Origin: Deltaproteobacteria bacterium RBG_13_43_22
GTDB taxonomy: Bacteria; Desulfobacterota; RBG-13-43-22
Direction: 5' to 3'
DNA: 64,000 nt
NCBI GenBank assembly: GCA_001797675.1
Contig: MGQB01000015.1
Location: forward strand, 62,001-126,000
Every line of letters starts with the position of its first letter. Within the stretch, counting starts at the first letter, position 1. Below the pieces are notes generated by a model. The model worked only from the letters and a program-made list of their open reading frames with translations, made no database searches and was not told where the DNA came from. A program made the position numbers and the translations under genes. Shown piece after piece: positions 1 to 64,000 of this stretch.

Positions 1-288
1 CCAGGTTGCGGGCTTCAAAAATGATCATGAGGCCTTTCTAAAGGATAAATTTTAACCAACTCAATAAATACTTTATTTTTACAAATAGTTACAAAAAGAA
101 TGCTTGTCAAGAAAATATATTTCCCAAGGAGTGACGGGTCCAGAAATTCAGGTAGCTGATTTTTTTAGGACAACCCTTAAATGCAAAAACAATACGGGAT
201 TATTACAGGATTTATTGAACTATTATTTGAGGTTAAATATCTTGACTTTTGTTGACTTTTTGAGGTATTTAAAGCATCATTTGTAACG

Positions 289-451
289 GCTTCGTAAAAA
301 GTCCATCTACTGTGTTCCGCTACATCCTTCGTCATTGCGGCGTACGTTTATGTATGCCTCATTCCTCAGGATTTGCGCGCCTGGTCCCGCCTTAGGCGGG
401 AGAGCTTTTTACTTTGCCGTCTATTTTGATGACTTTTTACAAGTTCATCAT
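289..451 (-). repeat. Dispersed MITE-like repeat, copy A (terminal inverted repeats around GTAAAAAGTCATC / GATGGACTTTTTAC)
   Basis: Reverse complement shares gtaaaaagtcatcaaa...gacggcaaagtaaaaagc...cctgaggaatgaggc..acgtacgccgcaat.acgaagg.tgtagcg.aacacag.agatggactttttacga with regions 9380-9592 and 59450-59632. Confidence 0.75.
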
Positions 452-478
452 TCGTGAGTACTGGGGGAAAGGAAGAGT

Positions 479-2560
479 ATGGAAAAAAATCTTGAGAAGA
501 TAAGAACCATAGGACTGGTGGCCCACAGCGGGGCGGGTAAAACCTCCCTTGGGGAAGCCCTTTTGTTTACCACCAAGACCATCGACCGGCTGGGGAGGGT
601 GGATGACGGGACGTCGGTCCTGGATTTTGAGCCGGAAGAATTAAAACGCCACCTGACCATTAATACGGCTTTCCATCATTATGACTGGAAGAAATTCAAG
701 GTTTTTTTAGCTGATACCCCCGGTGATGAAAACTTCATCGCCGATACCTTTGCCTGCCTCCAGGTCCTGGACGGATTAGTGGTGGTCGTCGATGCCATAG
801 ACGGGGTGAAGGTCCAAACCGAACGCCTCTGGGCAGCGGCAGAACAAAACGGTATTCCTTGTCTCATTTTTATCAATAAATTGGATAGAGAACGAGCCGA
901 TTTTCAAAAAACCCTGACTTCCATACAGACCTTGCTGAAAACCAGGGCCGTACCTATGACTTTGCCGATCGGGGAGGGCGAAACTTTCAAAGGAGTGGTT
1001 TCCCTTTTGAGTAAAAAGGCCTTTGAATATTCGGGGGCCCAGGGAGAAGGGAAAGAGATCCCCCTGCCTCCTGAAATGGCCGATGAGATCCAGACCCATC
1101 GGGATAATCTGGTCGAACATCTGGCCGAGGCCGACGACACCCTGCTGGAGAAATTTCTGGAAGGCCAGGATTTATCTCCCGAAGAGCTGGCCCTTGGTCT
1201 TCGAAAAGGGGTATTACAAAAGACCTTTACACCGGTTTTTTGTGGTTCGGCGATGAAAAATATCGGGATCGATATGCTTTTGGAGGCTATTAATGCCGCT
1301 TTACCATCGCCTTTGGATCGCGGGGCTCAAACCGGTCAGGACCCCAAGACCAAAGCAGAAAAAAGCAAAGAGCCTTCGACAGAATCGCCTTTTGCCGCTC
1401 TGGCCTTTAAAACCCTGGCCGATCCTTATGCCGGCAGGTTAACCATCTTCCGCATTTTTTCCGGTGAAATTACAGCCGATTCCGGTTTCTATAATATCAA
1501 TAAAGGGGTCCGGGAAAGATTCGGACAGTTGTTTGCCTTGGAAGGGAAAACCCAAAAACCGATCCCGGCCGGCTATCCGGGTTGTATCCTGGCCGTAGCT
1601 AAACTGAAAGAGACCGTCACCGGTGATAGCCTGGCCGACGAGAAAGATCCGATCATCTTCCCCTTTACCCCACCCTCTTCAACAGTCATTTCTTACGCCA
1701 TTGAAGCCAAAAACAAGGGCGAAGAGGATAAAGTTTATTCCTCTTTGACCCGTCTGATGGAGGAAGATCCGACCCTGCGTCTGGACCGGGATTCCCAAAC
1801 CAAAGAGATCATTCTCTCGGGCATGGGTCAAGTCCATGTGGAAACCACCATCGAAAAAGTTAAAAGAAAGTTCGGGGTTGAAATGACCTTGAAAGCCCCC
1901 AAGATCCCCTATCTGGAAACCATTCGCCAGTCAGCCAAAGGAATCATCTATCGGCACAAAAAACAAACCGGAGGCCGGGGTCAGTTCGCCGAGGTGCATA
2001 TTGATGTCTTCCCTCAGGAACGAGGCAAGGGATTTGAATTTCAAGATGCCCTGGTCGGTATGAACGTCCCTCGAAATTTTGTTCCCGCTGTGGAAAAAGG
2101 GATTACCGAGGCCATGCAAAACGGGGTGTTGGCCGGGTATCCGGTGGTGGACTTCAAGGTTCGGTTTTATGACGGGAAGTCTCACGAAGTCGACTCTTCG
2201 GAAATGGCCTTCAAAATCGCCGCTTCCATGGCCTTTAAAAAAGGGATCCAGCAGGCCCAGCCGGTTATGCTGGAACCGATCGTCAAGGTTACGGTAACCG
2301 TTCCGGACGAAAGCATGGGGGATGTCATCGGGGATTTGAACAGCCGTAGAGGCAAGGTCCTTGGGGTGGACTCCAAAGGGAACTATCAGGTCATTCAAGC
2401 CCAGGTACCCATGGCCGAAGTGGCCAAATATGCCCCGGACCTGACCGCCATGACCCAGGGACGGGGTTCTTTCCAGTCCGAGTTTTCACATTATGAAGAG
2501 ATCCCGGCCTATATGAGCGAGAAAGTGATCCAGGAGGCCAAGGCGGCGTTGGAAGAATAA
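479..2560 (+). CDS. Elongation factor G-like translational GTPase (divergent EF-G paralogue)
   Basis: 693 aa; P-loop AHSGAGKTSL, NKLD motif, EF-G domains II-V; divergent switch I (EELKRHLTI where canonical EF-G has a RGITI-type motif). Confidence 0.9.
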   Translation: MEKNLEKIRTIGLVAHSGAGKTSLGEALLFTTKTIDRLGRVDDGTSVLDFEPEELKRHLTINTAFHHYDWKKFKVFLADTPGDENFIADTFACLQVLDGLVVVVDAIDGVKVQTERLWAAAEQNGIPCLIFINKLDRERADFQKTLTSIQTLLKTRAVPMTLPIGEGETFKGVVSLLSKKAFEYSGAQGEGKEIPLPPEMADEIQTHRDNLVEHLAEADDTLLEKFLEGQDLSPEELALGLRKGVLQKTFTPVFCGSAMKNIGIDMLLEAINAALPSPLDRGAQTGQDPKTKAEKSKEPSTESPFAALAFKTLADPYAGRLTIFRIFSGEITADSGFYNINKGVRERFGQLFALEGKTQKPIPAGYPGCILAVAKLKETVTGDSLADEKDPIIFPFTPPSSTVISYAIEAKNKGEEDKVYSSLTRLMEEDPTLRLDRDSQTKEIILSGMGQVHVETTIEKVKRKFGVEMTLKAPKIPYLETIRQSAKGIIYRHKKQTGGRGQFAEVHIDVFPQERGKGFEFQDALVGMNVPRNFVPAVEKGITEAMQNGVLAGYPVVDFKVRFYDGKSHEVDSSEMAFKIAASMAFKKGIQQAQPVMLEPIVKVTVTVPDESMGDVIGDLNSRRGKVLGVDSKGNYQVIQAQVPMAEVAKYAPDLTAMTQGRGSFQSEFSHYEEIPAYMSEKVIQEAKAALEE

Positions 2561-2607
2561 AAACCGTTACTGGATAAAAACGAATATCCAGCATCCAGCA
2601 TCCAGTT

Positions 2608-3096
2608 ATGATTCAAGTAGGAATACTAACCATCAGCGATAAGGGGTCCCAGGGTTTGCGGGCCGATGACGGAGGCCCGAAGATCCGGGCCTTGCTTCCT
2701 GCCGATCTTTTTGAAGTTCAGACAACAGCCGTGGTTGCTGATGAAATCCCCTCGATTGTAGACACCCTGGTGGAATGGGTTGATCAGAAAAAGCTGGACC
2801 TCATTTTCACCACCGGTGGAACCGGTTTAAGTCCGCGAGATCTCACCCCCGAAGCCACCGGCAGGGTCATCGAGCGGGAGATCCCCGGTATGGCCGAGGC
2901 CATGCGTTCGGAAGGGTTGAAGCACACCCCCTTGTCACAACTTTCCCGGGGAAAGGTGGGAACAAGAAGGGAAACCCTGATCGTCAATCTTCCCGGAGGG
3001 CTTAAAGCCATCGAAGAGATGATGCCGGTGATATTGCCGGTCATCCCCCATGCCCTGGAAAAGATCAAGGGGGATACAAGCGATTGCGGGAGATGA
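2608..3096 (+). CDS. mog: Molybdopterin adenylyltransferase (MogA/MoaB family)
   Basis: TTGGTGLSPRDLTPEAT and LPGGLKAIEE motifs typical of Mog/MoaB. Confidence 0.9.
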   Translation: MIQVGILTISDKGSQGLRADDGGPKIRALLPADLFEVQTTAVVADEIPSIVDTLVEWVDQKKLDLIFTTGGTGLSPRDLTPEATGRVIEREIPGMAEAMRSEGLKHTPLSQLSRGKVGTRRETLIVNLPGGLKAIEEMMPVILPVIPHALEKIKGDTSDCGR

Positions 3097-3110
3097 CCTC
3101 TGTTTAACCT

Positions 3111-4331
3111 TTAATCCAGGATGGCCGGATAGATGATGGCCTTCAGTTGGTTGCGAAAATTGAAGGTGCCATCCGGCATGAATTGGGTCAGAAAAATGAC
3201 GATCAGGTCTTCCAAAGGATCGATCCAGAAGGCCGTACTGGCCGCTCCACCCCAGGCATATTCCCCAACCGAGCCAATCACCTGAGATTTCTCCGACCCT
3301 AAGTGGACTGAAAAACCCAGACCGAACCCATTACCCTCATTGGCGATTTGACTGAAGGTACTGACGGAAAGTCTGCTCAGGTCCTGCCCCCCCGGTAGAT
3401 GATTCATGGTCATCATCTCAATGGTTTTGCGGCCGAGAATGCGTTCACCGTCAAGCTCTCCGCCATTAAGCAGCATCTGACAGAAACGGTAATAATCGGC
3501 AATCGTCGAGACCAAACCTCCTCCCCCGGAAAAGAAAGTCGGAGGTTTGGAGTAGGTGCTATTACCTGGGTCATCTTCCAGTTTGAGGGTTTTGTCCGTA
3601 CGACGACTGTAATTGGCCGCGAACCGTTCTATTTTTTCTACAGGCACATGAAAGTCCGTATCGACCATTCTTAAGGGATCGAATATTCGTGATTTTAGAT
3701 ACTGGTCAAAGGGCATCCCCGACATTATTTCGATCAAATACCCCAGGACGTCGGTTGAGACCGAGTAGTTCCATCGGGTTCCGGGAGAAAATTCCAGGGG
3801 CAGGAAAGCCAACTTTTCAATCATATCCCTGAGTGTCCTGCCGCCGCCCAGAACACCTATTTCGAGCTTACGATAGGCGGCATCCACATTGGTTCTTTCC
3901 ATAAAGGCATAGGTAAGTCCGGACATGTGGGTCATCAGGTCACGAATCGTCATGGCTCTTTCGGGCCGGGAAGTAAGAAACAGGGGGTGATTCCCCGCGG
4001 CGTAAACCGCAAGATTTCTCCATTCCGGTATATATTTATCAACCGGGTCGTTCAATTGAAAAAAACCCTGTTCGTAAAGCATCATCAAGGCCACAGAAGT
4101 GATCGGTTTGGTCATGGAATAGATACGGAAGATCGTGTCTTCGGTCATCGCTTTGTTTCGTTCCATATCCATAAGGCCCAATGGGGAGAGATAGGCCACC
4201 TGGCCGTGGCGGGCTATTAACGTGAGTGTTCCGGCGATTTTTTTCGAGGCCAAGTAGCGCTGTTTCAGATGCTGGTCGATTCGGGCCAGGCGCTCTCCCG
4301 AGAGGCCGACTTCTTCAGGTTTTATGTTCAT
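3111..4331 (-). CDS. Serine hydrolase, beta-lactamase class C / esterase family
   Basis: SMTKPITS (SxxK), YSVSTDVLG (YxN-like region), long beta-lactamase-type fold sequence. Confidence 0.85.
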   Translation of the reverse strand: MNIKPEEVGLSGERLARIDQHLKQRYLASKKIAGTLTLIARHGQVAYLSPLGLMDMERNKAMTEDTIFRIYSMTKPITSVALMMLYEQGFFQLNDPVDKYIPEWRNLAVYAAGNHPLFLTSRPERAMTIRDLMTHMSGLTYAFMERTNVDAAYRKLEIGVLGGGRTLRDMIEKLAFLPLEFSPGTRWNYSVSTDVLGYLIEIMSGMPFDQYLKSRIFDPLRMVDTDFHVPVEKIERFAANYSRRTDKTLKLEDDPGNSTYSKPPTFFSGGGGLVSTIADYYRFCQMLLNGGELDGERILGRKTIEMMTMNHLPGGQDLSRLSVSTFSQIANEGNGFGLGFSVHLGSEKSQVIGSVGEYAWGGAASTAFWIDPLEDLIVIFLTQFMPDGTFNFRNQLKAIIYPAILD

Positions 4332-4503
4332 ATTTTAATACTCCTAATCTATAAATTTATCTTTAACTTTTTATTATCTCGGGGTCGACAGCTCTTTGGG
4401 TGTGATGCTGGCTTCTGGATACTGGATTCTGGTTTCTGAATCTGAGGTTTTAATCAAGTATCCAGTATCGGTTTTTGCTTTTATCCAGTATCGAGCACAT
4501 GGA

Positions 4504-5217
4504 TTAAATTAATAAGGCCCCTCCATCCACCTGGAGTATAGTGCCGGTAGTATAGGTGCTCTTCATAAGATAGACGGCCGCTTCGGCAACATCCTCGGCC
4601 GATCCGATCCGTTTTAAGGGAACCCTTTTGGAGTATCCCTCAATGATACCCTGGCGTTGATTTCCATATCGATCGAGTAAGGGGGTGTCAATCAATCCGG
4701 CCCGGATGACATTGACTCTTATTGGAGCCAGTTCCAGGGCCATGACCCGGGCAAAGGCCTCGACGGCCGCCACGGATGCCGATCCGACAGAAGATCCCTT
4801 TATGGGATGCACGGCTGCATTTCCCGACATATAGATAATGGATCCATCTCTGGCTATGTTTGGGGCGGCCAATTGGGTTGCACAATAGGTTCCCCAAAAT
4901 CTTGTTTCCAAAGACGAACGGATATCTTCCAAATCGGTGTCTCTAATCAGCCCCGTTTTCGGCTCAGCGGCGGATATGAAAAGATGATTAAATGGTCCTA
5001 CCTCCCGAAAAAGGGTCTCAAGAGAATTTTTGTCGGCCAGGTCAGCCTGAATGATCATGGCCTTTTGGCCAAGGGAGTGATTGGCCTTTCCCAGTTTTTC
5101 CATTGACCGGCTGGCGATGACGACTGACGCCCCTTCTTCCAAGGCGGCCTTGGCCGTTGCCAAACCGATACCCGAGCTTCCGCCTACGATAAGTACTTTC
5201 TGGTTTTTTAATTTCAT
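4504..5217 (-). CDS. SDR family oxidoreductase
   Basis: Rossmann VGGSSGIGLATA; C-terminal LQVDGGALLI typical of SDR. The YxxxK motif is not obvious (SVGSASVAAVEAF). Confidence 0.85.
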   Translation of the reverse strand: MKLKNQKVLIVGGSSGIGLATAKAALEEGASVVIASRSMEKLGKANHSLGQKAMIIQADLADKNSLETLFREVGPFNHLFISAAEPKTGLIRDTDLEDIRSSLETRFWGTYCATQLAAPNIARDGSIIYMSGNAAVHPIKGSSVGSASVAAVEAFARVMALELAPIRVNVIRAGLIDTPLLDRYGNQRQGIIEGYSKRVPLKRIGSAEDVAEAAVYLMKSTYTTGTILQVDGGALLI

Positions 5218-5306
5218 ATTTTCCTTAAAAAAGCCCGGGCAATAAAATCCGCCTGAAAAAGTTTGAAAGGACCTTTCTTCGGGGTGGTTTTCTAATGGAA
5301 GGTATT

Positions 5307-5336
5307 CCCTGTAGTCCGTTGCAGCGGACTACAGGG
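5307..5336. repeat. Perfect inverted repeat CCCTGTAGTCCG-TTGCAG-CGGACTACAGGG between two minus-strand genes
   Basis: 12-bp perfect stem, 6-nt loop read directly; no T-run. Confidence 0.7.
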
Positions 5337-5351
5337 AGGCTATAGGCTGAC

Positions 5352-6149
5352 TTATCTTCCTTTCCACTGAGGTGGGCGTTTTTCGGCGAAGGCCTTAGGT
5401 CCTTCAATAAAGTCCTCGGACTGATACATGGCCACCTGCCCCGGATAGGTGGTGGCCATGGCCTCTTCCAGGGTAACGTTCAATCCCTTGAGGGTGGATT
5501 CCTTGCAGGCCCGGATGCACAGGGGAGCGGCCTTTAGAATTTCGGCGGCGTATTTTTCGGCGGTCGGCAGAAGGTCCGCCAGAGGGACAATCTCTGAAAT
5601 GATCCCGAGTTGCATAGCTTCCTGGGGAGAAATCCGTTTTGAGGTCAGGATCATGTTCATGGCTAGATGGTAGGGGATCTGTCTGGGTAGACGGTGCACC
5701 CCGCCGGCGCCGGGTATCAATCCGACACGGGGTTCAGGCAGGCCGAAACTGGCGTTCTCGGATGCAATAATGATATCGCAGGCCAGGGCAATTTCAAAGC
5801 CGCCGCCAAGAGCCAGCCCGTTCACGGCCGCAATAAAAGGCTTAAAGCAGTCGAACCTCCTGGTGATACCGGCGAAACCCCCTTTAACATCCTTCATGAT
5901 CTCCCGCATTTTCTCAGAACCGTGCTGGGCTTGAAATTTCAAATCATTACCCGCCGAAAAAGCGCGGTCCCCCGTTCCGGTGACGATACAGATCCAGGCC
6001 TCGGGGTCTTCGCAAAAATCATTAAAAGCCTTGTCCATCTCCACACTGGTCGGGGGGCTGATGGAATTCATCACTTCAGGGCGATTAATGGTTACGATGG
6101 TCACATGGTCTTTCTTTTCTACCTTGATCAATTCGTAGCTCATGGTCAA
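5352..6149 (-). CDS. Enoyl-CoA hydratase/isomerase family protein
   Basis: Crotonase motifs AFSAGNDLKF, AAVNGLALGGGFEIALACDIIIAS. Confidence 0.92.
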   Translation of the reverse strand: MTMSYELIKVEKKDHVTIVTINRPEVMNSISPPTSVEMDKAFNDFCEDPEAWICIVTGTGDRAFSAGNDLKFQAQHGSEKMREIMKDVKGGFAGITRRFDCFKPFIAAVNGLALGGGFEIALACDIIIASENASFGLPEPRVGLIPGAGGVHRLPRQIPYHLAMNMILTSKRISPQEAMQLGIISEIVPLADLLPTAEKYAAEILKAAPLCIRACKESTLKGLNVTLEEAMATTYPGQVAMYQSEDFIEGPKAFAEKRPPQWKGR

Positions 6150-6198
6150 CCTCCTTGTTTGTCGATAGGTTTATATTAAACCTTTTCCAACCTATTCG

Positions 6199-6714
6199 TC
6201 AAAAAAAATTTTCCGACTTTTTTGGGTTTGAGATAACCCCCCAGCCTTCCAGGGTCCGGATCATATTCCGCACATGGGTTCCGGCCCAATAGACCTTCCG
6301 GCAATGGTTACACCAGTTGAAGTGTTTTTGAGTCTGCAGCACATATTCCGGTATATCGGGCCATTTTTGTTTAGCATCTTCATGGGTTATGGGGATAAGA
6401 AGACTGTTGCAACGAAGACAGCGTTTGAACATTTGTTCCAGACCCGGTTGAAGGCCCGAAAGTTCAAAAAATTCTTTTAAAAGGGCTTCTTGGGTGGGGG
6501 TGGAAAGGGTAATCGGGTTGATCCGGATTCCTTCCAGGGGCAGGGGATATCGATCCCATTGAACGACGGCCTCCTCTTCTTGACCAAGGATCACCCTCCT
6601 GTCCCAGAGTTGCACATTAACCCCAAGGACACGAAGCCATTGGACCAGAAAGGCCAGATGAGGGGCAATCCAGAAACGCATCGGAAAAAGTTTAAAGCCC
6701 CCTGTTTTCGTCAA
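6199..6714 (-). CDS. Mut7-C RNase domain-like protein
   Basis: RCLRCNSLL...NWCNHCRKVYWAGTH zinc-ribbon pair characteristic of Mut7-C family. Confidence 0.7.
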   Translation of the reverse strand: MTKTGGFKLFPMRFWIAPHLAFLVQWLRVLGVNVQLWDRRVILGQEEEAVVQWDRYPLPLEGIRINPITLSTPTQEALLKEFFELSGLQPGLEQMFKRCLRCNSLLIPITHEDAKQKWPDIPEYVLQTQKHFNWCNHCRKVYWAGTHVRNMIRTLEGWGVISNPKKSENFF

Positions 6715-6762
6715 CCATCGATGGACATTACTTTACCACAATACCTTTGGAAAGCATATCCG

Positions 6763-7959
6763 CTACGGAAATAGATCCGGAGTTTTTCTGCTTATGATTT
6801 TTTCCCAAAGTAACGCCAGACAAAAAATGCCCGTGCTGATCAAGAATATCGACCGCAACCCAAGAAAAGCCGCCAATATTCCCCCGATCAACGGGCCGGC
6901 CATATTTCCAAGCAAAAGGCCGCTTTGAAAGATTCCGAAAATCCCGCCTTGATTATTTTGAGGGGTTGAACGCCGGACAATCGTGTTGATCGTCGGGATA
7001 ACTCCGGAAAAAAAAACGCCTAATCCGCCACGAAGGATTAATAGCTGGTAGATGTTGGTAACAAAGGCCTGAGGAAGTGAGAACAGGGTTATCCCCATAA
7101 GCGAACGGCGCAGAATCTTCCTGGAACCGATTCGATCCGATTTTTTTCCCCAAAAAGGGGCAAAAGCAGCATTGGTGATCCCCGTTATGCCGAAAACGAC
7201 CCCGGTCATCAAGCCGATCTGTGCCGGAGAGACTTTTAGATATTCCACAAAAAGGCTGAGAAAGGGGGCAACAATCACAGTCGATAACTGAACCATAATC
7301 AACAGAAGCAGCAGGACTCTTAATTCCGGAGTATGAATGACATAGCGAAGATTCTGGCTCACACTGGACCGATCTTTTTTCTCTCGGGGTACAAATTCTT
7401 CCTTCACAAAGCTGATGACAATGATAGCCCCGCAAAAACAAAAAAATGCCGTCCCGAAAAAAAGAGGTCGATAGCCCACCAGATGGGCCAGCACCCCACC
7501 CAAGAGAGGTCCTGCAACCATGCCGGTAACAAGAGAAGATTGCAGAGTGCCCAAGGCCTGGCCGGTTTTTTCTTCCGGCGCGCAAGAGGCCATCAGGGCC
7601 AGAGACGGGGCAACGAACCCGGAAAGACTTCCCTGTAAAAATCGGAGAATTAAAAGCTGTGGAGCGCTCCTTGCAAACCCCATCAGAAAATTAGCCAGGG
7701 CTAAAGCGAGCATGGCCCGCACCACCATGGGTTTTCGGCCTTTCCGGTCTCCCAACAACCCCCAGACCGGCTGCATGAATGCGGAGATCATGAAAGGGGC
7801 CGAATAGATGAATCCGCTCCAGATTTTGACGGCTTGTTTTCCTGAAACGCCGAGATCGCGCAGGTAAAATGGGAGAAAGGGTATGATCATGCTCAAACCG
7901 AGTGCAGCAATCAATTGAGCCAGCCAGAGACTGTAAAGATTTTTTTGCCAGAGCTTCAT
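6763..7959 (-). CDS. MFS transporter
   Basis: 12-TM-like hydrophobic protein; GLLGDRKGRKPM and KKSDRIGSRK MFS signatures. Confidence 0.9.
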   Translation of the reverse strand: MKLWQKNLYSLWLAQLIAALGLSMIIPFLPFYLRDLGVSGKQAVKIWSGFIYSAPFMISAFMQPVWGLLGDRKGRKPMVVRAMLALALANFLMGFARSAPQLLILRFLQGSLSGFVAPSLALMASCAPEEKTGQALGTLQSSLVTGMVAGPLLGGVLAHLVGYRPLFFGTAFFCFCGAIIVISFVKEEFVPREKKDRSSVSQNLRYVIHTPELRVLLLLLIMVQLSTVIVAPFLSLFVEYLKVSPAQIGLMTGVVFGITGITNAAFAPFWGKKSDRIGSRKILRRSLMGITLFSLPQAFVTNIYQLLILRGGLGVFFSGVIPTINTIVRRSTPQNNQGGIFGIFQSGLLLGNMAGPLIGGILAAFLGLRSIFLISTGIFCLALLWEKIISRKTPDLFP

Positions 7960-8086
7960 GGGAAAAAAAGTTTCTTCGGCAACGAATCATCGTCGATTAT
8001 AGTTATTCATGCGTAATAAACCATAAAAAACTAAAAGAGTTTTAACAGAATCTATCCCACATTGGATAAGATGTCCACCGGTTATT

Positions 8087-9367
8087 TTATCTCTCCTGCC
8101 GGTGTTTTTTAAGGGAAGGAATGAAAAAAACCATTATGGCCGCCACAAACGGGGCGATGGAAATGATCAGAAAACTGATAAAGTAGGAACCCTGTTTATC
8201 AAAAAAATAACCGGCCATTATCGGACCAACGGTGCCGGCGAACATGATCAAGGGTGTCATTGAACCCTGAATTTTGCCCATGGCGGTCCGCCCGAAATAT
8301 TCGGCCTGCATGGCCGGCATCAGGGGAACGTTGCCGCCGAAACCGACACCGAATATTAAAATAAACAGATAGACCATCGGCATGGTCTTTGCGTATAGGA
8401 GGACGAAAATACCGGTTCCCATGAGGGCATAAGAAATAGAGAATAAGAAACGTTTGTCAAAGAAATCGCCTAAATACCCGAAAATCAACCGGCCGGCTAC
8501 ACTAACCAGGGTCAGAAGCCCAATGCTGAAAGCGGCCTTTTCCACGGAGATGCCGAGGTCGGTCAGATGCGGAACTCCATGAACGAAGACCACCGAGTGA
8601 GCCAGGCTTTGACAAAAGAAGGCCCCGGCCAGCAACCAGAAGGTGGAGGAAGCCAGGGCCTGTTTCAGAGTAAAATCATGGAAAGACGCCTCTATGGTCT
8701 TGATTGGATTCGACGGTTTCTCCGGATCATTCTTTTGGGCCGGTTCCTTATCCGATGAAACGCCGTCCGGCCTGAGCCCTATATCCTCGGGTTTTTCCTT
8801 GATCAGGAGCGCCAACGGGATAACAACGATCCAGACCAGGATTCCGATGAGGAGAAAGGCAATACGCCATCCGGCGAATTTTATAAGGAATGCGGACAGG
8901 GGCGCAAAGATCAGTCCACCCAGTCCGGCACCGACAGCCAAAACGGCCATGGCCCTGGATAGGCCTCGCCTGAACCATTTGGCGATGACCGTGAAAGCCG
9001 GAAGATAGAGCATGAAGCTCATGCCGATGGATAGGAGAAGGCCGTAAATCAGGTAGAACATGAGCAAGGAATTAACCAGGGCCATCAGGGCAAAGCCCGA
9101 CCCGGAGATGATCCCTCCGAAGATAATGACCTTCCGCGAACCCCATTTATCTACGGCCCAGCCGACAATCGGGCCGGCTATGCCTCCCTGGGTGCTCCGC
9201 AAAGAGGCCGCTCCGGCGGTCATGGCCCGAGTCCATCCGAATTCGTCCATCATCGGTTTAAAAAACACGCCGAAACTGTAAAGCCAGGTTCCGAAACCAA
9301 GCATGCAAATGATGTTGGTGGCCAGAACGATCCACCATCCGTAAAATATTTTTTTCTTAAACATCAT
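8087..9367 (-). CDS. MFS transporter (OFA/monocarboxylate-like)
   Basis: FYGWWIVLATNII N-terminus and GWAVDKWGSRKVI motif typical of the subfamily. Confidence 0.88.
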   Translation of the reverse strand: MMFKKKIFYGWWIVLATNIICMLGFGTWLYSFGVFFKPMMDEFGWTRAMTAGAASLRSTQGGIAGPIVGWAVDKWGSRKVIIFGGIISGSGFALMALVNSLLMFYLIYGLLLSIGMSFMLYLPAFTVIAKWFRRGLSRAMAVLAVGAGLGGLIFAPLSAFLIKFAGWRIAFLLIGILVWIVVIPLALLIKEKPEDIGLRPDGVSSDKEPAQKNDPEKPSNPIKTIEASFHDFTLKQALASSTFWLLAGAFFCQSLAHSVVFVHGVPHLTDLGISVEKAAFSIGLLTLVSVAGRLIFGYLGDFFDKRFLFSISYALMGTGIFVLLYAKTMPMVYLFILIFGVGFGGNVPLMPAMQAEYFGRTAMGKIQGSMTPLIMFAGTVGPIMAGYFFDKQGSYFISFLIISIAPFVAAIMVFFIPSLKKHRQER

Positions 9368-9379
9368 TAATCAACCCTG

Positions 9380-9592
9380 ATGGATGCGTAAAAAGTCATC
9401 AAACGGGACGGTAAAATAAAAAACTCCAGAGGCAAGGCGCGCAAACCGGGACCCGCTCTGAAAAGGTATAACTACGCGTTGCCGTGTATGCGAAGAAATC
9501 CTGAGGAATGAGTCCGTACATAGAAATACGCCGCAATAACGAAGGGTGTAGCGCAGCACAGCAGATGGATTTTTCACGAAACCATCAACCCT
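9380..9592 (+). repeat. Dispersed MITE-like repeat, copy B
   Basis: Aligns to copies A and C: cgtaaaaagtcatcaaacgggacgg...cctgaggaatgag.ccgtac...tacgccgcaataacgaagggtgtagcgcagcacagcagatgga.ttttcacga. Confidence 0.75.
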
Positions 9593-9793
9593 GATAAATC
9601 CGGAAAAACGCGCTTCCGGTTGTTACGAGTAATGCATCGGTGAGACCCTATCACCAAATTAGTTTCGTGCTTCAGGCTATAGGGAAAACCGATCCACTGT
9701 CAAGGACAATCATCCCCCTTTTTAGGCACCGTAAAGAATTGACAATAAATCCCTGGAGACGAAAAGATCAGAATACCACTGATCAAGGCAGAC

Positions 9794-10618
9794 CTACGGT
9801 ATGATTTCCTTTCCTGTGGATTGGGAGTCGGAGAGGCCGGAAAATTTAAATATTTCATCAGAAATGTCCGGTCGCAGGACCAGAGTTTCATAACGGATGG
9901 TCAGCACATGTTCCCCCGGTCCATCCTTGATTTCACAGCGCATCGGTGTCTGGTTCCCGGTCACCTCGGAAAAATCGGAAAAGAGTATTTCAATTTCTCC
10001 TTCCTTCGAAGGGTTTGTTATCCGGACTTTGGTCAATGAAAAGGGGTCAGGGGATATCCAAAGCTCCTGTTGAACATTGCCCAAAAGAAAGAGCTTTATT
10101 ACTCTTTTTTCTTCTTCCTGTCCGATGTCGAGTTTATAGGTGTCATAAGGAAAAAGAGGGACACGGCCCCAAAATAGTTTTAGCATTTCAACGATGGGTA
10201 TCTGTGAAATGGCCGACCAAGGGCCGAAAAGAGAGGAATTAAAAGGAATCTCTTTTTTCTGGGCTATTGAAAACAGCCGGGTTTCTCCCAAATAGGAAAC
10301 AAAATAGAGCATGGGCCGGCCGAAAGGATCGAATATTTCCAGACGAAGGGCTTCCGGCCCCTTGGCCAGGAGGCGAAACTGAAGACTATACCTTTCCCCG
10401 GGGGCCTGGACAACCAGGCGTCCCGCTCCTTCCCGGGAAACGGGTTCATTGAGGATAGCCAAACGGTTCATAAGGGCGGGAAAGCTTAAATCGTTTTTGG
10501 TCTGGGAGTCGGGCTGGGAAAGAGGAGACTGGTCATGAATGGAGGCCGGAGCCATTATCGTCATTGTCAACACCAAGCCGAAGGAGAAAATAAGAAGGTT
10601 AATTGGTCTGATTTCCAA
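9794..10618 (-). CDS. Exported LolB/DUF4292-like outer-membrane lipoprotein-type protein
   Basis: Hydrophobic N-terminus, beta-rich LolB-like layout; directly upstream-overlaps the TPR gene. Confidence 0.5.
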   Translation of the reverse strand: MEIRPINLLIFSFGLVLTMTIMAPASIHDQSPLSQPDSQTKNDLSFPALMNRLAILNEPVSREGAGRLVVQAPGERYSLQFRLLAKGPEALRLEIFDPFGRPMLYFVSYLGETRLFSIAQKKEIPFNSSLFGPWSAISQIPIVEMLKLFWGRVPLFPYDTYKLDIGQEEEKRVIKLFLLGNVQQELWISPDPFSLTKVRITNPSKEGEIEILFSDFSEVTGNQTPMRCEIKDGPGEHVLTIRYETLVLRPDISDEIFKFSGLSDSQSTGKEIIP

Positions 10619-12398
10619 CCCCTCCTTTTTCTTCCTCCAATTTCAGCTGGGTCTCTTTGATTTTTTTCAGGATGGTTTCTTTCTCTTTGGCCGCCGGGTG
10701 AACTTCCAAAATCCGACGGTATATTTTCAAGGCATTATCCCAGAGGCTTTTCTTAATATAGACATCCCCGAGATGTTCTCCGATGACCGGGTCATTGGGA
10801 GCCAACTTATAGGCCTTCTCCAATTCAACGAGGGCCTCATCGAACTTTTTCTTTTTAAAATAAACCCATCCGAGGCTGTCCAGAATATAGCCGTCGTTGG
10901 GACGGAATTTAAGGGCCCGCTTAATCAAGTCTTCCGCTTCATCCAGATGGGTCCCTCGTTCGGCATAGGTATAACCCAGGTAATTCAAAGCCATGGCGTG
11001 AAACGGGTCTTTCTTTATGGCTGTTTTCAATTGCTGGATGCTTTCCCGTTTTTGACCCATTTTATCCAGGAAAATCCCCAGACGGAAATAGAGTTCGGCC
11101 TGATCGGGATCGATCTCAATGCCTTCCAGGAGCACTTTTTTACCCTCCGGAAGATTATTCGTCTGTTCATAGAGGGAGGCCAGGGTCAGGTAGATCTCAA
11201 TTTTTTTGGGGGAGACAATCAAGGCCTTTTGAAGTAACTGAATGGCTTCCTCAAACTTCTTTTCTTTTTCCAGAATATAAGAATGCATAATAAGGGCCTG
11301 GGGAAAATATTCCGATTGGGTCGAAATGGAGGTTAAAAATTCCAGAGCTTTCTTAAATTTTCGTTGTTCCACCAGGGTGATGCCCAAAAAATATTTGATC
11401 CTGCTGTCTTCGGGCTTTTCGTTTGACAGGGCGCTGAATTCTTCAAAAGCCTGATCAAGATGCTTGTTTTCCAGGTAGATAATCCCGATTCGGAATCGTC
11501 TTTCAAAATCCTGGTTGGAATTGATCTTTAGGGATTCCAGGAGTGCGTGTCCCTGGTCATAGTTCCCCAATTTTAACCATTGATTGGCTGCACTTTCCTG
11601 GGCTTCTAAATTTTTTGGGTTCTTCTGGAGGACGATTTGATACATGGCCAAAGCCTGTTTGGTTTGATCAGTCCGTTCATAGACCCGACCGAGGCCCATA
11701 TAAGCATTAATATGATTAGGATTGATATTGACCGTTTCTTGAAAATAGAATCTGGCCCGATCGTACTGTTTCATCTCCAGATAAATCTTGGCCAGGAAAA
11801 AATGCCCTTTTTCGGATTTTGGATTTATTTTTATTAATTTTTGAAAGGATTCCAGGGCCTGAGGGATTTTCTTTATTTGCAAGTTCAAGATTCCCAAATT
11901 AAAGAGAACCTCTTCATCCTGGGGATCCAGATCGATAAGAGCCTGATAGGACTTAAGGGCTTCTTCCCATTTTTGCTGGGAGATATAAATCTCCGCCAAA
12001 AGGGAATAGGCCTCTTGAAATTTTGGATCCAGATCAATAGCTTTTTGGGTATGCCGCTGGGCCTCGGCCGGATTGGAAGTCTTGAATAAAAGACGCCCCA
12101 GAGAAAATTCCAAAAACGGGGAATCGGGCACCAGGGCCAAGGTCTTCTGAAGTTCTTCAATGGCCCGGGTATCGTTATCTTCCTGAGCATAGAGGCTGCT
12201 TGCTAAAAAATGATAATAGGCTTCGGATTGACTGTCCGGAGTTTTTAAGGGAATGTTAGCCGGTGGAGGCGTCGGAGCGGGCTGTTCGGAAAAAAATTGA
12301 GACCACCGGCCTTGACACCCGGGGCCGACCAATAGAAGGACCAAAAAGAATATCGGCAACCGGGCGAAAAATAGAGAAGTTTTTTTTTGCATGTCCAT
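10599..12398 (-). CDS. Tetratricopeptide-repeat lipoprotein-like protein
   Basis: Lipobox-like LLLVGPGC near N-terminus; many 34-residue TPR repeats. Confidence 0.85.
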   Translation of the reverse strand: MDMQKKTSLFFARLPIFFLVLLLVGPGCQGRWSQFFSEQPAPTPPPANIPLKTPDSQSEAYYHFLASSLYAQEDNDTRAIEELQKTLALVPDSPFLEFSLGRLLFKTSNPAEAQRHTQKAIDLDPKFQEAYSLLAEIYISQQKWEEALKSYQALIDLDPQDEEVLFNLGILNLQIKKIPQALESFQKLIKINPKSEKGHFFLAKIYLEMKQYDRARFYFQETVNINPNHINAYMGLGRVYERTDQTKQALAMYQIVLQKNPKNLEAQESAANQWLKLGNYDQGHALLESLKINSNQDFERRFRIGIIYLENKHLDQAFEEFSALSNEKPEDSRIKYFLGITLVEQRKFKKALEFLTSISTQSEYFPQALIMHSYILEKEKKFEEAIQLLQKALIVSPKKIEIYLTLASLYEQTNNLPEGKKVLLEGIEIDPDQAELYFRLGIFLDKMGQKRESIQQLKTAIKKDPFHAMALNYLGYTYAERGTHLDEAEDLIKRALKFRPNDGYILDSLGWVYFKKKKFDEALVELEKAYKLAPNDPVIGEHLGDVYIKKSLWDNALKIYRRILEVHPAAKEKETILKKIKETQLKLEEEKGGVGNQTN

Positions 12399-12560
12399 AT
12401 TTTCTGATGCCTGATCCAGGATTCAGGATATAAACGGACCGCGTCTGATCTCGGCATTTTCTGAGACCCTCAAGGCCGGTTTCTTTTTTATCCTGTATCC
12501 TGCATCAGACATCGTCTGCTGTTTTTCCGGCACCCGACATCCGAGATCGGGTATCGGACA

Positions 12561-13520
12561 TCAAAACATATCCTCAAGATAATCGGGGTTTAAATCCGGT
12601 AGTTCCTTTTCCAAGTAGGCCTTAACCTTCTTTAAGAGTTTTTCCTCCAGTTGCCGGATCCTTTCCCGGGAAACACCGAACTGATTCCCTAAATCCTGTA
12701 AGGTCAGAGGTTCTTCTGTCAATATCCGTTTTTCAAAAATGATGTTTTCCCGCGGGGTCAGTCCCTTTTGAAAATCCTGAAGTTTAGTCCTAAAAATATT
12801 TTTTAATTGCATCTCGGATATGGTTTTTTCGGGAGAAGCTTCTTTGCCCGGCAAGATCGACTTGTGATCCACCGAAGAACCGTCAGCGACCGGGGCATCC
12901 AAAGAGAGTTCCCATTCTCCCAGTCTTTGATCCATCTCAATAATTTCTTTTTCACTGACGGAAAACTTTTCCGCAAGGAGTTTAGGTGCCGGATCAATGC
13001 CCTGAGCCATGAGCCGGCTTTTCTCTTTTTTCAAATTATAAAAAAGCTTTCTCTGGGCCTGGGTGGTTCCAACTTTTACCAGCTTCCAGTTATCCATAAT
13101 GAATTTAAGGATGTAGGCCTTGATCCAGAAGGAGGCATAATAAGAAAATTTAATGCCCCGAAAAGGATCAAATTTTTTAACGGCCTGCATCAGTCCGATA
13201 TTCCCCTCCTGAATCAGGTCCAATAGGTTTTGCATCCAGTACCGCTGAAATTCCATGGCAATCTTGACCACCAGCCGTAAATTAGAGGTGATTAACTTAT
13301 AAGCCAAATCCGAATCCTGGGTCTGCTGGTATTTGAGGAGAACGGACTTCTCTTCTTCCAAATCAAGGAGGGGATATCGGTTAATTTCCAAAAGATACCG
13401 TTGAAGAGGATCATAGGGGACCACCTGGCCTTTCGGGGGGTGGTTGGTTCCCGGTTCCTTTTCCTCAGCCAGGGTATCCAAAGGGTCTTCAGGCAGGGAA
13501 GGGTTCATCTCCTTTTTCAA
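12561..13520 (-). CDS. rpoH: RNA polymerase sigma factor, sigma-32 (RpoH)-like
   Basis: [37 protein letters not shown] region 2; FGVSRERIRQLEEKLLKK region 4.2. Confidence 0.88.
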   Translation of the reverse strand: MKKEMNPSLPEDPLDTLAEEKEPGTNHPPKGQVVPYDPLQRYLLEINRYPLLDLEEEKSVLLKYQQTQDSDLAYKLITSNLRLVVKIAMEFQRYWMQNLLDLIQEGNIGLMQAVKKFDPFRGIKFSYYASFWIKAYILKFIMDNWKLVKVGTTQAQRKLFYNLKKEKSRLMAQGIDPAPKLLAEKFSVSEKEIIEMDQRLGEWELSLDAPVADGSSVDHKSILPGKEASPEKTISEMQLKNIFRTKLQDFQKGLTPRENIIFEKRILTEEPLTLQDLGNQFGVSRERIRQLEEKLLKKVKAYLEKELPDLNPDYLEDMF

Positions 13521-13963
13521 TCCAATATTTTTTCATCATAAATCGATTCCAACCGGTATTTATGCTGGGCCTCCTGATCGGCCAAATAGGTAAATAATTT
13601 TTTCTGAGCAGGGTCTTGAGCTTTGGCCTCCCAGGCCCGGTAAAATTTTAAGGATTTTTCCTCATTTTTCATGGCCAGGATCATCACCTCTTGATATTTC
13701 ATGTCCTTATGGAATTTAAGATCCATCAAGTAGTCGCTGATTTTTAGATCCGGTATGGATCTGGAACTCTCCGGCAGGGTTAATGGATCCGGTAATTCTT
13801 CCAATAATTTTTGGTGGTTTTCTTCTTCGGCCGCCAATTCTAAAAAAAGGGGGGATATCCCCGGGTATTGAGACAGTGAAGCGGTGGAACGATAAAAAGT
13901 TTGAGCATCTTTTTCTTTATTGATCGCAAATTGAAAAATTTCTTGGATAGTGGAAAAAGACAT
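13517..13963 (-). CDS. Ferritin-like / rubrerythrin-family protein
   Basis: Repeated AxxxExx..FY and EEEnHqk / DQEAQHKYRLE di-iron helices; overlaps the sigma-factor gene by 4 bp. Confidence 0.8.
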   Translation of the reverse strand: MSFSTIQEIFQFAINKEKDAQTFYRSTASLSQYPGISPLFLELAAEEENHQKLLEELPDPLTLPESSRSIPDLKISDYLMDLKFHKDMKYQEVMILAMKNEEKSLKFYRAWEAKAQDPAQKKLFTYLADQEAQHKYRLESIYDEKILD

Positions 13964-14057
13964 GGACCGTCCTCCTTATTTCCATGGGATTTCTGGAATC
14001 CTCAGCATATTTGAACAAATGTACTGTTCGTCCTTGCGGTTGTCAAGGATTAAAAAA

Positions 14058-14098
14058 AAAGACCCTTTCTGAAACGAAAGAGCCTATTTTTATTCCAA
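14058..14098 (-). terminator. Rho-independent terminator downstream of the phenylacetate-CoA ligase-like gene
   Basis: Minus strand: GGCTCTTTC-GTTTCA-GAAAGGGTC followed by a T-run. Confidence 0.6.
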
Positions 14099-14128
14099 AC
14101 TTCGGACTATGCACTAACTCCGAGCTGT

Positions 14129-15490
14129 CTACTCCCAGACCCGTTTATCTTCGATCTTCTTGGCCCCCTCAGGCAATGACCCTTTTGGAAGAAATTCAAC
14201 CTCACCACGAACACGCAGGATTTCCTGGATCGCTTTTCCTATGGCCTCGGATAGGATGGTTGGGTCTGAACAAGGACGCACCAGTTCAGTTCGAAAGATC
14301 ATCCTATCCTGGTGTCCCTCCCGGGTCACCACAACCTGACAGGCGCAGATTTCAGAAAATTTAGCGGCCACGAAATCCACCAATCCCGGATGGATAAACA
14401 TCCCTTTGACCTTGGTCACTTGATCCACCCGGCCGATAATTTTCATCAACCGGGGTGAAGTCCGGCCGCAAGGGCAAGGTTCGTCGCTTACATAGGACAG
14501 GTCCCCGCTTCCGAACCGGATCAAAGGATAGACTTTGTTAAAACAAGTGCCCACCACCTCACCGATTTCTCCAGGGTTGCACTGTTTCCCGGTCTGGGGA
14601 TCAACGATTTCTACGATACAATCGTCGGGGAAATGCATGCCGTTTTTCTGACTGCACTCAAAACCCAGGCAACCGATATCGGCGGTTCCATAACTCTGAC
14701 GGATCATCAGTCCCAATTCGGATTCCAGACTGTCCCGCAAAGATTCGGGGAGCATTTCGGCGGCCACAAAGGCTGTTTTTAAATTCAGGTCTTTGGGAGG
14801 ATTTAAGCCCATCTCTTTGGCCTTTTGGACGGCAGCGAAGAGAAAGCTGGGGGTTCCTAAAAATCCGGTTACTTTTAAATCCTTCATTACCCGGACCTGA
14901 AGTTCCGTATTTCCAACTCCGGCCGGGATGGTTCGGCAGCCCAGAAGCTTTAACGATGAATCCAACATAAAGCCAAAGGGAACCAGATGAAAATTAAAGG
15001 TGATCTGACAGATATCGCCGGCCCGGAATCCCCCGGCGTATAATCCCTGGGCCCAGCGGGTATCTTCATAGACCAATTCTCCCGGTTCATAGATAGGCCC
15101 GGGGGAAATAAAAAAGCGGCCAAGTTCCTCGGGCGGCACCCCGTTAAAACCGCCAAAGGGGGGATTCTTTTTTTGTAGACTGATCAGGTCGGCCTTTTCG
15201 GTAATGGGCAGTTTCTCCAGGTCTCTAACGGTCTTTATGTCTCCGGGTTTTATTTTGGCCTGGTCTATTTTTTTCTTGACCGCCGGGGCCTTTTCATAGG
15301 CATAGGTTATAATCTGCTTCAGCTTCCTGTTATGATACCGTCGTCGTTCTGACTCGGTCATGATTTCCAATTTGGAAAAATAGCCTGAACAGCGGTCCTT
15401 CTTGGTTACCATTGCTCCTCCCCTAAGGGTTAGTAAGAAAAAAGTTCGGAGTTTAGAGTTCGGTGCGGTTGGTTTTTTACTCCCAACCAA
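14129..15490 (-). CDS. Phenylacetate-CoA ligase family protein (PaaK-like)
   Basis: RQSYGTADIGCLGFEC and GSGDLSY...CPCGRTSPRLMKIIGRVDQVTKVKGMFIHP motifs; the annotated start may be about 25 codons too long. Confidence 0.88.
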   Translation of the reverse strand: MVGSKKPTAPNSKLRTFFLLTLRGGAMVTKKDRCSGYFSKLEIMTESERRRYHNRKLKQIITYAYEKAPAVKKKIDQAKIKPGDIKTVRDLEKLPITEKADLISLQKKNPPFGGFNGVPPEELGRFFISPGPIYEPGELVYEDTRWAQGLYAGGFRAGDICQITFNFHLVPFGFMLDSSLKLLGCRTIPAGVGNTELQVRVMKDLKVTGFLGTPSFLFAAVQKAKEMGLNPPKDLNLKTAFVAAEMLPESLRDSLESELGLMIRQSYGTADIGCLGFECSQKNGMHFPDDCIVEIVDPQTGKQCNPGEIGEVVGTCFNKVYPLIRFGSGDLSYVSDEPCPCGRTSPRLMKIIGRVDQVTKVKGMFIHPGLVDFVAAKFSEICACQVVVTREGHQDRMIFRTELVRPCSDPTILSEAIGKAIQEILRVRGEVEFLPKGSLPEGAKKIEDKRVWE

Positions 15491-15535
15491 TGACTCCGAA
15501 CTCCCAACTCCGAACTTCGAACCTAAGGCCGGTTG

Positions 15536-16189
15536 TTATTTAGGCGGAAAAGTGCCTTCAAAAGGCACGATGATATTTTTCCCGTTAGGACCGACAAAGG
15601 TTGCGGTGCCGTTGACCGTAATAGGGAAAGTGAAGTCGGAAATCCCTTCCCACCATTTCTTCAACAGATCACCAGACTTGATATTCATCTCCTGGAGTTT
15701 GAATCCACCGGTTACCAATAAGGAGAGGTTGGCCGTATTGTAATCAAAGGTCCCGTTGAATCTCATGTAATCGGTTGTCTTAGCCGGAATATAGTTGTCG
15801 TCAAAGAAGGTCAGGGTATTCAGTTCAAACTCTTCGAAGGCGACTGTAAACTTTAAATCGTCCAGCATGATTTTAAAATTATTGGGGTTTTGGACGGAAT
15901 AGACAAAGGAGAGGACCAGAGGTGCCCCCCTTCTTCCGGCCGTTAATTTTCCTTCCTTATCCAAAATGCCGTCTAAATAGTAGCCCCAGTAGTTGGCAAT
16001 TTCGATCCGGTCCAATTTAACCATTGGGGCTTTAGCGGCTGCTATTTTCATGGCCTTCCCTTTGCCTACGGTGGCTTTAGGGGCTGCTTTCTCCAGCGTA
16101 GCTGCTTTTTCTTCGGCCGCTAAGCACGGTAAGGCTAGAAGACTAACGATACCGATCAGTAAAAATAAGGTGACTGCGAATTTTTTCAT
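15536..16189 (-). CDS. Exported LEA14/WHy-like hypothetical protein
   Basis: Signal peptide, then a beta-sandwich-like region with VQNPNNFKIMLDDLKFTV (LEA14-like NPN motif). Confidence 0.5.
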   Translation of the reverse strand: MKKFAVTLFLLIGIVSLLALPCLAAEEKAATLEKAAPKATVGKGKAMKIAAAKAPMVKLDRIEIANYWGYYLDGILDKEGKLTAGRRGAPLVLSFVYSVQNPNNFKIMLDDLKFTVAFEEFELNTLTFFDDNYIPAKTTDYMRFNGTFDYNTANLSLLVTGGFKLQEMNIKSGDLLKKWWEGISDFTFPITVNGTATFVGPNGKNIIVPFEGTFPPK

Positions 16190-16201
16190 AAGATCCTCCC
16201 T

Positions 16202-17011
16202 TTAGGTTAACCAACGTTTTCGGCGTTTATAGTGTTTGACCTCTCGGAAACTTTTTCGGGTTCCAAGATCGGTAAGACCGAGATAGAAATCTTTTATATC
16301 CGGATTTTCCAATAATTTTTCGGCCGTGTCGTCCATAACAATCCGCCCGTTTTCCATAACATAAGCATAGGGGGCGACGCTCAAGGCCAATTTGGCATTC
16401 TGTTCCACAAGGAGGATGGAAATCTTGGATTCTTCATGAAGCCGGGTAATAATATTGAAGATCTCTTTGATCAGCATGGGGGCCAGCCCCATGGAGGGTT
16501 CATCCAAGAGCATCAGCTTGGGGTTGGCCATTAAGGCCCGGCCCACCACGGTCATTTGCTGTTCCCCGCCGCTGATAAATCCGGCGGTTTCGTTCCGTTT
16601 TTCTTTCAGACGAGGGAAATAGTGATAAACCATTTCCAATCCGTCTTTCACGGCCCGCCGATCCCGCCTCAGGTGAGCCCCGACAACGAGGTTTTGTTCC
16701 ACCGTCAAATGTTCAAAAACACGGCGGCCTTCAATAACCTGAACAATCCCGGATTTAGCGATGTCTTCAGCGTTTTTTTTATCGATCCGATCTCCCAGGA
16801 AAACAATATTCCCATCCGAAACCTTTCCGTCCTCATGTTTCAACAGACCGGAGATGGCCTTCAGGGTGGTGCTTTTCCCCGCCCCATTCGCCCCCAGGAG
16901 GGCCACAATCCCTCCTTGAGGGACTTCAATGGAGACCCCCTTGAGGACCAGAATAACCTCATGGTACTTGACTTCAATGCTATTGATCTTCAGGATCGGT
17001 TCCTCAGTCAA
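16202..17011 (-). CDS. livF: Branched-chain amino acid-type ABC transporter ATP-binding protein (LivF-like)
   Basis: GANGAGKSTTLK Walker A, SGGEQQM signature, LLDEPSMGLAP Walker B. Confidence 0.92.
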   Translation of the reverse strand: MTEEPILKINSIEVKYHEVILVLKGVSIEVPQGGIVALLGANGAGKSTTLKAISGLLKHEDGKVSDGNIVFLGDRIDKKNAEDIAKSGIVQVIEGRRVFEHLTVEQNLVVGAHLRRDRRAVKDGLEMVYHYFPRLKEKRNETAGFISGGEQQMTVVGRALMANPKLMLLDEPSMGLAPMLIKEIFNIITRLHEESKISILLVEQNAKLALSVAPYAYVMENGRIVMDDTAEKLLENPDIKDFYLGLTDLGTRKSFREVKHYKRRKRWLT

Positions 17012-17183
17012 CGATCTTACCTCCTTGAAACTTCATCTTGATAAATCCGAAATTCGAATATCGAATTTCGAAACAAAACCAAAATCCAGATATCAAATGT
17101 TCAAAACTCTATGGCTTTCTAGTTTTGAATTTTTGTCATTTGAATTTGATTCGTGCTTCGGATTTTGGATTTGATTTACAGGC

Positions 17184-18443
17184 TTACCAGCCCATCCATT
17201 CCTTTTCCCATTTATCGGGCCAACGTTTCTTTAGATCAACCGCCTCCACTAAAACGAACTTCCCTTTTTCGATCTTAAAAATAGGAGCTCCCGTGGTCGG
17301 GCGATGATCCGTGGCCGAAAAACTGGCCGGCTGGGATCCGAGTCCGAAGTCTTTATTCTTAAAGGTTTCCATGGCCTTCATAATGCCTTCGCCGTTTAAT
17401 TTCCCCTGTTTGTCGGCGATTTTCATGGCGTCAGTCAACAGGAGGACCGCTCCCCAGGCCTGGATCGTCCGAACCAACCTTTTATTGGCCGGAACGCCTG
17501 GGTTGATCCTTTTGGCATAAGCCTGGATTTTGTTCATCATCGGTGCCTTGCCTCCAAAGAAGGCGCAAACCGTGGCCCCCATGGCCCCCTCGGCAGCCGG
17601 TCCGGCCAGGCGAGGCAGGTTTTCATCAAATCCCCAAACGTTAACGACATGATCGGCCCCAAGACCCAACGAATAGGCATCCCGCATGGCCGTAGCCACG
17701 GACATGGTGGTGTTGCCGTGCCAGACCAGATCGGGTTTAAACTGCTTGGCCCCCAGGACTTGGCTCTTGGTATCCAGGGCGGTCAAGGAAACATCCTGGT
17801 CTGGTCCTACCTCAATGCCCAACAGAGCGGCATGATCCTTTATGGCCTTGATTGGGGCGCTGGCATAGGGGGAGGCCGCCATATAAAAGCAGACTAAACG
17901 GGGTTTTTCCCCTTTATCTCTTCTTGCTTTGTATTTGGCATCTTTTTTCCAGACATTGTCATACCAGGCCGTGATCGCCGACCGGGCACCGGAGGAGTAG
18001 TCAGTACAAAAGAAAAGGTTATAGGGGGTTTTCTTGGGATCAGTCAAATGGGCTGAATAAGAGGCCGAAACATAGGGCATCTTGTCTTTGGTAATGGTGG
18101 GGGAAAGGGCTTCCGTGTCCCCGGTGCCCCAGCCCAGGACGGCTACGACCTTATCGAAATCACGGAACCTCTTATAAGTGGTCACGGCTTCCGGGATACG
18201 ATACCCATAATCATATTGGAATAGTTTGATCTTTTTCCCATTGATGCCACCGATGTCATTGACATAAGCAATGGCCTCGGCAATTCCGAGGGCATAATCT
18301 TTACCCACATCCGAGGTGGCCCCGGTCATGTCGTTGATGGACCCGAGCCTGATTTCCCCCTGGGCCGCCCAGACCATACCGGCAGCCCCTAAAAAGGTCA
18401 TCAAAAAAGCAGTTAACCATAAAAGCGATTTCTTTCTCATCAT
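17184..18443 (-). CDS. LivK-like ABC transporter substrate-binding protein
   Basis: Signal peptide; type I periplasmic binding fold IRLGSINDMTGATSDVGKDY. Confidence 0.9.
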   Translation of the reverse strand: MMRKKSLLWLTAFLMTFLGAAGMVWAAQGEIRLGSINDMTGATSDVGKDYALGIAEAIAYVNDIGGINGKKIKLFQYDYGYRIPEAVTTYKRFRDFDKVVAVLGWGTGDTEALSPTITKDKMPYVSASYSAHLTDPKKTPYNLFFCTDYSSGARSAITAWYDNVWKKDAKYKARRDKGEKPRLVCFYMAASPYASAPIKAIKDHAALLGIEVGPDQDVSLTALDTKSQVLGAKQFKPDLVWHGNTTMSVATAMRDAYSLGLGADHVVNVWGFDENLPRLAGPAAEGAMGATVCAFFGGKAPMMNKIQAYAKRINPGVPANKRLVRTIQAWGAVLLLTDAMKIADKQGKLNGEGIMKAMETFKNKDFGLGSQPASFSATDHRPTTGAPIFKIEKGKFVLVEAVDLKKRWPDKWEKEWMGW

Positions 18444-18625
18444 TGCAACCTCCTTTTAATGCTTGATGTTATAAATAATCATTTAGATAATAGAACAATA
18501 TTTAACCAGGGAAACCGATATCACCTCCTTTGATTTAAAGGGTTCAAGGGGTCGAGGGGTTGTATTTGAATTTTGTTGCCTTGCACTTGAATCCTTGAAT
18601 CCTGGACTCCTGGAATCCTATTGAC

Positions 18626-19720
18626 TTAATACGAAAACGGCCACAGATTGAAATAATTCTTGATCTGCCACCAACGATAGGCCAATCCGTTGGGTTCGTA
18701 AATCAAAAACAGACAAATCGCCAAACCAAAAGTGGCTTCTTTGAGGAATAAAAATTTCATGGTCAAGGCCGGGTATACCGGTGTCAGGGGAATAATGATG
18801 AATTTCAGCCCTTCCATGATCAGGACCATAAACAGGGAACCGAAGATGGTCCCGTAAATACTGCCCACCCCGCCGATAAGGATCACCCCCACCAGCCAGA
18901 GGGACCAGAACCATTGAAAATGTTCCGGACTCAGGGCCGCCAGGGTACTGACCCAGAAGGCCCCGGCGATACCGCCGATAAAACCGGCCACAAAAAAGGC
19001 CATCAGTTTATAAGTAATAATATTGATTCCCATGGTTTCAGCGGCAATATCATTGTCCCGGATGGCTATCCAGGCCCGCCCTACTTTGGACCGGAGCAGA
19101 TTGGCCAGGCCCATGGTCAGGAGGATGGTCAAAACGGCCCCCAGGAAGTAGACTTTTAAATCACTGTCCAGGACCAAGGGCCCGATGGTGATGCTCCCGG
19201 GTGGTAGAGAGAAGGCCTGTCCCCGGCCGCCGATCTGACTGACGTATTGGGTCAGAATAAAATCCACGGTGACGAACTGGGCCGCCAGGGAGGTCATGAT
19301 CAAATAAAACCCTTTGACCTTGGCCGAAGGCAGTCCGAATAAAACGGACCAAAGCCCGGCCACCAGGCCTCCGATGAACATGCTCAATAAATAGGGAAGA
19401 TGTAGTTGAAGGGTGAGTAAGGTGGCGGTGTAGGCCCCAACGGCGATAAAGGCCGCGTGTCCGAGAGTCACCTGGCCGCAATAGCCGATCAGAAGCTGCA
19501 CGCCCAAGGCCCCCATGATGGTATAGATTGTTAAGGTGGCCACCCCGACCCAATAGAGGCCCCCCCAAAAGGGAAGGATGTAAAAGATAAAAATGCCCAG
19601 GAGGATCATCTTTCCGATGACGAACCGGGTCTGCCACCAGGCATGGTCCTGCTGATAATATTCGTGGTAAATGCCGCAAGGTAGATATTGCATGGTTAGA
19701 CCCTCTCTATCCTTTCCCAA
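18626..19720 (-). CDS. livM: LivM-like ABC transporter permease
   Basis: Multi-TM; GHAAFIAVGAYTATLL and IGGVGSIYGTIFGS motifs. Confidence 0.9.
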   Translation of the reverse strand: MGKDREGLTMQYLPCGIYHEYYQQDHAWWQTRFVIGKMILLGIFIFYILPFWGGLYWVGVATLTIYTIMGALGVQLLIGYCGQVTLGHAAFIAVGAYTATLLTLQLHLPYLLSMFIGGLVAGLWSVLFGLPSAKVKGFYLIMTSLAAQFVTVDFILTQYVSQIGGRGQAFSLPPGSITIGPLVLDSDLKVYFLGAVLTILLTMGLANLLRSKVGRAWIAIRDNDIAAETMGINIITYKLMAFFVAGFIGGIAGAFWVSTLAALSPEHFQWFWSLWLVGVILIGGVGSIYGTIFGSLFMVLIMEGLKFIIIPLTPVYPALTMKFLFLKEATFGLAICLFLIYEPNGLAYRWWQIKNYFNLWPFSY

Positions 19721-20580
19721 CCCCAGAGTCCATAAGGTTTATATAAAAGAATGATCACCATAAAGATAAAAGGGGCGATTTCTTTGACTCCTCCCGGGGT
19801 GAACCGGTCCAGATATGCCCCGCTTAAGTTTTGCAAAACCCCGATGATGATCCCGCCGACAATGGCCCCGGGTATGGAATTCAACCCTCCCAGAACAACG
19901 GCCGGCAGGACCAATAACCCCAGGTAACCGACCGAGATGTTAAGCCCGTTGATATTACCCAGTAAGGCCCCGCCAACCCCGGCGGCAATAAAGGCAATGC
20001 CCCAAGCTGTGGCATAAACAAAGCGGGCACTGACCCCCAGGGAAAGGGCGGCCATTTCATCGTCGGCCGTGGCCTGCATGGCCAGACCCCACCTTGTAAA
20101 CTGAAAGAAGGCCACAAAGATCAGCAACAGGGCGATGGCGGCGAAAAAACTCCAAAGATAAACCTGGCCGATGATGATGCCCCCGATATCGATGGGTTTC
20201 ATGGGGAAAACCGGAGGACTGAAGATGACCGTATCGGTTCCGAAAAGGAACTCGACGATACCCCGAAAGAAAAAGGATAATCCTACGGTGACCATAATAA
20301 CCGTCAGCACCGGCTCCCCGATCAACTTGTCCAGGAATATGCGTTCGGTAATGAGTCCCAGGATAAAACCGATAATGACCGTACAAAGAAGGGCCAGGAG
20401 GAAGGGAAAACCCCACATATAAAAGGTCAGGCAGACATAAGCCCCGATTAAAGTGAGTTCGCCCATGGCCAGGTTCAACACCCCGGAGCATTTATAAATC
20501 AAGGTCCAGCCCAGGGCCACCAGGGCATAAATACCGCCCATCAGGATGCCGGTAATAATTACCTGAATAAACAAATTCAT
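19696..20580 (-). CDS. livH: LivH-like ABC transporter permease
   Basis: GGIYALVALGWTLIYKCSGVLNLAMGE N-terminus typical of LivH. Confidence 0.92.
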   Translation of the reverse strand: MNLFIQVIITGILMGGIYALVALGWTLIYKCSGVLNLAMGELTLIGAYVCLTFYMWGFPFLLALLCTVIIGFILGLITERIFLDKLIGEPVLTVIMVTVGLSFFFRGIVEFLFGTDTVIFSPPVFPMKPIDIGGIIIGQVYLWSFFAAIALLLIFVAFFQFTRWGLAMQATADDEMAALSLGVSARFVYATAWGIAFIAAGVGGALLGNINGLNISVGYLGLLVLPAVVLGGLNSIPGAIVGGIIIGVLQNLSGAYLDRFTPGGVKEIAPFIFMVIILLYKPYGLWGWERIERV

Positions 20581-20592
20581 GATTTCCCCTCC

Positions 20593-22533
20593 TTACACAG
20601 GAAGTTTTCGGATATGAAGATCGGTTTTTATCTGCACCACGCGTCCGTCTTCATAAGTGATGGTAGTATCCATATGAACATTGTCTTTATCTTCATAAAG
20701 GGTCCGGACAATATCCTGGTAGCGATTCTCCACAAAGGATCGGCGTAATTTCCGGGTTCGGGTCAATTCTTCATCATCGGCATCGAACTCTTTATATAGG
20801 TTGACGAATTTGTGGATTTTAGCCGCTGGTTTAAGGCTTTTGTTGGCCTCACGAATCTGCTTTTCCACCAGATCATAAACCTCCGGTTTCTGAGACAGTT
20901 CATGGTAGCTGGTGTAATTAAGCTTTTTCTCGTCGGCCCATTTCCCGATAACGGCATAATCAATACAGACCACGGCCGTGATAAACGGTTTCTCATGCCC
21001 GATGATCCAGGCGTCTTTGAGAAAAGGAGAAAATTTCAATCGGGTTTCAAGATACTGGGGAGAGAAAATAGACCTGTCGCTCAGAATCATGACGTCCTTG
21101 GTCCGGTCGAAAACCACCAGATGTCCGTCTTCATCAATGAAGCCTTTATCCCCGGAATAGAGCCATCCATTCTGAAGGGTCTTGGTTGTAGCCTCAGGAT
21201 TTTTATAATATCCGAGAAAGACCGAAGGACTCTTGGAAATAATCTCTCCTTCTTCGGTAATCCGGACCTCGGTATGGGTGATCGGGGTGCCCACGGTGTC
21301 GAATTTTATATCGCCGCTGCGGTGCAAAACGGAGATCCCGGCGATCTCGGTCTGGCCGTAAATCTGCTTCAGATTCACCCCCAGGGCATGGAAGAAACGG
21401 AAATGATCCGGTCCCATGGCCGCCCCCCCGGTGTAGGCATTCCGGATCCGGGATAATCCCAGATGATCCCGCAGCTTTTTAAAAACCACGGTGTAAGCCA
21501 GCCAGTTTAATAATTTCCAGCCCAAAGGAATCGACTTTTTTTCAAACTTCAGATCAGCCGTCCGATAGCCGATTTTCATGGCCGTATTGAAAAGGGTCCT
21601 TTTGAGCCAGGTGGAGTCCAGATGCTTCACCTGAACGGTTCGAGTCATTTGTTCATACATGCGGGGTGGGGCGAACATGACATGGGGGCCGATTTCGCGG
21701 ATATTTTCCTGGGCGGTTTCTGGTTCTTCGGGAAAATTGATGGTGAAGCCCACCTGTAATCCGCAGGAGATGGACATCATCTGTTCCCCAATCCAGGCAA
21801 ATGGTAAAAAAGAGACAAAATCATCCTCAGGGGTACAGGGATCCACATTCATCATATTTTGGCCCATGGTCAACAAATTGTAATGAGAAAGGAGGGCCCC
21901 TTTAGGCAAAGCCGTGGTTCCGGAGGTATAAAAAAGCAAGGCCACATCCCTGGCCTTGCCCTGGGCAACCATTTTTTCAAAAAGCCCGGGGTCTTTTTGA
22001 TCTAACTCTCTTCCTCTTTGCATGACTTCTTTAAGACTGATCAACAGGGGGTCATGATAATCCCTCATCCCTTTGGGATCATCCCAGATGATCTTTTTCA
22101 GAAAAGGACATTTCCCCTGAACGGATAAGGCCTTGTCCACCTCTTCCTGGCCTTCGCCCACCAGGAAAGCGGCATCGGAGTGGTTGATGATGTGGGCCAC
22201 CTCGTCCATGAGGGAGTCTTGAAAGAGCCAGACGGCAATTCCCCCGGCCGACAGGGTGGCCATTTCCATCCATAATCCTTCGGGGCGGTTATCCCCGATC
22301 ATGGCCACCTTGTCTTCCCGCTTTAAGCCCAAGCTGACCAGACCCAGGGAGATATTTTTGACGTTGTCCAGGTAGTCTTTCCAGGTGATCGGGCGCCAGA
22401 CCCCGAATTCTTTTTCACGCATGGCTGCTTTGGAATCCCCATACCTTTTGGCCGTCTCGACCAGGACCTTGGGCAGGGTCAGGTCTTCGTTGATCTGAAG
22501 AGGAATGACAGAGGCATTATCTTCTTGTAGCAT
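20593..22533 (-). CDS. AMP-dependent long-chain acyl-CoA synthetase/ligase
   Basis: LLFYTSGTTALPKGALLSH, IYGQTEIAG, YSGDKGFIDEDGHLVVFDRTKD motifs. Confidence 0.93.
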   Translation of the reverse strand: MLQEDNASVIPLQINEDLTLPKVLVETAKRYGDSKAAMREKEFGVWRPITWKDYLDNVKNISLGLVSLGLKREDKVAMIGDNRPEGLWMEMATLSAGGIAVWLFQDSLMDEVAHIINHSDAAFLVGEGQEEVDKALSVQGKCPFLKKIIWDDPKGMRDYHDPLLISLKEVMQRGRELDQKDPGLFEKMVAQGKARDVALLFYTSGTTALPKGALLSHYNLLTMGQNMMNVDPCTPEDDFVSFLPFAWIGEQMMSISCGLQVGFTINFPEEPETAQENIREIGPHVMFAPPRMYEQMTRTVQVKHLDSTWLKRTLFNTAMKIGYRTADLKFEKKSIPLGWKLLNWLAYTVVFKKLRDHLGLSRIRNAYTGGAAMGPDHFRFFHALGVNLKQIYGQTEIAGISVLHRSGDIKFDTVGTPITHTEVRITEEGEIISKSPSVFLGYYKNPEATTKTLQNGWLYSGDKGFIDEDGHLVVFDRTKDVMILSDRSIFSPQYLETRLKFSPFLKDAWIIGHEKPFITAVVCIDYAVIGKWADEKKLNYTSYHELSQKPEVYDLVEKQIREANKSLKPAAKIHKFVNLYKEFDADDEELTRTRKLRRSFVENRYQDIVRTLYEDKDNVHMDTTITYEDGRVVQIKTDLHIRKLPV

Positions 22534-23329
22534 ACAGGTCCTCCTCGCCCAGATAGGCCTCGATCACCTGAGCGTTATTTTGTACTTCGCTTGGGGTGCC
22601 GGTTGTTATCTTGTTGCCGAAGCTGAGTACCGAGATCCGATCCGAGATATCCATAACGACTCCCATGTCGTGTTCCACCAGAATACAGGTTACTTTCCAT
22701 CGTTTTTCCTGACTGATATCCAGGATAAAACGAGCCATGTCTTCCACTTCTTCCAGATTCAATCCGGCCAGGGGTTCATCCAGGAGCAGGAGCTTGGGAT
22801 TTAAAGCCAAGGCCCGACCCAACTCAACCCTTTTTTGAAGGCCGTACGGCAGCATACCCACCGTTTTATTGCGGATGGATTCAATTTCAAGAAGATCGAT
22901 GATCTCTTCTTCAATAAATTCCCGGGTTTTTATTTCTTCTTTGGCGGTTTTTCCCAGATAAATGAACCCGCTGAGAATACCGGACTTCAGATGGATATGG
23001 CGGCCCAGGCGGATATTATCCAGGACCGTCATGCCCCGGAATAATTCGATCTTCTGAAAAGTCCGCGATATCCCCAGTTCGGCCCGATGATAAGTTTTTA
23101 TTTTGGTGATGTCCTGCTCCTTGAAGGAGATTTCCCCTTTTTGAGGATGGTACAGACCATTGATGCAATTAAGCAGAACGGTTTTCCCGGCGCCATTCGG
23201 ACCGATAATGGAATGAATTTCCCCTTCTCGAACATCGAGACTGACCCCGGAAAGGGCGGCCACCTTTCCAAAAAACATACTGACGTCATTGACCTTTAAC
23301 ATGATGGGCCCAAAGTGATCGGACGGCAT
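22517..23329 (-). CDS. livG: LivG-like ABC transporter ATP-binding protein
   Basis: GPNGAGKTVLLN Walker A; LLLDEPLAGLNLEE Walker B. Confidence 0.92.
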   Translation of the reverse strand: MPSDHFGPIMLKVNDVSMFFGKVAALSGVSLDVREGEIHSIIGPNGAGKTVLLNCINGLYHPQKGEISFKEQDITKIKTYHRAELGISRTFQKIELFRGMTVLDNIRLGRHIHLKSGILSGFIYLGKTAKEEIKTREFIEEEIIDLLEIESIRNKTVGMLPYGLQKRVELGRALALNPKLLLLDEPLAGLNLEEVEDMARFILDISQEKRWKVTCILVEHDMGVVMDISDRISVLSFGNKITTGTPSEVQNNAQVIEAYLGEEDLYATRR

Positions 23330-23371
23330 TTGGACAGGCTCCTTCCTGAATAAACGAGAGCTTTGAAAAGC

Positions 23372-23492
23372 GTCCCCGTTTGCCCAATCTCCACATCAGA
23401 CTCAAATTTTAGTCCTCGAAATACGAAAGGTATTCCTGTGGTTAAAATATTCGTCTTCCTGGACCTTGAACAAAATTGAACATTTTTCAAAG
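23372..23492 (+). repeat. Dispersed ~120-bp repeat, copy 1 (tgcccaatctc...cctcgaaata...attcctgtggtt...ttgaacatttttcaaag)
   Basis: Clear near-colinear match to 51845-51966. Confidence 0.8.
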
Positions 23493-23793
23493 CTCCCTAA
23501 ACAACCATTTAAAACAGTACAACATTATCCTGAAGAGGAAAGGGAACGAATACAATTCATTTTATTTTTATAAGGATATATCCAATAAAAACAATCGATA
23601 TTTATTTTTTTTTGTTTGAAAGGAGGATTTTTGGAGTTGTTTTGAAACGGTTGGTACTCTTCCAAGGTAATCATTTTTATTTTTTTTAGAAATCGAAGTG
23701 TTAAAATAAAACCCTTTTTTACTAATATGCCTATCGAACTTTAGATCATATGTCAAGTTTATAAAATAGCAGGTAAATAGTGGGTTAAAACCA

Positions 23794-25392
23794 CTATTCA
23801 TTGTAAGATAAAAGCTGGGATCTCAAATTTATTTTTTTATGCTTTAACCCAAGTTTGCTGCGTATATTATGTCTGTGAAATAGAATCGTATTCTTAGAAA
23901 GATATAGCAGTTCGGCAATTTCCTTATTGGTTTTACCTTCTTTAACCAGACTGGCCACTTTGATTTCCATGGAGGTAAAATTGAAATATTTTGAAGACAG
24001 TTTGCTGATAAATGGCGAGATGATATTATTCAGATTGGATTCAAGGATATCAATAAGGGTCTGCTGGTTGGTATTTAATCGGCTTTTTTTTAATCGTTCC
24101 ACATAAGGGGAGATCAATTCCTTAACGTTGGACAACACGTTTTCGCCGGTTTCTTTTTTATCGGATTCCCTCTGTTTTAAAAGCACTTTTAAAGCGGTAT
24201 TGACTTCTTCCAGATGATGGGATTGGGCCTTCAACTCTACTTCTCTTTTTCTTAAGGTCTTTTCAGCTCGTTTCCGTTCTTCAATTTCCTGTTTGAGCTG
24301 GGTGTTGGTTTTAGCCAGTTCTGCCGTCCTTTCGGCAACCATATCCTCCAGGTGGTCATGATATTTTTTTAATTCTTTTTCGGCGCGCTTTTGGGCACTG
24401 ACATCTCTTAATATGACAATGTTTCCGGCCGGCCGCCCGTCATTGTTCTGGTAGATCGTGGAACTGATCTGAACATCAAGAATCCGGCCTCCTTTAGTCA
24501 GACGTTTGGTTTCAAACAGTTCTATTTTTTTACCACGGATCATACTCTCAATGGCTTTTTTGGTTTCCGGCCAGCTTTCGTCCGGGACAAAATCGATTTG
24601 CTTCCCGGATACTTCATCACTGGAGAATCCAAAGGTCTGCTCAAAAGCAGGGTTCACATAAACGGCCTTGCCGTTCATCGTATAGACCACAATAGGATCG
24701 GGAGAGGATTTCAACAATAAGCGATAGCGCTCTTCACTCCCGCGTAGCGTTTCTTCGGTCATTTTTTTTTCAGTCAGCTCTTTTCGAACCGCCGCATATA
24801 ATCTGGCTTTATCCAGGGCCACCAAAGCCAATTCGGCAAACCGGCCTAAAAAGGAGATATCTTCATCCTGAAATTTTTTAGCGGGATCGACACTGGCCAG
24901 CCCGATGACCCCATGAAACCGTTTTCTATCCTTTAATGGAATCCCCACCACGGAGCGGAGGTCATCCAGCGCTTTATCATCGATCCGGTCTTTCCAGAAA
25001 CGGTAATCATCCACTAATATAGGCTGCTTGGTTTCCCAAACCTTACCTCCTACGCCTTCCCCTGATTTCACGCGCCGCCCTAATTGGCCCTTAAAAAAAC
25101 CCATCCCGACGCGCATTTGCATCTCCGAACCCCCAGGTTCTAGCAGATAGATATATCCATTTTCCGTCCCACTCAGTTTGGCCGCCCGATTCAGGATCGC
25201 TTCCAGTAATTCTTCCTTGTCCAGACGGTCAATCAGTCCGAGGGAGGTTTCATGCAGAGCCGTCAAGTGTTCGTTTTTCCGCTGGAGCGCTTGCTGAACT
25301 TCCTTGAGTCCCTGAATTTCCTTTTCAAGTTTTTCCATCTTTTGGACCAATCTATCCCCCTTGGTTCGTTCGGCCGATATCCCCAACTTCAC
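23794..25392 (-). CDS. GAF/PAS-domain protein with C-terminal LuxR-type HTH
   Basis: GAF region, PAS (YRLLLKSSPDPIVVYTMNGKAVYVNPAFEQTFGFSSDEV), coiled coil, C-terminal EIKVASLVKEGKTNKEIAELLYLSKNTILFHRHNIRSKLGL. Confidence 0.88.
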   Translation of the reverse strand: MKLGISAERTKGDRLVQKMEKLEKEIQGLKEVQQALQRKNEHLTALHETSLGLIDRLDKEELLEAILNRAAKLSGTENGYIYLLEPGGSEMQMRVGMGFFKGQLGRRVKSGEGVGGKVWETKQPILVDDYRFWKDRIDDKALDDLRSVVGIPLKDRKRFHGVIGLASVDPAKKFQDEDISFLGRFAELALVALDKARLYAAVRKELTEKKMTEETLRGSEERYRLLLKSSPDPIVVYTMNGKAVYVNPAFEQTFGFSSDEVSGKQIDFVPDESWPETKKAIESMIRGKKIELFETKRLTKGGRILDVQISSTIYQNNDGRPAGNIVILRDVSAQKRAEKELKKYHDHLEDMVAERTAELAKTNTQLKQEIEERKRAEKTLRKREVELKAQSHHLEEVNTALKVLLKQRESDKKETGENVLSNVKELISPYVERLKKSRLNTNQQTLIDILESNLNNIISPFISKLSSKYFNFTSMEIKVASLVKEGKTNKEIAELLYLSKNTILFHRHNIRSKLGLKHKKINLRSQLLSYNE

Positions 25393-25421
25393 GCCCCCTT
25401 TTTCTTCTTCAGCACTTCGGA

Positions 25422-25622
25422 TTAGCGATATTTATTCAGCCAATCCTCCAGGTCGGCCATGACTTCTTTGTATTCGGGTTCGTTAAAAATCTCATGCCGC
25501 AGAGGGTCAAAGAGCCGCAAGGTTTTGTCTTCGGATCCGACCCGCTCGTACAGGGCCTTGCTGCGCAGTCCATTGGTTACCAGGGGATCGTTTCCGGCCA
25601 TTATCAGGATGGGCCGGTTTGA
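25422..25622 (-). pseudogene. Truncated alpha/beta-hydrolase (lysophospholipase/monoacylglycerol lipase-like) C-terminal fragment
   Basis: Minus-strand frame bounded upstream by TGA (25623-25625): SNRPILIMAGNDPLVTNGLRSKALYERVGSEDKTLRLFDPLRHEIFNEPEYKEVMADLEDWLNKYR*. It retains the Asp (GND) and His (RHEIFNEP) neighbourhoods but lacks the nucleophile half. Not in the ORF track. Confidence 0.8.
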
Positions 25623-25671
25623 TCATCGATAAATTGATCGATCCGAACCCGTTTGCTATCGGGCCGTCAAT

Positions 25672-26310
25672 TCATTTCACCGAGATAACCGGCGGCCCGA
25701 CGGTGCGGAGAAACTCTTTTAATTTTTTTTCATCCGTCGGACTGACCCGGAAAACCGTGCCCCTGGTCTTTTTGCCCTCCTCCTCGGGCAGGGTCACCAA
25801 ACTGACCAGATACAGTCCCAGCTCTTTAAAAATTTTTGTGGTATCAGCCAGGGCGCCGACCCGATTTTCCAATTCCAGTTCAACCCGGACGCTGGGTTCA
25901 TTGATACCCAGGACCTCGATAAAGGTTTCCAGGATATCGGAACTGGTGATCAGTCCCACCAGTTGGTTTTGCTCGACTACCGGCAAGGCTCCTATTTTGT
26001 GATCGTAAATCAACTTGGCCGCTGCTTCGATCGGTTCATCCGGGCCAACGGTAATCACTTTTTTGGTCATAAAACTGGAAACCTTGATTTGATCAATCAA
26101 ATAATTCAGCTCAAAGACCGAAAGAGAGCTGGAATCGGAAGCACCGGCCTTTCGGACATCACGCTCGGTGACGATCCCCACCACTTTTCCTTCCTGAACC
26201 ACCGGCAGATGACGAATTCTTTTCTGCTGGATAAGAGTCATAACCTTTAATAAGGTTTGATCCGGGTTTAATGTGATGACCTCGGTGGTCATCCTGTTTT
26301 TTACCAGCAT
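25672..26310 (-). CDS. CBS-domain pair + ACT-domain protein (AcuB-like)
   Basis: Two CBS motifs (IRHLPVVQEGKVVGIVTERD; IGALPVVEQNQLVGLITSSDIL), then an ACT-like tail. Confidence 0.88.
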   Translation of the reverse strand: MLVKNRMTTEVITLNPDQTLLKVMTLIQQKRIRHLPVVQEGKVVGIVTERDVRKAGASDSSSLSVFELNYLIDQIKVSSFMTKKVITVGPDEPIEAAAKLIYDHKIGALPVVEQNQLVGLITSSDILETFIEVLGINEPSVRVELELENRVGALADTTKIFKELGLYLVSLVTLPEEEGKKTRGTVFRVSPTDEKKLKEFLRTVGPPVISVK

Positions 26311-26328
26311 GGCTGGGCCTCCTTTCTT

Positions 26329-27540
26329 TTACCTGAGAGCAGGCGTTGTTCCTTTCCAGGCATGGTCCAGAATGGCCTGGACCTCTTCCATTGAATCCGG
26401 AACACCCAGCATAGACCGCATCATGGGGGGCAGGACCGACAGTCGGGCTTGAAACCCCTGTATCTGGGTTTTAAGTCCGGAAACAAACTGGTCTTCCCGA
26501 AGTTCTGAATCCTTGATGGATAAGGGAATGCCGACCTCCAGTTTTAGTTTGTTCAAGAAATCAATCAGGGCCTGAACCGCGGTCTCATCATCGGCCCCGG
26601 AAAGACCCAGGGCTTTGGCCAAATCGACCAGGCGATCCCGGCGGGTGCTATAGAAATAGGCAAAGACCGGGCAAATAACAAAGGCAATGGCCCGGCCGTG
26701 GGGGATATGAAATTCTGCCCCCAGGATATGGGCCAGCATATGAACCAGACCCAGGCTTCCATTGGTGAAGGCCTGCCCGGCCTGCAGGGCGGCCACGTGC
26801 ATACGTTCCCGGATTTGAAGGTCCTTTCCATTTGAAACGGCCTTCGGGAGCCATTCACAGATGGTCCGGGCGGACCAGAGGGCCAGGGAATCGATCATAT
26901 CGGAGGGCTTGGTCAACACATAGCATTCAATGGCATGGCACAAGGCGTCAAACCCGCTATTGGCGGTAACCGAGGGCGGCATGGTAACGGTCAATTCCGG
27001 ATCCAGGATGGCTACATCCGGGACCAATTGAGGGGCAGTCCAGGCCCCCTTAAACGGAGGGACCTTGGTTGAATCGGTAACCACCGCCGTTCTAGTGACT
27101 TCAGAACCTGTTCCACTGGTGGTCGGGATAGCCGCGTATCGGGCCTTTTGTCTTAAGACACATTGGGGCATCTTCTGCGACACCTCTGGCACTGAAAGGC
27201 CGACCCAATCCGGATTTTCATAGAGGACCCAGGCCGCCTTCCCGGCATCAATCGACGATCCCCCGCCCAAACCTATCAGCAGGTCGGGTTGAAAATCCTG
27301 GGCCTGGACAAGGATTTTCCCGATCGATTCCCGGGAGGGGTCCGGCTCCACCCGGTCAAACACCGCCCAATCGACCCCTTGGCCTTTGAGGATCCCTTCC
27401 AGTCTATCCAACAGGCCCTGGGCTTTGACCCCGCTGTCGGTAACGACCAGGACCCGTTTACCTAAAACATTGGTCACACTCTTTAGGGCTCCGGCCCCGT
27501 AATAGATCTCTCTCGGTGAAGAAAAAATATTTACCGCCAT
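26329..27540 (-). CDS. Iron-containing alcohol dehydrogenase
   Basis: GLGGGSSIDAGKA, TTSGTGSEVTRTAV, GFDALCHAIECYV, GLVHMLAHILGAEFHIPHG motifs. Confidence 0.93.
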   Translation of the reverse strand: MAVNIFSSPREIYYGAGALKSVTNVLGKRVLVVTDSGVKAQGLLDRLEGILKGQGVDWAVFDRVEPDPSRESIGKILVQAQDFQPDLLIGLGGGSSIDAGKAAWVLYENPDWVGLSVPEVSQKMPQCVLRQKARYAAIPTTSGTGSEVTRTAVVTDSTKVPPFKGAWTAPQLVPDVAILDPELTVTMPPSVTANSGFDALCHAIECYVLTKPSDMIDSLALWSARTICEWLPKAVSNGKDLQIRERMHVAALQAGQAFTNGSLGLVHMLAHILGAEFHIPHGRAIAFVICPVFAYFYSTRRDRLVDLAKALGLSGADDETAVQALIDFLNKLKLEVGIPLSIKDSELREDQFVSGLKTQIQGFQARLSVLPPMMRSMLGVPDSMEEVQAILDHAWKGTTPALR

Positions 27541-27722
27541 CCTTGTCCTCCTATTCTGATTTTATTTTGGGAATAATGCACTTCGGTTTTATTCTGTATT
27601 TAAAAGGCCGGTAATGGAAATCCGTTAATAATTCCCGGTGTGATTCATGTTAAGGTACCTATTCAAAAATATTACCAGGATCAGGTTGTTATGTCAAAAT
27701 TATTCCTTGAAGAATTCTTACC

Positions 27723-29675
27723 TCACCCTTTCCGGGGGGTGACGATCGGGAAAAAGGGATCGAATTGATCGAGGAGGCCCGTAAATTCCACAAGTTTCGT
27801 CAAATCCCCTTCCACCACAAGCCGGCCCTCCGAGATAAGATCGGCCGCGGTCATAAGACCGGCCATCAGGTATTTGAAATCGAGGCTGGACAGGGATAAC
27901 TTCACCATTGGATGAGCATCCTGTCTGTCTCTAAAAGCATGAAGAACGGCGTTTTCCACAGTCAAAAGATAAGGGTCTTCACGGTCTGTAAAGAAAAGGT
28001 TAATGACAAAATGCTTGCCTTCTGCTTTGGGGCCGTTCAATCGCACGGCCAGGGCCTGAAAGAGATTCTCCAGAGGAATGCCCTGTACCATGCCCTTGCT
28101 CATTTTTCCGGGAAAGCCGCCGGGTAAACCGTGGCGAAGTTCAAAAGCGCCGGTCAGGTAAAAATTGCGCCATGGCCCCGATTCGGCCTGATAGCCCAGT
28201 TGTTCATAGGTGTCGGCCAGCAGGGCCCGGGCCTGAATATTTTCAGGGTCGGACAGGACCACATGATTCATCACCTGCGCCACCCAGCGGTAATCTCCTT
28301 CGTTAAAAGATTTCCGGGCTTTGGTGATGACCTCCTCAGCGCCGCCCATATAGTCCACATAACGTTCGGCGGCTTCCACCGGCGGCAAGGAATTCAGCGT
28401 CGCCGGGTTGCCGTCGAAGTAACCCAGGTACTTGACAAAAACCGCCTTGGCGTTGTGGCTGACGGTCCCCTAATAATCGCGGTTGGAGAAATTCCGGGCC
28501 AGACTTTTGGGTAGCCTTAATTGTTCGGCAATCTCTTCTTTGGTGTATCCGTGATTGGCCAGACGCAGGGTCTGGTCGTGGATGTATTGGTACAGATCGC
28601 CTTGCTGCTTCAAATAATCGATTACCTCCTCCCGCCCCCAGATCGGCCAATGGTGACTTGCAAACTGAACCTCCAGCTTGTCCCCAAAGAGAGTAATCGA
28701 TTCGTTAATCTGTTTGGACCAGGCCAGGGCATCCCGAACCTGCGCTCCCCGCGGGGTGTAAACATTATGTAAATGATGGGAGGTGATTTCCGACATACAA
28801 AGAGCGCGAAATTGGGGGAGATAGAAGACAAACTCGGCCACCGCTTCGGTGTCGGGGGTCATTTGAAAGACGATTTCAACCCCATCGATCACCCGGGTTT
28901 CCCCCGTTTCTTTTATGATGTCCGTCGGCATAACAAAACCAATTGACCCTTGCGACAGCAGAGCTCCCAGGCCGATGGTGATAAAGCCTTGGGTTGAATG
29001 AGGTAATGAATGTCCATACATATAATTGGCCCGGCGTCTCATGACGTTACCGGCCAGCACGTTCTCGCTGAGGGCGGCCTTGACAAACTGGTCCGGGGCG
29101 ATAACGGCCACCTTTCCGGCCGAAACATCCTCGGGATTAATCACGCCGAGCACACCCCCAAAATGATCGATGTGGCTGTGCGTGAAAATAACGGCTGTCA
29201 CCGGTCGCTGCCCCAGATATTGGTCAGCCAGATCAAGGGCGGCCCTGGAAGACTCGGCCGAGGTCAGGGGATCGATCACGATCCACCCGGTTTCTCCGCG
29301 GATCAAAGTCATATGAGCCAGATCAAAGGAGCGGACCTGATAAATGCCCTCGACCACCTCAAAGAGGCCGTGATGCAGGGCATTGAGCTGGGCCTGCCGC
29401 CAGAGGCTGGGGTTGGCGGTGGAGGGTGCTTCTCCGGAAAGAAAGTCCAGGCCTGAAAGATCGTAGGTTATTTTGCCGTCTCCCGGACGTAATAGGGTGA
29501 GAGGGGAAATACCGGCGATAAAACCACGGCCGGCATTTTCAAAACTTCGCCGGTCCTCAAAAGGCAGTTCCTTTAGTACCGCCATATTTTTATTAACCGT
29601 ATGTTCTGTTGCCGGTTTTGGCCCGGCGAGTTCTTCCGGTAAACCCGACGGATGGGTGGGAATGTTGGCCGCCAT
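27723..29675 (-). pseudogene. Alkylsulfatase-like (SdsA1/BDS1-type) metallo-beta-lactamase-fold enzyme interrupted by an in-frame amber codon
   Basis: ORFs 28470-29675 and 27723-28388 are in the same frame. The sequence reads ...[55 protein letters not shown]... with TAG at 28470-28472. THSHIDHFGG metal site in the N-terminal part, SCP2-like C-terminal domain after the stop. Confidence 0.82.
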
Positions 29676-30113
29676 GAATCATTCCTCCTTCATTTAAATG
29701 ATATGAAGCGTAGCTTACTTTCGAGGTTTATTCAAGATTCATTCCCAAATCCACGATGCTCTCTGAAGTGTTTAAAAATCCGGCAGAATGAAAACTTAAA
29801 GGGTTGGAAATTAATTTGTCAAGATAATGTTTATGATTTATAATAGGTTAGCTGAAATTTGGAAGGGTTGTCGTACCATTGGACCTCCAACACCAGGTAA
29901 TGGTCTTTGTTAATATCCCCAAAGGGATACCTTGAGTTAGGGAATTTTACAAAAACTTTAGAATAACTCGTTATGCCCTCGGCGTTTTGAGGATTACAAT
30001 GGACCGCATTTGGCTTCAAGGTTGCACAACATAGCTCTTGCAGCCGACAGTTGACTGTCTTGCCTGAAGGGGATTTGGCCGTGGATCGGTCCGGTGGTGA
30101 AGCGAAAAAATCT

Positions 30114-31469
30114 ATGAACCGTATTTTCCACCAATGCTTTCATTTGAGCCTGTGGAACAGAATCATCACGAGGGTTTCCCTGTCCTTGGTGATGCGACTC
30201 TGGATTCAGACACTGGCGGCCGTTCTTATGGTTTCAGCGGCCCAGGCCCAATCACCGAAGCAGCTCTGGGTGTTCCAGGAGCCGGACCAGATGGTTGAGT
30301 ATGACATGACCACGTTTACGCCTCGGCGAATGCTTACGGTTTCTCGCCGGCTGCTCGCCCATCCACAGTATCTCAGCATCAACAGCATGGGGCAGATGGC
30401 GTTTCTTCCCCCGCATGGTATGCATTGGGCAAGCGGCGAGATGGCCTCGGCTGGAGATCGCCTGTGGTTCTGGGACGGCCACCAGACCAGAGAGTGGAAG
30501 CTCGAAGGGATGAAGGAACCCGTGGTCGGAGCAGCAAAGCACACGGACACAACCACTTCGCGTCAATGTTTCCTTTCGGTAAGTGCCGATTCACTTTTCT
30601 GGTTCGAAAACAAATTCGAATTCAAAAAAGCTCAGGATCCATTGGATCCAAAACCTTCTGTCCGGACTACCACGAGGATTTGGCGTACCGATCTTGTTGG
30701 CGGGAGGCCGGAGCCGATAACGAACCTCTCATCTAACGGATGGTGCCGCTGTGAAACGGGGGCTTGTTCTGAGACCTGCCCGGAGTGGTATTTCTGGACA
30801 CCGGACGGTGTCGTGGGTGACTTCTTCATGGTGACACGCTTTATTCCAGGTCAGCTAGGGTCAAGCTACCATGAGAGCCTCCTTTACCAGCGCTCAGGAC
30901 GAACCTGGCGGATCAAGAAGCTGCCTCAGCCTATCGAAAGGCCCCTCACCGCTTCGGAGAAGGGAAAGGTACTGGTTGCGGCAATACCCGATGGCGGATG
31001 TTGCGCCTGGGACAACGAAAGCAACGATCAGACCTTGCTGTTCCAAAACGGCAAGGTTTTGGTGCTTTACGACGAGTTCGATCGCTTTAACAATCGCAAC
31101 TACGACGTAAGCTTCTACACTGCGAATGCGCATTTTGCGCCCGGCAACAAGATGCTCGCATATACCGTCGTCTCCACTTCCCGGACTGACAGCCAGATTC
31201 GCCTTTCGTCCGAGGGCAAGGAGAACACTGAAGAGTTGGCTCGCCTCCGCAAGGCAATTGCCGAGCTTCCCGCTGTCGAGTTAGTGCAGCCGGGGATCCG
31301 GACCCGCCCGTTAATTTCAATTCTTCATGCCGAACTCGTAGGCTGGCTGAATGATCGTGAAATCCTTGTGGTTCAGGATCGACGTCTGGCAGTCTATGAT
31401 ATTCAAGGCGTCAAACGGAGGGAAACAACAATTCTGGTGCGCACTGCAGCAGATGCCTTCCTGAGATAG
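30114..31469 (+). CDS. Hypothetical exported protein of unknown family
   Basis: ORF 30051-31469. Likely start is ATG 30114 or ATG 30192, the latter giving MRLWIQTLAAVLMVSAAQA signal peptide. Composition differs from neighbours. Confidence 0.6.
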   Translation: MNRIFHQCFHLSLWNRIITRVSLSLVMRLWIQTLAAVLMVSAAQAQSPKQLWVFQEPDQMVEYDMTTFTPRRMLTVSRRLLAHPQYLSINSMGQMAFLPPHGMHWASGEMASAGDRLWFWDGHQTREWKLEGMKEPVVGAAKHTDTTTSRQCFLSVSADSLFWFENKFEFKKAQDPLDPKPSVRTTTRIWRTDLVGGRPEPITNLSSNGWCRCETGACSETCPEWYFWTPDGVVGDFFMVTRFIPGQLGSSYHESLLYQRSGRTWRIKKLPQPIERPLTASEKGKVLVAAIPDGGCCAWDNESNDQTLLFQNGKVLVLYDEFDRFNNRNYDVSFYTANAHFAPGNKMLAYTVVSTSRTDSQIRLSSEGKENTEELARLRKAIAELPAVELVQPGIRTRPLISILHAELVGWLNDREILVVQDRRLAVYDIQGVKRRETTILVRTAADAFLR

Positions 31470-31637
31470 CCCTATTCTACAACCCTCCCCTTTATCTACC
31501 GATCGAATTTACCATCATTTATCGGTCGGTCTTTTAGACAAGGCCATTCCGTAATTAATGATAGAAGCAAAATATTTATTGACTAATATGCCAGAAATGA
31601 CATAAATAATAGCTTAAATATATTTCAGGAGAAATGA

Positions 31638-32504
31638 ATGGTCGATTTTTTTTATAAAATTGTCGGGAGGACGGCCGTCTTCCTTCTCCTTTCAGTACTT
31701 TTTCTTTCTCCCTCCCTAGGGGCAGAAAAACAGCAGAAAAATATCATCCTGGCTACTACAACGAGTACCCAGGACTCGGGCCTTCTCGATGTCCTGATTC
31801 CGGTTTTTGAAAAGGAAACCGGCTTTTTTGTCAAAACGATTTCAGTCGGCTCAGGTCAGGCCATGAAAATGGGGGAAAAGGGAGAAGCCGATATGCTCCT
31901 GGTCCACTCCCCCGACACTGAAAAAAACTTCATCGCTCAGGGATTCGGGATCAACCGGATACTGGTTATGCATAATGACTTTGTTATTGTTGGGCCTCCG
32001 GCCGATCCGGCCAAAATCAAGGGCATGAAAACGACCAAAGAAGCCCTGAAGGTGATTGCCCAGACCGGATCTCTTTTCCTTTCCCGGGGGGATAATTCCG
32101 GGACCCATGCCAAGGAAAAGGGGCTCTGGAAGGCAGCCGGGGTCGTGCCCGAAGGTCAGAAATGGTTTCAACAGACCGGACTTGGTATGGGCCAGACCCT
32201 GAACGTGGCTGCCGAAAAGAAGGGATATACCCTCACCGACCGGGCCACTTACCTGGCCTTAAAGAAAAACCTCGGCCTCGAAATTCTCATCGAGGGAGAA
32301 CCGCTCTTGCTCAACATCTACCATGTCATCGAGGTGAACTCCGCCAAGTGGCCCAAGGTCAACACCGCCGGGGCCAAGGCCTTTGCCCAGTTTATGGTTT
32401 CCAAGAAAACCCAGGAGATCATCGGCAAATTCGGCGTAGCAAAATACGGTGCACCCTTTTTCTTCCCCGATGCCGGTAAAAAACCGGAGTCGCTTGGTTT
32501 GTAA
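31638..32504 (+). CDS. tupA: Tungstate ABC transporter substrate-binding protein
   Basis: ILATTTSTQDSGLLDVLIPVFEKETG, SRGDNSGTHAKEKGLWKAAG motifs diagnostic of TupA/WtpA-like proteins. Confidence 0.92.
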   Translation: MVDFFYKIVGRTAVFLLLSVLFLSPSLGAEKQQKNIILATTTSTQDSGLLDVLIPVFEKETGFFVKTISVGSGQAMKMGEKGEADMLLVHSPDTEKNFIAQGFGINRILVMHNDFVIVGPPADPAKIKGMKTTKEALKVIAQTGSLFLSRGDNSGTHAKEKGLWKAAGVVPEGQKWFQQTGLGMGQTLNVAAEKKGYTLTDRATYLALKKNLGLEILIEGEPLLLNIYHVIEVNSAKWPKVNTAGAKAFAQFMVSKKTQEIIGKFGVAKYGAPFFFPDAGKKPESLGL

Positions 32505-33202
32505 TGGAACTGATCCTTGACGGGATACTCAAGTCCTTCCAACTCCTGTTTACCTTGAATCGGGAGGTACTGGGAATCACCTTGCTCTCACTCCAGGTTT
32601 CCGGGACGGCCACGATTATCAGTGTGTTTATCGGCATATCGATCGGGACGGTGGTCGCCTTGAACCACTTTCCAGGGAAAAGGGTTTTGGTCAGCTTGGT
32701 CAATACGGGAATGGGCCTCCCCCCCGTGGTGGTCGGTCTGTTTGTTATGATCTTCCTCTGGCGCAACGGGCCTTTCGGTTTCCTGGGTATCCTCTATACC
32801 CCGACGGCGATGATCATCGCCCAGGCGACCATCGCCACACCCATCGTCATGGGAATCACCATCGCCGCCATCCAGAACCTCCCGGCTGATCTGCGGCTGC
32901 AGATCCTATCCCTCGGGGCCACCCGACTGCAAATGGTCGGGTTTCTCCTCCGAGAAGCGCGCCTGCCCCTCCTGGCGGCGATTATGGCCGGATTCGGCGG
33001 GGTTATCTCCGAAGTCGGGGCCTCCATCATGGTCGGCGGCAACATCAAAGGGTATTCCCGGGTCTTGACCACGGCCACGGTCATGGAATCCGGTATGGGA
33101 AATTTTGATATGGCCATCGCTTTGGGGATTATCCTTGTCCTGCTTACCTTTTTGGTTAACTACCTCCTTACCGTGATTCAGCAACGGGAACGTCCCCGAT
33201 GA
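32504..33202 (+). CDS. tupB: Tungstate ABC transporter permease
   Basis: GMGLPPVVVGLFV, EVGASIMVGGNIKGYSRVLTTAT; overlaps tupA and tupC ends. Confidence 0.92.
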   Translation: MELILDGILKSFQLLFTLNREVLGITLLSLQVSGTATIISVFIGISIGTVVALNHFPGKRVLVSLVNTGMGLPPVVVGLFVMIFLWRNGPFGFLGILYTPTAMIIAQATIATPIVMGITIAAIQNLPADLRLQILSLGATRLQMVGFLLREARLPLLAAIMAGFGGVISEVGASIMVGGNIKGYSRVLTTATVMESGMGNFDMAIALGIILVLLTFLVNYLLTVIQQRERPR

Positions 33203-34296
33203 ACCGCTCATCCAAAGTTATCGAGGCGGAAAATCTCAAAGTAGTCCGGGGACGGGTGGAGGTACTTGACATCCCTTCTTTTTATTTGGCCGACCGGGAG
33301 ATTCTCTCAATCATCGGCCCGAATGGGAGCGGAAAATCCACTCTCCTTTTGACCCTAAACGGTCTGCTCAAACCGGTCACCGGCTGCATTATTTTCCGGG
33401 GAAAAGAGATCAACTCGAGCCAGCCGGTTTTGGACTTCCGGCGCAGAATCGCCATGGTCTTTCAGGAGCCCCTCCTGTTCGACACGACCGTATTCAATAA
33501 CGTCGCTTCAGGCCTCAAGATCAGAGGGATACCGCGGGAGGAAATTAAAAAAAAGGTTTTGGAAGGCCTCGAACAGTTCAAGATTGTTCATCTGGCCGAC
33601 CGTTCGGCCCGTAAATTATCCGGTGGAGAAGCCCAGCGCACCTCCCTGGCCCGGGCCTTGGCCACAGGTCCCGAGGTCATCTTCCTCGACGAACCATTTG
33701 CCGCTTTGGATCCTCCGACCAGGCAGTCTATTACTGCCGATCTGGAAGGAATCATCCGTGAAACCGGGATTGCCGCTGTGTTGGTAACGCATGATGAATC
33801 CGAAGCGCTGCGGCTGTCGGACCGGATCATGGTGGTGAATGGGGGAAGGATTGTTCAAAACGGTTCTCCGGCCGAGGTCATGAACCACCCGGCCAACCTG
33901 TTTGTGGCCCAATTCGTGGGAATGGAAAGTGTCATAGCGGGTACAGTCCTGGCATGCAAGGACGGGGTGGTCACTATCTCCATTCCTGGAGGCGGGATAG
34001 AGGCCCTTGGGGAGCGGTTGCCGGGTGAAGAGGTATTCTGCGGCATCCGCCCGGAAAACGTGGTCATTGATATCCTTGATCCGACGAAATCGATGAAGGC
34101 CGGTAATGTTTTTTCGGCAAAGATTGCCGCTATATCCTCGATCGGTCCGTTCCTGAAAGTAACCGTGAACTGCGGTTTCACCCTGGTTTCCTATATGACC
34201 AGAGGATCCTTTACCGGATTTAAACTCGCTCTTGGAGAGAAAGTTTTCGCTTCTTTTAAAGCTGAAGATGTACATTTAATGTCCGAGAGGATCTGA
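33199..34296 (+). CDS. tupC: Tungstate ABC transporter ATP-binding protein with C-terminal TOBE-like domain
   Basis: GPNGSGKSTLL Walker A, LSGGEAQRTSLARAL, FLDEPFAALD; CGIRPENVVI tail. Confidence 0.92.
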   Translation: MNRSSKVIEAENLKVVRGRVEVLDIPSFYLADREILSIIGPNGSGKSTLLLTLNGLLKPVTGCIIFRGKEINSSQPVLDFRRRIAMVFQEPLLFDTTVFNNVASGLKIRGIPREEIKKKVLEGLEQFKIVHLADRSARKLSGGEAQRTSLARALATGPEVIFLDEPFAALDPPTRQSITADLEGIIRETGIAAVLVTHDESEALRLSDRIMVVNGGRIVQNGSPAEVMNHPANLFVAQFVGMESVIAGTVLACKDGVVTISIPGGGIEALGERLPGEEVFCGIRPENVVIDILDPTKSMKAGNVFSAKIAAISSIGPFLKVTVNCGFTLVSYMTRGSFTGFKLALGEKVFASFKAEDVHLMSERI

Positions 34297-34379
34297 AAAT
34301 CCCGGACCTTACCCAATCTCCATAACCGGTTGCAGAATGCTTAACAAAAAAAATGGAAACTCCTTTCTAAATACTATTC

Positions 34380-35429
34380 TTAAATAAAATCGAGAAAACA
34401 CTGAGGATCTTCCGCTAATAAATGCCCTTCTCCTTTTGCCTGTGAATAGGCATAAGCAATAGCCCGGCACCCCCGACAGGCAGCCCATCGTTTACAAGAA
34501 CCGCACTTCCCCTGATATTGACTTCGGTCCCTGAGACTTTCCAGAATAGGAGAAGTCACCCATAATTCCCGTAGAGAATCTTTTCGTATGTTTCCGACCG
34601 AAACAGGGAGTCTTCGGCAGGGAGTGATCGTTCCATCAGGCAAAATGGTCAGCCCCGACACCCCGGCCGCACACCCCCCCAAAGGCACATCGCCGAGGTT
34701 CTCTGCGTCGGCAACCCAATCCATCTGTGAGGCTATGGGATCGCCGGTAATAATTTCAAGGCCGTCGAGTGGATTGGAAAAGATTTGCCGATAAAGGTCC
34801 CCTACCTTCTCCCTCGACAAGGTGTAAGGCAGAAGTCCCGCTCCCTTTCCTGAGGGCACCAATCTGGAGAATCCCAGTCGGTTTAACCCGAGTGATTTCG
34901 TTAACTCCACCATTTCCGAAATGTTTCCGGCATTGAGTTCGGATAGGGTCATATTCAGAGTTACGGTTATTCCTTCCGATATCAAATGGGCAATACCCTT
35001 GAGAGAGGCTGAAAAACTCCCCTTACCCCTGATCGATTCATGAATTTCTTCCGGTCCTTCCAGGCTGATTTGAACCCCTTTTATCCCCAAGTCGGCCAGT
35101 CTGACCGCCTTATCCCGATTAATTAAGATACCGTTGGACAACAGATACAGATCAAACCCTTTCCGGCCCATATCCTCTAAAATCTTAAAGAGATCTGCCC
35201 TTAAAAAAGGTTCTCCTCCGGTCACATTAAAACTTGGACTAAAAGAGATTTCGTAAGCCTCTGACCAAGCCTGGATCATCGCCCAAACCTCTCCTATTCC
35301 CTGCCTGATTTCAAACAAGGACATTTCCTGGGAAAACATCCCATCCTGATAGCAATGACGGCATCGCAGATTGCATCGCTCGGTCAAGTGCCATTGGACA
35401 AAAAAATCAAGGGAATTAACCGTTAACAT
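34380..35429 (-). CDS. Radical SAM/SPASM-domain protein (candidate peptide maturase)
   Basis: CNLRCRHC (CxxxCxxC), NVTGGEPFLR, C-terminal SPASM cysteines CAAG..ILPDGTITPCRR..CGSCKRWAACRGC. Confidence 0.92.
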   Translation of the reverse strand: MLTVNSLDFFVQWHLTERCNLRCRHCYQDGMFSQEMSLFEIRQGIGEVWAMIQAWSEAYEISFSPSFNVTGGEPFLRADLFKILEDMGRKGFDLYLLSNGILINRDKAVRLADLGIKGVQISLEGPEEIHESIRGKGSFSASLKGIAHLISEGITVTLNMTLSELNAGNISEMVELTKSLGLNRLGFSRLVPSGKGAGLLPYTLSREKVGDLYRQIFSNPLDGLEIITGDPIASQMDWVADAENLGDVPLGGCAAGVSGLTILPDGTITPCRRLPVSVGNIRKDSLRELWVTSPILESLRDRSQYQGKCGSCKRWAACRGCRAIAYAYSQAKGEGHLLAEDPQCFLDFI

Positions 35430-35528
35430 AAGCTGTCTGAATTTATTTCAGGTTTCGAGTTTTAAATTTAGGATTAATTCGTTAATGTTGTCCGGCTGGT
35501 TTCGGTTTTTTCGGAGCAGAGTCTTATT

Positions 35529-35588
35529 AAGAAGAAAGGGCGGGTAAGCCTACAGGATCAACCCCCGGCTTATCCGCCCTTTTTTTTC
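35529..35588 (-). terminator. Strong stem-loop terminator/attenuator between the small peptide ORF and the SPASM radical SAM gene
   Basis: Minus strand GGGCGGATAAGCC-...-GGCTTACCCGCCC then TTTCTTCTT; plus strand also ends in a T8 tract (potentially bidirectional). Confidence 0.75.
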
Positions 35589-35606
35589 GTTGCTATCCAA
35601 GCAACG
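35588..35606 (-). promoter_or_regulatory. Compact hairpin CGTTGCT-TGGAT-AGCAACG 3' of the small ORF (candidate bacterial SECIS-like element or part of the 3' UTR)
   Basis: 7-bp perfect stem and 5-nt loop read directly; the loop starts 26 nt after the first in-frame TGA and 17 nt after the second. Confidence 0.4.
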
Positions 35607-35625
35607 TTTAGGATTTTCAACTCTT

Positions 35626-35730
35626 TCACTTGTGGCATACCTTTCCAGGATTTTCCTTCAAGACCTTTTTCACTTTATCCCAGTAGGCAGCCTCCTTGGC
35701 CATGACCTTTGGGTTAAGCTTATTGGTCAT
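35626..35730 (-). CDS. 34-aa small peptide, candidate RiPP precursor: MTNKLNPKVMAKEAAYWDKVKKVLKENPGKVCHK (UGA readthrough would add UKSUKS)
   Basis: Strong SD GGAGGT 8 nt before ATG; start overlaps the stop of the B12-radical SAM gene (GATGACCAATAA). Followed by hairpins, then a SPASM radical SAM gene on the same strand. Below the ORF-track length cutoff. Confidence 0.75.
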   Translation of the reverse strand: MTNKLNPKVMAKEAAYWDKVKKVLKENPGKVCHK

Positions 35731-37420
35731 CCCGATCCACCTCCTTCCATTCATAGATATTTTCTATGATACCATCATTAAAAGTAATGTCAAAACTATT
35801 TTTTACCCTGATAACCTTCCCCTTTTGCGTTTTAATAATATCCAGACTGGTCCAAAAATTAAAAAACAAGCCGGCATTAAACTTGGGAAGCGGTTGATAA
35901 CCTTCCTTGGTGGCCGCATATAAACAGCCCTCCTTCAATAGCTTTTCGAAAAGTGCAACCCCGAGGGCTGATCTTTTCCCCATATTTCGGGCCAGATTCA
36001 AGGCTCCTCCAAGACCAATTGAATCTTCATGAAAACCAAGGCCTTTAATAAAATTGATGATCCGCGTGATAATAAAAAGGGTATAAATGTCTTCCCGTCC
36101 GAACTGATCGGTTTCCAGCCCCAGGGCCGTAAGCCGGGACCTAACCATATCCTCTTCGGTCTGTCCCGGAAACCTCTGAGCAATGGCGGTATTGGGTGTC
36201 AAATAAAAAGGCGAAGCGCCCAGGATAACCGGAAGCCGGGAATTCAGACACAGGGTCCGGATCATCGAATCCAGAGATTCCCCCGGAAGACCCAATATCT
36301 GATAGACAATGATCTTAAATCCCATTTGTGAGGCCTCCCGGATTACCTGGAGATATTTTTCCATTCCCTGCGGTCGCTGCGTTTCCCTCCGGATTATCGG
36401 ATTGGAGGTTACCAGGGAAAGATTCAGATGGGTAAAGCCGGCCTCTCTCATCAATTGCAGCAATTCCCGATCCAGACTTTGATAAGAGATCCCGTTCATG
36501 GCCAGTAATTCAATTTCCCCTGGCGGAAAACCCTGCCTGATTTTTCGGCAAAACTTTTTCATCTCCTCCCGATCGTAGGTCAGGTTATCATCTTCAAAAT
36601 CAAAAACCCGGTATCCCCCCAGATAACGACATTCTATTTCTTCGAATACTTTTTGGACGGATCGTCTTTTATAGCCGGGGAAGGTATTGTGCACCGAACA
36701 GAAAGAACATCGATGGGGACAACCTCTGGAGGTAATCACAAAACACAAGGGTCTCTTTTCATAACGATAGGTCTCCCGATCCAAATCTGAAAAATCCGGG
36801 ATTGGGAGTTCTTCAATGGGACAAGGACTACCGGGAGGATTAAAAAGCATCCGGCCATCCTGTTTGTATCCTAAACCGGGCACCTGCTCCAATCCCTTTC
36901 CCCCCTGCCAAGCCCTTATCAATTCCACCAGAGGCCGTTCCCCCTCCCCACGAATCACCCAATCCACTGCTGAATTCATAAGCATGAGTTCAGGCACGGC
37001 CGAGACATGGGATCCTCCGAGAACGATGGGGCAATTAATTTTCTTTTTAATCGCTGCAGCACATTGAAGCACTTCCCGAAAGTAAGGAGAAAAAAGCGAG
37101 GATATCCCCACTAGGTCCGGTTTTTCATGGGCCACTTCCCGGGCAATGGTTTCGAAAGGGGCCCCGAAATGATAATATTGATAAAATAAGGAGAAAGGGC
37201 TTTGGTCCGGAAAAGGGTAGTAATCTTTCAAATAGGTCAATTCCCCGGGCAAGGCAACGGTCCGTCGTCCACGGCCTTGATGGAAGTCTTTGATGACCAC
37301 CTCGACTTCCGGGAGATGTTTTTTTACCGCCGCCTTCAAATAAGCCAGGCCCAGAGGTTGCAGCCTTATCTCCGTATCGTAAAAATCCTGAATGGGGGGC
37401 TGGACAAGAACGAGTTTCAT
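35720..37420 (-). CDS. B12-binding domain-containing radical SAM protein
   Basis: N-terminal cobalamin-binding-like region (MKLVLVQPPIQDFYDTE...PDLVGISSLFSPYF), radical SAM CPHRCSFC. The start is trimmed from ORF 37519 to the M of MKLVLVQPP. Confidence 0.9.
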   Translation of the reverse strand: MKLVLVQPPIQDFYDTEIRLQPLGLAYLKAAVKKHLPEVEVVIKDFHQGRGRRTVALPGELTYLKDYYPFPDQSPFSLFYQYYHFGAPFETIAREVAHEKPDLVGISSLFSPYFREVLQCAAAIKKKINCPIVLGGSHVSAVPELMLMNSAVDWVIRGEGERPLVELIRAWQGGKGLEQVPGLGYKQDGRMLFNPPGSPCPIEELPIPDFSDLDRETYRYEKRPLCFVITSRGCPHRCSFCSVHNTFPGYKRRSVQKVFEEIECRYLGGYRVFDFEDDNLTYDREEMKKFCRKIRQGFPPGEIELLAMNGISYQSLDRELLQLMREAGFTHLNLSLVTSNPIIRRETQRPQGMEKYLQVIREASQMGFKIIVYQILGLPGESLDSMIRTLCLNSRLPVILGASPFYLTPNTAIAQRFPGQTEEDMVRSRLTALGLETDQFGREDIYTLFIITRIINFIKGLGFHEDSIGLGGALNLARNMGKRSALGVALFEKLLKEGCLYAATKEGYQPLPKFNAGLFFNFWTSLDIIKTQKGKVIRVKNSFDITFNDGIIENIYEWKEVDRDDQ

Positions 37421-37521
37421 GGTTAGTATAATTTCGTTGGGAGTTTTATATGAATATACTATAATAAAGGCCCAAATATCTAAATGAAATTTTTTTATCC
37501 TAACCATCCAGGAGGCCAACT

Positions 37522-38718
37522 ATGAACTATGTCATCATTGGAAACGGGGTGGCCGGAACAACGGCTGCGGAGAATATCAGGAAAAATGATCCCCAGGGGG
37601 AAATAAAAATCTTTACCGATGAAGCCTATCCCTTCTACAGCCGCATACGTCTTATAGAATATCTGGCCGGAGAGGTGGAGCTACCGAAACTGCAAATCCG
37701 CTCCAATACCTGGTATGACGATCAAAAAATTCAACTTTTTCTGAATAGAAAAGTGGTGGATATCGATACCGATAAGAAAGTAATCGTAACCCAGTCAGGG
37801 GAACGTCACGGCTATGATAAACTGTTATTGGCTGACGGCAGCCACTCCTTTGTACCGCCGATCAAAGGGGCGGAGAAAAAAGGGGTTTTCACCTTGCGCA
37901 ACCTCAAAGACGCTCAGGAGATCAAGAGCTTTGCTAACGGCAAGACTAAAGCCCTACTGATCGGTGGCGGAATCCTGGGGATCGAAGTGGGGAACAGCCT
38001 TCGAAAAACCGGATTGAAAGTCTCGGTCATTGAATTTGCTCCCCGCCTCCTCCCCCGTCAGACCGATCCGGTTTGTGCCGGTATGCTTCAAACCCGTCTG
38101 GAGCAGATGGGTCTTACCTTTTATCTGGGGGTGGCCTCCAAAGAAATCATCGGAGAAAATCAAGTCCAGGGGCTTCTCCTGGAGGACGGCCGTCAAATAG
38201 AGACCGATCTGATTATTATCTCCGCCGGGGTCAGACCCAACCTGGAACTGGCCCAAAAATTAAACCTGAAGATCGGTAAGGGTATTCCGGTTTCGGATCA
38301 CCTGGAAACCGAGATCCCCAATATTTATGCCGCCGGTGACAGTATTGAGCATAAGGGAATGCTCTATGGCATCTGGCCGGCCTCTGAAAAACAGGGGGAA
38401 GTAGCCGGAATGAACATGGCCGGCAACGCGGTTGCTTATACAGGGACCACTTTCTCCAATCTGCTCAAAGTGGCCGGGATCGATTTGCTGGCTGCCGGCG
38501 ATATCGATCCCGATGGCAAATTGGAAGCGATTGTTGATCAGAATCCGGAAGCCGGTACCTACCGGAAGCTGGTCATCAAAGAAAATCTTATTGTCGGCTG
38601 TCTGCTTTTCGGGACCCTGGAGGGACGAAAAAATATTTTAAAAGCAATGGAAGAAAAACGAAATATTGCCTCCGTCAAAGAACGGCTGGCCCGATTTGAT
38701 CTGGAAGTCTTGAATTAA
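37522..38718 (+). CDS. NAD(P)/FAD-dependent oxidoreductase (nitrite reductase/rubredoxin reductase-like)
   Basis: IGNGVAGTTAAENIR FAD motif, GGGILGIEVGNSLRKTG NAD motif, IYAAGDS; SD AGGAGG upstream. Confidence 0.92.
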   Translation: MNYVIIGNGVAGTTAAENIRKNDPQGEIKIFTDEAYPFYSRIRLIEYLAGEVELPKLQIRSNTWYDDQKIQLFLNRKVVDIDTDKKVIVTQSGERHGYDKLLLADGSHSFVPPIKGAEKKGVFTLRNLKDAQEIKSFANGKTKALLIGGGILGIEVGNSLRKTGLKVSVIEFAPRLLPRQTDPVCAGMLQTRLEQMGLTFYLGVASKEIIGENQVQGLLLEDGRQIETDLIIISAGVRPNLELAQKLNLKIGKGIPVSDHLETEIPNIYAAGDSIEHKGMLYGIWPASEKQGEVAGMNMAGNAVAYTGTTFSNLLKVAGIDLLAAGDIDPDGKLEAIVDQNPEAGTYRKLVIKENLIVGCLLFGTLEGRKNILKAMEEKRNIASVKERLARFDLEVLN

Positions 38719-38953
38719 AAAATCCAAATCATTTTAGCCCAAATCTGAAGGCTCAAAGAAACCGCTTATACTTTGAGCTATGAAATACCTACTTCCTGAA
38801 ATCGTCTAACCTCCATCTTAAAAAAATGGAAGAGTTGAAACCGGGATCAACGAAATGGACTTTAAGTTTGTTGACTTCTTGTCTATTAAGGAGTAGGAAA
38901 CTTTTAATAAGTTAAACAAGTTTTCTTGAAGGCAACCTTCTACAAGCGGATTT

Positions 38954-40321
38954 TCACTTTTCTCTCCTAAAAAATAAATAGACCAGGATACCGGCACCAA
39001 TGGTGACCAGACCCCAGATGGAGGTGATGGGCCGGCTCGTTATGGAAAAGTAGGCGATCCACAAATTGCCGGCGATGAAAATGATCGGCGTAATCGGATA
39101 GCCGAAGGTTTGGTAAGAAGACACCAGGGCCTTTTGTTTCAGCCTGAGGATCATCAAACCCAGGACAGTCAGCATGGCAAAGAGGGCCAGTGTGAAACCG
39201 ATATAGATAAGGAGTTTTTCAAAGGATGATGTCAAGATGAATAGAATGGCAATGGCCGCCTGCAGAAAAATGGAAAAGGCCGGCGTTTTATATTTTGGGT
39301 TGACCCGTCCGAAAAGTTTGAAAAAGACGCCGTCCTTGGACATGGCATAATAAACCCGTGGTCCGGTCAGGATCATGGCACTGAGGGCCGACAAGATGCC
39401 TAAGGCGATCGCTCCGCCGAAATAATTACCGACATTTTTCCCAAACAAAGAAACCGCCGACACGGCGCCGACTTCCAGGACGCCGCTCATCCTCCCTGCC
39501 GGAAGGGCATAGATGTAAACCATATTGAGAAGCAGGTATAAGATTAGGACCAACAGCGTGCCGGCGAACAGGGCCACAGGAATATTACTGGACGGATTCT
39601 TGATTTCACTGCCGAGATAGGTGGCGGCATTCCAGCCGCTGTAAGCAAAAGATATAAAGATGAGGGAAACGGCAAATTTGCTTTGGAACATGGCCGCCAG
39701 TGGTAATTCAACCGAAAAATGAGATAGAGAGCCCTTGCCGAGAAGAAAACCGCCGGCAATGAAAAGAACAATGATCGCTATTTTGAACGAGGTCAAAGTG
39801 TTTTGAACCCGGCTGCCGACCTTGAGGCTGTGATAATGGACTAACGAAAGGATAATGATGGCCAGGATGGCCGTTATCTTAATCGGTGAAATCGTAAGAA
39901 TGGTGAGGCCGGAAATCGTCAGACTGAATTGAGGATGAGCAGGAAGGGGAAAGATGCTGCCGCTGTAAGTCGCAAAGGCGATGGCCGAGACGGCAATAGG
40001 GGCTGAAAAACCCACCAGCAGAGAGATCCAGCCTGAAAGAAAAGCAATCAACTTACCAAAACTCTCCCGCAAATAGACATATTCACCTCCTGCTTCCGGG
40101 AAGGCAGCCCCCAGTTCCCCATAACAGAGGGCACCGCAGAGGGCGAAAATACCTCCGATCAGCCAGCAGAGCAGCAAAACCAGGGGATGCCCCAATTCTT
40201 GAATGATGAAACCGGAGGTGGTGAAAATACCCGTCCCAATCATGTTGGCCACGACAAGAACAGTAGCCGTGAAAAGACCAATCTCTTTTTTAAGACTTTG
40301 ATTATTCGGGTTATTTTTCAT
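38954..40321 (-). CDS. APC-family amino acid permease
   Basis: VANMIGTGIFTTSGFI and 12-TM organisation. Confidence 0.9.
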   Translation of the reverse strand: MKNNPNNQSLKKEIGLFTATVLVVANMIGTGIFTTSGFIIQELGHPLVLLLCWLIGGIFALCGALCYGELGAAFPEAGGEYVYLRESFGKLIAFLSGWISLLVGFSAPIAVSAIAFATYSGSIFPLPAHPQFSLTISGLTILTISPIKITAILAIIILSLVHYHSLKVGSRVQNTLTSFKIAIIVLFIAGGFLLGKGSLSHFSVELPLAAMFQSKFAVSLIFISFAYSGWNAATYLGSEIKNPSSNIPVALFAGTLLVLILYLLLNMVYIYALPAGRMSGVLEVGAVSAVSLFGKNVGNYFGGAIALGILSALSAMILTGPRVYYAMSKDGVFFKLFGRVNPKYKTPAFSIFLQAAIAILFILTSSFEKLLIYIGFTLALFAMLTVLGLMILRLKQKALVSSYQTFGYPITPIIFIAGNLWIAYFSITSRPITSIWGLVTIGAGILVYLFFRREK

Positions 40322-40694
40322 AACGACTATCTTCCGAAAAGTAATAAATATCGGATATACTGGGCGGCAGAAAATTGGTGTTAAATATGTTGGATGTTCT
40401 GGCCCTAATTAATCCCTTCAATGCTCATTTCGTAAATTATTACAATAAGTTAATATTTTTATCAAAATTTAAAATAATCTTCAACTCGAAAAAATAAACC
40501 TTGACTTGGTATGCGAAATCGGGCATTGATCATTTAAAGAAAAAAGAGAATGTAGTAATATTTATATCTTAATACAAATATATTCCTAATTGTTATTTAT
40601 TGTCAATAACGTATAGATTGCTCTAAGACACGTTTAATCTTCAGAATAAACCAGAATTGAACTCTTATTTCGTAAAATTAAGGAGGACCGTTCT

Positions 40695-41663
40695 ATGATT
40701 AAGAAACTGATTATCAGCGTGTTTTCTGCAATATTCCAAATTTTCCTGATTCTATCACCAACCCCTTCTTCTGCAATTGATCCGGAAATACCATCTTGGA
40801 CAGCCGAAGTGGTTGCTGCCCAACGTGCACTTGGCGCTTATGAGGAAGACGTGAAAGTGCGCAATCCGGACTATCTTGCTGAAAAGTTCATCAGTAAGAG
40901 TTTTTGGGATAAATCTCCACTCGAATTAGATGACATGCGCAAGAAGAGATCGGGGCGACTACGACGATATCTCGATGGTGGGTATTATTTTATGACTGCT
41001 CGTACAAAACATTTTGATGCCATTCTGAAAGAAGAAGGAGTCAAAGAAATAAAACAAGTTGTTAATTTGGGTGTTGGATATGACACTCGAGCATATCGTT
41101 TCCATGACGCCATGCCCAATGTAAAATTTTTTGAATTGGATACGAAAGCCACAATTAATCGAAAGAAAGAGATCGTCGCTAAAATATTCGGGGCGCTACC
41201 TTCCTATGTTGTCTATATTGCAATTGATTTTGACAAGGAAAGCCTGGAAGATGCGCTATTGAAAGCAGGTTATGATAAAACCCAAAAAACCCTTTTTATC
41301 TGGGAAGGTGTTACTATGTATTTGACTAAGGAAGCAGTGGACGGGACACTGAAATTTATTGCGGAACAAAGCGCTCCAGGAAGTTCCGTTGTTTTTGACT
41401 ACTGTCTTAAATCTGTCATAGAGGGAGATTATTCTGCATATCTATCAGGCCCTGTAGTAAAACTTTTTGCCAGTCAGGGCGAGCCTTTTGTCTATGGCAT
41501 TGATCCAAAGAAAATAAGGGATTTTTTGAAAGATAGAAAGCTGGAGTTAATTTCTGACATAGGACCTGAAGAATTGGAAAAAATGCATCTCATTCGCAGT
41601 GATGGAACAGTGTATGGCAAAATGAGCGGCTATGAGAGAATAACTTATGCCGTTAATAACTAA
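40695..41663 (+). CDS. SAM-dependent methyltransferase, leucine carboxyl methyltransferase-like family, with predicted signal peptide
   Basis: KQVVNLGVGYDTRAYRF, FFELDTKATINRKKEIV, FIWEGVTMYLTKEAV motifs; N-terminal MIKKLIISVFSAIFQIFLILSPTPSSA. Confidence 0.85.
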   Translation: MIKKLIISVFSAIFQIFLILSPTPSSAIDPEIPSWTAEVVAAQRALGAYEEDVKVRNPDYLAEKFISKSFWDKSPLELDDMRKKRSGRLRRYLDGGYYFMTARTKHFDAILKEEGVKEIKQVVNLGVGYDTRAYRFHDAMPNVKFFELDTKATINRKKEIVAKIFGALPSYVVYIAIDFDKESLEDALLKAGYDKTQKTLFIWEGVTMYLTKEAVDGTLKFIAEQSAPGSSVVFDYCLKSVIEGDYSAYLSGPVVKLFASQGEPFVYGIDPKKIRDFLKDRKLELISDIGPEELEKMHLIRSDGTVYGKMSGYERITYAVNN

Positions 41664-41975
41664 TAAACAATAATGAATTGGCCCCTCAAAAATTGGACGT
41701 TGTGATAAGCTCTGATTTGGCCCAATAGGAACGATTACACTTCAATTTCAAGGCCAGTGTGGTCTAACCATTTCTCCCATATTTCTTTTAGTAATCGGTA
41801 AATTCTTTAGGCCTTGGTTCTGAGAAGTAGTAGGTGTAAGTGCCAGCTGCGAGTTATATTGAGAATGACTGTTAGATCAAATATTATGCAGATTATTTAA
41901 GCTTTCAGCCCCCCGCCGGTTTTCTTATTACGAGCAACTCAAGTCCTTTTTCCTTGAAACAAAAAGACATCTTTT

Positions 41976-43454
41976 TTATTCCTCAATCTGCCAGATAGTC
42001 CCCCGGGGAGAATCTTTTAGAAGAATGTTCATTTCCACAAGGCGTTCTCTTAGACCATCGGCCCTGGCCCAATCCTTTTCTTTCCGAGCCTGGTTCCGTT
42101 CGGCAATAAGCCTCTCAATGGTTTCGGCCGACAAGCCTTTCTTATTGAGAAGTCTCGTTTTTTCCTGATCCAAAAAATCTTGCGGCGGCCGGGTCAGGAT
42201 TCCCAACAGTTGACCGTATTGTTTCAACAGTCCGGCGGCCCGGTTAAATGGATCGGCAAGGCCTTTTAATTCTTTTGGACGCACGGTATCCATCGTCCTG
42301 TTAAGCTGCCTGGTCAATTCATACATGTGCCCGATGGCCTGGGCCGTATTAAAATCATCTTCCAGGGCTTGTTGAAAATTTTCCTTGAATCTTCCGACTG
42401 CCTCTTCTGCTTCTTTGATCCGTTCCGAAACCAAGGGTTCATTCCCTTTATTTTGGAGCCGGTCTTCCGGATGTTCCAGATCTTTCAACAGGGTATAGAA
42501 CCGGTTTAGTCCCATCTGGGCTTCCTGCATGGCTTGATCTGAATAATCCAAAGGCGATCGATAATGGCGGGAAAGCAGCAGGAGGCGTATCGCTTCCGGA
42601 TAAAACCGCCGGACCATTTCCTGGATGGTCAAAAAATTCCCCAGGGACTTGGACATCTTTTCTCCCTGGATAGTCACAAAGCCGTTGTGAATCCAGTAAC
42701 GGGCCAGAGGTTTACAGGAAACAGCCATGGACTGGGCCAGCTCGTTTTCATGATGAGGGAAAATCAGATCCTTTCCGCCGCCATGAATATCAAAGGTCTC
42801 CCCTAAGTAACGGGAACTCATAGCCGAGCATTCGATGTGCCAGCCCGGACGGCCGGGTCCCCAGGGGCTGTCCCAGACCGGTTCACCGGGCTTCCCTTTC
42901 TTCCACAGGGCAAAGTCCATGGGATGGTGTTTGCGGGGGTCCACTTCGATCCTGGCCCCAGCCTGCATCTCTTCCAGAGTACGATGGGAGAGGGCGCCGT
43001 AAGCAGAGAATTTTTCCACGGCAAAAAAAACATCCCCTTCCACCATATAGGCGGCTTTTTGGTCGACAAGTTTCTGAACCAGGCCGATAATCTCCGGGAT
43101 ATGGAGGGTGGCCCGGGGTTCGAAGTCCGGTGTTAAAACCCCCAGAACCTTCATGTCGTCTTCAAATTCTTGGATATACTTTTCAGCCAGCGTTTTAGGG
43201 TCCACTTCCTCTTGCCGGGCACGGGCAATGATCTTATCGTCGATGTCGGTAAAGTTGCGCACATAGGTAACCTGAAAACCCTTGAAACGCAACAAGCGGA
43301 CCATGACGTCAAAAACAATCATGGACCTGGCATGACCGATATGACAACTGTCATAAACGGTGACCCCGCAGACATAGATGCCCACCTGAGGAGGATTCAA
43401 AGGGTCAAAAGGTTCTTTTTGTTTGGTTTGAGAATTATATATTTTCAGGGGCAT
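41976..43454 (-). CDS. cysS: Cysteinyl-tRNA synthetase
   Basis: CGVTVYDSCHIGHARS, GWHIECSAMSS, KMSKSLGN; start adjusted to MPLKIYNSQTK. Confidence 0.96.
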   Translation of the reverse strand: MPLKIYNSQTKQKEPFDPLNPPQVGIYVCGVTVYDSCHIGHARSMIVFDVMVRLLRFKGFQVTYVRNFTDIDDKIIARARQEEVDPKTLAEKYIQEFEDDMKVLGVLTPDFEPRATLHIPEIIGLVQKLVDQKAAYMVEGDVFFAVEKFSAYGALSHRTLEEMQAGARIEVDPRKHHPMDFALWKKGKPGEPVWDSPWGPGRPGWHIECSAMSSRYLGETFDIHGGGKDLIFPHHENELAQSMAVSCKPLARYWIHNGFVTIQGEKMSKSLGNFLTIQEMVRRFYPEAIRLLLLSRHYRSPLDYSDQAMQEAQMGLNRFYTLLKDLEHPEDRLQNKGNEPLVSERIKEAEEAVGRFKENFQQALEDDFNTAQAIGHMYELTRQLNRTMDTVRPKELKGLADPFNRAAGLLKQYGQLLGILTRPPQDFLDQEKTRLLNKKGLSAETIERLIAERNQARKEKDWARADGLRERLVEMNILLKDSPRGTIWQIEE

Positions 43455-43479
43455 GATTCCAATGATCCTTTTCAAAAGC

Positions 43480-43572
43480 CGATACTGGATTCTTGATGCT
43501 GGATGTAGAGTTGGCATCAAGGATCCCGTATCAGTTTTTAGTTTTATCCAGTATCCAGTATCAAGTATCGGC
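43480..43572. repeat. Palindromic intergenic repeat (CCGATACTGGATTC.../...CCAGTATCAAGTATCGG type)
   Basis: Imperfect inverted repeat; related sequence at 4409-4495, 60182-60257 and 2570-2604. Confidence 0.7.
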
Positions 43573-44049
43573 CTTTACCAACAGCACCACGGCATAAGCC
43601 GCAATCCCTTCCTGACGGCCGGCAAAACCCAGTCCTTCCGAAGTTGTGGCTTTAATACTGATTTGATCGGCAGGCACTTGTAATACTGGGGCCAAAACGG
43701 TCTGCATTTTTTGCACATGAGGTGCCAGCTTGGGCTCTTGGGCCACCACCGTGGAATCCACGTTCCCGACCCTATATCCTTTCTGATGGATTAAGAATAT
43801 GATTCTCTCCAAAAGCCGCAGGCTGGAAATCCCTTTATATCGGGGATCCGAATCCGGGAAGAGACGGCCCAAATCTCCAAGACCCACGGCCCCTAAAAGG
43901 GCATCCCCAAGGGCATGACTTAATACATCCGCATCCGAATGCCCGGCCAGACCTTGATGAAAGGGGATCTCGATTCCGCCTAAAATCAAGGGCCTTTCCG
44001 AGACCAAGCGATGGACATCATAGCCAACGCCCATACGGAACATAGACAT
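43561..44049 (-). CDS. ispF: 2-C-methyl-D-erythritol 2,4-cyclodiphosphate synthase
   Basis: GVGYDVHRLV, GHSDADVLSHALGDALLGA motifs. Confidence 0.96.
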   Translation of the reverse strand: MSMFRMGVGYDVHRLVSERPLILGGIEIPFHQGLAGHSDADVLSHALGDALLGAVGLGDLGRLFPDSDPRYKGISSLRLLERIIFLIHQKGYRVGNVDSTVVAQEPKLAPHVQKMQTVLAPVLQVPADQISIKATTSEGLGFAGRQEGIAAYAVVLLVKADT

Positions 44050-44744
44050 TATTTTCCTCTTTTCACTCTGGAAAGGAGGGTCTCGGCCAAGGCCAGATCC
44101 TCAGGAGTGGTAATTTTTATATTGGAATAATCCCCTGTAACCAGAGTGACCGGATGTCCCAGCCTTTCCACCAGAGAGGCGTCGTCCGTAGCCAGGATAT
44201 CGTCCTGATGGGCCTTTTGATAGGCCTTCATCAGCAAGGGAAATTGGAAGGTTTGAGGGGTTTGAGCCAGCCAGATTTCCTCCCGGGGCAGGGTCTGAAT
44301 CTTTTTCCCCAAAGCCGCCCTTTTGACCGTATCCCTTGACAAAACGGCTACAACCGCCGCACCGTTCTTTTGGGCTGTTTCAATACTTTGAGTGATTAGT
44401 CGGCGGGTGATAAGAGGACGGACCCCGTCATGGACGACAACGATTGCGCAATCAGAACGAATGGCCTTAAGACCGTTCCAAACCGAAAGTTGACGGATCT
44501 TCCCGCCCCGGACCACCTTAAAGACTTTTTTGAAGTGATAACGTTCAACAATGTCCTTTTGCACCATATCCATTTGGTCCTGGGGTACAATGATATAGAT
44601 TCCGTCTATAGCGGAACAATCCTCAAAGACTTGCAGGGTCTGGGCCAAAATAGGTTTACCGCCCAAGGAGAGGTATTGTTTGGGGATTGAGGATTGCATG
44701 CGATGGCCTTTTCCGGCCGCTGTAATAAGGGCGATGGTTTTCAA
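44049..44744 (-). CDS. ispD: 2-C-methyl-D-erythritol 4-phosphate cytidylyltransferase
   Basis: ITAAGKGHRMQSSIPKQYL; VHDGVRPL. Confidence 0.95.
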   Translation of the reverse strand: MKTIALITAAGKGHRMQSSIPKQYLSLGGKPILAQTLQVFEDCSAIDGIYIIVPQDQMDMVQKDIVERYHFKKVFKVVRGGKIRQLSVWNGLKAIRSDCAIVVVHDGVRPLITRRLITQSIETAQKNGAAVVAVLSRDTVKRAALGKKIQTLPREEIWLAQTPQTFQFPLLMKAYQKAHQDDILATDDASLVERLGHPVTLVTGDYSNIKITTPEDLALAETLLSRVKRGK

Positions 44745-44763
44745 GAATATTCCTCAGGTCTAA

Positions 44764-44853
44764 AGGAGTCCAGGATTCAAGGGGTCAAGGACCGCACGGC
44801 GGAGTGAAAGGGATGGAAGTAAAAACCCTTGAACCCTCGAATCCTGGACTCCT
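44764..44853. repeat. Palindromic intergenic element (AGGAGTCCAGGATTC ... GAATCCTGGACTCCT) with conserved core GGACCGCACGGCGGAGTGAAAGG
   Basis: 15-bp perfect terminal inverted repeats; near-identical inverted copy at 56071-56150. Confidence 0.85.
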
Positions 44854-44872
44854 TGAACCCTTTTATAATAAC

Positions 44873-45296
<424 letters not shown>

Positions 45297-45394
45297 TCTT
45301 TAAAGAAAAAGGTGACGCGTGACAAGGGTCAAGAAAATTCCTTAACCATTTTTTATTCAGTTTTTTCTTTCCACCTGCCACTGGTCACTTTTCA

Positions 45395-45988
45395 CTATTT
45401 GTTCCCGTCACCCGTCATTTTTCTTTTTATGGCCTCATTGGCCATTCGATCGGCTTCCCGGTTTTTTTCTCTTGGAATATGTATTATATCATACTTTAAA
45501 AATTTCATCAAAAGGTCTTGAACCTGACGAAAAAAAAACGACAGCCTTGGATTTTTTACCCGGTATTGTCCGTTTAATTGGCGAACCAACAATTCCGAAT
45601 CCATATAAATCCGGATCTCTTGGATTCCACAAAATAAGGCTTGTTGAAGTCCCAGGATCAGGGCCTGATATTCGGCCTCGTTATTGGTGGCCTGTCCCAA
45701 AAATTTACACTCTTTAACCGAACCGGAATCTTGACCGTTTGTCAACACCCACCCGGCTCCTGCCGGCCCTGGATTTCCTTTGGAGGCCCCATCGGTAAAG
45801 AGCTGCCAGGGAGGTGAGTCGGTTCTATTCTTTTTCGTCGGCAAAAAATTAGTCCTCTTTGTTTCCACTCGGTCCGACCAAATAAAGGATCCGAAGACAA
45901 CTGGGGCAAGTAATAATTCGGTCCCTGCGATGAAGTTCATTAAACAATTGAGGCGGGATATGCATATGGCAACCCAGGCAGGCCGCAT
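45395..45988 (-). CDS. rnhA: Ribonuclease HI family protein (the true start is probably downstream of the ORF start)
   Basis: LFTDGASKGNPGPAGAGWVL, NNEAEYQALILGL, MDSELLVRQLNG motifs. Confidence 0.9.
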   Translation of the reverse strand: MRPAWVAICISRLNCLMNFIAGTELLLAPVVFGSFIWSDRVETKRTNFLPTKKNRTDSPPWQLFTDGASKGNPGPAGAGWVLTNGQDSGSVKECKFLGQATNNEAEYQALILGLQQALFCGIQEIRIYMDSELLVRQLNGQYRVKNPRLSFFFRQVQDLLMKFLKYDIIHIPREKNREADRMANEAIKRKMTGDGNK

Positions 45989-46574
45989 CTTTGACCCCGG
46001 CCACCGCTAGGCCTTTTAAACGGTCCTTTAAAAATTCATATTGCCTTAAAAGAGCGGAATCCATTCGAGAACTCAGTTCAATTCTCTTCCGGTTCAGTTC
46101 TGAAAGTTGTTTCTCATGCTCCTGCCCTTCTTTTTCCAACTGATCTTTCTGGAGTTTTCCTTCACTGACCTTATCTTCAAGGTTATTTTTCAAGGTTTTT
46201 TCTTTTCCGGCCCCTTCTTCCACCTTCTCTAACAGTTCCAATAACCGGTCTTCTTTGCCGGATTTAGCCTTTTTTAATTCGTCGATCTCGGTCAACATGG
46301 CCTTATATTCTTTATTGGTCTTGACTTCCATCAATTTGACCTGGCTCTTTTTGATCCTTTGATCAAAATCTTCAACTTCCCCCTCAAGGATTTTTCGCTG
46401 TTTTTTTGTTTCTTCCATCTCCCGGACAAAGGCTTCAAAGGTGCTCTGGACTTGTTGGGTTTCCTGATCAATTTGTTTTATTTTCCTGGGATTTTCTTCG
46501 ATGGTTAAAAGAATATGCTGAAGGGTCTTATCAATCTGCTGTAATTCGATCAAAAAGTTCAACTGTTCTAGCAT
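45849..46574 (-). CDS. C4-type zinc ribbon domain protein with coiled coil
   Basis: Long coiled coil followed by CLGCHMHIPPQLFNELHRRDRIITCPSCLRILY. Confidence 0.88.
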   Translation of the reverse strand: MLEQLNFLIELQQIDKTLQHILLTIEENPRKIKQIDQETQQVQSTFEAFVREMEETKKQRKILEGEVEDFDQRIKKSQVKLMEVKTNKEYKAMLTEIDELKKAKSGKEDRLLELLEKVEEGAGKEKTLKNNLEDKVSEGKLQKDQLEKEGQEHEKQLSELNRKRIELSSRMDSALLRQYEFLKDRLKGLAVAGVKDAACLGCHMHIPPQLFNELHRRDRIITCPSCLRILYLVGPSGNKED

Positions 46575-46699
46575 GGGATCTCCAAAATTAAAATTATGGG
46601 AGGCGATGGGCTATGGGCCAGGGGCAATAGGGTTAAAGGTTTTCCGGATTACTTTTTCCCAAAGCCTATTGCCCTTTTTCGTTAAAGTCTATATTCATG

Positions 46700-47818
46700 T
46701 TAAAAATAAGTCAGGTACGGATCGCCTGGTTGCATATCCTCCAGGACTTCTATCCCCCAATCCTCAGCCTGGTTTGCTTCCCTTAAAACACGCGCCAACA
46801 CGGGGACCACCCATTTTTCCGATGGGTAATGACCGATCTCAATCAGCGTCAGTCCCTGCCCTTGGTAAGACACAATCGGATGATAGCCTATCTCTCCGCA
46901 AATAAAAATCTCCGCACCTGCCGACAAAGCCCCCGAGATCAATGTGCTTCCCGATCCTCCACAAACGGCTGCCTTTCGGACCATGCGGGGAATCGGTCCA
47001 CTGGCCCGCACTTGAGGAGTTTCAACCTCCTGTTTCAGGCGCTGGATTAAAGCTTCCCAGGAAATAGGAGGATCAAAGTGTCCCACCCTTCCTAACCCCA
47101 CCTCAGGGGAAGGATTTTCAACCGGAAAAATATCATAGGCCATTTCTTCATAAGGATGGGCGGAGCGGATCTTCTCGATCAGTTCAAGGACATTAACCCT
47201 CTGAGTCAAAACCTCCAAACGCCATTCCGAAACCCTTTCAAACTTGTCAACCTCTCCAAGAAACGGATGACTGCCGATTTCGGCCTTAAAAGTCCCTTCC
47301 CCTCGGGATTTGAAGGTACATAACCGATAAGAACCTATCCGGCCTGCTTTCTTTTCATCCAGGACCTTCATAATTTTTTCTTCGTAGCCTATGGGAATAA
47401 AAACGACCAGCTTGACCAAGTCATGAAAACGCTTTTCAATGGGTCCAAGGTCGATCAACCCCAGACGCTGGGCCAAAGCCGCGCTGACCCCATCCGGTGC
47501 GGCATCCAGGTTGGTATGGGCGACCAGAAGGGCCATGTCCGCTTTGGCCATCCGTAAAGCGGTTAGACCGATTTCTTGATTGCTGTTCAGGGAATAAACC
47601 GGCTGAAAAAAAAGGGGGTGATGGCAGATCATCAAACGCAGGTCGTTTTGAACGGCCCAGGAAACGGAACGGGGTGTAGCTTCCAAAGATATCCCGATTC
47701 GTTCAACTGGTTGTTCGGGATCTCCTAATTGAAGACCGATATGATCCCAGTTTTCGGCCCAACTCACCGGGAATCGGGCCTCCATCCATTTTTGGATATC
47801 CCTGACTTTAATAGGCAT
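46700..47818 (-). CDS. Nif3-like dinuclear metal centre hexameric protein
   Basis: ICHHPLFFQ, VAHTNLDAAPDGV, GEIGYHPIVSYQGQGLTLIEIGHYPSEK motifs; central CutA-like insert. Confidence 0.92.
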   Translation of the reverse strand: MPIKVRDIQKWMEARFPVSWAENWDHIGLQLGDPEQPVERIGISLEATPRSVSWAVQNDLRLMICHHPLFFQPVYSLNSNQEIGLTALRMAKADMALLVAHTNLDAAPDGVSAALAQRLGLIDLGPIEKRFHDLVKLVVFIPIGYEEKIMKVLDEKKAGRIGSYRLCTFKSRGEGTFKAEIGSHPFLGEVDKFERVSEWRLEVLTQRVNVLELIEKIRSAHPYEEMAYDIFPVENPSPEVGLGRVGHFDPPISWEALIQRLKQEVETPQVRASGPIPRMVRKAAVCGGSGSTLISGALSAGAEIFICGEIGYHPIVSYQGQGLTLIEIGHYPSEKWVVPVLARVLREANQAEDWGIEVLEDMQPGDPYLTYF

Positions 47819-47825
47819 CTATAAT

Positions 47826-47864
47826 AAAAAAAGGGTGCAGACCCGTCGGGTGCACCCTTTTTTT
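47826..47864. terminator. Bidirectional rho-independent terminator
   Basis: AAAAAAAGGGTGCA-GACCCGTCGGG-TGCACCCTTTTTTT. Confidence 0.8.
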
Positions 47865-47948
47865 ACCTCCAAACATTGGGGGTTTGACAGTTAAGATTTT
47901 TCTGGTTCCCATAAGAACAAAGAATACATTTTCCCTGTGCATCGGATC

Positions 47949-48024
47949 TGGTGGGCCCACCTGGCCTCGAACCAGGGACCTTCCGGTTATGAGCCGGTGG
48001 CTCTTCCAACTGAGCTATGGGCCC
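47949..48024 (-). tRNA. tRNA with CAT anticodon (Met or Ile2)
   Basis: Minus strand GGGCCCATAGCTCAGTTGGAAGAGCCACCGGCTCATAACCGGAAGGTCCCTGGTTCGAGGCCAGGTGGGCCCACCA; complete cloverleaf, encoded CCA. Confidence 0.95.
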
Positions 48025-48143
48025 TTACCTTATTATGAAATTAAAATTTTAATTATATTTAATTTTTTTATTGATGTCAATATAGAACAGCAATAATTTC
48101 AAATCAGCAATTCGTGTTAAAACAAGCCATCCAAGGAACCCTC

Positions 48144-49886
48144 TTATTCCACAAAGGACTTCAACCGTTTGCTTCGGCTGGGGTGGCGTAATTTCCGCAG
48201 GGCCTTGGCCTCGATCTGCCGGATCCGCTCCCGGGTAACATCAAAATCACGGCCCACTTCTTCGAGAGTATGGTCGGCCCTTTCCCCGATGCCGAAGCGC
48301 ATCCGCAGAACCTTCTCTTCCCTCGGGGTCAAGGTGGACAAAACCCGTTGGGTCTGCTCGGACAGATTCAACCGGATCACGGCCTCGGAAGGAGACAATA
48401 TCTTTTTGTCTTCGATAAAATCCCGAAGATGACTGTCTTCCTCTTCCCCGATCGGGGTCTCCAACGAAATAGGCTCTTTGGCGATCTTCAAAACCTTTCG
48501 AACCTTATCCAGAGGAAATTCCATACGATCGGCAATTTCTTCAGGCGTCGGCTCCCGCCCCAATTCCTGAACAAGATAACGGGCGGTCCGTATCAATTTG
48601 TTGATGGTTTCGATCATATGAACCGGAATGCGGATCGTGCGGGCCTGATCGGCGATGGCCCGGGTAATAGCCTGCCGGACCCACCAGGTGGCATAAGTAC
48701 TGAATTTATAACCCCGTTGATACTCGAATTTATCAACGGCCTTCATCAACCCGATATTGCCTTCCTGGATCAAGTCCAGAAACTGAAGACCGCGGTTGGT
48801 ATATTTCTTGGCAATGCTGACCACCAGCCGCAAGTTGGCTTCGATTAATTCGGCCTTGGCATCCCGTGCTTTCATTTCTCCCTCATCCACTTGTCTGATA
48901 ATCCTCTTGAGGGCCTTGGAGGTCATCTTGGATTCCTGCTCCACCCTTCGTATCTTCCGTTCCCCGTTACGAATCTTTTTATCGATCTCCAGTAGAATAT
49001 CCTTATGTAAGCCGGTCTGGCGGGTCAGGGACCTGGCCTGGCCGTCCTTTTTTAACTTCCGGAGGGCTTTCTTCAGATCCGTCAGGGCCAGACGGGTTTT
49101 ATCCGCGCATTCACCGATCTCCCGTTCCCCTTTTTCGACTCGATCGGCAAATCCTTTCAGCTTGTTAATAATACGATCGATCTGCCGCTTATCCAAACGA
49201 AGCTCTTTGAGCCCTTCCACGATTAACGATTTATTTGCTTCAATCTTGTCTCGATGTTTCTTTCTGCGGGGAAGAGGGAGATCATTGCTCAATTTCTCTT
49301 GGAGTTTTCTGTTTTTTTCATAAAGTTCGGCCACCTCGGCAAAAAGTTTAAGGACCTTATTACGATGGGCTTCCGTTTCAATAAAGGGATCCTCATCATC
49401 CATGTCTCTGACGATTTCTCTGAGTTTAATCACCCCTTGCTGAAACTTCTCCCCCAGCAAAAGGATTTCCTTGATCCCCACCGGCGATTCCAGAAGGGCA
49501 TCAATGACTTCGTGTTTTCCTTCTTCGATTCTTTTGGCGATCTCCACCTCGCCCTCTCGGGTCAACAGAGAATAAAATCCCATTTCTTTTAGATACATTT
49601 TGACCGGATCATTGATTTTAATACCGATTTCCGGCCCCCATTTTAGTTCCTCTTCCTCCTCTTCGATACGATCTTCATCCACCTTCTCTTTGGCTCTGAC
49701 CCGGGGGGCCCCTTCCAAAATCTGAATATCCGTCTCGTCAAACAGGTAGATCATGTCGTCGATCGGTTCGGTGCCGACCAGTTCCGGGGGAAGGGAATCT
49801 TCGTTCTCTTCCAGATCCAGAAATTCCTTCTCCTTGGTCAGGGAAATCATTTTATTGAGTTCATCCATCGTGCTGTCTTTGGTCAT
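48144..49886 (-). CDS. rpoD: RNA polymerase primary sigma factor RpoD
   Basis: [86 protein letters not shown]. Confidence 0.97.
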
Positions 49887-49896
49887 AGGTTCTCCT

Positions 49897-51756
49897 TTAT
49901 CCTTTTGAGGCGATAAGGATTTCTTTTCTCCTTTGGAGCAAGTCTTTTTTCATAACCAACAGGGATCTCAACTCTTCGGTGATTCCTGATTTTTCTTTGG
50001 ACCGGATCTCCCGGTAAAGGGCCTTTTCCTGCTGTTGTAATTGCCTCAATTGAATCCGTTTGACCAGGTCGGACAAAAAAGTCTCTTCATCTTTTTGGTT
50101 GACAAAGACCCTGATGGCCAGAGCTGAAACCCGGTTTTTTAAAACCTGATCATCAAGATGATTGAGTAAAAGCCCCGGATTGACTTCGCCTTGTTGCTGA
50201 TAGGTTTTTTGCATGGCTTCATAGACGGCCCGGGCTTCCGGTGATTCGAAAAAATCTTCTCGATCCTCATTTAAAAACAAGGAAGCGGCCCGGGGGATCC
50301 GCAGGATTGCCTCAATCATATGCCATTCCAGACCGGGGACTTGTTCCTCTTTTATGGAATTTTGAATCCGGTCAACCCCCCGGCGAGGGGTCTTTGAATC
50401 CTTCAAGGATCTCCATAGAACCGATTCCGGAATTTTTAATTTCTCGCTAACCCAACCGGTATAATAAGCCCGTTCCACTTCCGAATTCAGAGCATTAAGG
50501 TGTGGAACCAACCGGTCTACTATCCGGGCTTGATCCTGGATCTGAGGTCTGACCCCTTTGATCTGTTGATTAAAAAAGAAGGTCATCATAGGTTCAGCCT
50601 TTTCGATTTCGGCGGAAAATCGTTCAGACCCTACCTCAAAAAGATAACTGTCCGGATCGGTATTGGGAGGCAGAACCTTGATTCTGGCCGATACCCCTTC
50701 CTGTTGAAAAAGAGAGACACTTCTTAAAGCCGCCTGAATACCTGGGTTATCCCCGTCAAAAAGAAGGACCAGATCTTCAGCCATTCCTTTTAATTTTCGA
50801 ATCTGAAAAGATCCCAATGCGGTACCCAGGGTGGCTACGGCCTGTTTGAACCCATGTAAGTGTAAAGATAAAAGGTCAAAATAACCTTCCACGATGACCG
50901 CCTGATTAAGCTTTCGAATCATCGGGGTGGCTTGCGGAAGGCCGTACAGGACACGCCCCTTATTAAAAACAGCCGATTCAGGAGAATTCATATACTTAGG
51001 GGTCTCCTCACCCAAAGCCCGTCCCCCAAAACCGATTACCCTTCTCTGTTCGTCAAGAATCGGGAAGATGAGCCGGTTCCTGAATCGATCATAATGACCG
51101 CCCTTCTCCTTTTTGATTACCAGACCTGATTGTTCTAATATGGAAATAGGAATCTTTTTTTGGTTGGCAAAGGAGACCAGCCGGTCCCACCCTTCCGGGG
51201 CAAAGCCCAGGTAATAATCCTCGGCTATCTTAGGATTCATCTTTCGATACGTTAGATAGGCCCGAGCTTTTTGGCCTATTTTTTCTTTCATTAAAAGGTG
51301 ATGGTAAAATTCAGCCGCCTGGGTATAAAGTTTGCGCAACTCTTCTTTAAGAGGTTGTCCGGCCTCGGAAGTCCTTTCTCCTGCTGAGGTTTTGGGCAAA
51401 GGGATACTTAAACGCTCGGCCAGCTCGCTCACCGCTTCGGGGAAATTAACATGGTGATATTGCATGAAAAAAGTAAAGACATTTCCTCCCAAACCACACC
51501 CGAAGCAATGAAAAATCTGCTTTTCTTCATTAACCATAAACGAAGGGGTCTTTTCCGGATGAAAAGGGCATAACCCCTGATAATTACGACCCGTCTTCTT
51601 TAAAGCAACAACCTCCGAAACAACATTAACCAGGTTGACCGCGTCTTTGATCTGGGCGATAAAGGATTCAGGAAAGAAAGAAGTCCTTGGCATAGTTGGG
51701 TCCCAGTAAAATGAATATTCCCCGGCCGCCGATGGCGGGCAGGGAATATTCAACAC
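49897..51756 (-). CDS. dnaG: DNA primase (true start probably [10 protein letters not shown], ~22 codons downstream)
   Basis: CHC2 zinc finger [11 protein letters not shown]...[27 protein letters not shown]. Confidence 0.96.
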
Positions 51757-51844
51757 AGAGGAATCATGTTATTTAAATGAAACCTGAAGGGTTAAACAAT
51801 CAAGAACCATAAACTTTAACCCCTTGGGTCAGACCATTGAATAA

Positions 51845-51966
51845 TGTCCCCTTTTGCCCAATCTCGGTGTCAGGTTCAAATTTCAATCCTCGAAATATTA
51901 GATATATTCCTGTGGTTGAAATTTTCACCTTCCTTGACCTTGACCAAAATTGAACATTTTTCAAAG
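51845..51966 (+). repeat. Dispersed ~120-bp repeat, copy 2
   Basis: Match to 23372-23492 including the terminal aaaattgaacatttttcaaag. Confidence 0.8.
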
Positions 51967-52044
51967 GTCTCTGTAATCTTAATTCAGCTTAAATAAGGGA
52001 ATCGCAATAGAGATCCCTTGGCTCTTCAGGAAGGATTTTTTCTC

Positions 52045-52500
52045 CTATGCGGAGGAAAGTCTTTGTTTGACAATGGCCTGAATCGCTTGCCCTTCTGCCC
52101 GACCGGCCAGCCGAGCCACAGCCGCTTTCATCACTTTACCCATATCTTTTATCCCGGAGGCTTTGAGATCCAGGATGATTTGATTGATACTTTCCTCCAA
52201 CTCTTCGGGAGTAGCTTGTGTCGGCAGGAAGGCGGAAAAGATTTCTATTTCGGCCTTCTCTTTTTCCGAAAGGTCCGGACGCCCGCCTTTTTCAAATTGT
52301 TCAACGGCCTCTTTGCCTTGTCTTATTAATCCCTTAATTACAGAAAGGATTTCCGCATCTTCCAGTTTGCCGCGTCGTTCAACTTCTTTGTTTTTCAAGC
52401 CCGATCGAAGCATCCTCAGGGCTGAAAGCCTGGTTTTGTCTTGGGTCTTTAAGGCTATTTTGAATCCTTCATCAATTTCTTGCATTAAGCTCATGGCCAC
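52045..52500 (-). CDS. GatB/YqeY domain-containing protein
   Basis: DKTRLSALRMLRSGLKNKEVE; KDMGKVMKAAVARLAGRAEGQAI. Confidence 0.92.
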   Translation of the reverse strand: MAMSLMQEIDEGFKIALKTQDKTRLSALRMLRSGLKNKEVERRGKLEDAEILSVIKGLIRQGKEAVEQFEKGGRPDLSEKEKAEIEIFSAFLPTQATPEELEESINQIILDLKASGIKDMGKVMKAAVARLAGRAEGQAIQAIVKQRLSSA

Positions 52501-52564
52501 GAAATCCGATAAAATATGTATAATCTTATAATTATAATATCAAATTTTGAATTGTCAAGAAAAA

Positions 52565-53311
52565 TTAAAATCCCCCTTGGGGGGTATTTTTTTTGAGCCA
52601 AGCGATCGCCTCGGCAAGATTTAATGAACCGCTATAAATGGCCCGACCGGTGATCATCCCCGCCAGGCCACCGGCTGCCAAGGGGGCCAGGCTTTGAACA
52701 TCCGCCAGGGTGGCAATACCCCCGGCCGCAATCACCGGAATCCGGGTGGCTTGGGTCAATCGGCGTGTGGAAGGGATCGATGGTCCTTTTTGGGTTCCAT
52801 CCCGGGAAATATCCGTAAAAATGATCGCCCTTACCCCCCAGTCTTCGTAAGATTTAACCAGATCAATGGGGTCCATTTCGGAAAGTTCCGTCCAGCCCTC
52901 CACCGCGATTCGATTGTCCCGGGCATCCAGGCTGACTATCACCTGACCCGGGAAAAGCCGGCAGACCTCCTGAACCAGTGAAGGTTCTTTTAAGGCCACC
53001 GTCCCTAAGATAACCTGAGCCAGTCCCAAGGACAGATAGCTTTCCACTGTTTTCAGATCCCGAATGCCTCCCCCAAGCTGGATCGGTACCGGTGCTGTTT
53101 TGACAATTTCTTTTATTATGGAACTATTGCGAGGGCCCTTTTCAAAAGCCCCATCCAGGTCAATGATATGAAGGCGCTCGGCCCCCTGTTCGATCCATTG
53201 CCTGGCCATTTCCTGGGGATGATCGGAAAAAACGGTTTCGGTATCGGCTCGTCCTTCTCGGAGCCGGACGCACCGGCCGCCTTTTATATCTACTGCCGGG
53301 ATTATAATCAT
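52565..53311 (-). CDS. hisA: Phosphoribosylformimino-5-aminoimidazole carboxamide ribotide isomerase
   Basis: IIPAVDIKGGRCVRL, IQLGGGIRDL, TDISRDGTQKGPS. Confidence 0.96.
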   Translation of the reverse strand: MIIIPAVDIKGGRCVRLREGRADTETVFSDHPQEMARQWIEQGAERLHIIDLDGAFEKGPRNSSIIKEIVKTAPVPIQLGGGIRDLKTVESYLSLGLAQVILGTVALKEPSLVQEVCRLFPGQVIVSLDARDNRIAVEGWTELSEMDPIDLVKSYEDWGVRAIIFTDISRDGTQKGPSIPSTRRLTQATRIPVIAAGGIATLADVQSLAPLAAGGLAGMITGRAIYSGSLNLAEAIAWLKKNTPQGGF

Positions 53312-53577
53312 AAATAAAACAGTTCAAGGTTCAATGTTTAAAGTTCTCGTTTTATAATATAGGGGTAGGGGGTTAAAAAAATTTTTACGGGTTTTTCAAC
53401 CTTGATGGACTTGTGAAAAGTTAACTAAAGCCCATTTACGTCATTCCCCTGAAGCTGGTCCTCGACCTAATCGGGGAAAGGGGATCCAGTGTTTTTAATT
53501 GGTTACGCAAAGTCCGGATTCCCGCCTGCCCGGGAATGACGAATTTTGACGGATTCATCAACGTTGAACCTTGAACT

Positions 53578-54243
53578 TTATTCCTCTCGAAGTGATTCAG
53601 CGGATGGAAAATCCTTTAGCATTTCCGTCAATCCCTGGCGGGAAAGCTCTTGAACAGTGACCCAGCGCATTTTTCTCTTGATAAAGGAGTTCACCTCCAG
53701 GAGATTCTCCATAAGCGATTTCTGGGTTTCTGTCCACTGTGCCTTCCAGACCAGCTTGCCGTCTTTGACGTTTAGAAGATGAAGGTCAAAGGCTACCGAG
53801 GCCGGTTGTTGAACACCATAAGACGTTCCTTTTCTTTCTTGATAATGGAACACGCTCCCCCAAAGCATATAATCCCACTTCATTTGGAGGCCAATAGTTT
53901 TCATCAGAATTAGAGGGTCTTTCTCGATCCCTTTGGACAGAAAGGTATTATAAACCCCGTAAACCTGACCCGGATCAACAAAATCGAACCCTTTTCCCTT
54001 TTCCTGAATGAATTCCCATAACAAATGGGTCAGCGTTGACCTTGGATCCCCTTGAATCGGTCCGCTTTCCATGATATTCCCGCAGGATGGGCAACGAATG
54101 ATCCCTTTGCCGTAACCCTCTTCCACTAAAAAAGGGGCGACGGCCAACCGCACCCCTGCCCAGGCGACATCCGCCCAGATCATCAATGACAATCCTGCCG
54201 CTAAAATAAATAACAGAGTTACCCGGTTGAGACTTTTCTTCAT
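53578..54243 (-). CDS. Exported hypothetical protein with CPSCG motif
   Basis: Signal peptide LAAGLSLMIWADVAWA; RCPSCGNIMESG just after it; LpoB/GNA1162-like C-terminal feel (not confirmed). Confidence 0.55.
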   Translation of the reverse strand: MKKSLNRVTLLFILAAGLSLMIWADVAWAGVRLAVAPFLVEEGYGKGIIRCPSCGNIMESGPIQGDPRSTLTHLLWEFIQEKGKGFDFVDPGQVYGVYNTFLSKGIEKDPLILMKTIGLQMKWDYMLWGSVFHYQERKGTSYGVQQPASVAFDLHLLNVKDGKLVWKAQWTETQKSLMENLLEVNSFIKRKMRWVTVQELSRQGLTEMLKDFPSAESLREE

Positions 54244-54866
54244 CCGAGGATCCCCTTGGTTGAACGAACCGAATTAAGACCTGTCTGAAACCGACCGGCT
54301 TCATCCATAGCCCGTCCAAAGCCTTTAAACATGGCTTCAATAATATGGTGTATATTTTCTCCGGCCAACACCTTTAAATGAAGGGTGATTCCGGCCCGGT
54401 TGACCAGGGCCTGAAAAAATTCCTTGATTAAGGCCGTATCAAAACCCTCCACCCGTACCTTACGCGGTTTCCAGTCATAGGACAGATAAGGACGCCGGGA
54501 TATATCGACCGCAACCAAGGTCAGGGCCTCATCCATGGGCAGAAGGGAACTTCCGTAACGCTTAATTCCTTTTAAATCACCCCAACACCGGCTGAAGGCC
54601 TCTCCCAGACAAATACCGATATCTTCTACCGTATGATGAAACCCCACCTCGATGTCCCCCTGGGCTTTCAAATCAAGATCAAAAAATCCATGATGGGTCA
54701 TCAATTCCATCATATGGTTCAGGAAAGGAACCGGGGATTGTATTCGGCTTATTCCTTTACCATCCAGGATCAGTTTCAGCCGTATTTGAGTCTCCCGGGT
54801 CTCCCTGTTTACCTCAGCTCTTCGTAATTTTTTGGTATTCCTCATGGGTTCCTGTTCAAAGTTCAA
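54240..54866 (-). CDS. hisB: Imidazoleglycerol-phosphate dehydratase
   Basis: FLNHMMELMTHHGFFDLDL, HHTVEDIGICLGEAF, NIHHIIEAMFKGFGRA. Confidence 0.96.
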   Translation of the reverse strand: MNFEQEPMRNTKKLRRAEVNRETRETQIRLKLILDGKGISRIQSPVPFLNHMMELMTHHGFFDLDLKAQGDIEVGFHHTVEDIGICLGEAFSRCWGDLKGIKRYGSSLLPMDEALTLVAVDISRRPYLSYDWKPRKVRVEGFDTALIKEFFQALVNRAGITLHLKVLAGENIHHIIEAMFKGFGRAMDEAGRFQTGLNSVRSTKGILG

Positions 54867-54936
54867 AGTGGATGAACTCGGGAAAAAGGTCTAAAAACTT
54901 AAAGTTACCGCTTAACGCCTATTGCCTGTTTGTACT

Positions 54937-55012
54937 TGGTGGAGATGGGGGGGATCGAACCCCCGGCCTGTACGTTGCGAACGTACCGCTCTCCCATCTG
55001 AGCTACATCCCC
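54937..55012 (-). tRNA. tRNA-Ala (CGC)
   Basis: Minus strand GGGGATGTAGCTCAGATGGGAGAGCGGTACGTTCGCAACGTACAGGCCGGGGGTTCGATCCCCCCCATCTCCACCA; anticodon loop TTCGCAA. Confidence 0.93.
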
Positions 55013-55224
55013 ACATAAATCGGGGTAAAAGGTCTAAGGTTTTAGGTTTTAAAATAAAGAAAATTTATCTTAAAATCATGGGGTTAAATTTTTTTTCTTA
55101 ATTCTGACTCCTGGATTCTGCATTCAGGATTATTTCTTTTCATATATAAACTATATCAAAAAAATTGACAAATCATAAAAAATAAATTATATTGTAGTTT
55201 TTATTCCTTTATGAGGAGGTTTCT

Positions 55225-55509
55225 TTGGCTAATCATCCTTCAGCCCTTAAAAGGGCCAAACAAAACAAAGTTCGCCGTTTAAAAAATGCGAGCATGAAAT
55301 CCAGGATAAAAACAAAGGTTAAACAATACCTTCAAACCGTGGGGGCTTCCTCCCAAGAAACGGCGTCCCCGGCCCTGGTTCAGGCTGTTTCTTTGATTGA
55401 TCGAGCCAGCTCCAAAGGCATTTTACATCAGCGGACAGCCTCTCGAAAAATTTCCAGACTTTCAAAAAAGCTCAATAAAATTTCCGGACAACCCGCCCCC
55501 CTGGCCTAA
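55225..55509 (+). CDS. rpsT: 30S ribosomal protein S20
   Basis: MANHPSALKRAKQNKVRRLKNASMKSRIKT; likely TTG start with SD GAGGAGG. Confidence 0.95.
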   Translation: MANHPSALKRAKQNKVRRLKNASMKSRIKTKVKQYLQTVGASSQETASPALVQAVSLIDRASSKGILHQRTASRKISRLSKKLNKISGQPAPLA

Positions 55510-56036
55510 AAATTCTCCAGGATACCGTTATGGATCCGTTCGGAGAGATCCTGGGCAATTTTTTTAATCGCCTCCTCTTTATTCCGCTGGGTCTGGTTAG
55601 TGTCACTTGTAACCTTGTAGTTCTCATATCGCGACAGACTCTGGTTCTGCCACAGAATCGTTTGATTATCGGATCGCCGGCAGGAAATCTCCAGGGTAAC
55701 GGTCGCCTTTCTTTCCACAGCCTGACTTGTGCTGGCATAAGTGACTGAATCTACAGCAATGGATTTAATTTTTCCACTGATATAGGCTTGGGCCTCCGAT
55801 TCTGAAACGACTTTAAGGATTCGGCTCCGTGTAAATTCATAGATTAAGGCATTGGCAAAAACAACCTCTGCCCCTGATTCAATGGTTTCATTTGTAAAAA
55901 CGGGGATGTATATGCTTTGGATATCCGGAGGCAAATTATTTACAGTTCCTCGAAAACCGTATCCGCATCCGAAGATAAAAAACAAGGCCAACGACCCGAC
56001 AATGAGCCTGAAACCGTTTGGACGAATTCTTTTCAC
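55506..56036 (-). CDS. lptE: LPS assembly lipoprotein LptE-like
   Basis: FGCGYGFRG lipobox and LptE-like sequence IQSIYIPVFTNETIESG; adjacent to leuS. Confidence 0.85.
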   Translation of the reverse strand: MKRIRPNGFRLIVGSLALFFIFGCGYGFRGTVNNLPPDIQSIYIPVFTNETIESGAEVVFANALIYEFTRSRILKVVSESEAQAYISGKIKSIAVDSVTYASTSQAVERKATVTLEISCRRSDNQTILWQNQSLSRYENYKVTSDTNQTQRNKEEAIKKIAQDLSERIHNGILENF

Positions 56037-56070
56037 GGATTTTCTCCTTTAGGTAGAAAATAGGGTTATA

Positions 56071-56150
56071 GGATTCCGGGATTCGAGGGTTCAAGGGTTT
56101 TAACTTCCATGCCTTTCACTCCGCCGTGCGGTCCTTGGCCCCTTGAATCC
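56071..56150. repeat. Palindromic intergenic element, inverted copy of 44764-44853
   Basis: Reverse complement ggattcaaggggccaaggaccgcacggcggagtgaaaggcatggaagttaaaacccttgaaccctcgaatcc. Confidence 0.85.
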
Positions 56151-56220
56151 TAAAGATTACTTTTCATGCTTCGTGGCGGCCCAAAGAGAAATGAGGCCTT
56201 AATACAAAAAACAACCTTGT

Positions 56221-58713
56221 TTATTTTACAACAATATTGACCAATTTCCTTTGAACCACAATGGTTTTGACCCATTTTTTTCCCTGAACCCATTCTTGAA
56301 TCCGAGGCTGTTCCCAGGCTATTGTTTTGATTTCTTCCTCGGTAACCGAAGGCCCGACCGTAATCCTTGAACGGACCTTGCCGTTGACCTGGATAACGAC
56401 CACCTGATCTTCTTCCATCAAGGCCTCAGGGTCCCAATCAGGCCAGGGCTGTTCATGGATACTCCTCTTTTTCCCCAGGACCTGCCAGAGTTCCTCACAC
56501 ACATGGGGTACGATGGGGGAAAGGAGGATTAGACCGGTTTCAATCGCTTCGGCCAACAGAGAATTTTTCATAGGATTCTCTCTCTCGTCGGCCTGAAATA
56601 GATAAAGGGCATTGACCAGTTCCATAACGGCGCTGATGGCTGTATTAAAATGAAAACGGTCTTCGATATCTTCCGTGACCTTTTTTATGGTCTGGTTTAA
56701 TTTGATATATAGACTTCTACTTGAGCCGCTGATGGGAATATTATTTGGAGAAAGGGAGTTCCCCTGTATCTCATCTCGACAGTCCAAAACCAAATTCCAG
56801 AACCGATGGAGAAAACGGAAAGAACCTTCAACCCCTTGATCACTCCATTCCAAATCCCGATCCGGCGGAGAAGCAAAAAGGCAAAAAAGCCGCACGGTAT
56901 CGGCCCCATATTTTCTGATCAATTCATCGGGATCGACGACATTGCCTTTAGACTTGGACATCTTGGCCCCGTCTTTGATCACCATTCCTTGGGTAAGCAG
57001 ATTGTCAAAGGGTTCATCCACCTTCAGCCAGCCCAGATCCCTTAGGACCTTGGTAAAAAACCGGGAATACAACAAATGGAGGACCGCATGTTCAATACCG
57101 CCGATATATTGATCCACCGGCATCCAGTAGTCCACCCGGTTCGAATCCAAAGGCCCTTCAAGATAATCCGGACAGGCATAGCGGTCAAAATACCAGGAAG
57201 ACTCTACAAAGGTGTCCATCGTATCGGTTTCCCGTCGTCCCGGACCCTGACACTTCGGACAGGTGGTTTCCATAAATTCTTTAAGAAAAGGCAGGGGTGA
57301 TCCGCCGGCCGGGGTGATTTCGGCCTCAAGCGGCAAGAGGACCGGCAAATCTTCTTCACGAACCGGGATTATCCCGCATCGGTCGCAATAAATCATGGGG
57401 ATCGGTGCACCCCAGTACCGTTGCCTGGAAACCCCCCAGTCCCGCAGACGGTATTGAACTTTTTCCCTGCCCTGCCCTTTTTCTTCCAAATATCGCGTGA
57501 TGGTCTTTTTTACCTCTTCATTGTCCTGCCCGTCAAAAATGCCGGAGTTGATCAATCTCCCCGGTCCTTCATAGGCCTCTTGCATGTTTTCCGGGGTCAA
57601 GGGTTCTTCCCCATCCGGCTGAATAACCACCCTGAGCGGTAAACCATACTTGCGGGCAAATTCGAAGTCCCGCTGGTCGTGGGTAGGTACGGCCATGACC
57701 GCCCCGGTCCCGTATCCCATCAAAACAAAGTTGGCCACAAAGATGGGCATCTTCTCTTGGGTGAGCGGATTGATGCAAAAGGCTCCGGTGAAAACCCCTT
57801 CTTTCTCCAAATCGACATCCGAATCAGGACGGCGGTTCAGTCCTTGAACCTTTTTCACGAAGGCCTTGACCTTTTCTTCCTGGGGGGTGTTCAGACAGAG
57901 CTTCAGAGCTAACGGATGTTCAACCGCCAAACTCATAAAGGTGGCCCCAAAAAGTGTGTCCGGCCTGGTGGTAAAAACGGTCAATTCCCCGGATCCATCC
58001 TCCAGTGGAAAATCGATTTCCGTCCCAAAACTTTTTCCTATCCAATTACGCTGCATGGTCAGGACCTTTTCCGGCCATCCCGGCAGCTTTTCGCACCATT
58101 CCAATAATTCATCTGCGTATTGAGTGATCCGGAAGAACCACTGCTCCAATTCTTTACCTTGAACCGGACTATCGCAACGCCAGCATTGACCATCTCCCAC
58201 GACCTGTTCGTTGGCTAAAACCGTTTGGCATTGATTGCACCAATTGACTAAAGACCTGCGGCGATAGACCAGCCCTTTGTCCCACATCTTCAAGAAAAAA
58301 AGCTGTTCCCATTTATAATACGTTGGATCGCAGGTGGCCAATTCCCGGTCCCAGTCATAACTGAAACCCAGCCGTTTCAATTGGGTCCTCATGTAATGGA
58401 TATTGTCATAAGTCCAGCGGGCCGGATGAACCTTGTTGGCTATGGCCGCATTTTCGGCGGGCATGCCGAAGGCATCCCATCCCATGGGGTGCAGCACATT
58501 AAACCCTCTCATCCGTTTATATCGGGCCACTACATCCCCGATAGTGTAGTTCCGTACATGACCCATATGGATCCTTCCCGAAGGATAAGGAAACATTTCC
58601 AGGAGATAATATTTTCGCCTGGTCGGATTCTCGACCACCCGAAAGGGCTTGTCCTGCTCCCACCGGGCCTGCCATTTAATCTCGATAGGATGTGGATTAT
58701 ATTTTTCTTTCAT
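56221..58713 (-). CDS. leuS: Leucyl-tRNA synthetase
   Basis: [33 protein letters not shown]. Confidence 0.97.
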
Positions 58714-58918
58714 AAATTAATGGGATCCTGCATTTAAAAACGATTTATTTGGTCTGTCGCAGAAATTTAACAGGCAGCCGTTCCGGTCCCGTATCGAGCC
58801 GGGAAAAACCCCATCAGTGATCCAGGAGTCATCGAAAACCCTGGATTCCTGGTCGCGCTTTACCTGCCCGGAATGACGATCCTCGATGAGAAAAAGAGAA
58901 TGGACTGAGCCTCACCCG

Positions 58919-59554
58919 TTATGAATTGATCATAGCTGGTTCAGGGTTCCCCTCCAGATCGGATTGACCGGATCGTTTCAAAAAAATACTGTCCAGAATG
59001 CCATTGATAAAGGCCCCTGACTCTTCCGTACTGTATTTTTTCCCCAGATCAATGGCCTCATTAATGGCCACTCGGGGTGGGATGTCGGCACAATAGATCA
59101 GCTCAAAGACTGATAATCTCAAAATATTTCGATCCACACCGGACATCCGATCTATCCGCCAATTTTCAGCATAATCCTTGATATAATGATCAATGGATTC
59201 TTTTTGCTCCCAAACCCCCCGGACCAGGCGGAAAAAAAAGGGGGCAGGGCCTCCCTGACCTGGAAAATTTTCCAAAAAAACGGATAGGGACTGCTCGAAA
59301 GAGTTATAGGGATTCATCTCAATCAGAAAAAGGGCTTGAAGAGCCGCCTCGCGAGCTTTTCTTCGACTTCCCTTGGAAGCAGTCTTCGGGATATTGGGTA
59401 TGTCTTTCGTCCTTCCCTTTTCTGAACTTATCTGGACACGGTTATTCATGATGCACTCGTAACGAGTCATTAAAGGGGACGGCACAGTAAAAAGCCCCAG
59501 ATGCAAGGCGGGCAAGCCCTGAGGAATGAGGCGTACAAATAAGTACGCCGCCAT
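58919..59554 (-). CDS. nusB: Transcription antitermination factor NusB (the real start is likely internal)
   Basis: RKAREAALQALFLIEMN; PPRVAINEAIDLGKKYSTEESGAFINGILDSI. Confidence 0.93.
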   Translation of the reverse strand: MAAYLFVRLIPQGLPALHLGLFTVPSPLMTRYECIMNNRVQISSEKGRTKDIPNIPKTASKGSRRKAREAALQALFLIEMNPYNSFEQSLSVFLENFPGQGGPAPFFFRLVRGVWEQKESIDHYIKDYAENWRIDRMSGVDRNILRLSVFELIYCADIPPRVAINEAIDLGKKYSTEESGAFINGILDSIFLKRSGQSDLEGNPEPAMINS

Positions 59555-59632
59555 AAGCCCGCCCCGGCGAAAACCGGGGAAGGGTGCAGCGCAACACAGC
59601 CAATGAACTTTTTACGATGCCGTCATTCATGA
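59450..59632 (+). repeat. Dispersed MITE-like repeat, copy C
   Basis: gatgcaaggcgggcaagccctgaggaatgaggcgtac...gtacgccgccat...gaagggtgcagcgcaacacagccaatgaactttttacga; matches copies A and B. Confidence 0.75.
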
Positions 59633-60093
59633 ATCTTCTTTAGTAAATCCACCATCTCAATGGCCGCAATGGCCGCACTCCAGCCTTTATTCCCGGCCTT
59701 TGAACCAGCCCGTTCAATGGCCTGTTCCAGGGTATCGGTGGTGATTACCCCAAAAGCCATTGGGATCCCGGTTTCCAGAGAGGCGTTGGCAATGCCTTTG
59801 GACACCTCGGCACTGACGTATTCAAAATGAGGGGTTGATCCCCGGATCACCGCTCCAAGGCAAATAATGGCATCATATTTTTTTTTCAAGGCCAATTGCT
59901 TGGCCACCAGGGGGATTTCAAAGGCCCCCGGCACTTTGAAAACAGCCACATCTTCCTCCTTGGCGCCGTTGCGATTCAAGGCATCCAGTGCTCCTCCAAC
60001 CAGATGTTCGCCGATAAAATCGTTGAACCTGCTCACCACAAGGGCAAATCGCATCCCTTCGGCCTGCAACTTTCCTTCAAATATCCTGGCCAT
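59623..60093 (-). CDS. ribH: 6,7-dimethyl-8-ribityllumazine synthase
   Basis: [46 protein letters not shown]. Confidence 0.96.
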
Positions 60094-60262
60094 CGGCCTT
60101 CCTCCTTTTGGGTTCTTAAATTCTCATTCAGAGAATCTACCTCAATCCTTTCTAATTCGATATTAAGCGCCTTTTAAGAAACGATTCTGGATTCTGGATA
60201 CTGGTTTTCATCCAGTATCTTTTTGGGCCTTTATCCAGTACCCGGCATCTGGCATCTTTTAA

Positions 60263-61516
60263 TTATGACTTTGCTGCTCCCACGCCGCCGGAACTTAAAT
60301 CAAGCAGGTGTCCCATTTTTTGCCGTTTGGTCTTCAGGTAATTGATATTTTCTTTTTTGGGAAAAATTTCGATAGGCACCCGTTCGGTTACCTGCATGCC
60401 GTAGCCTTCCAACCCAATTATTTTCTTTGGGTTATTGGTCATCAAACGCATCTTCCGAACCCCCAGGTCGGCTAATATCTGGGCCCCGATCCCATAATCC
60501 CTCAAATCGGGCTTAAATCCCAGGGCCTCATTAGCCTCGACCGTATCTTTGCCCTGATCCTGAAGCATATAGGCCCTGAGCTTGTTGACCAGTCCGATCC
60601 CTCGTCCCTCCTGATGGATGTATAACAACACCCCGCAACCCTCGTTATTAATCTTTTTCAGGGCCGCTTTCAGTTGTTCCCCACAATCGCAACGCAGGGA
60701 TCCGAAGACATCTCCGGTCAGGCATTCGGAATGGACCCGGACCAGGACTTCCTGCTTGGGGCTGATTTCTCCCTTAACCAGGGCCAGGTGCTGGTGTTCA
60801 TCCACATCGTTTTCAAAGACGACAGCTTTAAAGGTTCCATACGGGGTTGGTAAAACCGTCTCCGCCCGGCGGTGAACAAAGGATTCGTTTTGGAAACGGT
60901 ATTCAATCAGGTCCTGGATGGTAATGATCTTAAGATTGTGTTCCCGGGAAAAGGACTCCAGGTCCGTCATCCGGGCCATGGTCCCATCATCCTTCATGAT
61001 TTCGCAAATAACACCAAAGGGTTTTAAACCGGCCAAACGGGCCAGGTCCACAGAACCTTCGGTCTGCCCGGTCCTGACTAAAACCCCTCCCCTTCGAGCC
61101 CTCAGAGGGAAAACATGTCCGGGGCTGACCAGGTCTTCCGATTGAGCCTGGTCGGCAATAGCCGCCAAAATAGTGGTAGCCCGGTCGGCCGCAGAAATTC
61201 CGGTGGTCACCCCTTTGCGGGCCTCAACGGATACGGTAAAGGCGGTCTTTAAAGAAGAGGTGTTGTGGCGGACCATCATCGGCAACTGTAATTGTTCAAT
61301 CCTTTCCGGTGTCAGGGAGAGACAAATAAGGCCTCGTCCATATTTTGCCATAAAATTAATCGCTTCAGGGGTGATCTTCTCGGCCGCCATGGTCAGATCC
61401 CCTTCATTTTCCCGATCTTCATCATCGACCAGGATGACCATTTTACCGGCCCGGATATCTTCCAGGGCATCTTCTATCGTTGAAATAGGCATAAAACTAC
61501 TCCTTAATGTTAACAA
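60263..61516 (-). CDS. ribBA: Bifunctional 3,4-dihydroxy-2-butanone 4-phosphate synthase / GTP cyclohydrolase II
   Basis: [42 protein letters not shown]. Confidence 0.97.
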
Positions 61517-61621
61517 TACTTTTTTAAAAAAATATACCGGAGGGAAAACCGGCTATGCGTTCCGCGTTACGGGTTAAGAGAAAAAACCTTTAACCCGCAA
61601 CCCGTAACTCGTAATTTATTT

Positions 61622-62278
61622 TCACAAGAATCCATGTTCTCTCAAAAAACGTTCATTAACCTTGGACTCGGGCATTGATTTATCTTCACCCTTTCGGGAC
61701 AAAAATTGATAGACATATTTTCCGATCAGGTCGGTTTCCAAATTTACCGCTTCCCCGATATTTTTCCGGGTCAAAGTGGTTTGGGCAGCGGTATGGGGAA
61801 TGATGGTCAGGTTAAAATCCTTTTCTCCTACCTGATTAACGGTCAAACTGACCCCATCGACTGCAATGGATCCCTTTTCCACTATAAAGGGTCTTAATGA
61901 TTTCGAAAAGGATATTTTTAAGGAAAAAAAACTTTCCTGAAGCTCCTTTTTGAGAATCCGGCCGGTTCCATCAATATGACCGGTAACCCAGTGACCGCCC
62001 AGGCGATCGGAAAGGTGTAAGGCTCTTTCCAGATTGACTTGATCCCCAACCTTAAGCCCGCCCAGATTGGAACGGGTCAGGGTTTCTTCTGAGATATCAA
62101 CGGAAAAGGAATCCCCTATCCAGACCGCAGCCGTTAAACAAACCCCATTGACCGAAATACTTTCTCCCACTTTTTTTTCTTCCCAGAGGAATCCGGGTCT
62201 GATCGATAACAGGGCATTATCCCTTTTCTTTTCAATTCGGAGAATTTCCCCCTGACCTTCAACTAATCCGGTGAACAT
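61622..62278 (-). CDS. ribE: Riboflavin synthase alpha chain
   Basis: MFTGLVEGQGEIL, SVNGVCLTA, GHWVTGHIDGTG, AVDGVSLTV duplicated lumazine-binding motifs. Confidence 0.96.
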   Translation of the reverse strand: MFTGLVEGQGEILRIEKKRDNALLSIRPGFLWEEKKVGESISVNGVCLTAAVWIGDSFSVDISEETLTRSNLGGLKVGDQVNLERALHLSDRLGGHWVTGHIDGTGRILKKELQESFFSLKISFSKSLRPFIVEKGSIAVDGVSLTVNQVGEKDFNLTIIPHTAAQTTLTRKNIGEAVNLETDLIGKYVYQFLSRKGEDKSMPESKVNERFLREHGFL

Positions 62279-62500
62279 GCTCTTCTATGACCTGTTAGGA
62301 GTTTCGAGTTGCGGGTTACGGGTTATTGGTTTGGCCATGAGGCTAAGTCCTGGATACCCGACCCCTGATGCCGGATTAAAATAACTACGATCAATTGACT
62401 AACGGTTATGTGTTTTTTATCCTGTATCTTGTATCCTGCATCCTGCATCATTTTTCCTAATGCCTCGTGCCTCTTGCCCATTGCCTGTTTTTTTATTATC

Positions 62501-63625
62501 TCACGTTTCCGGATAGGCTTCCACTAAAATATCCCCGGCCCAGGATTTAACCTTCATCTCTTTAAATCTCAAGGCCTCGGATATACTGGCCGCTCCTATC
62601 CCGCCGATCATCCCTTTGGCCTTTCGTCCGCCGATTAGACAGGGGGTTATAAAAACGACCAGCTTATCCGCCTGCCGTTCATCAAGAAATGCGCCATAGA
62701 CCTCTGCCCCTCCTTCCACCAAAAGGCTGGTTATTCCTTTCTTCCCCAAAAGGGTCATCATCTTTTTGATGGAGATGTGCCCATCCCGGCAGGGTAAAGA
62801 GAGGATTTCCACCCCCTTCTTTTCGATGGCCTGTCTTTTATCAGACACCACTTTTCCCCCGGTTATAATCACGGTCTTTGCGGGACCTTTCAGGATTCGA
62901 GCTTTCAGAGGAATTCGCAATCGGGGATCAAGGACGATCCGTAAGGGATCTTTGATCTTTCCTCGGGGTAGCCGAACGGTCAACCATGGATCATCTTTAA
63001 CCACGGTCCCGATACCCACCAGAACTCCGTCTACCTGGTTTCGGATCCCATGGACCAAGAGGCGGGACTTTTCGTTGCTGATCCATTTTGAATCGCCGGT
63101 CCGGGTGGCAATCCGGCCGTCGAGACTGACAGCCGCCTTCAAGATGACAAAAGGAAGACCGGTTTTAATCCACTTAATATAGACTTCATTCAGACGCCGA
63201 CAATCCTCTTCCAGAACCCCTTGGACCACATCGATCCCCCGTGAACTAAGCCAATCAGCCCCACGCCCTGCTACAGCCGGATTGGGGTCGGCCATCCCAA
63301 AAACCACCTTTCTTATTCCGCTTTCCAGGATGGCCTGGGTACAGGGAGGGGTTCGACCGAAATGATTGCAGGGTTCCAGGCTGATATACAGGGTTGCTCC
63401 CCTGGCTTTTTCGCCGGCCTGAGCGAGAGCGATCGGTTCGGCGTGGGGACCACCGGCCTTTTGATGAAACCCCTGTCCGACAACCATCCCTTTTCGGACC
63501 ACCACCGCTCCGACCACCGGATTTGGAGAAGTCCGTCCCAGCCCTTTTCGGGCCAGCCGTAAGGCCATTTTCATGTATTGGATATCTTTTGGAGCAAACG
63601 AGGGCATAGTAGCGGCAAGTGGCAA
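62501..63625 (-). CDS. ribD: Bifunctional riboflavin biosynthesis deaminase/reductase RibD
   Basis: HAEPIALAQAGEKARGATLYISLEPCNHFGRTPPC; reductase domain LLVEGGAEVYGAFL. Confidence 0.96.
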   Translation of the reverse strand: MPLAATMPSFAPKDIQYMKMALRLARKGLGRTSPNPVVGAVVVRKGMVVGQGFHQKAGGPHAEPIALAQAGEKARGATLYISLEPCNHFGRTPPCTQAILESGIRKVVFGMADPNPAVAGRGADWLSSRGIDVVQGVLEEDCRRLNEVYIKWIKTGLPFVILKAAVSLDGRIATRTGDSKWISNEKSRLLVHGIRNQVDGVLVGIGTVVKDDPWLTVRLPRGKIKDPLRIVLDPRLRIPLKARILKGPAKTVIITGGKVVSDKRQAIEKKGVEILSLPCRDGHISIKKMMTLLGKKGITSLLVEGGAEVYGAFLDERQADKLVVFITPCLIGGRKAKGMIGGIGAASISEALRFKEMKVKSWAGDILVEAYPET

Positions 63626-63680
63626 ACGTCAAGTGGCAAGAGACAAAAACATTTTAGAATTTTTCGTCAATCGTCACTCG

Positions 63681-64000
63681 TCACTTTTTCTTTTTTTTTG
63701 TTTCCTTCTTCTTGCGGCTTTCCAACAGTTCCTTCAGTTCCTGTACAAAGTCTCCCGGATCCTTAAATTGGCGGTACACCGAGGCAAATCGCACATAGGC
63801 CACGTCGTCCCACTCATGGAGCTTGGCCATGACCCTTTCACCGATCTCCGAAGTGGCAATCTCCTTACGTCCGGAATCCTGAAAAGACTGCTCCAATAAA
63901 TCAATAAATTCTTCGATAGCCTCGACACTAATCGGACGCTTCTGACAGGCCAGTTGAATCCCTTCGGCGATCTTTTCTCGTTGAAAAGGCTCCCTCCGTC
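63681..64000 (-). CDS. nrdR: Transcriptional repressor NrdR, 3' portion (N-terminus beyond window)
   Basis: C-terminal ATP-cone and tail ...EIGERVMAKLHEWDDVAYVRFASVYRQFKDPGDFVQELKELL; open frame continues to the window edge. Confidence 0.9.
   Translation of the reverse strand, partial: RREPFQREKIAEGIQLACQKRPISVEAIEEFIDLLEQSFQDSGRKEIATSEIGERVMAKLHEWDDVAYVRFASVYRQFKDPGDFVQELKELLESRKKKETKKKKK

Follow-up and report, generated by a model that had tools for sequence, protein, structure and literature searches.

The window, by which we mean the whole 64,000-nucleotide stretch of contig MGQB01000015.1 of Deltaproteobacteria bacterium RBG_13_43_22 that was analysed, carries on its minus strand a B12-binding radical SAM gene, a very small gene and a SPASM radical SAM gene, in that order (Table 1). 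The initial annotation had taken all three as one RiPP locus, with a 34-residue peptide as the substrate. Both radical SAM reading frames were confirmed, with the Pfam domains given in Table 1, and so was the 34-codon reading frame (35626-35730, minus strand), whose ATG overlaps the stop of the B12 gene and which has GGAGGT 8 nt upstream. The idea of also checking a UGA-extended form of the peptide proved fruitful: the frame continues beyond UGA at codons 35 and 38 to give a 40-mer that ends at 35608. That is, the end of the peptide reads ...CHK-U-KS-U-KS-stop (U denotes selenocysteine, Sec), followed by a SECIS-type hairpin, and standard annotation misses the peptide because of the apparent stop at UGA.

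Table 1. Features of the selenopeptide locus in the window.
Feature	Position	Strand	Basis or status
B12-binding radical SAM gene, PF02310 + PF04055, 566 aa from ATG	35720..37420	-	judged to lie outside the system
Sigma-70-like promoter of the peptide unit, TTGACA-16-TATCAT, TG before the -10 element, match 11/12	35766..35793	-	motif scan
Shine-Dalgarno GGAGGT, 8-nt spacer to the peptide start	35739..35744	-	sequence
Selenopeptide gene, MTNKLNPKVMAKEAAYWDKVKKVLKENPGKVCHK-U-KS-U-KS, stop TAA, 40 codons	35608..35730	-	conserved family
UGA codon 35, predicted to be read as Sec; stop of the 34-codon ORF	35626..35628	-	TGA in 79/80 loci, TGC (Cys) in 1, TAA/TAG in 0
UGA codon 38, predicted to be read as Sec	35617..35619	-	TGA in 79/80 loci, TAA in 1
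SECIS-type hairpin CGUUGCU-UGGAU-AGCAACG, 26 and 17 nt past the two UGAs	35588..35606	-	bacterial SECIS model; covariation in 5/7 pairs
Larger hairpin between peptide and SPASM gene, not in all relatives	about 35535-35582	-	candidate attenuator or processing element
SPASM radical SAM enzyme, 349 aa, PF04055 + PF13186, conserved peptide partner	34380..35429	-	Pfam, orthologue alignment, co-occurrence

Elsewhere in the window, tungstate-type ABC transporter genes (31638-34296, plus strand) are convergent with the SPASM gene; their TupA-like product scored 252.8 bits vs. a cut-off of 400 and their WtpC-like ATPase 278 vs. 440. A metallo-beta-lactamase/alkylsulfatase-like gene (27723-29675, minus strand) is seemingly split into two ORFs through a frame change, and a leucine carboxyl methyltransferase-family protein (PF04072; 40695-41663, plus strand) has an apparent signal peptide, which is unusual for a SAM methyltransferase.

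A scan of GTDB, one genome per species, with the SPASM alignment as query yielded 80 loci, mainly from Nitrospirota and Desulfobacterota, most of which carry the peptide gene. It is important to note that the collection pattern was open to every amino acid, and to stops, at codons 35 and 38, and that codon counts among these loci, which share kinship, are not counts of independent events. The pattern expected of a bacterial selenoprotein, with UGA kept or replaced by a Cys codon and not by UAA or UAG, was found (Table 1). The codons that follow the UGAs vary across the 80 loci, with AAG/AAA at K36, AGY and TCC at S37, AAG/AAA at K39, and AGY and TCN at S40, and 52% of the pairwise codon differences in this part are synonymous in frame vs. 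20% and 30% in the two shifted frames. The position after residue 40, the true stop in most of the loci, is TGA (28 loci), TAA (24), TAG (7) or a sense codon. Other genomes of the phylum have the same ORF ahead of their SPASM gene, continuing in frame with K-x-UGA-K-x and then a hairpin with a GGU-type loop. Judged from these comparisons, translation past both UGA codons as Sec is very well supported. Over the rest of the peptide, E13, W17, C32 and position 35 are invariant in a 30-row alignment, with position 38 conserved at 90% or more; the N-terminal two thirds are basic and helix-like, and the counterpart in genome G001 shares 88% identity. An upstream sigma-70-like site matching at least 10/12 positions was found in 38 of the 80 relatives, vs. 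1.6 expected.

A natural Sec-to-Cys change was seen at U35 only, at locus L056 (CLS-C-KG-U-KSK), and no all-Cys version of the peptide occurred in any examined locus; a profile match without stops in genome G609, considered as such a form, turned out to be an HNH-type protein. Genome G193 has two copies each of the peptide and the SPASM gene on contigs C68 and C128 (L204, L208, L211), and one of its peptide copies has TAA in place of the second UGA.

The bacterial SECIS model calls for a stem of 4-16 bp, a loop of 3-9 nt with a G in the first two positions, a distance of 16-37 nt from the UGA and an MFE of -7.5 or lower (PMC13188914). By script, the model was satisfied for both UGAs in 78 of the 80 loci, and its MFE limit in 79, with the distance from U38 to the loop being 16-18 nt in most loci, the lower limit of the model. 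In a 27-sequence alignment of the hairpin, 97.2% of cells were paired and 27 cells had changed on both sides, with such double changes in five of the seven stem pairs; none of 500 shuffles equalled the pairing, the double-change cell count or the covariation score, and the pairing was destroyed when the partner strand was slid. The hairpin of the window folds at -9.4 kcal/mol (z = -2.9), and its loop is UGGAU, whereas almost every relative has a GGU-type loop; the G at position 2 accords with the model. A scan against Rfam gave no family match for the hairpin, the listed ones being chance matches to miRNAs or leaders. What these data point to is a bacterial SECIS located beyond a stop codon and serving two UGA codons. 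A second overlapping ORF (MPQVKELKILNVAWIATK..., 35570-35638, minus strand), nearly unchanged at the DNA level in G001, was considered as an alternative precursor and rejected as an artefact of SECIS conservation, with no such ORF in the other loci.

The UGGAU loop is common to the genus (window 35588-35606; L044) in place of GGU and possibly reflects a shifted SelB specificity; GGC or UGGA loops are seen in the in-frame-UGA FlpD genes of this genus, where the loop sequence is under coding constraint. At six loci (L053, L056, L057, L140, L150 and L242) the SECIS meets or overlaps the start of the SPASM frame, so that an RNA hairpin serves the upstream gene from the start of the next; three of them (L053, L056 and L057) form one branch, in which the SECIS is at the SPASM coding start and the two genes abut. 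A recurrent hairpin after the SECIS, with a GGCAGATATGGC-like stem, lies between the peptide and the next gene in 11 of the 80 loci vs. 0.1 expected, in two phyla (L045, L047, L048, L054, L093, L101, L118, L126, L128, L144 and L145).

Part of the machinery for Sec insertion was found in the organism itself, whose genome encodes a tRNA-SeC with a TCA anticodon; it also has four FlpD genes, each with a single in-frame TGA. Of 18 genomes tested for SelB, 16 carry it, including all near-complete ones, the two genomes in which it was not found being the own assembly (G000, 85% complete) and G003 (76% complete). Scores for tRNA-Sec passed the Rfam threshold in 361 of the phylum's 396 genomes, although the same model also passed it in 5 of 14 controls.

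Gene content was compared across samples of Desulfobacterota (n = 396) and Nitrospirota (n = 245; the phylum of G402, the genome of locus L148), 641 genomes in total; in the Desulfobacterota sample, enzymes 45% or more identical to that of the window were counted as the SPASM clade. As expected of a RiPP system, a small encoded peptide is tied to a putative modifying enzyme: peptide and SPASM clade occurred together in 48 of the 641 genomes and one of them alone in three (peptide in two, SPASM gene in one). Specifically, the peptide profile, which matched the own genome at E = 6.7e-15, had matches in 18 of the 396 Desulfobacterota genomes, 17 of which have both genes and are all the SPASM-clade carriers of the sample, the remaining one (G004) having the peptide only, at a contig end. 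Both genes were found in 31 Nitrospirota genomes, the SPASM gene only in G412 and the peptide only in G648, the 33rd profile match being the HNH-type protein of G609. Carriers of the peptide make up 13% of the Nitrospirota sample and about 5% of the Desulfobacterota sample. Further, among nine genomes in which no peptide adjoins the SPASM gene, eight carry the peptide elsewhere. The SPASM gene is the true partner of the peptide, and joint action of the two is strongly implied.

Among the neighbouring genes, a YceI-fold gene (PF04264) lies near 26 examined loci, of which L164 and L212 have identical sequence. It sits between the peptide and the SPASM gene in L164 and L212, and directly next to the peptide in three genomes where the latter is unlinked from the SPASM gene; it is a frequent third member of the system. 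A PEMT/ICMT-like methyltransferase neighbours nine loci and a flavin disulfide reductase a few; neither is general. No conserved protease or transporter was found among the neighbour genes examined, though such genes may be located at other sites in the genome. Since the analysis revealed neither a protease nor an exporter nor an RRE domain, nothing points to a secreted RiPP product. A plasmid search gave no match. At five loci (L131, L133, L148, L157 and L163) a divergent small Cys-rich gene, with a C-terminus of about ...QKSCKGFEGCPGFKGK, lies upstream of the SPASM gene; this gene recurs where the selenopeptide does not adjoin the SPASM gene.

The SPASM enzyme has the CxxxCxxC motif (C19-C23-C26) and seven SPASM cysteines (C253, C271, C309, C312, C318, C321 and C344), all invariant in 14 orthologues. 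Its radical SAM core begins near residue 10, without an N-terminal extension, leaving no room for a fused RRE domain. Neither this enzyme nor the B12 radical SAM enzyme scored above any curated NCBIfam cut-off, the top scores of the SPASM enzyme (TIGR04545, TIGR04055 and TIGR04340) being 160-195 bits vs. cut-offs of 400-500. The nearest solved structures are SkfB (6efn, 6e-27), PqqE (6c8v), CteB (5wgg) and a sulfatase maturase. Sacti- and ranthipeptide synthases join Cys sulfur to the carbon of nearby residues, and SPASM enzymes of this branch make S-to-C or C-to-C joins in peptides.

Our best reading is a new family of Sec-containing precursors resembling those of RiPPs, in which the SPASM enzyme modifies the CxxUxxU tail. 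We consider it probable that a 40-mer with two Sec arises through UGA recoding and has its tail modified by the dedicated enzyme. Under this model, one hairpin just past the stop codon would serve UGA codons 35 and 38, the N-terminal two thirds with the invariant E and W may be the recognition or leader part, and the tail C-x-K-U-K-[G/S]-U-K-[S/T] would be the reactive core. We infer from the genomic pattern that the SPASM enzyme binds the peptide and modifies it, most likely at the U/C tail because PapB forms a selenoether with a Sec-substituted peptide, via its auxiliary cluster (PMC10470005), and SbtM accepts peptides with either Sec or Cys, a thiooxazole being present in the Cys product (PMC11002830). 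The most likely chemistry would join Se (and S) to the carbon of nearby residues, and the matured seleno-peptide would serve in anaerobic redox or metal chemistry, frequently together with the YceI-fold protein as carrier or partner; the leader may be removed, and the bond type and the final role of the matured peptide are a guess on our part. In its most specific form, which we offer tentatively and consider less likely than not, the proposal is that these ribosomal selenopeptides are a class of their own, new to science: the dedicated SPASM enzyme would link the two Sec and the Cys to carbon, and the peptide-derived product would serve anaerobes as a Sec-requiring seleno redox cofactor or as a metal ligand.

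The alternative that survives best, unlikely as we judge it, is that the peptide is itself a two-Sec redox or metal-binding protein, with the SPASM enzyme working in the same pathway, in electron transfer or on another substrate, without modifying the peptide. CxxU and UxxU are typical of such selenoproteins (PMC13188914) and some genomes have the peptide beside the YceI gene, away from the SPASM gene. A 40-mer is, however, too short for a redox fold, its co-occurrence with the enzyme is almost one-to-one and with one SPASM clade only, and the closest solved relatives of that enzyme modify peptides.

The hairpins of the locus bear on a second and clearly less probable alternative, according to which the ORF is a selenium-sensing leader and the ribosome at the two UGAs controls a hairpin upstream of the SPASM gene. 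The initial annotation had placed a strong hairpin and T-tract before that gene; a hairpin is indeed there (Table 1), but under strict criteria no terminator was detected in the stretch that separates the peptide from the SPASM gene. Such an intervening hairpin occurs in the window and at many other loci, and two UGAs close to it would sense Sec-tRNA. A leader role nevertheless sits poorly with E13, W17 and C32, which are far from the UGAs and invariant with free third positions, with the lack of an attenuator at L053, L057, L140, L150 and L242, where the SPASM start is at or inside the SECIS, and with the retention of the peptide even when it is unlinked from the SPASM gene.

It is highly improbable that the UGA is a real stop, with the 34-mer as product and the conserved DNA beyond it as an RNA element only: standard annotation would end at the UGA and the hairpin is conserved, but codon 35 is never TAA or TAG in 80 loci and once a natural TGC, serine codons swap between AGY and TCN after both UGAs, and the second UGA is conserved in phase. 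Of the initial proposal that the 34-mer is the substrate, the part that stands is a real, conserved gene that is paired with the SPASM enzyme and encodes a plausible RiPP-type substrate; the 34-mer itself lacks the conserved two-Sec tail.

Equally hard to credit is the original three-gene view, in which both radical SAM enzymes and the peptide make up a single RiPP cluster with C-methylation: the genes are contiguous in the window and in G001, yet no B12 homologue was found near any other SPASM locus among those examined, G002 and G061 have the B12 gene without an adjoining peptide, and a promoter-like site of its own precedes the peptide unit. The small ORF is paired with the SPASM gene and not with both radical SAM genes, and the claim that both enzymes act on the peptide is not supported, the B12 gene being adjacent in only two examined loci. 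In G002 (76%), G004 (60%) and G061 (50%), what follows the B12 orthologue is unrelated DNA or an unrelated gene, not the peptide or SPASM gene; G001 alone shares the B12-peptide-SPASM arrangement, and with no linkage outside these two sister species among the loci examined the B12 gene was rejected as a partner. The G001 orthologue ends at 540 aa, about 125 nt ahead of the peptide, so that the extra C-terminus in the window is a read-through of DNA that is non-coding in the sister and that holds the sigma-70-like site ahead of the peptide (Table 1), and the overlap of the B12 stop with the peptide ATG is incidental.

Turning from these alternatives to our preferred reading of a Sec-containing precursor with its own SPASM enzyme, the peptide-SPASM pair of Nitrospirota and Desulfobacterota is undescribed in the resources searched. 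With Cys substituted for Sec in the query, neither Pfam nor NCBIfam gave anything credible for the peptide, it is absent from a 2026 compilation of 119 prokaryotic selenoprotein families and subfamilies (PMC13188914), and no description was found in a literature coverage without most subscription journals and preprints. The multi-Sec UxxU selenoproteins (FmdB-like and the metal-binding NF041115) share two Sec spaced by two residues, but have other folds and no radical SAM partner listed (PMC13188914). AhbD, NirJ and ACGX (TIGR04545, TIGR04055 and TIGR04340) have haem or other partners and no selenopeptide. SkfB, CteB, PapB and PqqE, maturases of sactipeptides, ranthipeptides and cofactors, belong to the same superfamily as the enzyme here, but their substrates present Cys or other standard residues, and the enzyme here has no N-terminal extension. 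The SbtA/SbtM system (selenobacteriocin or thio(seleno)oxazole RiPP; precursor TIGR04081, maturase TIGR04082) shares a Sec precursor, a SECIS right after the UGA and a SPASM maturase (PMC11002830, PMC13188914); in contrast, the peptide here has no SGUG motif and no TIGR04081 match, its core is CxKUKxUK at the extreme C-terminus, and its enzyme scored 130.9 bits against TIGR04082, below the 350-bit cut-off for membership. SbtA is the only natural Sec-bearing precursor family of a radical-SAM RiPP found in the literature searched, and the family described here, with two Sec in a 40-residue product, offers a compact and directly testable system for SPASM action on selenium.
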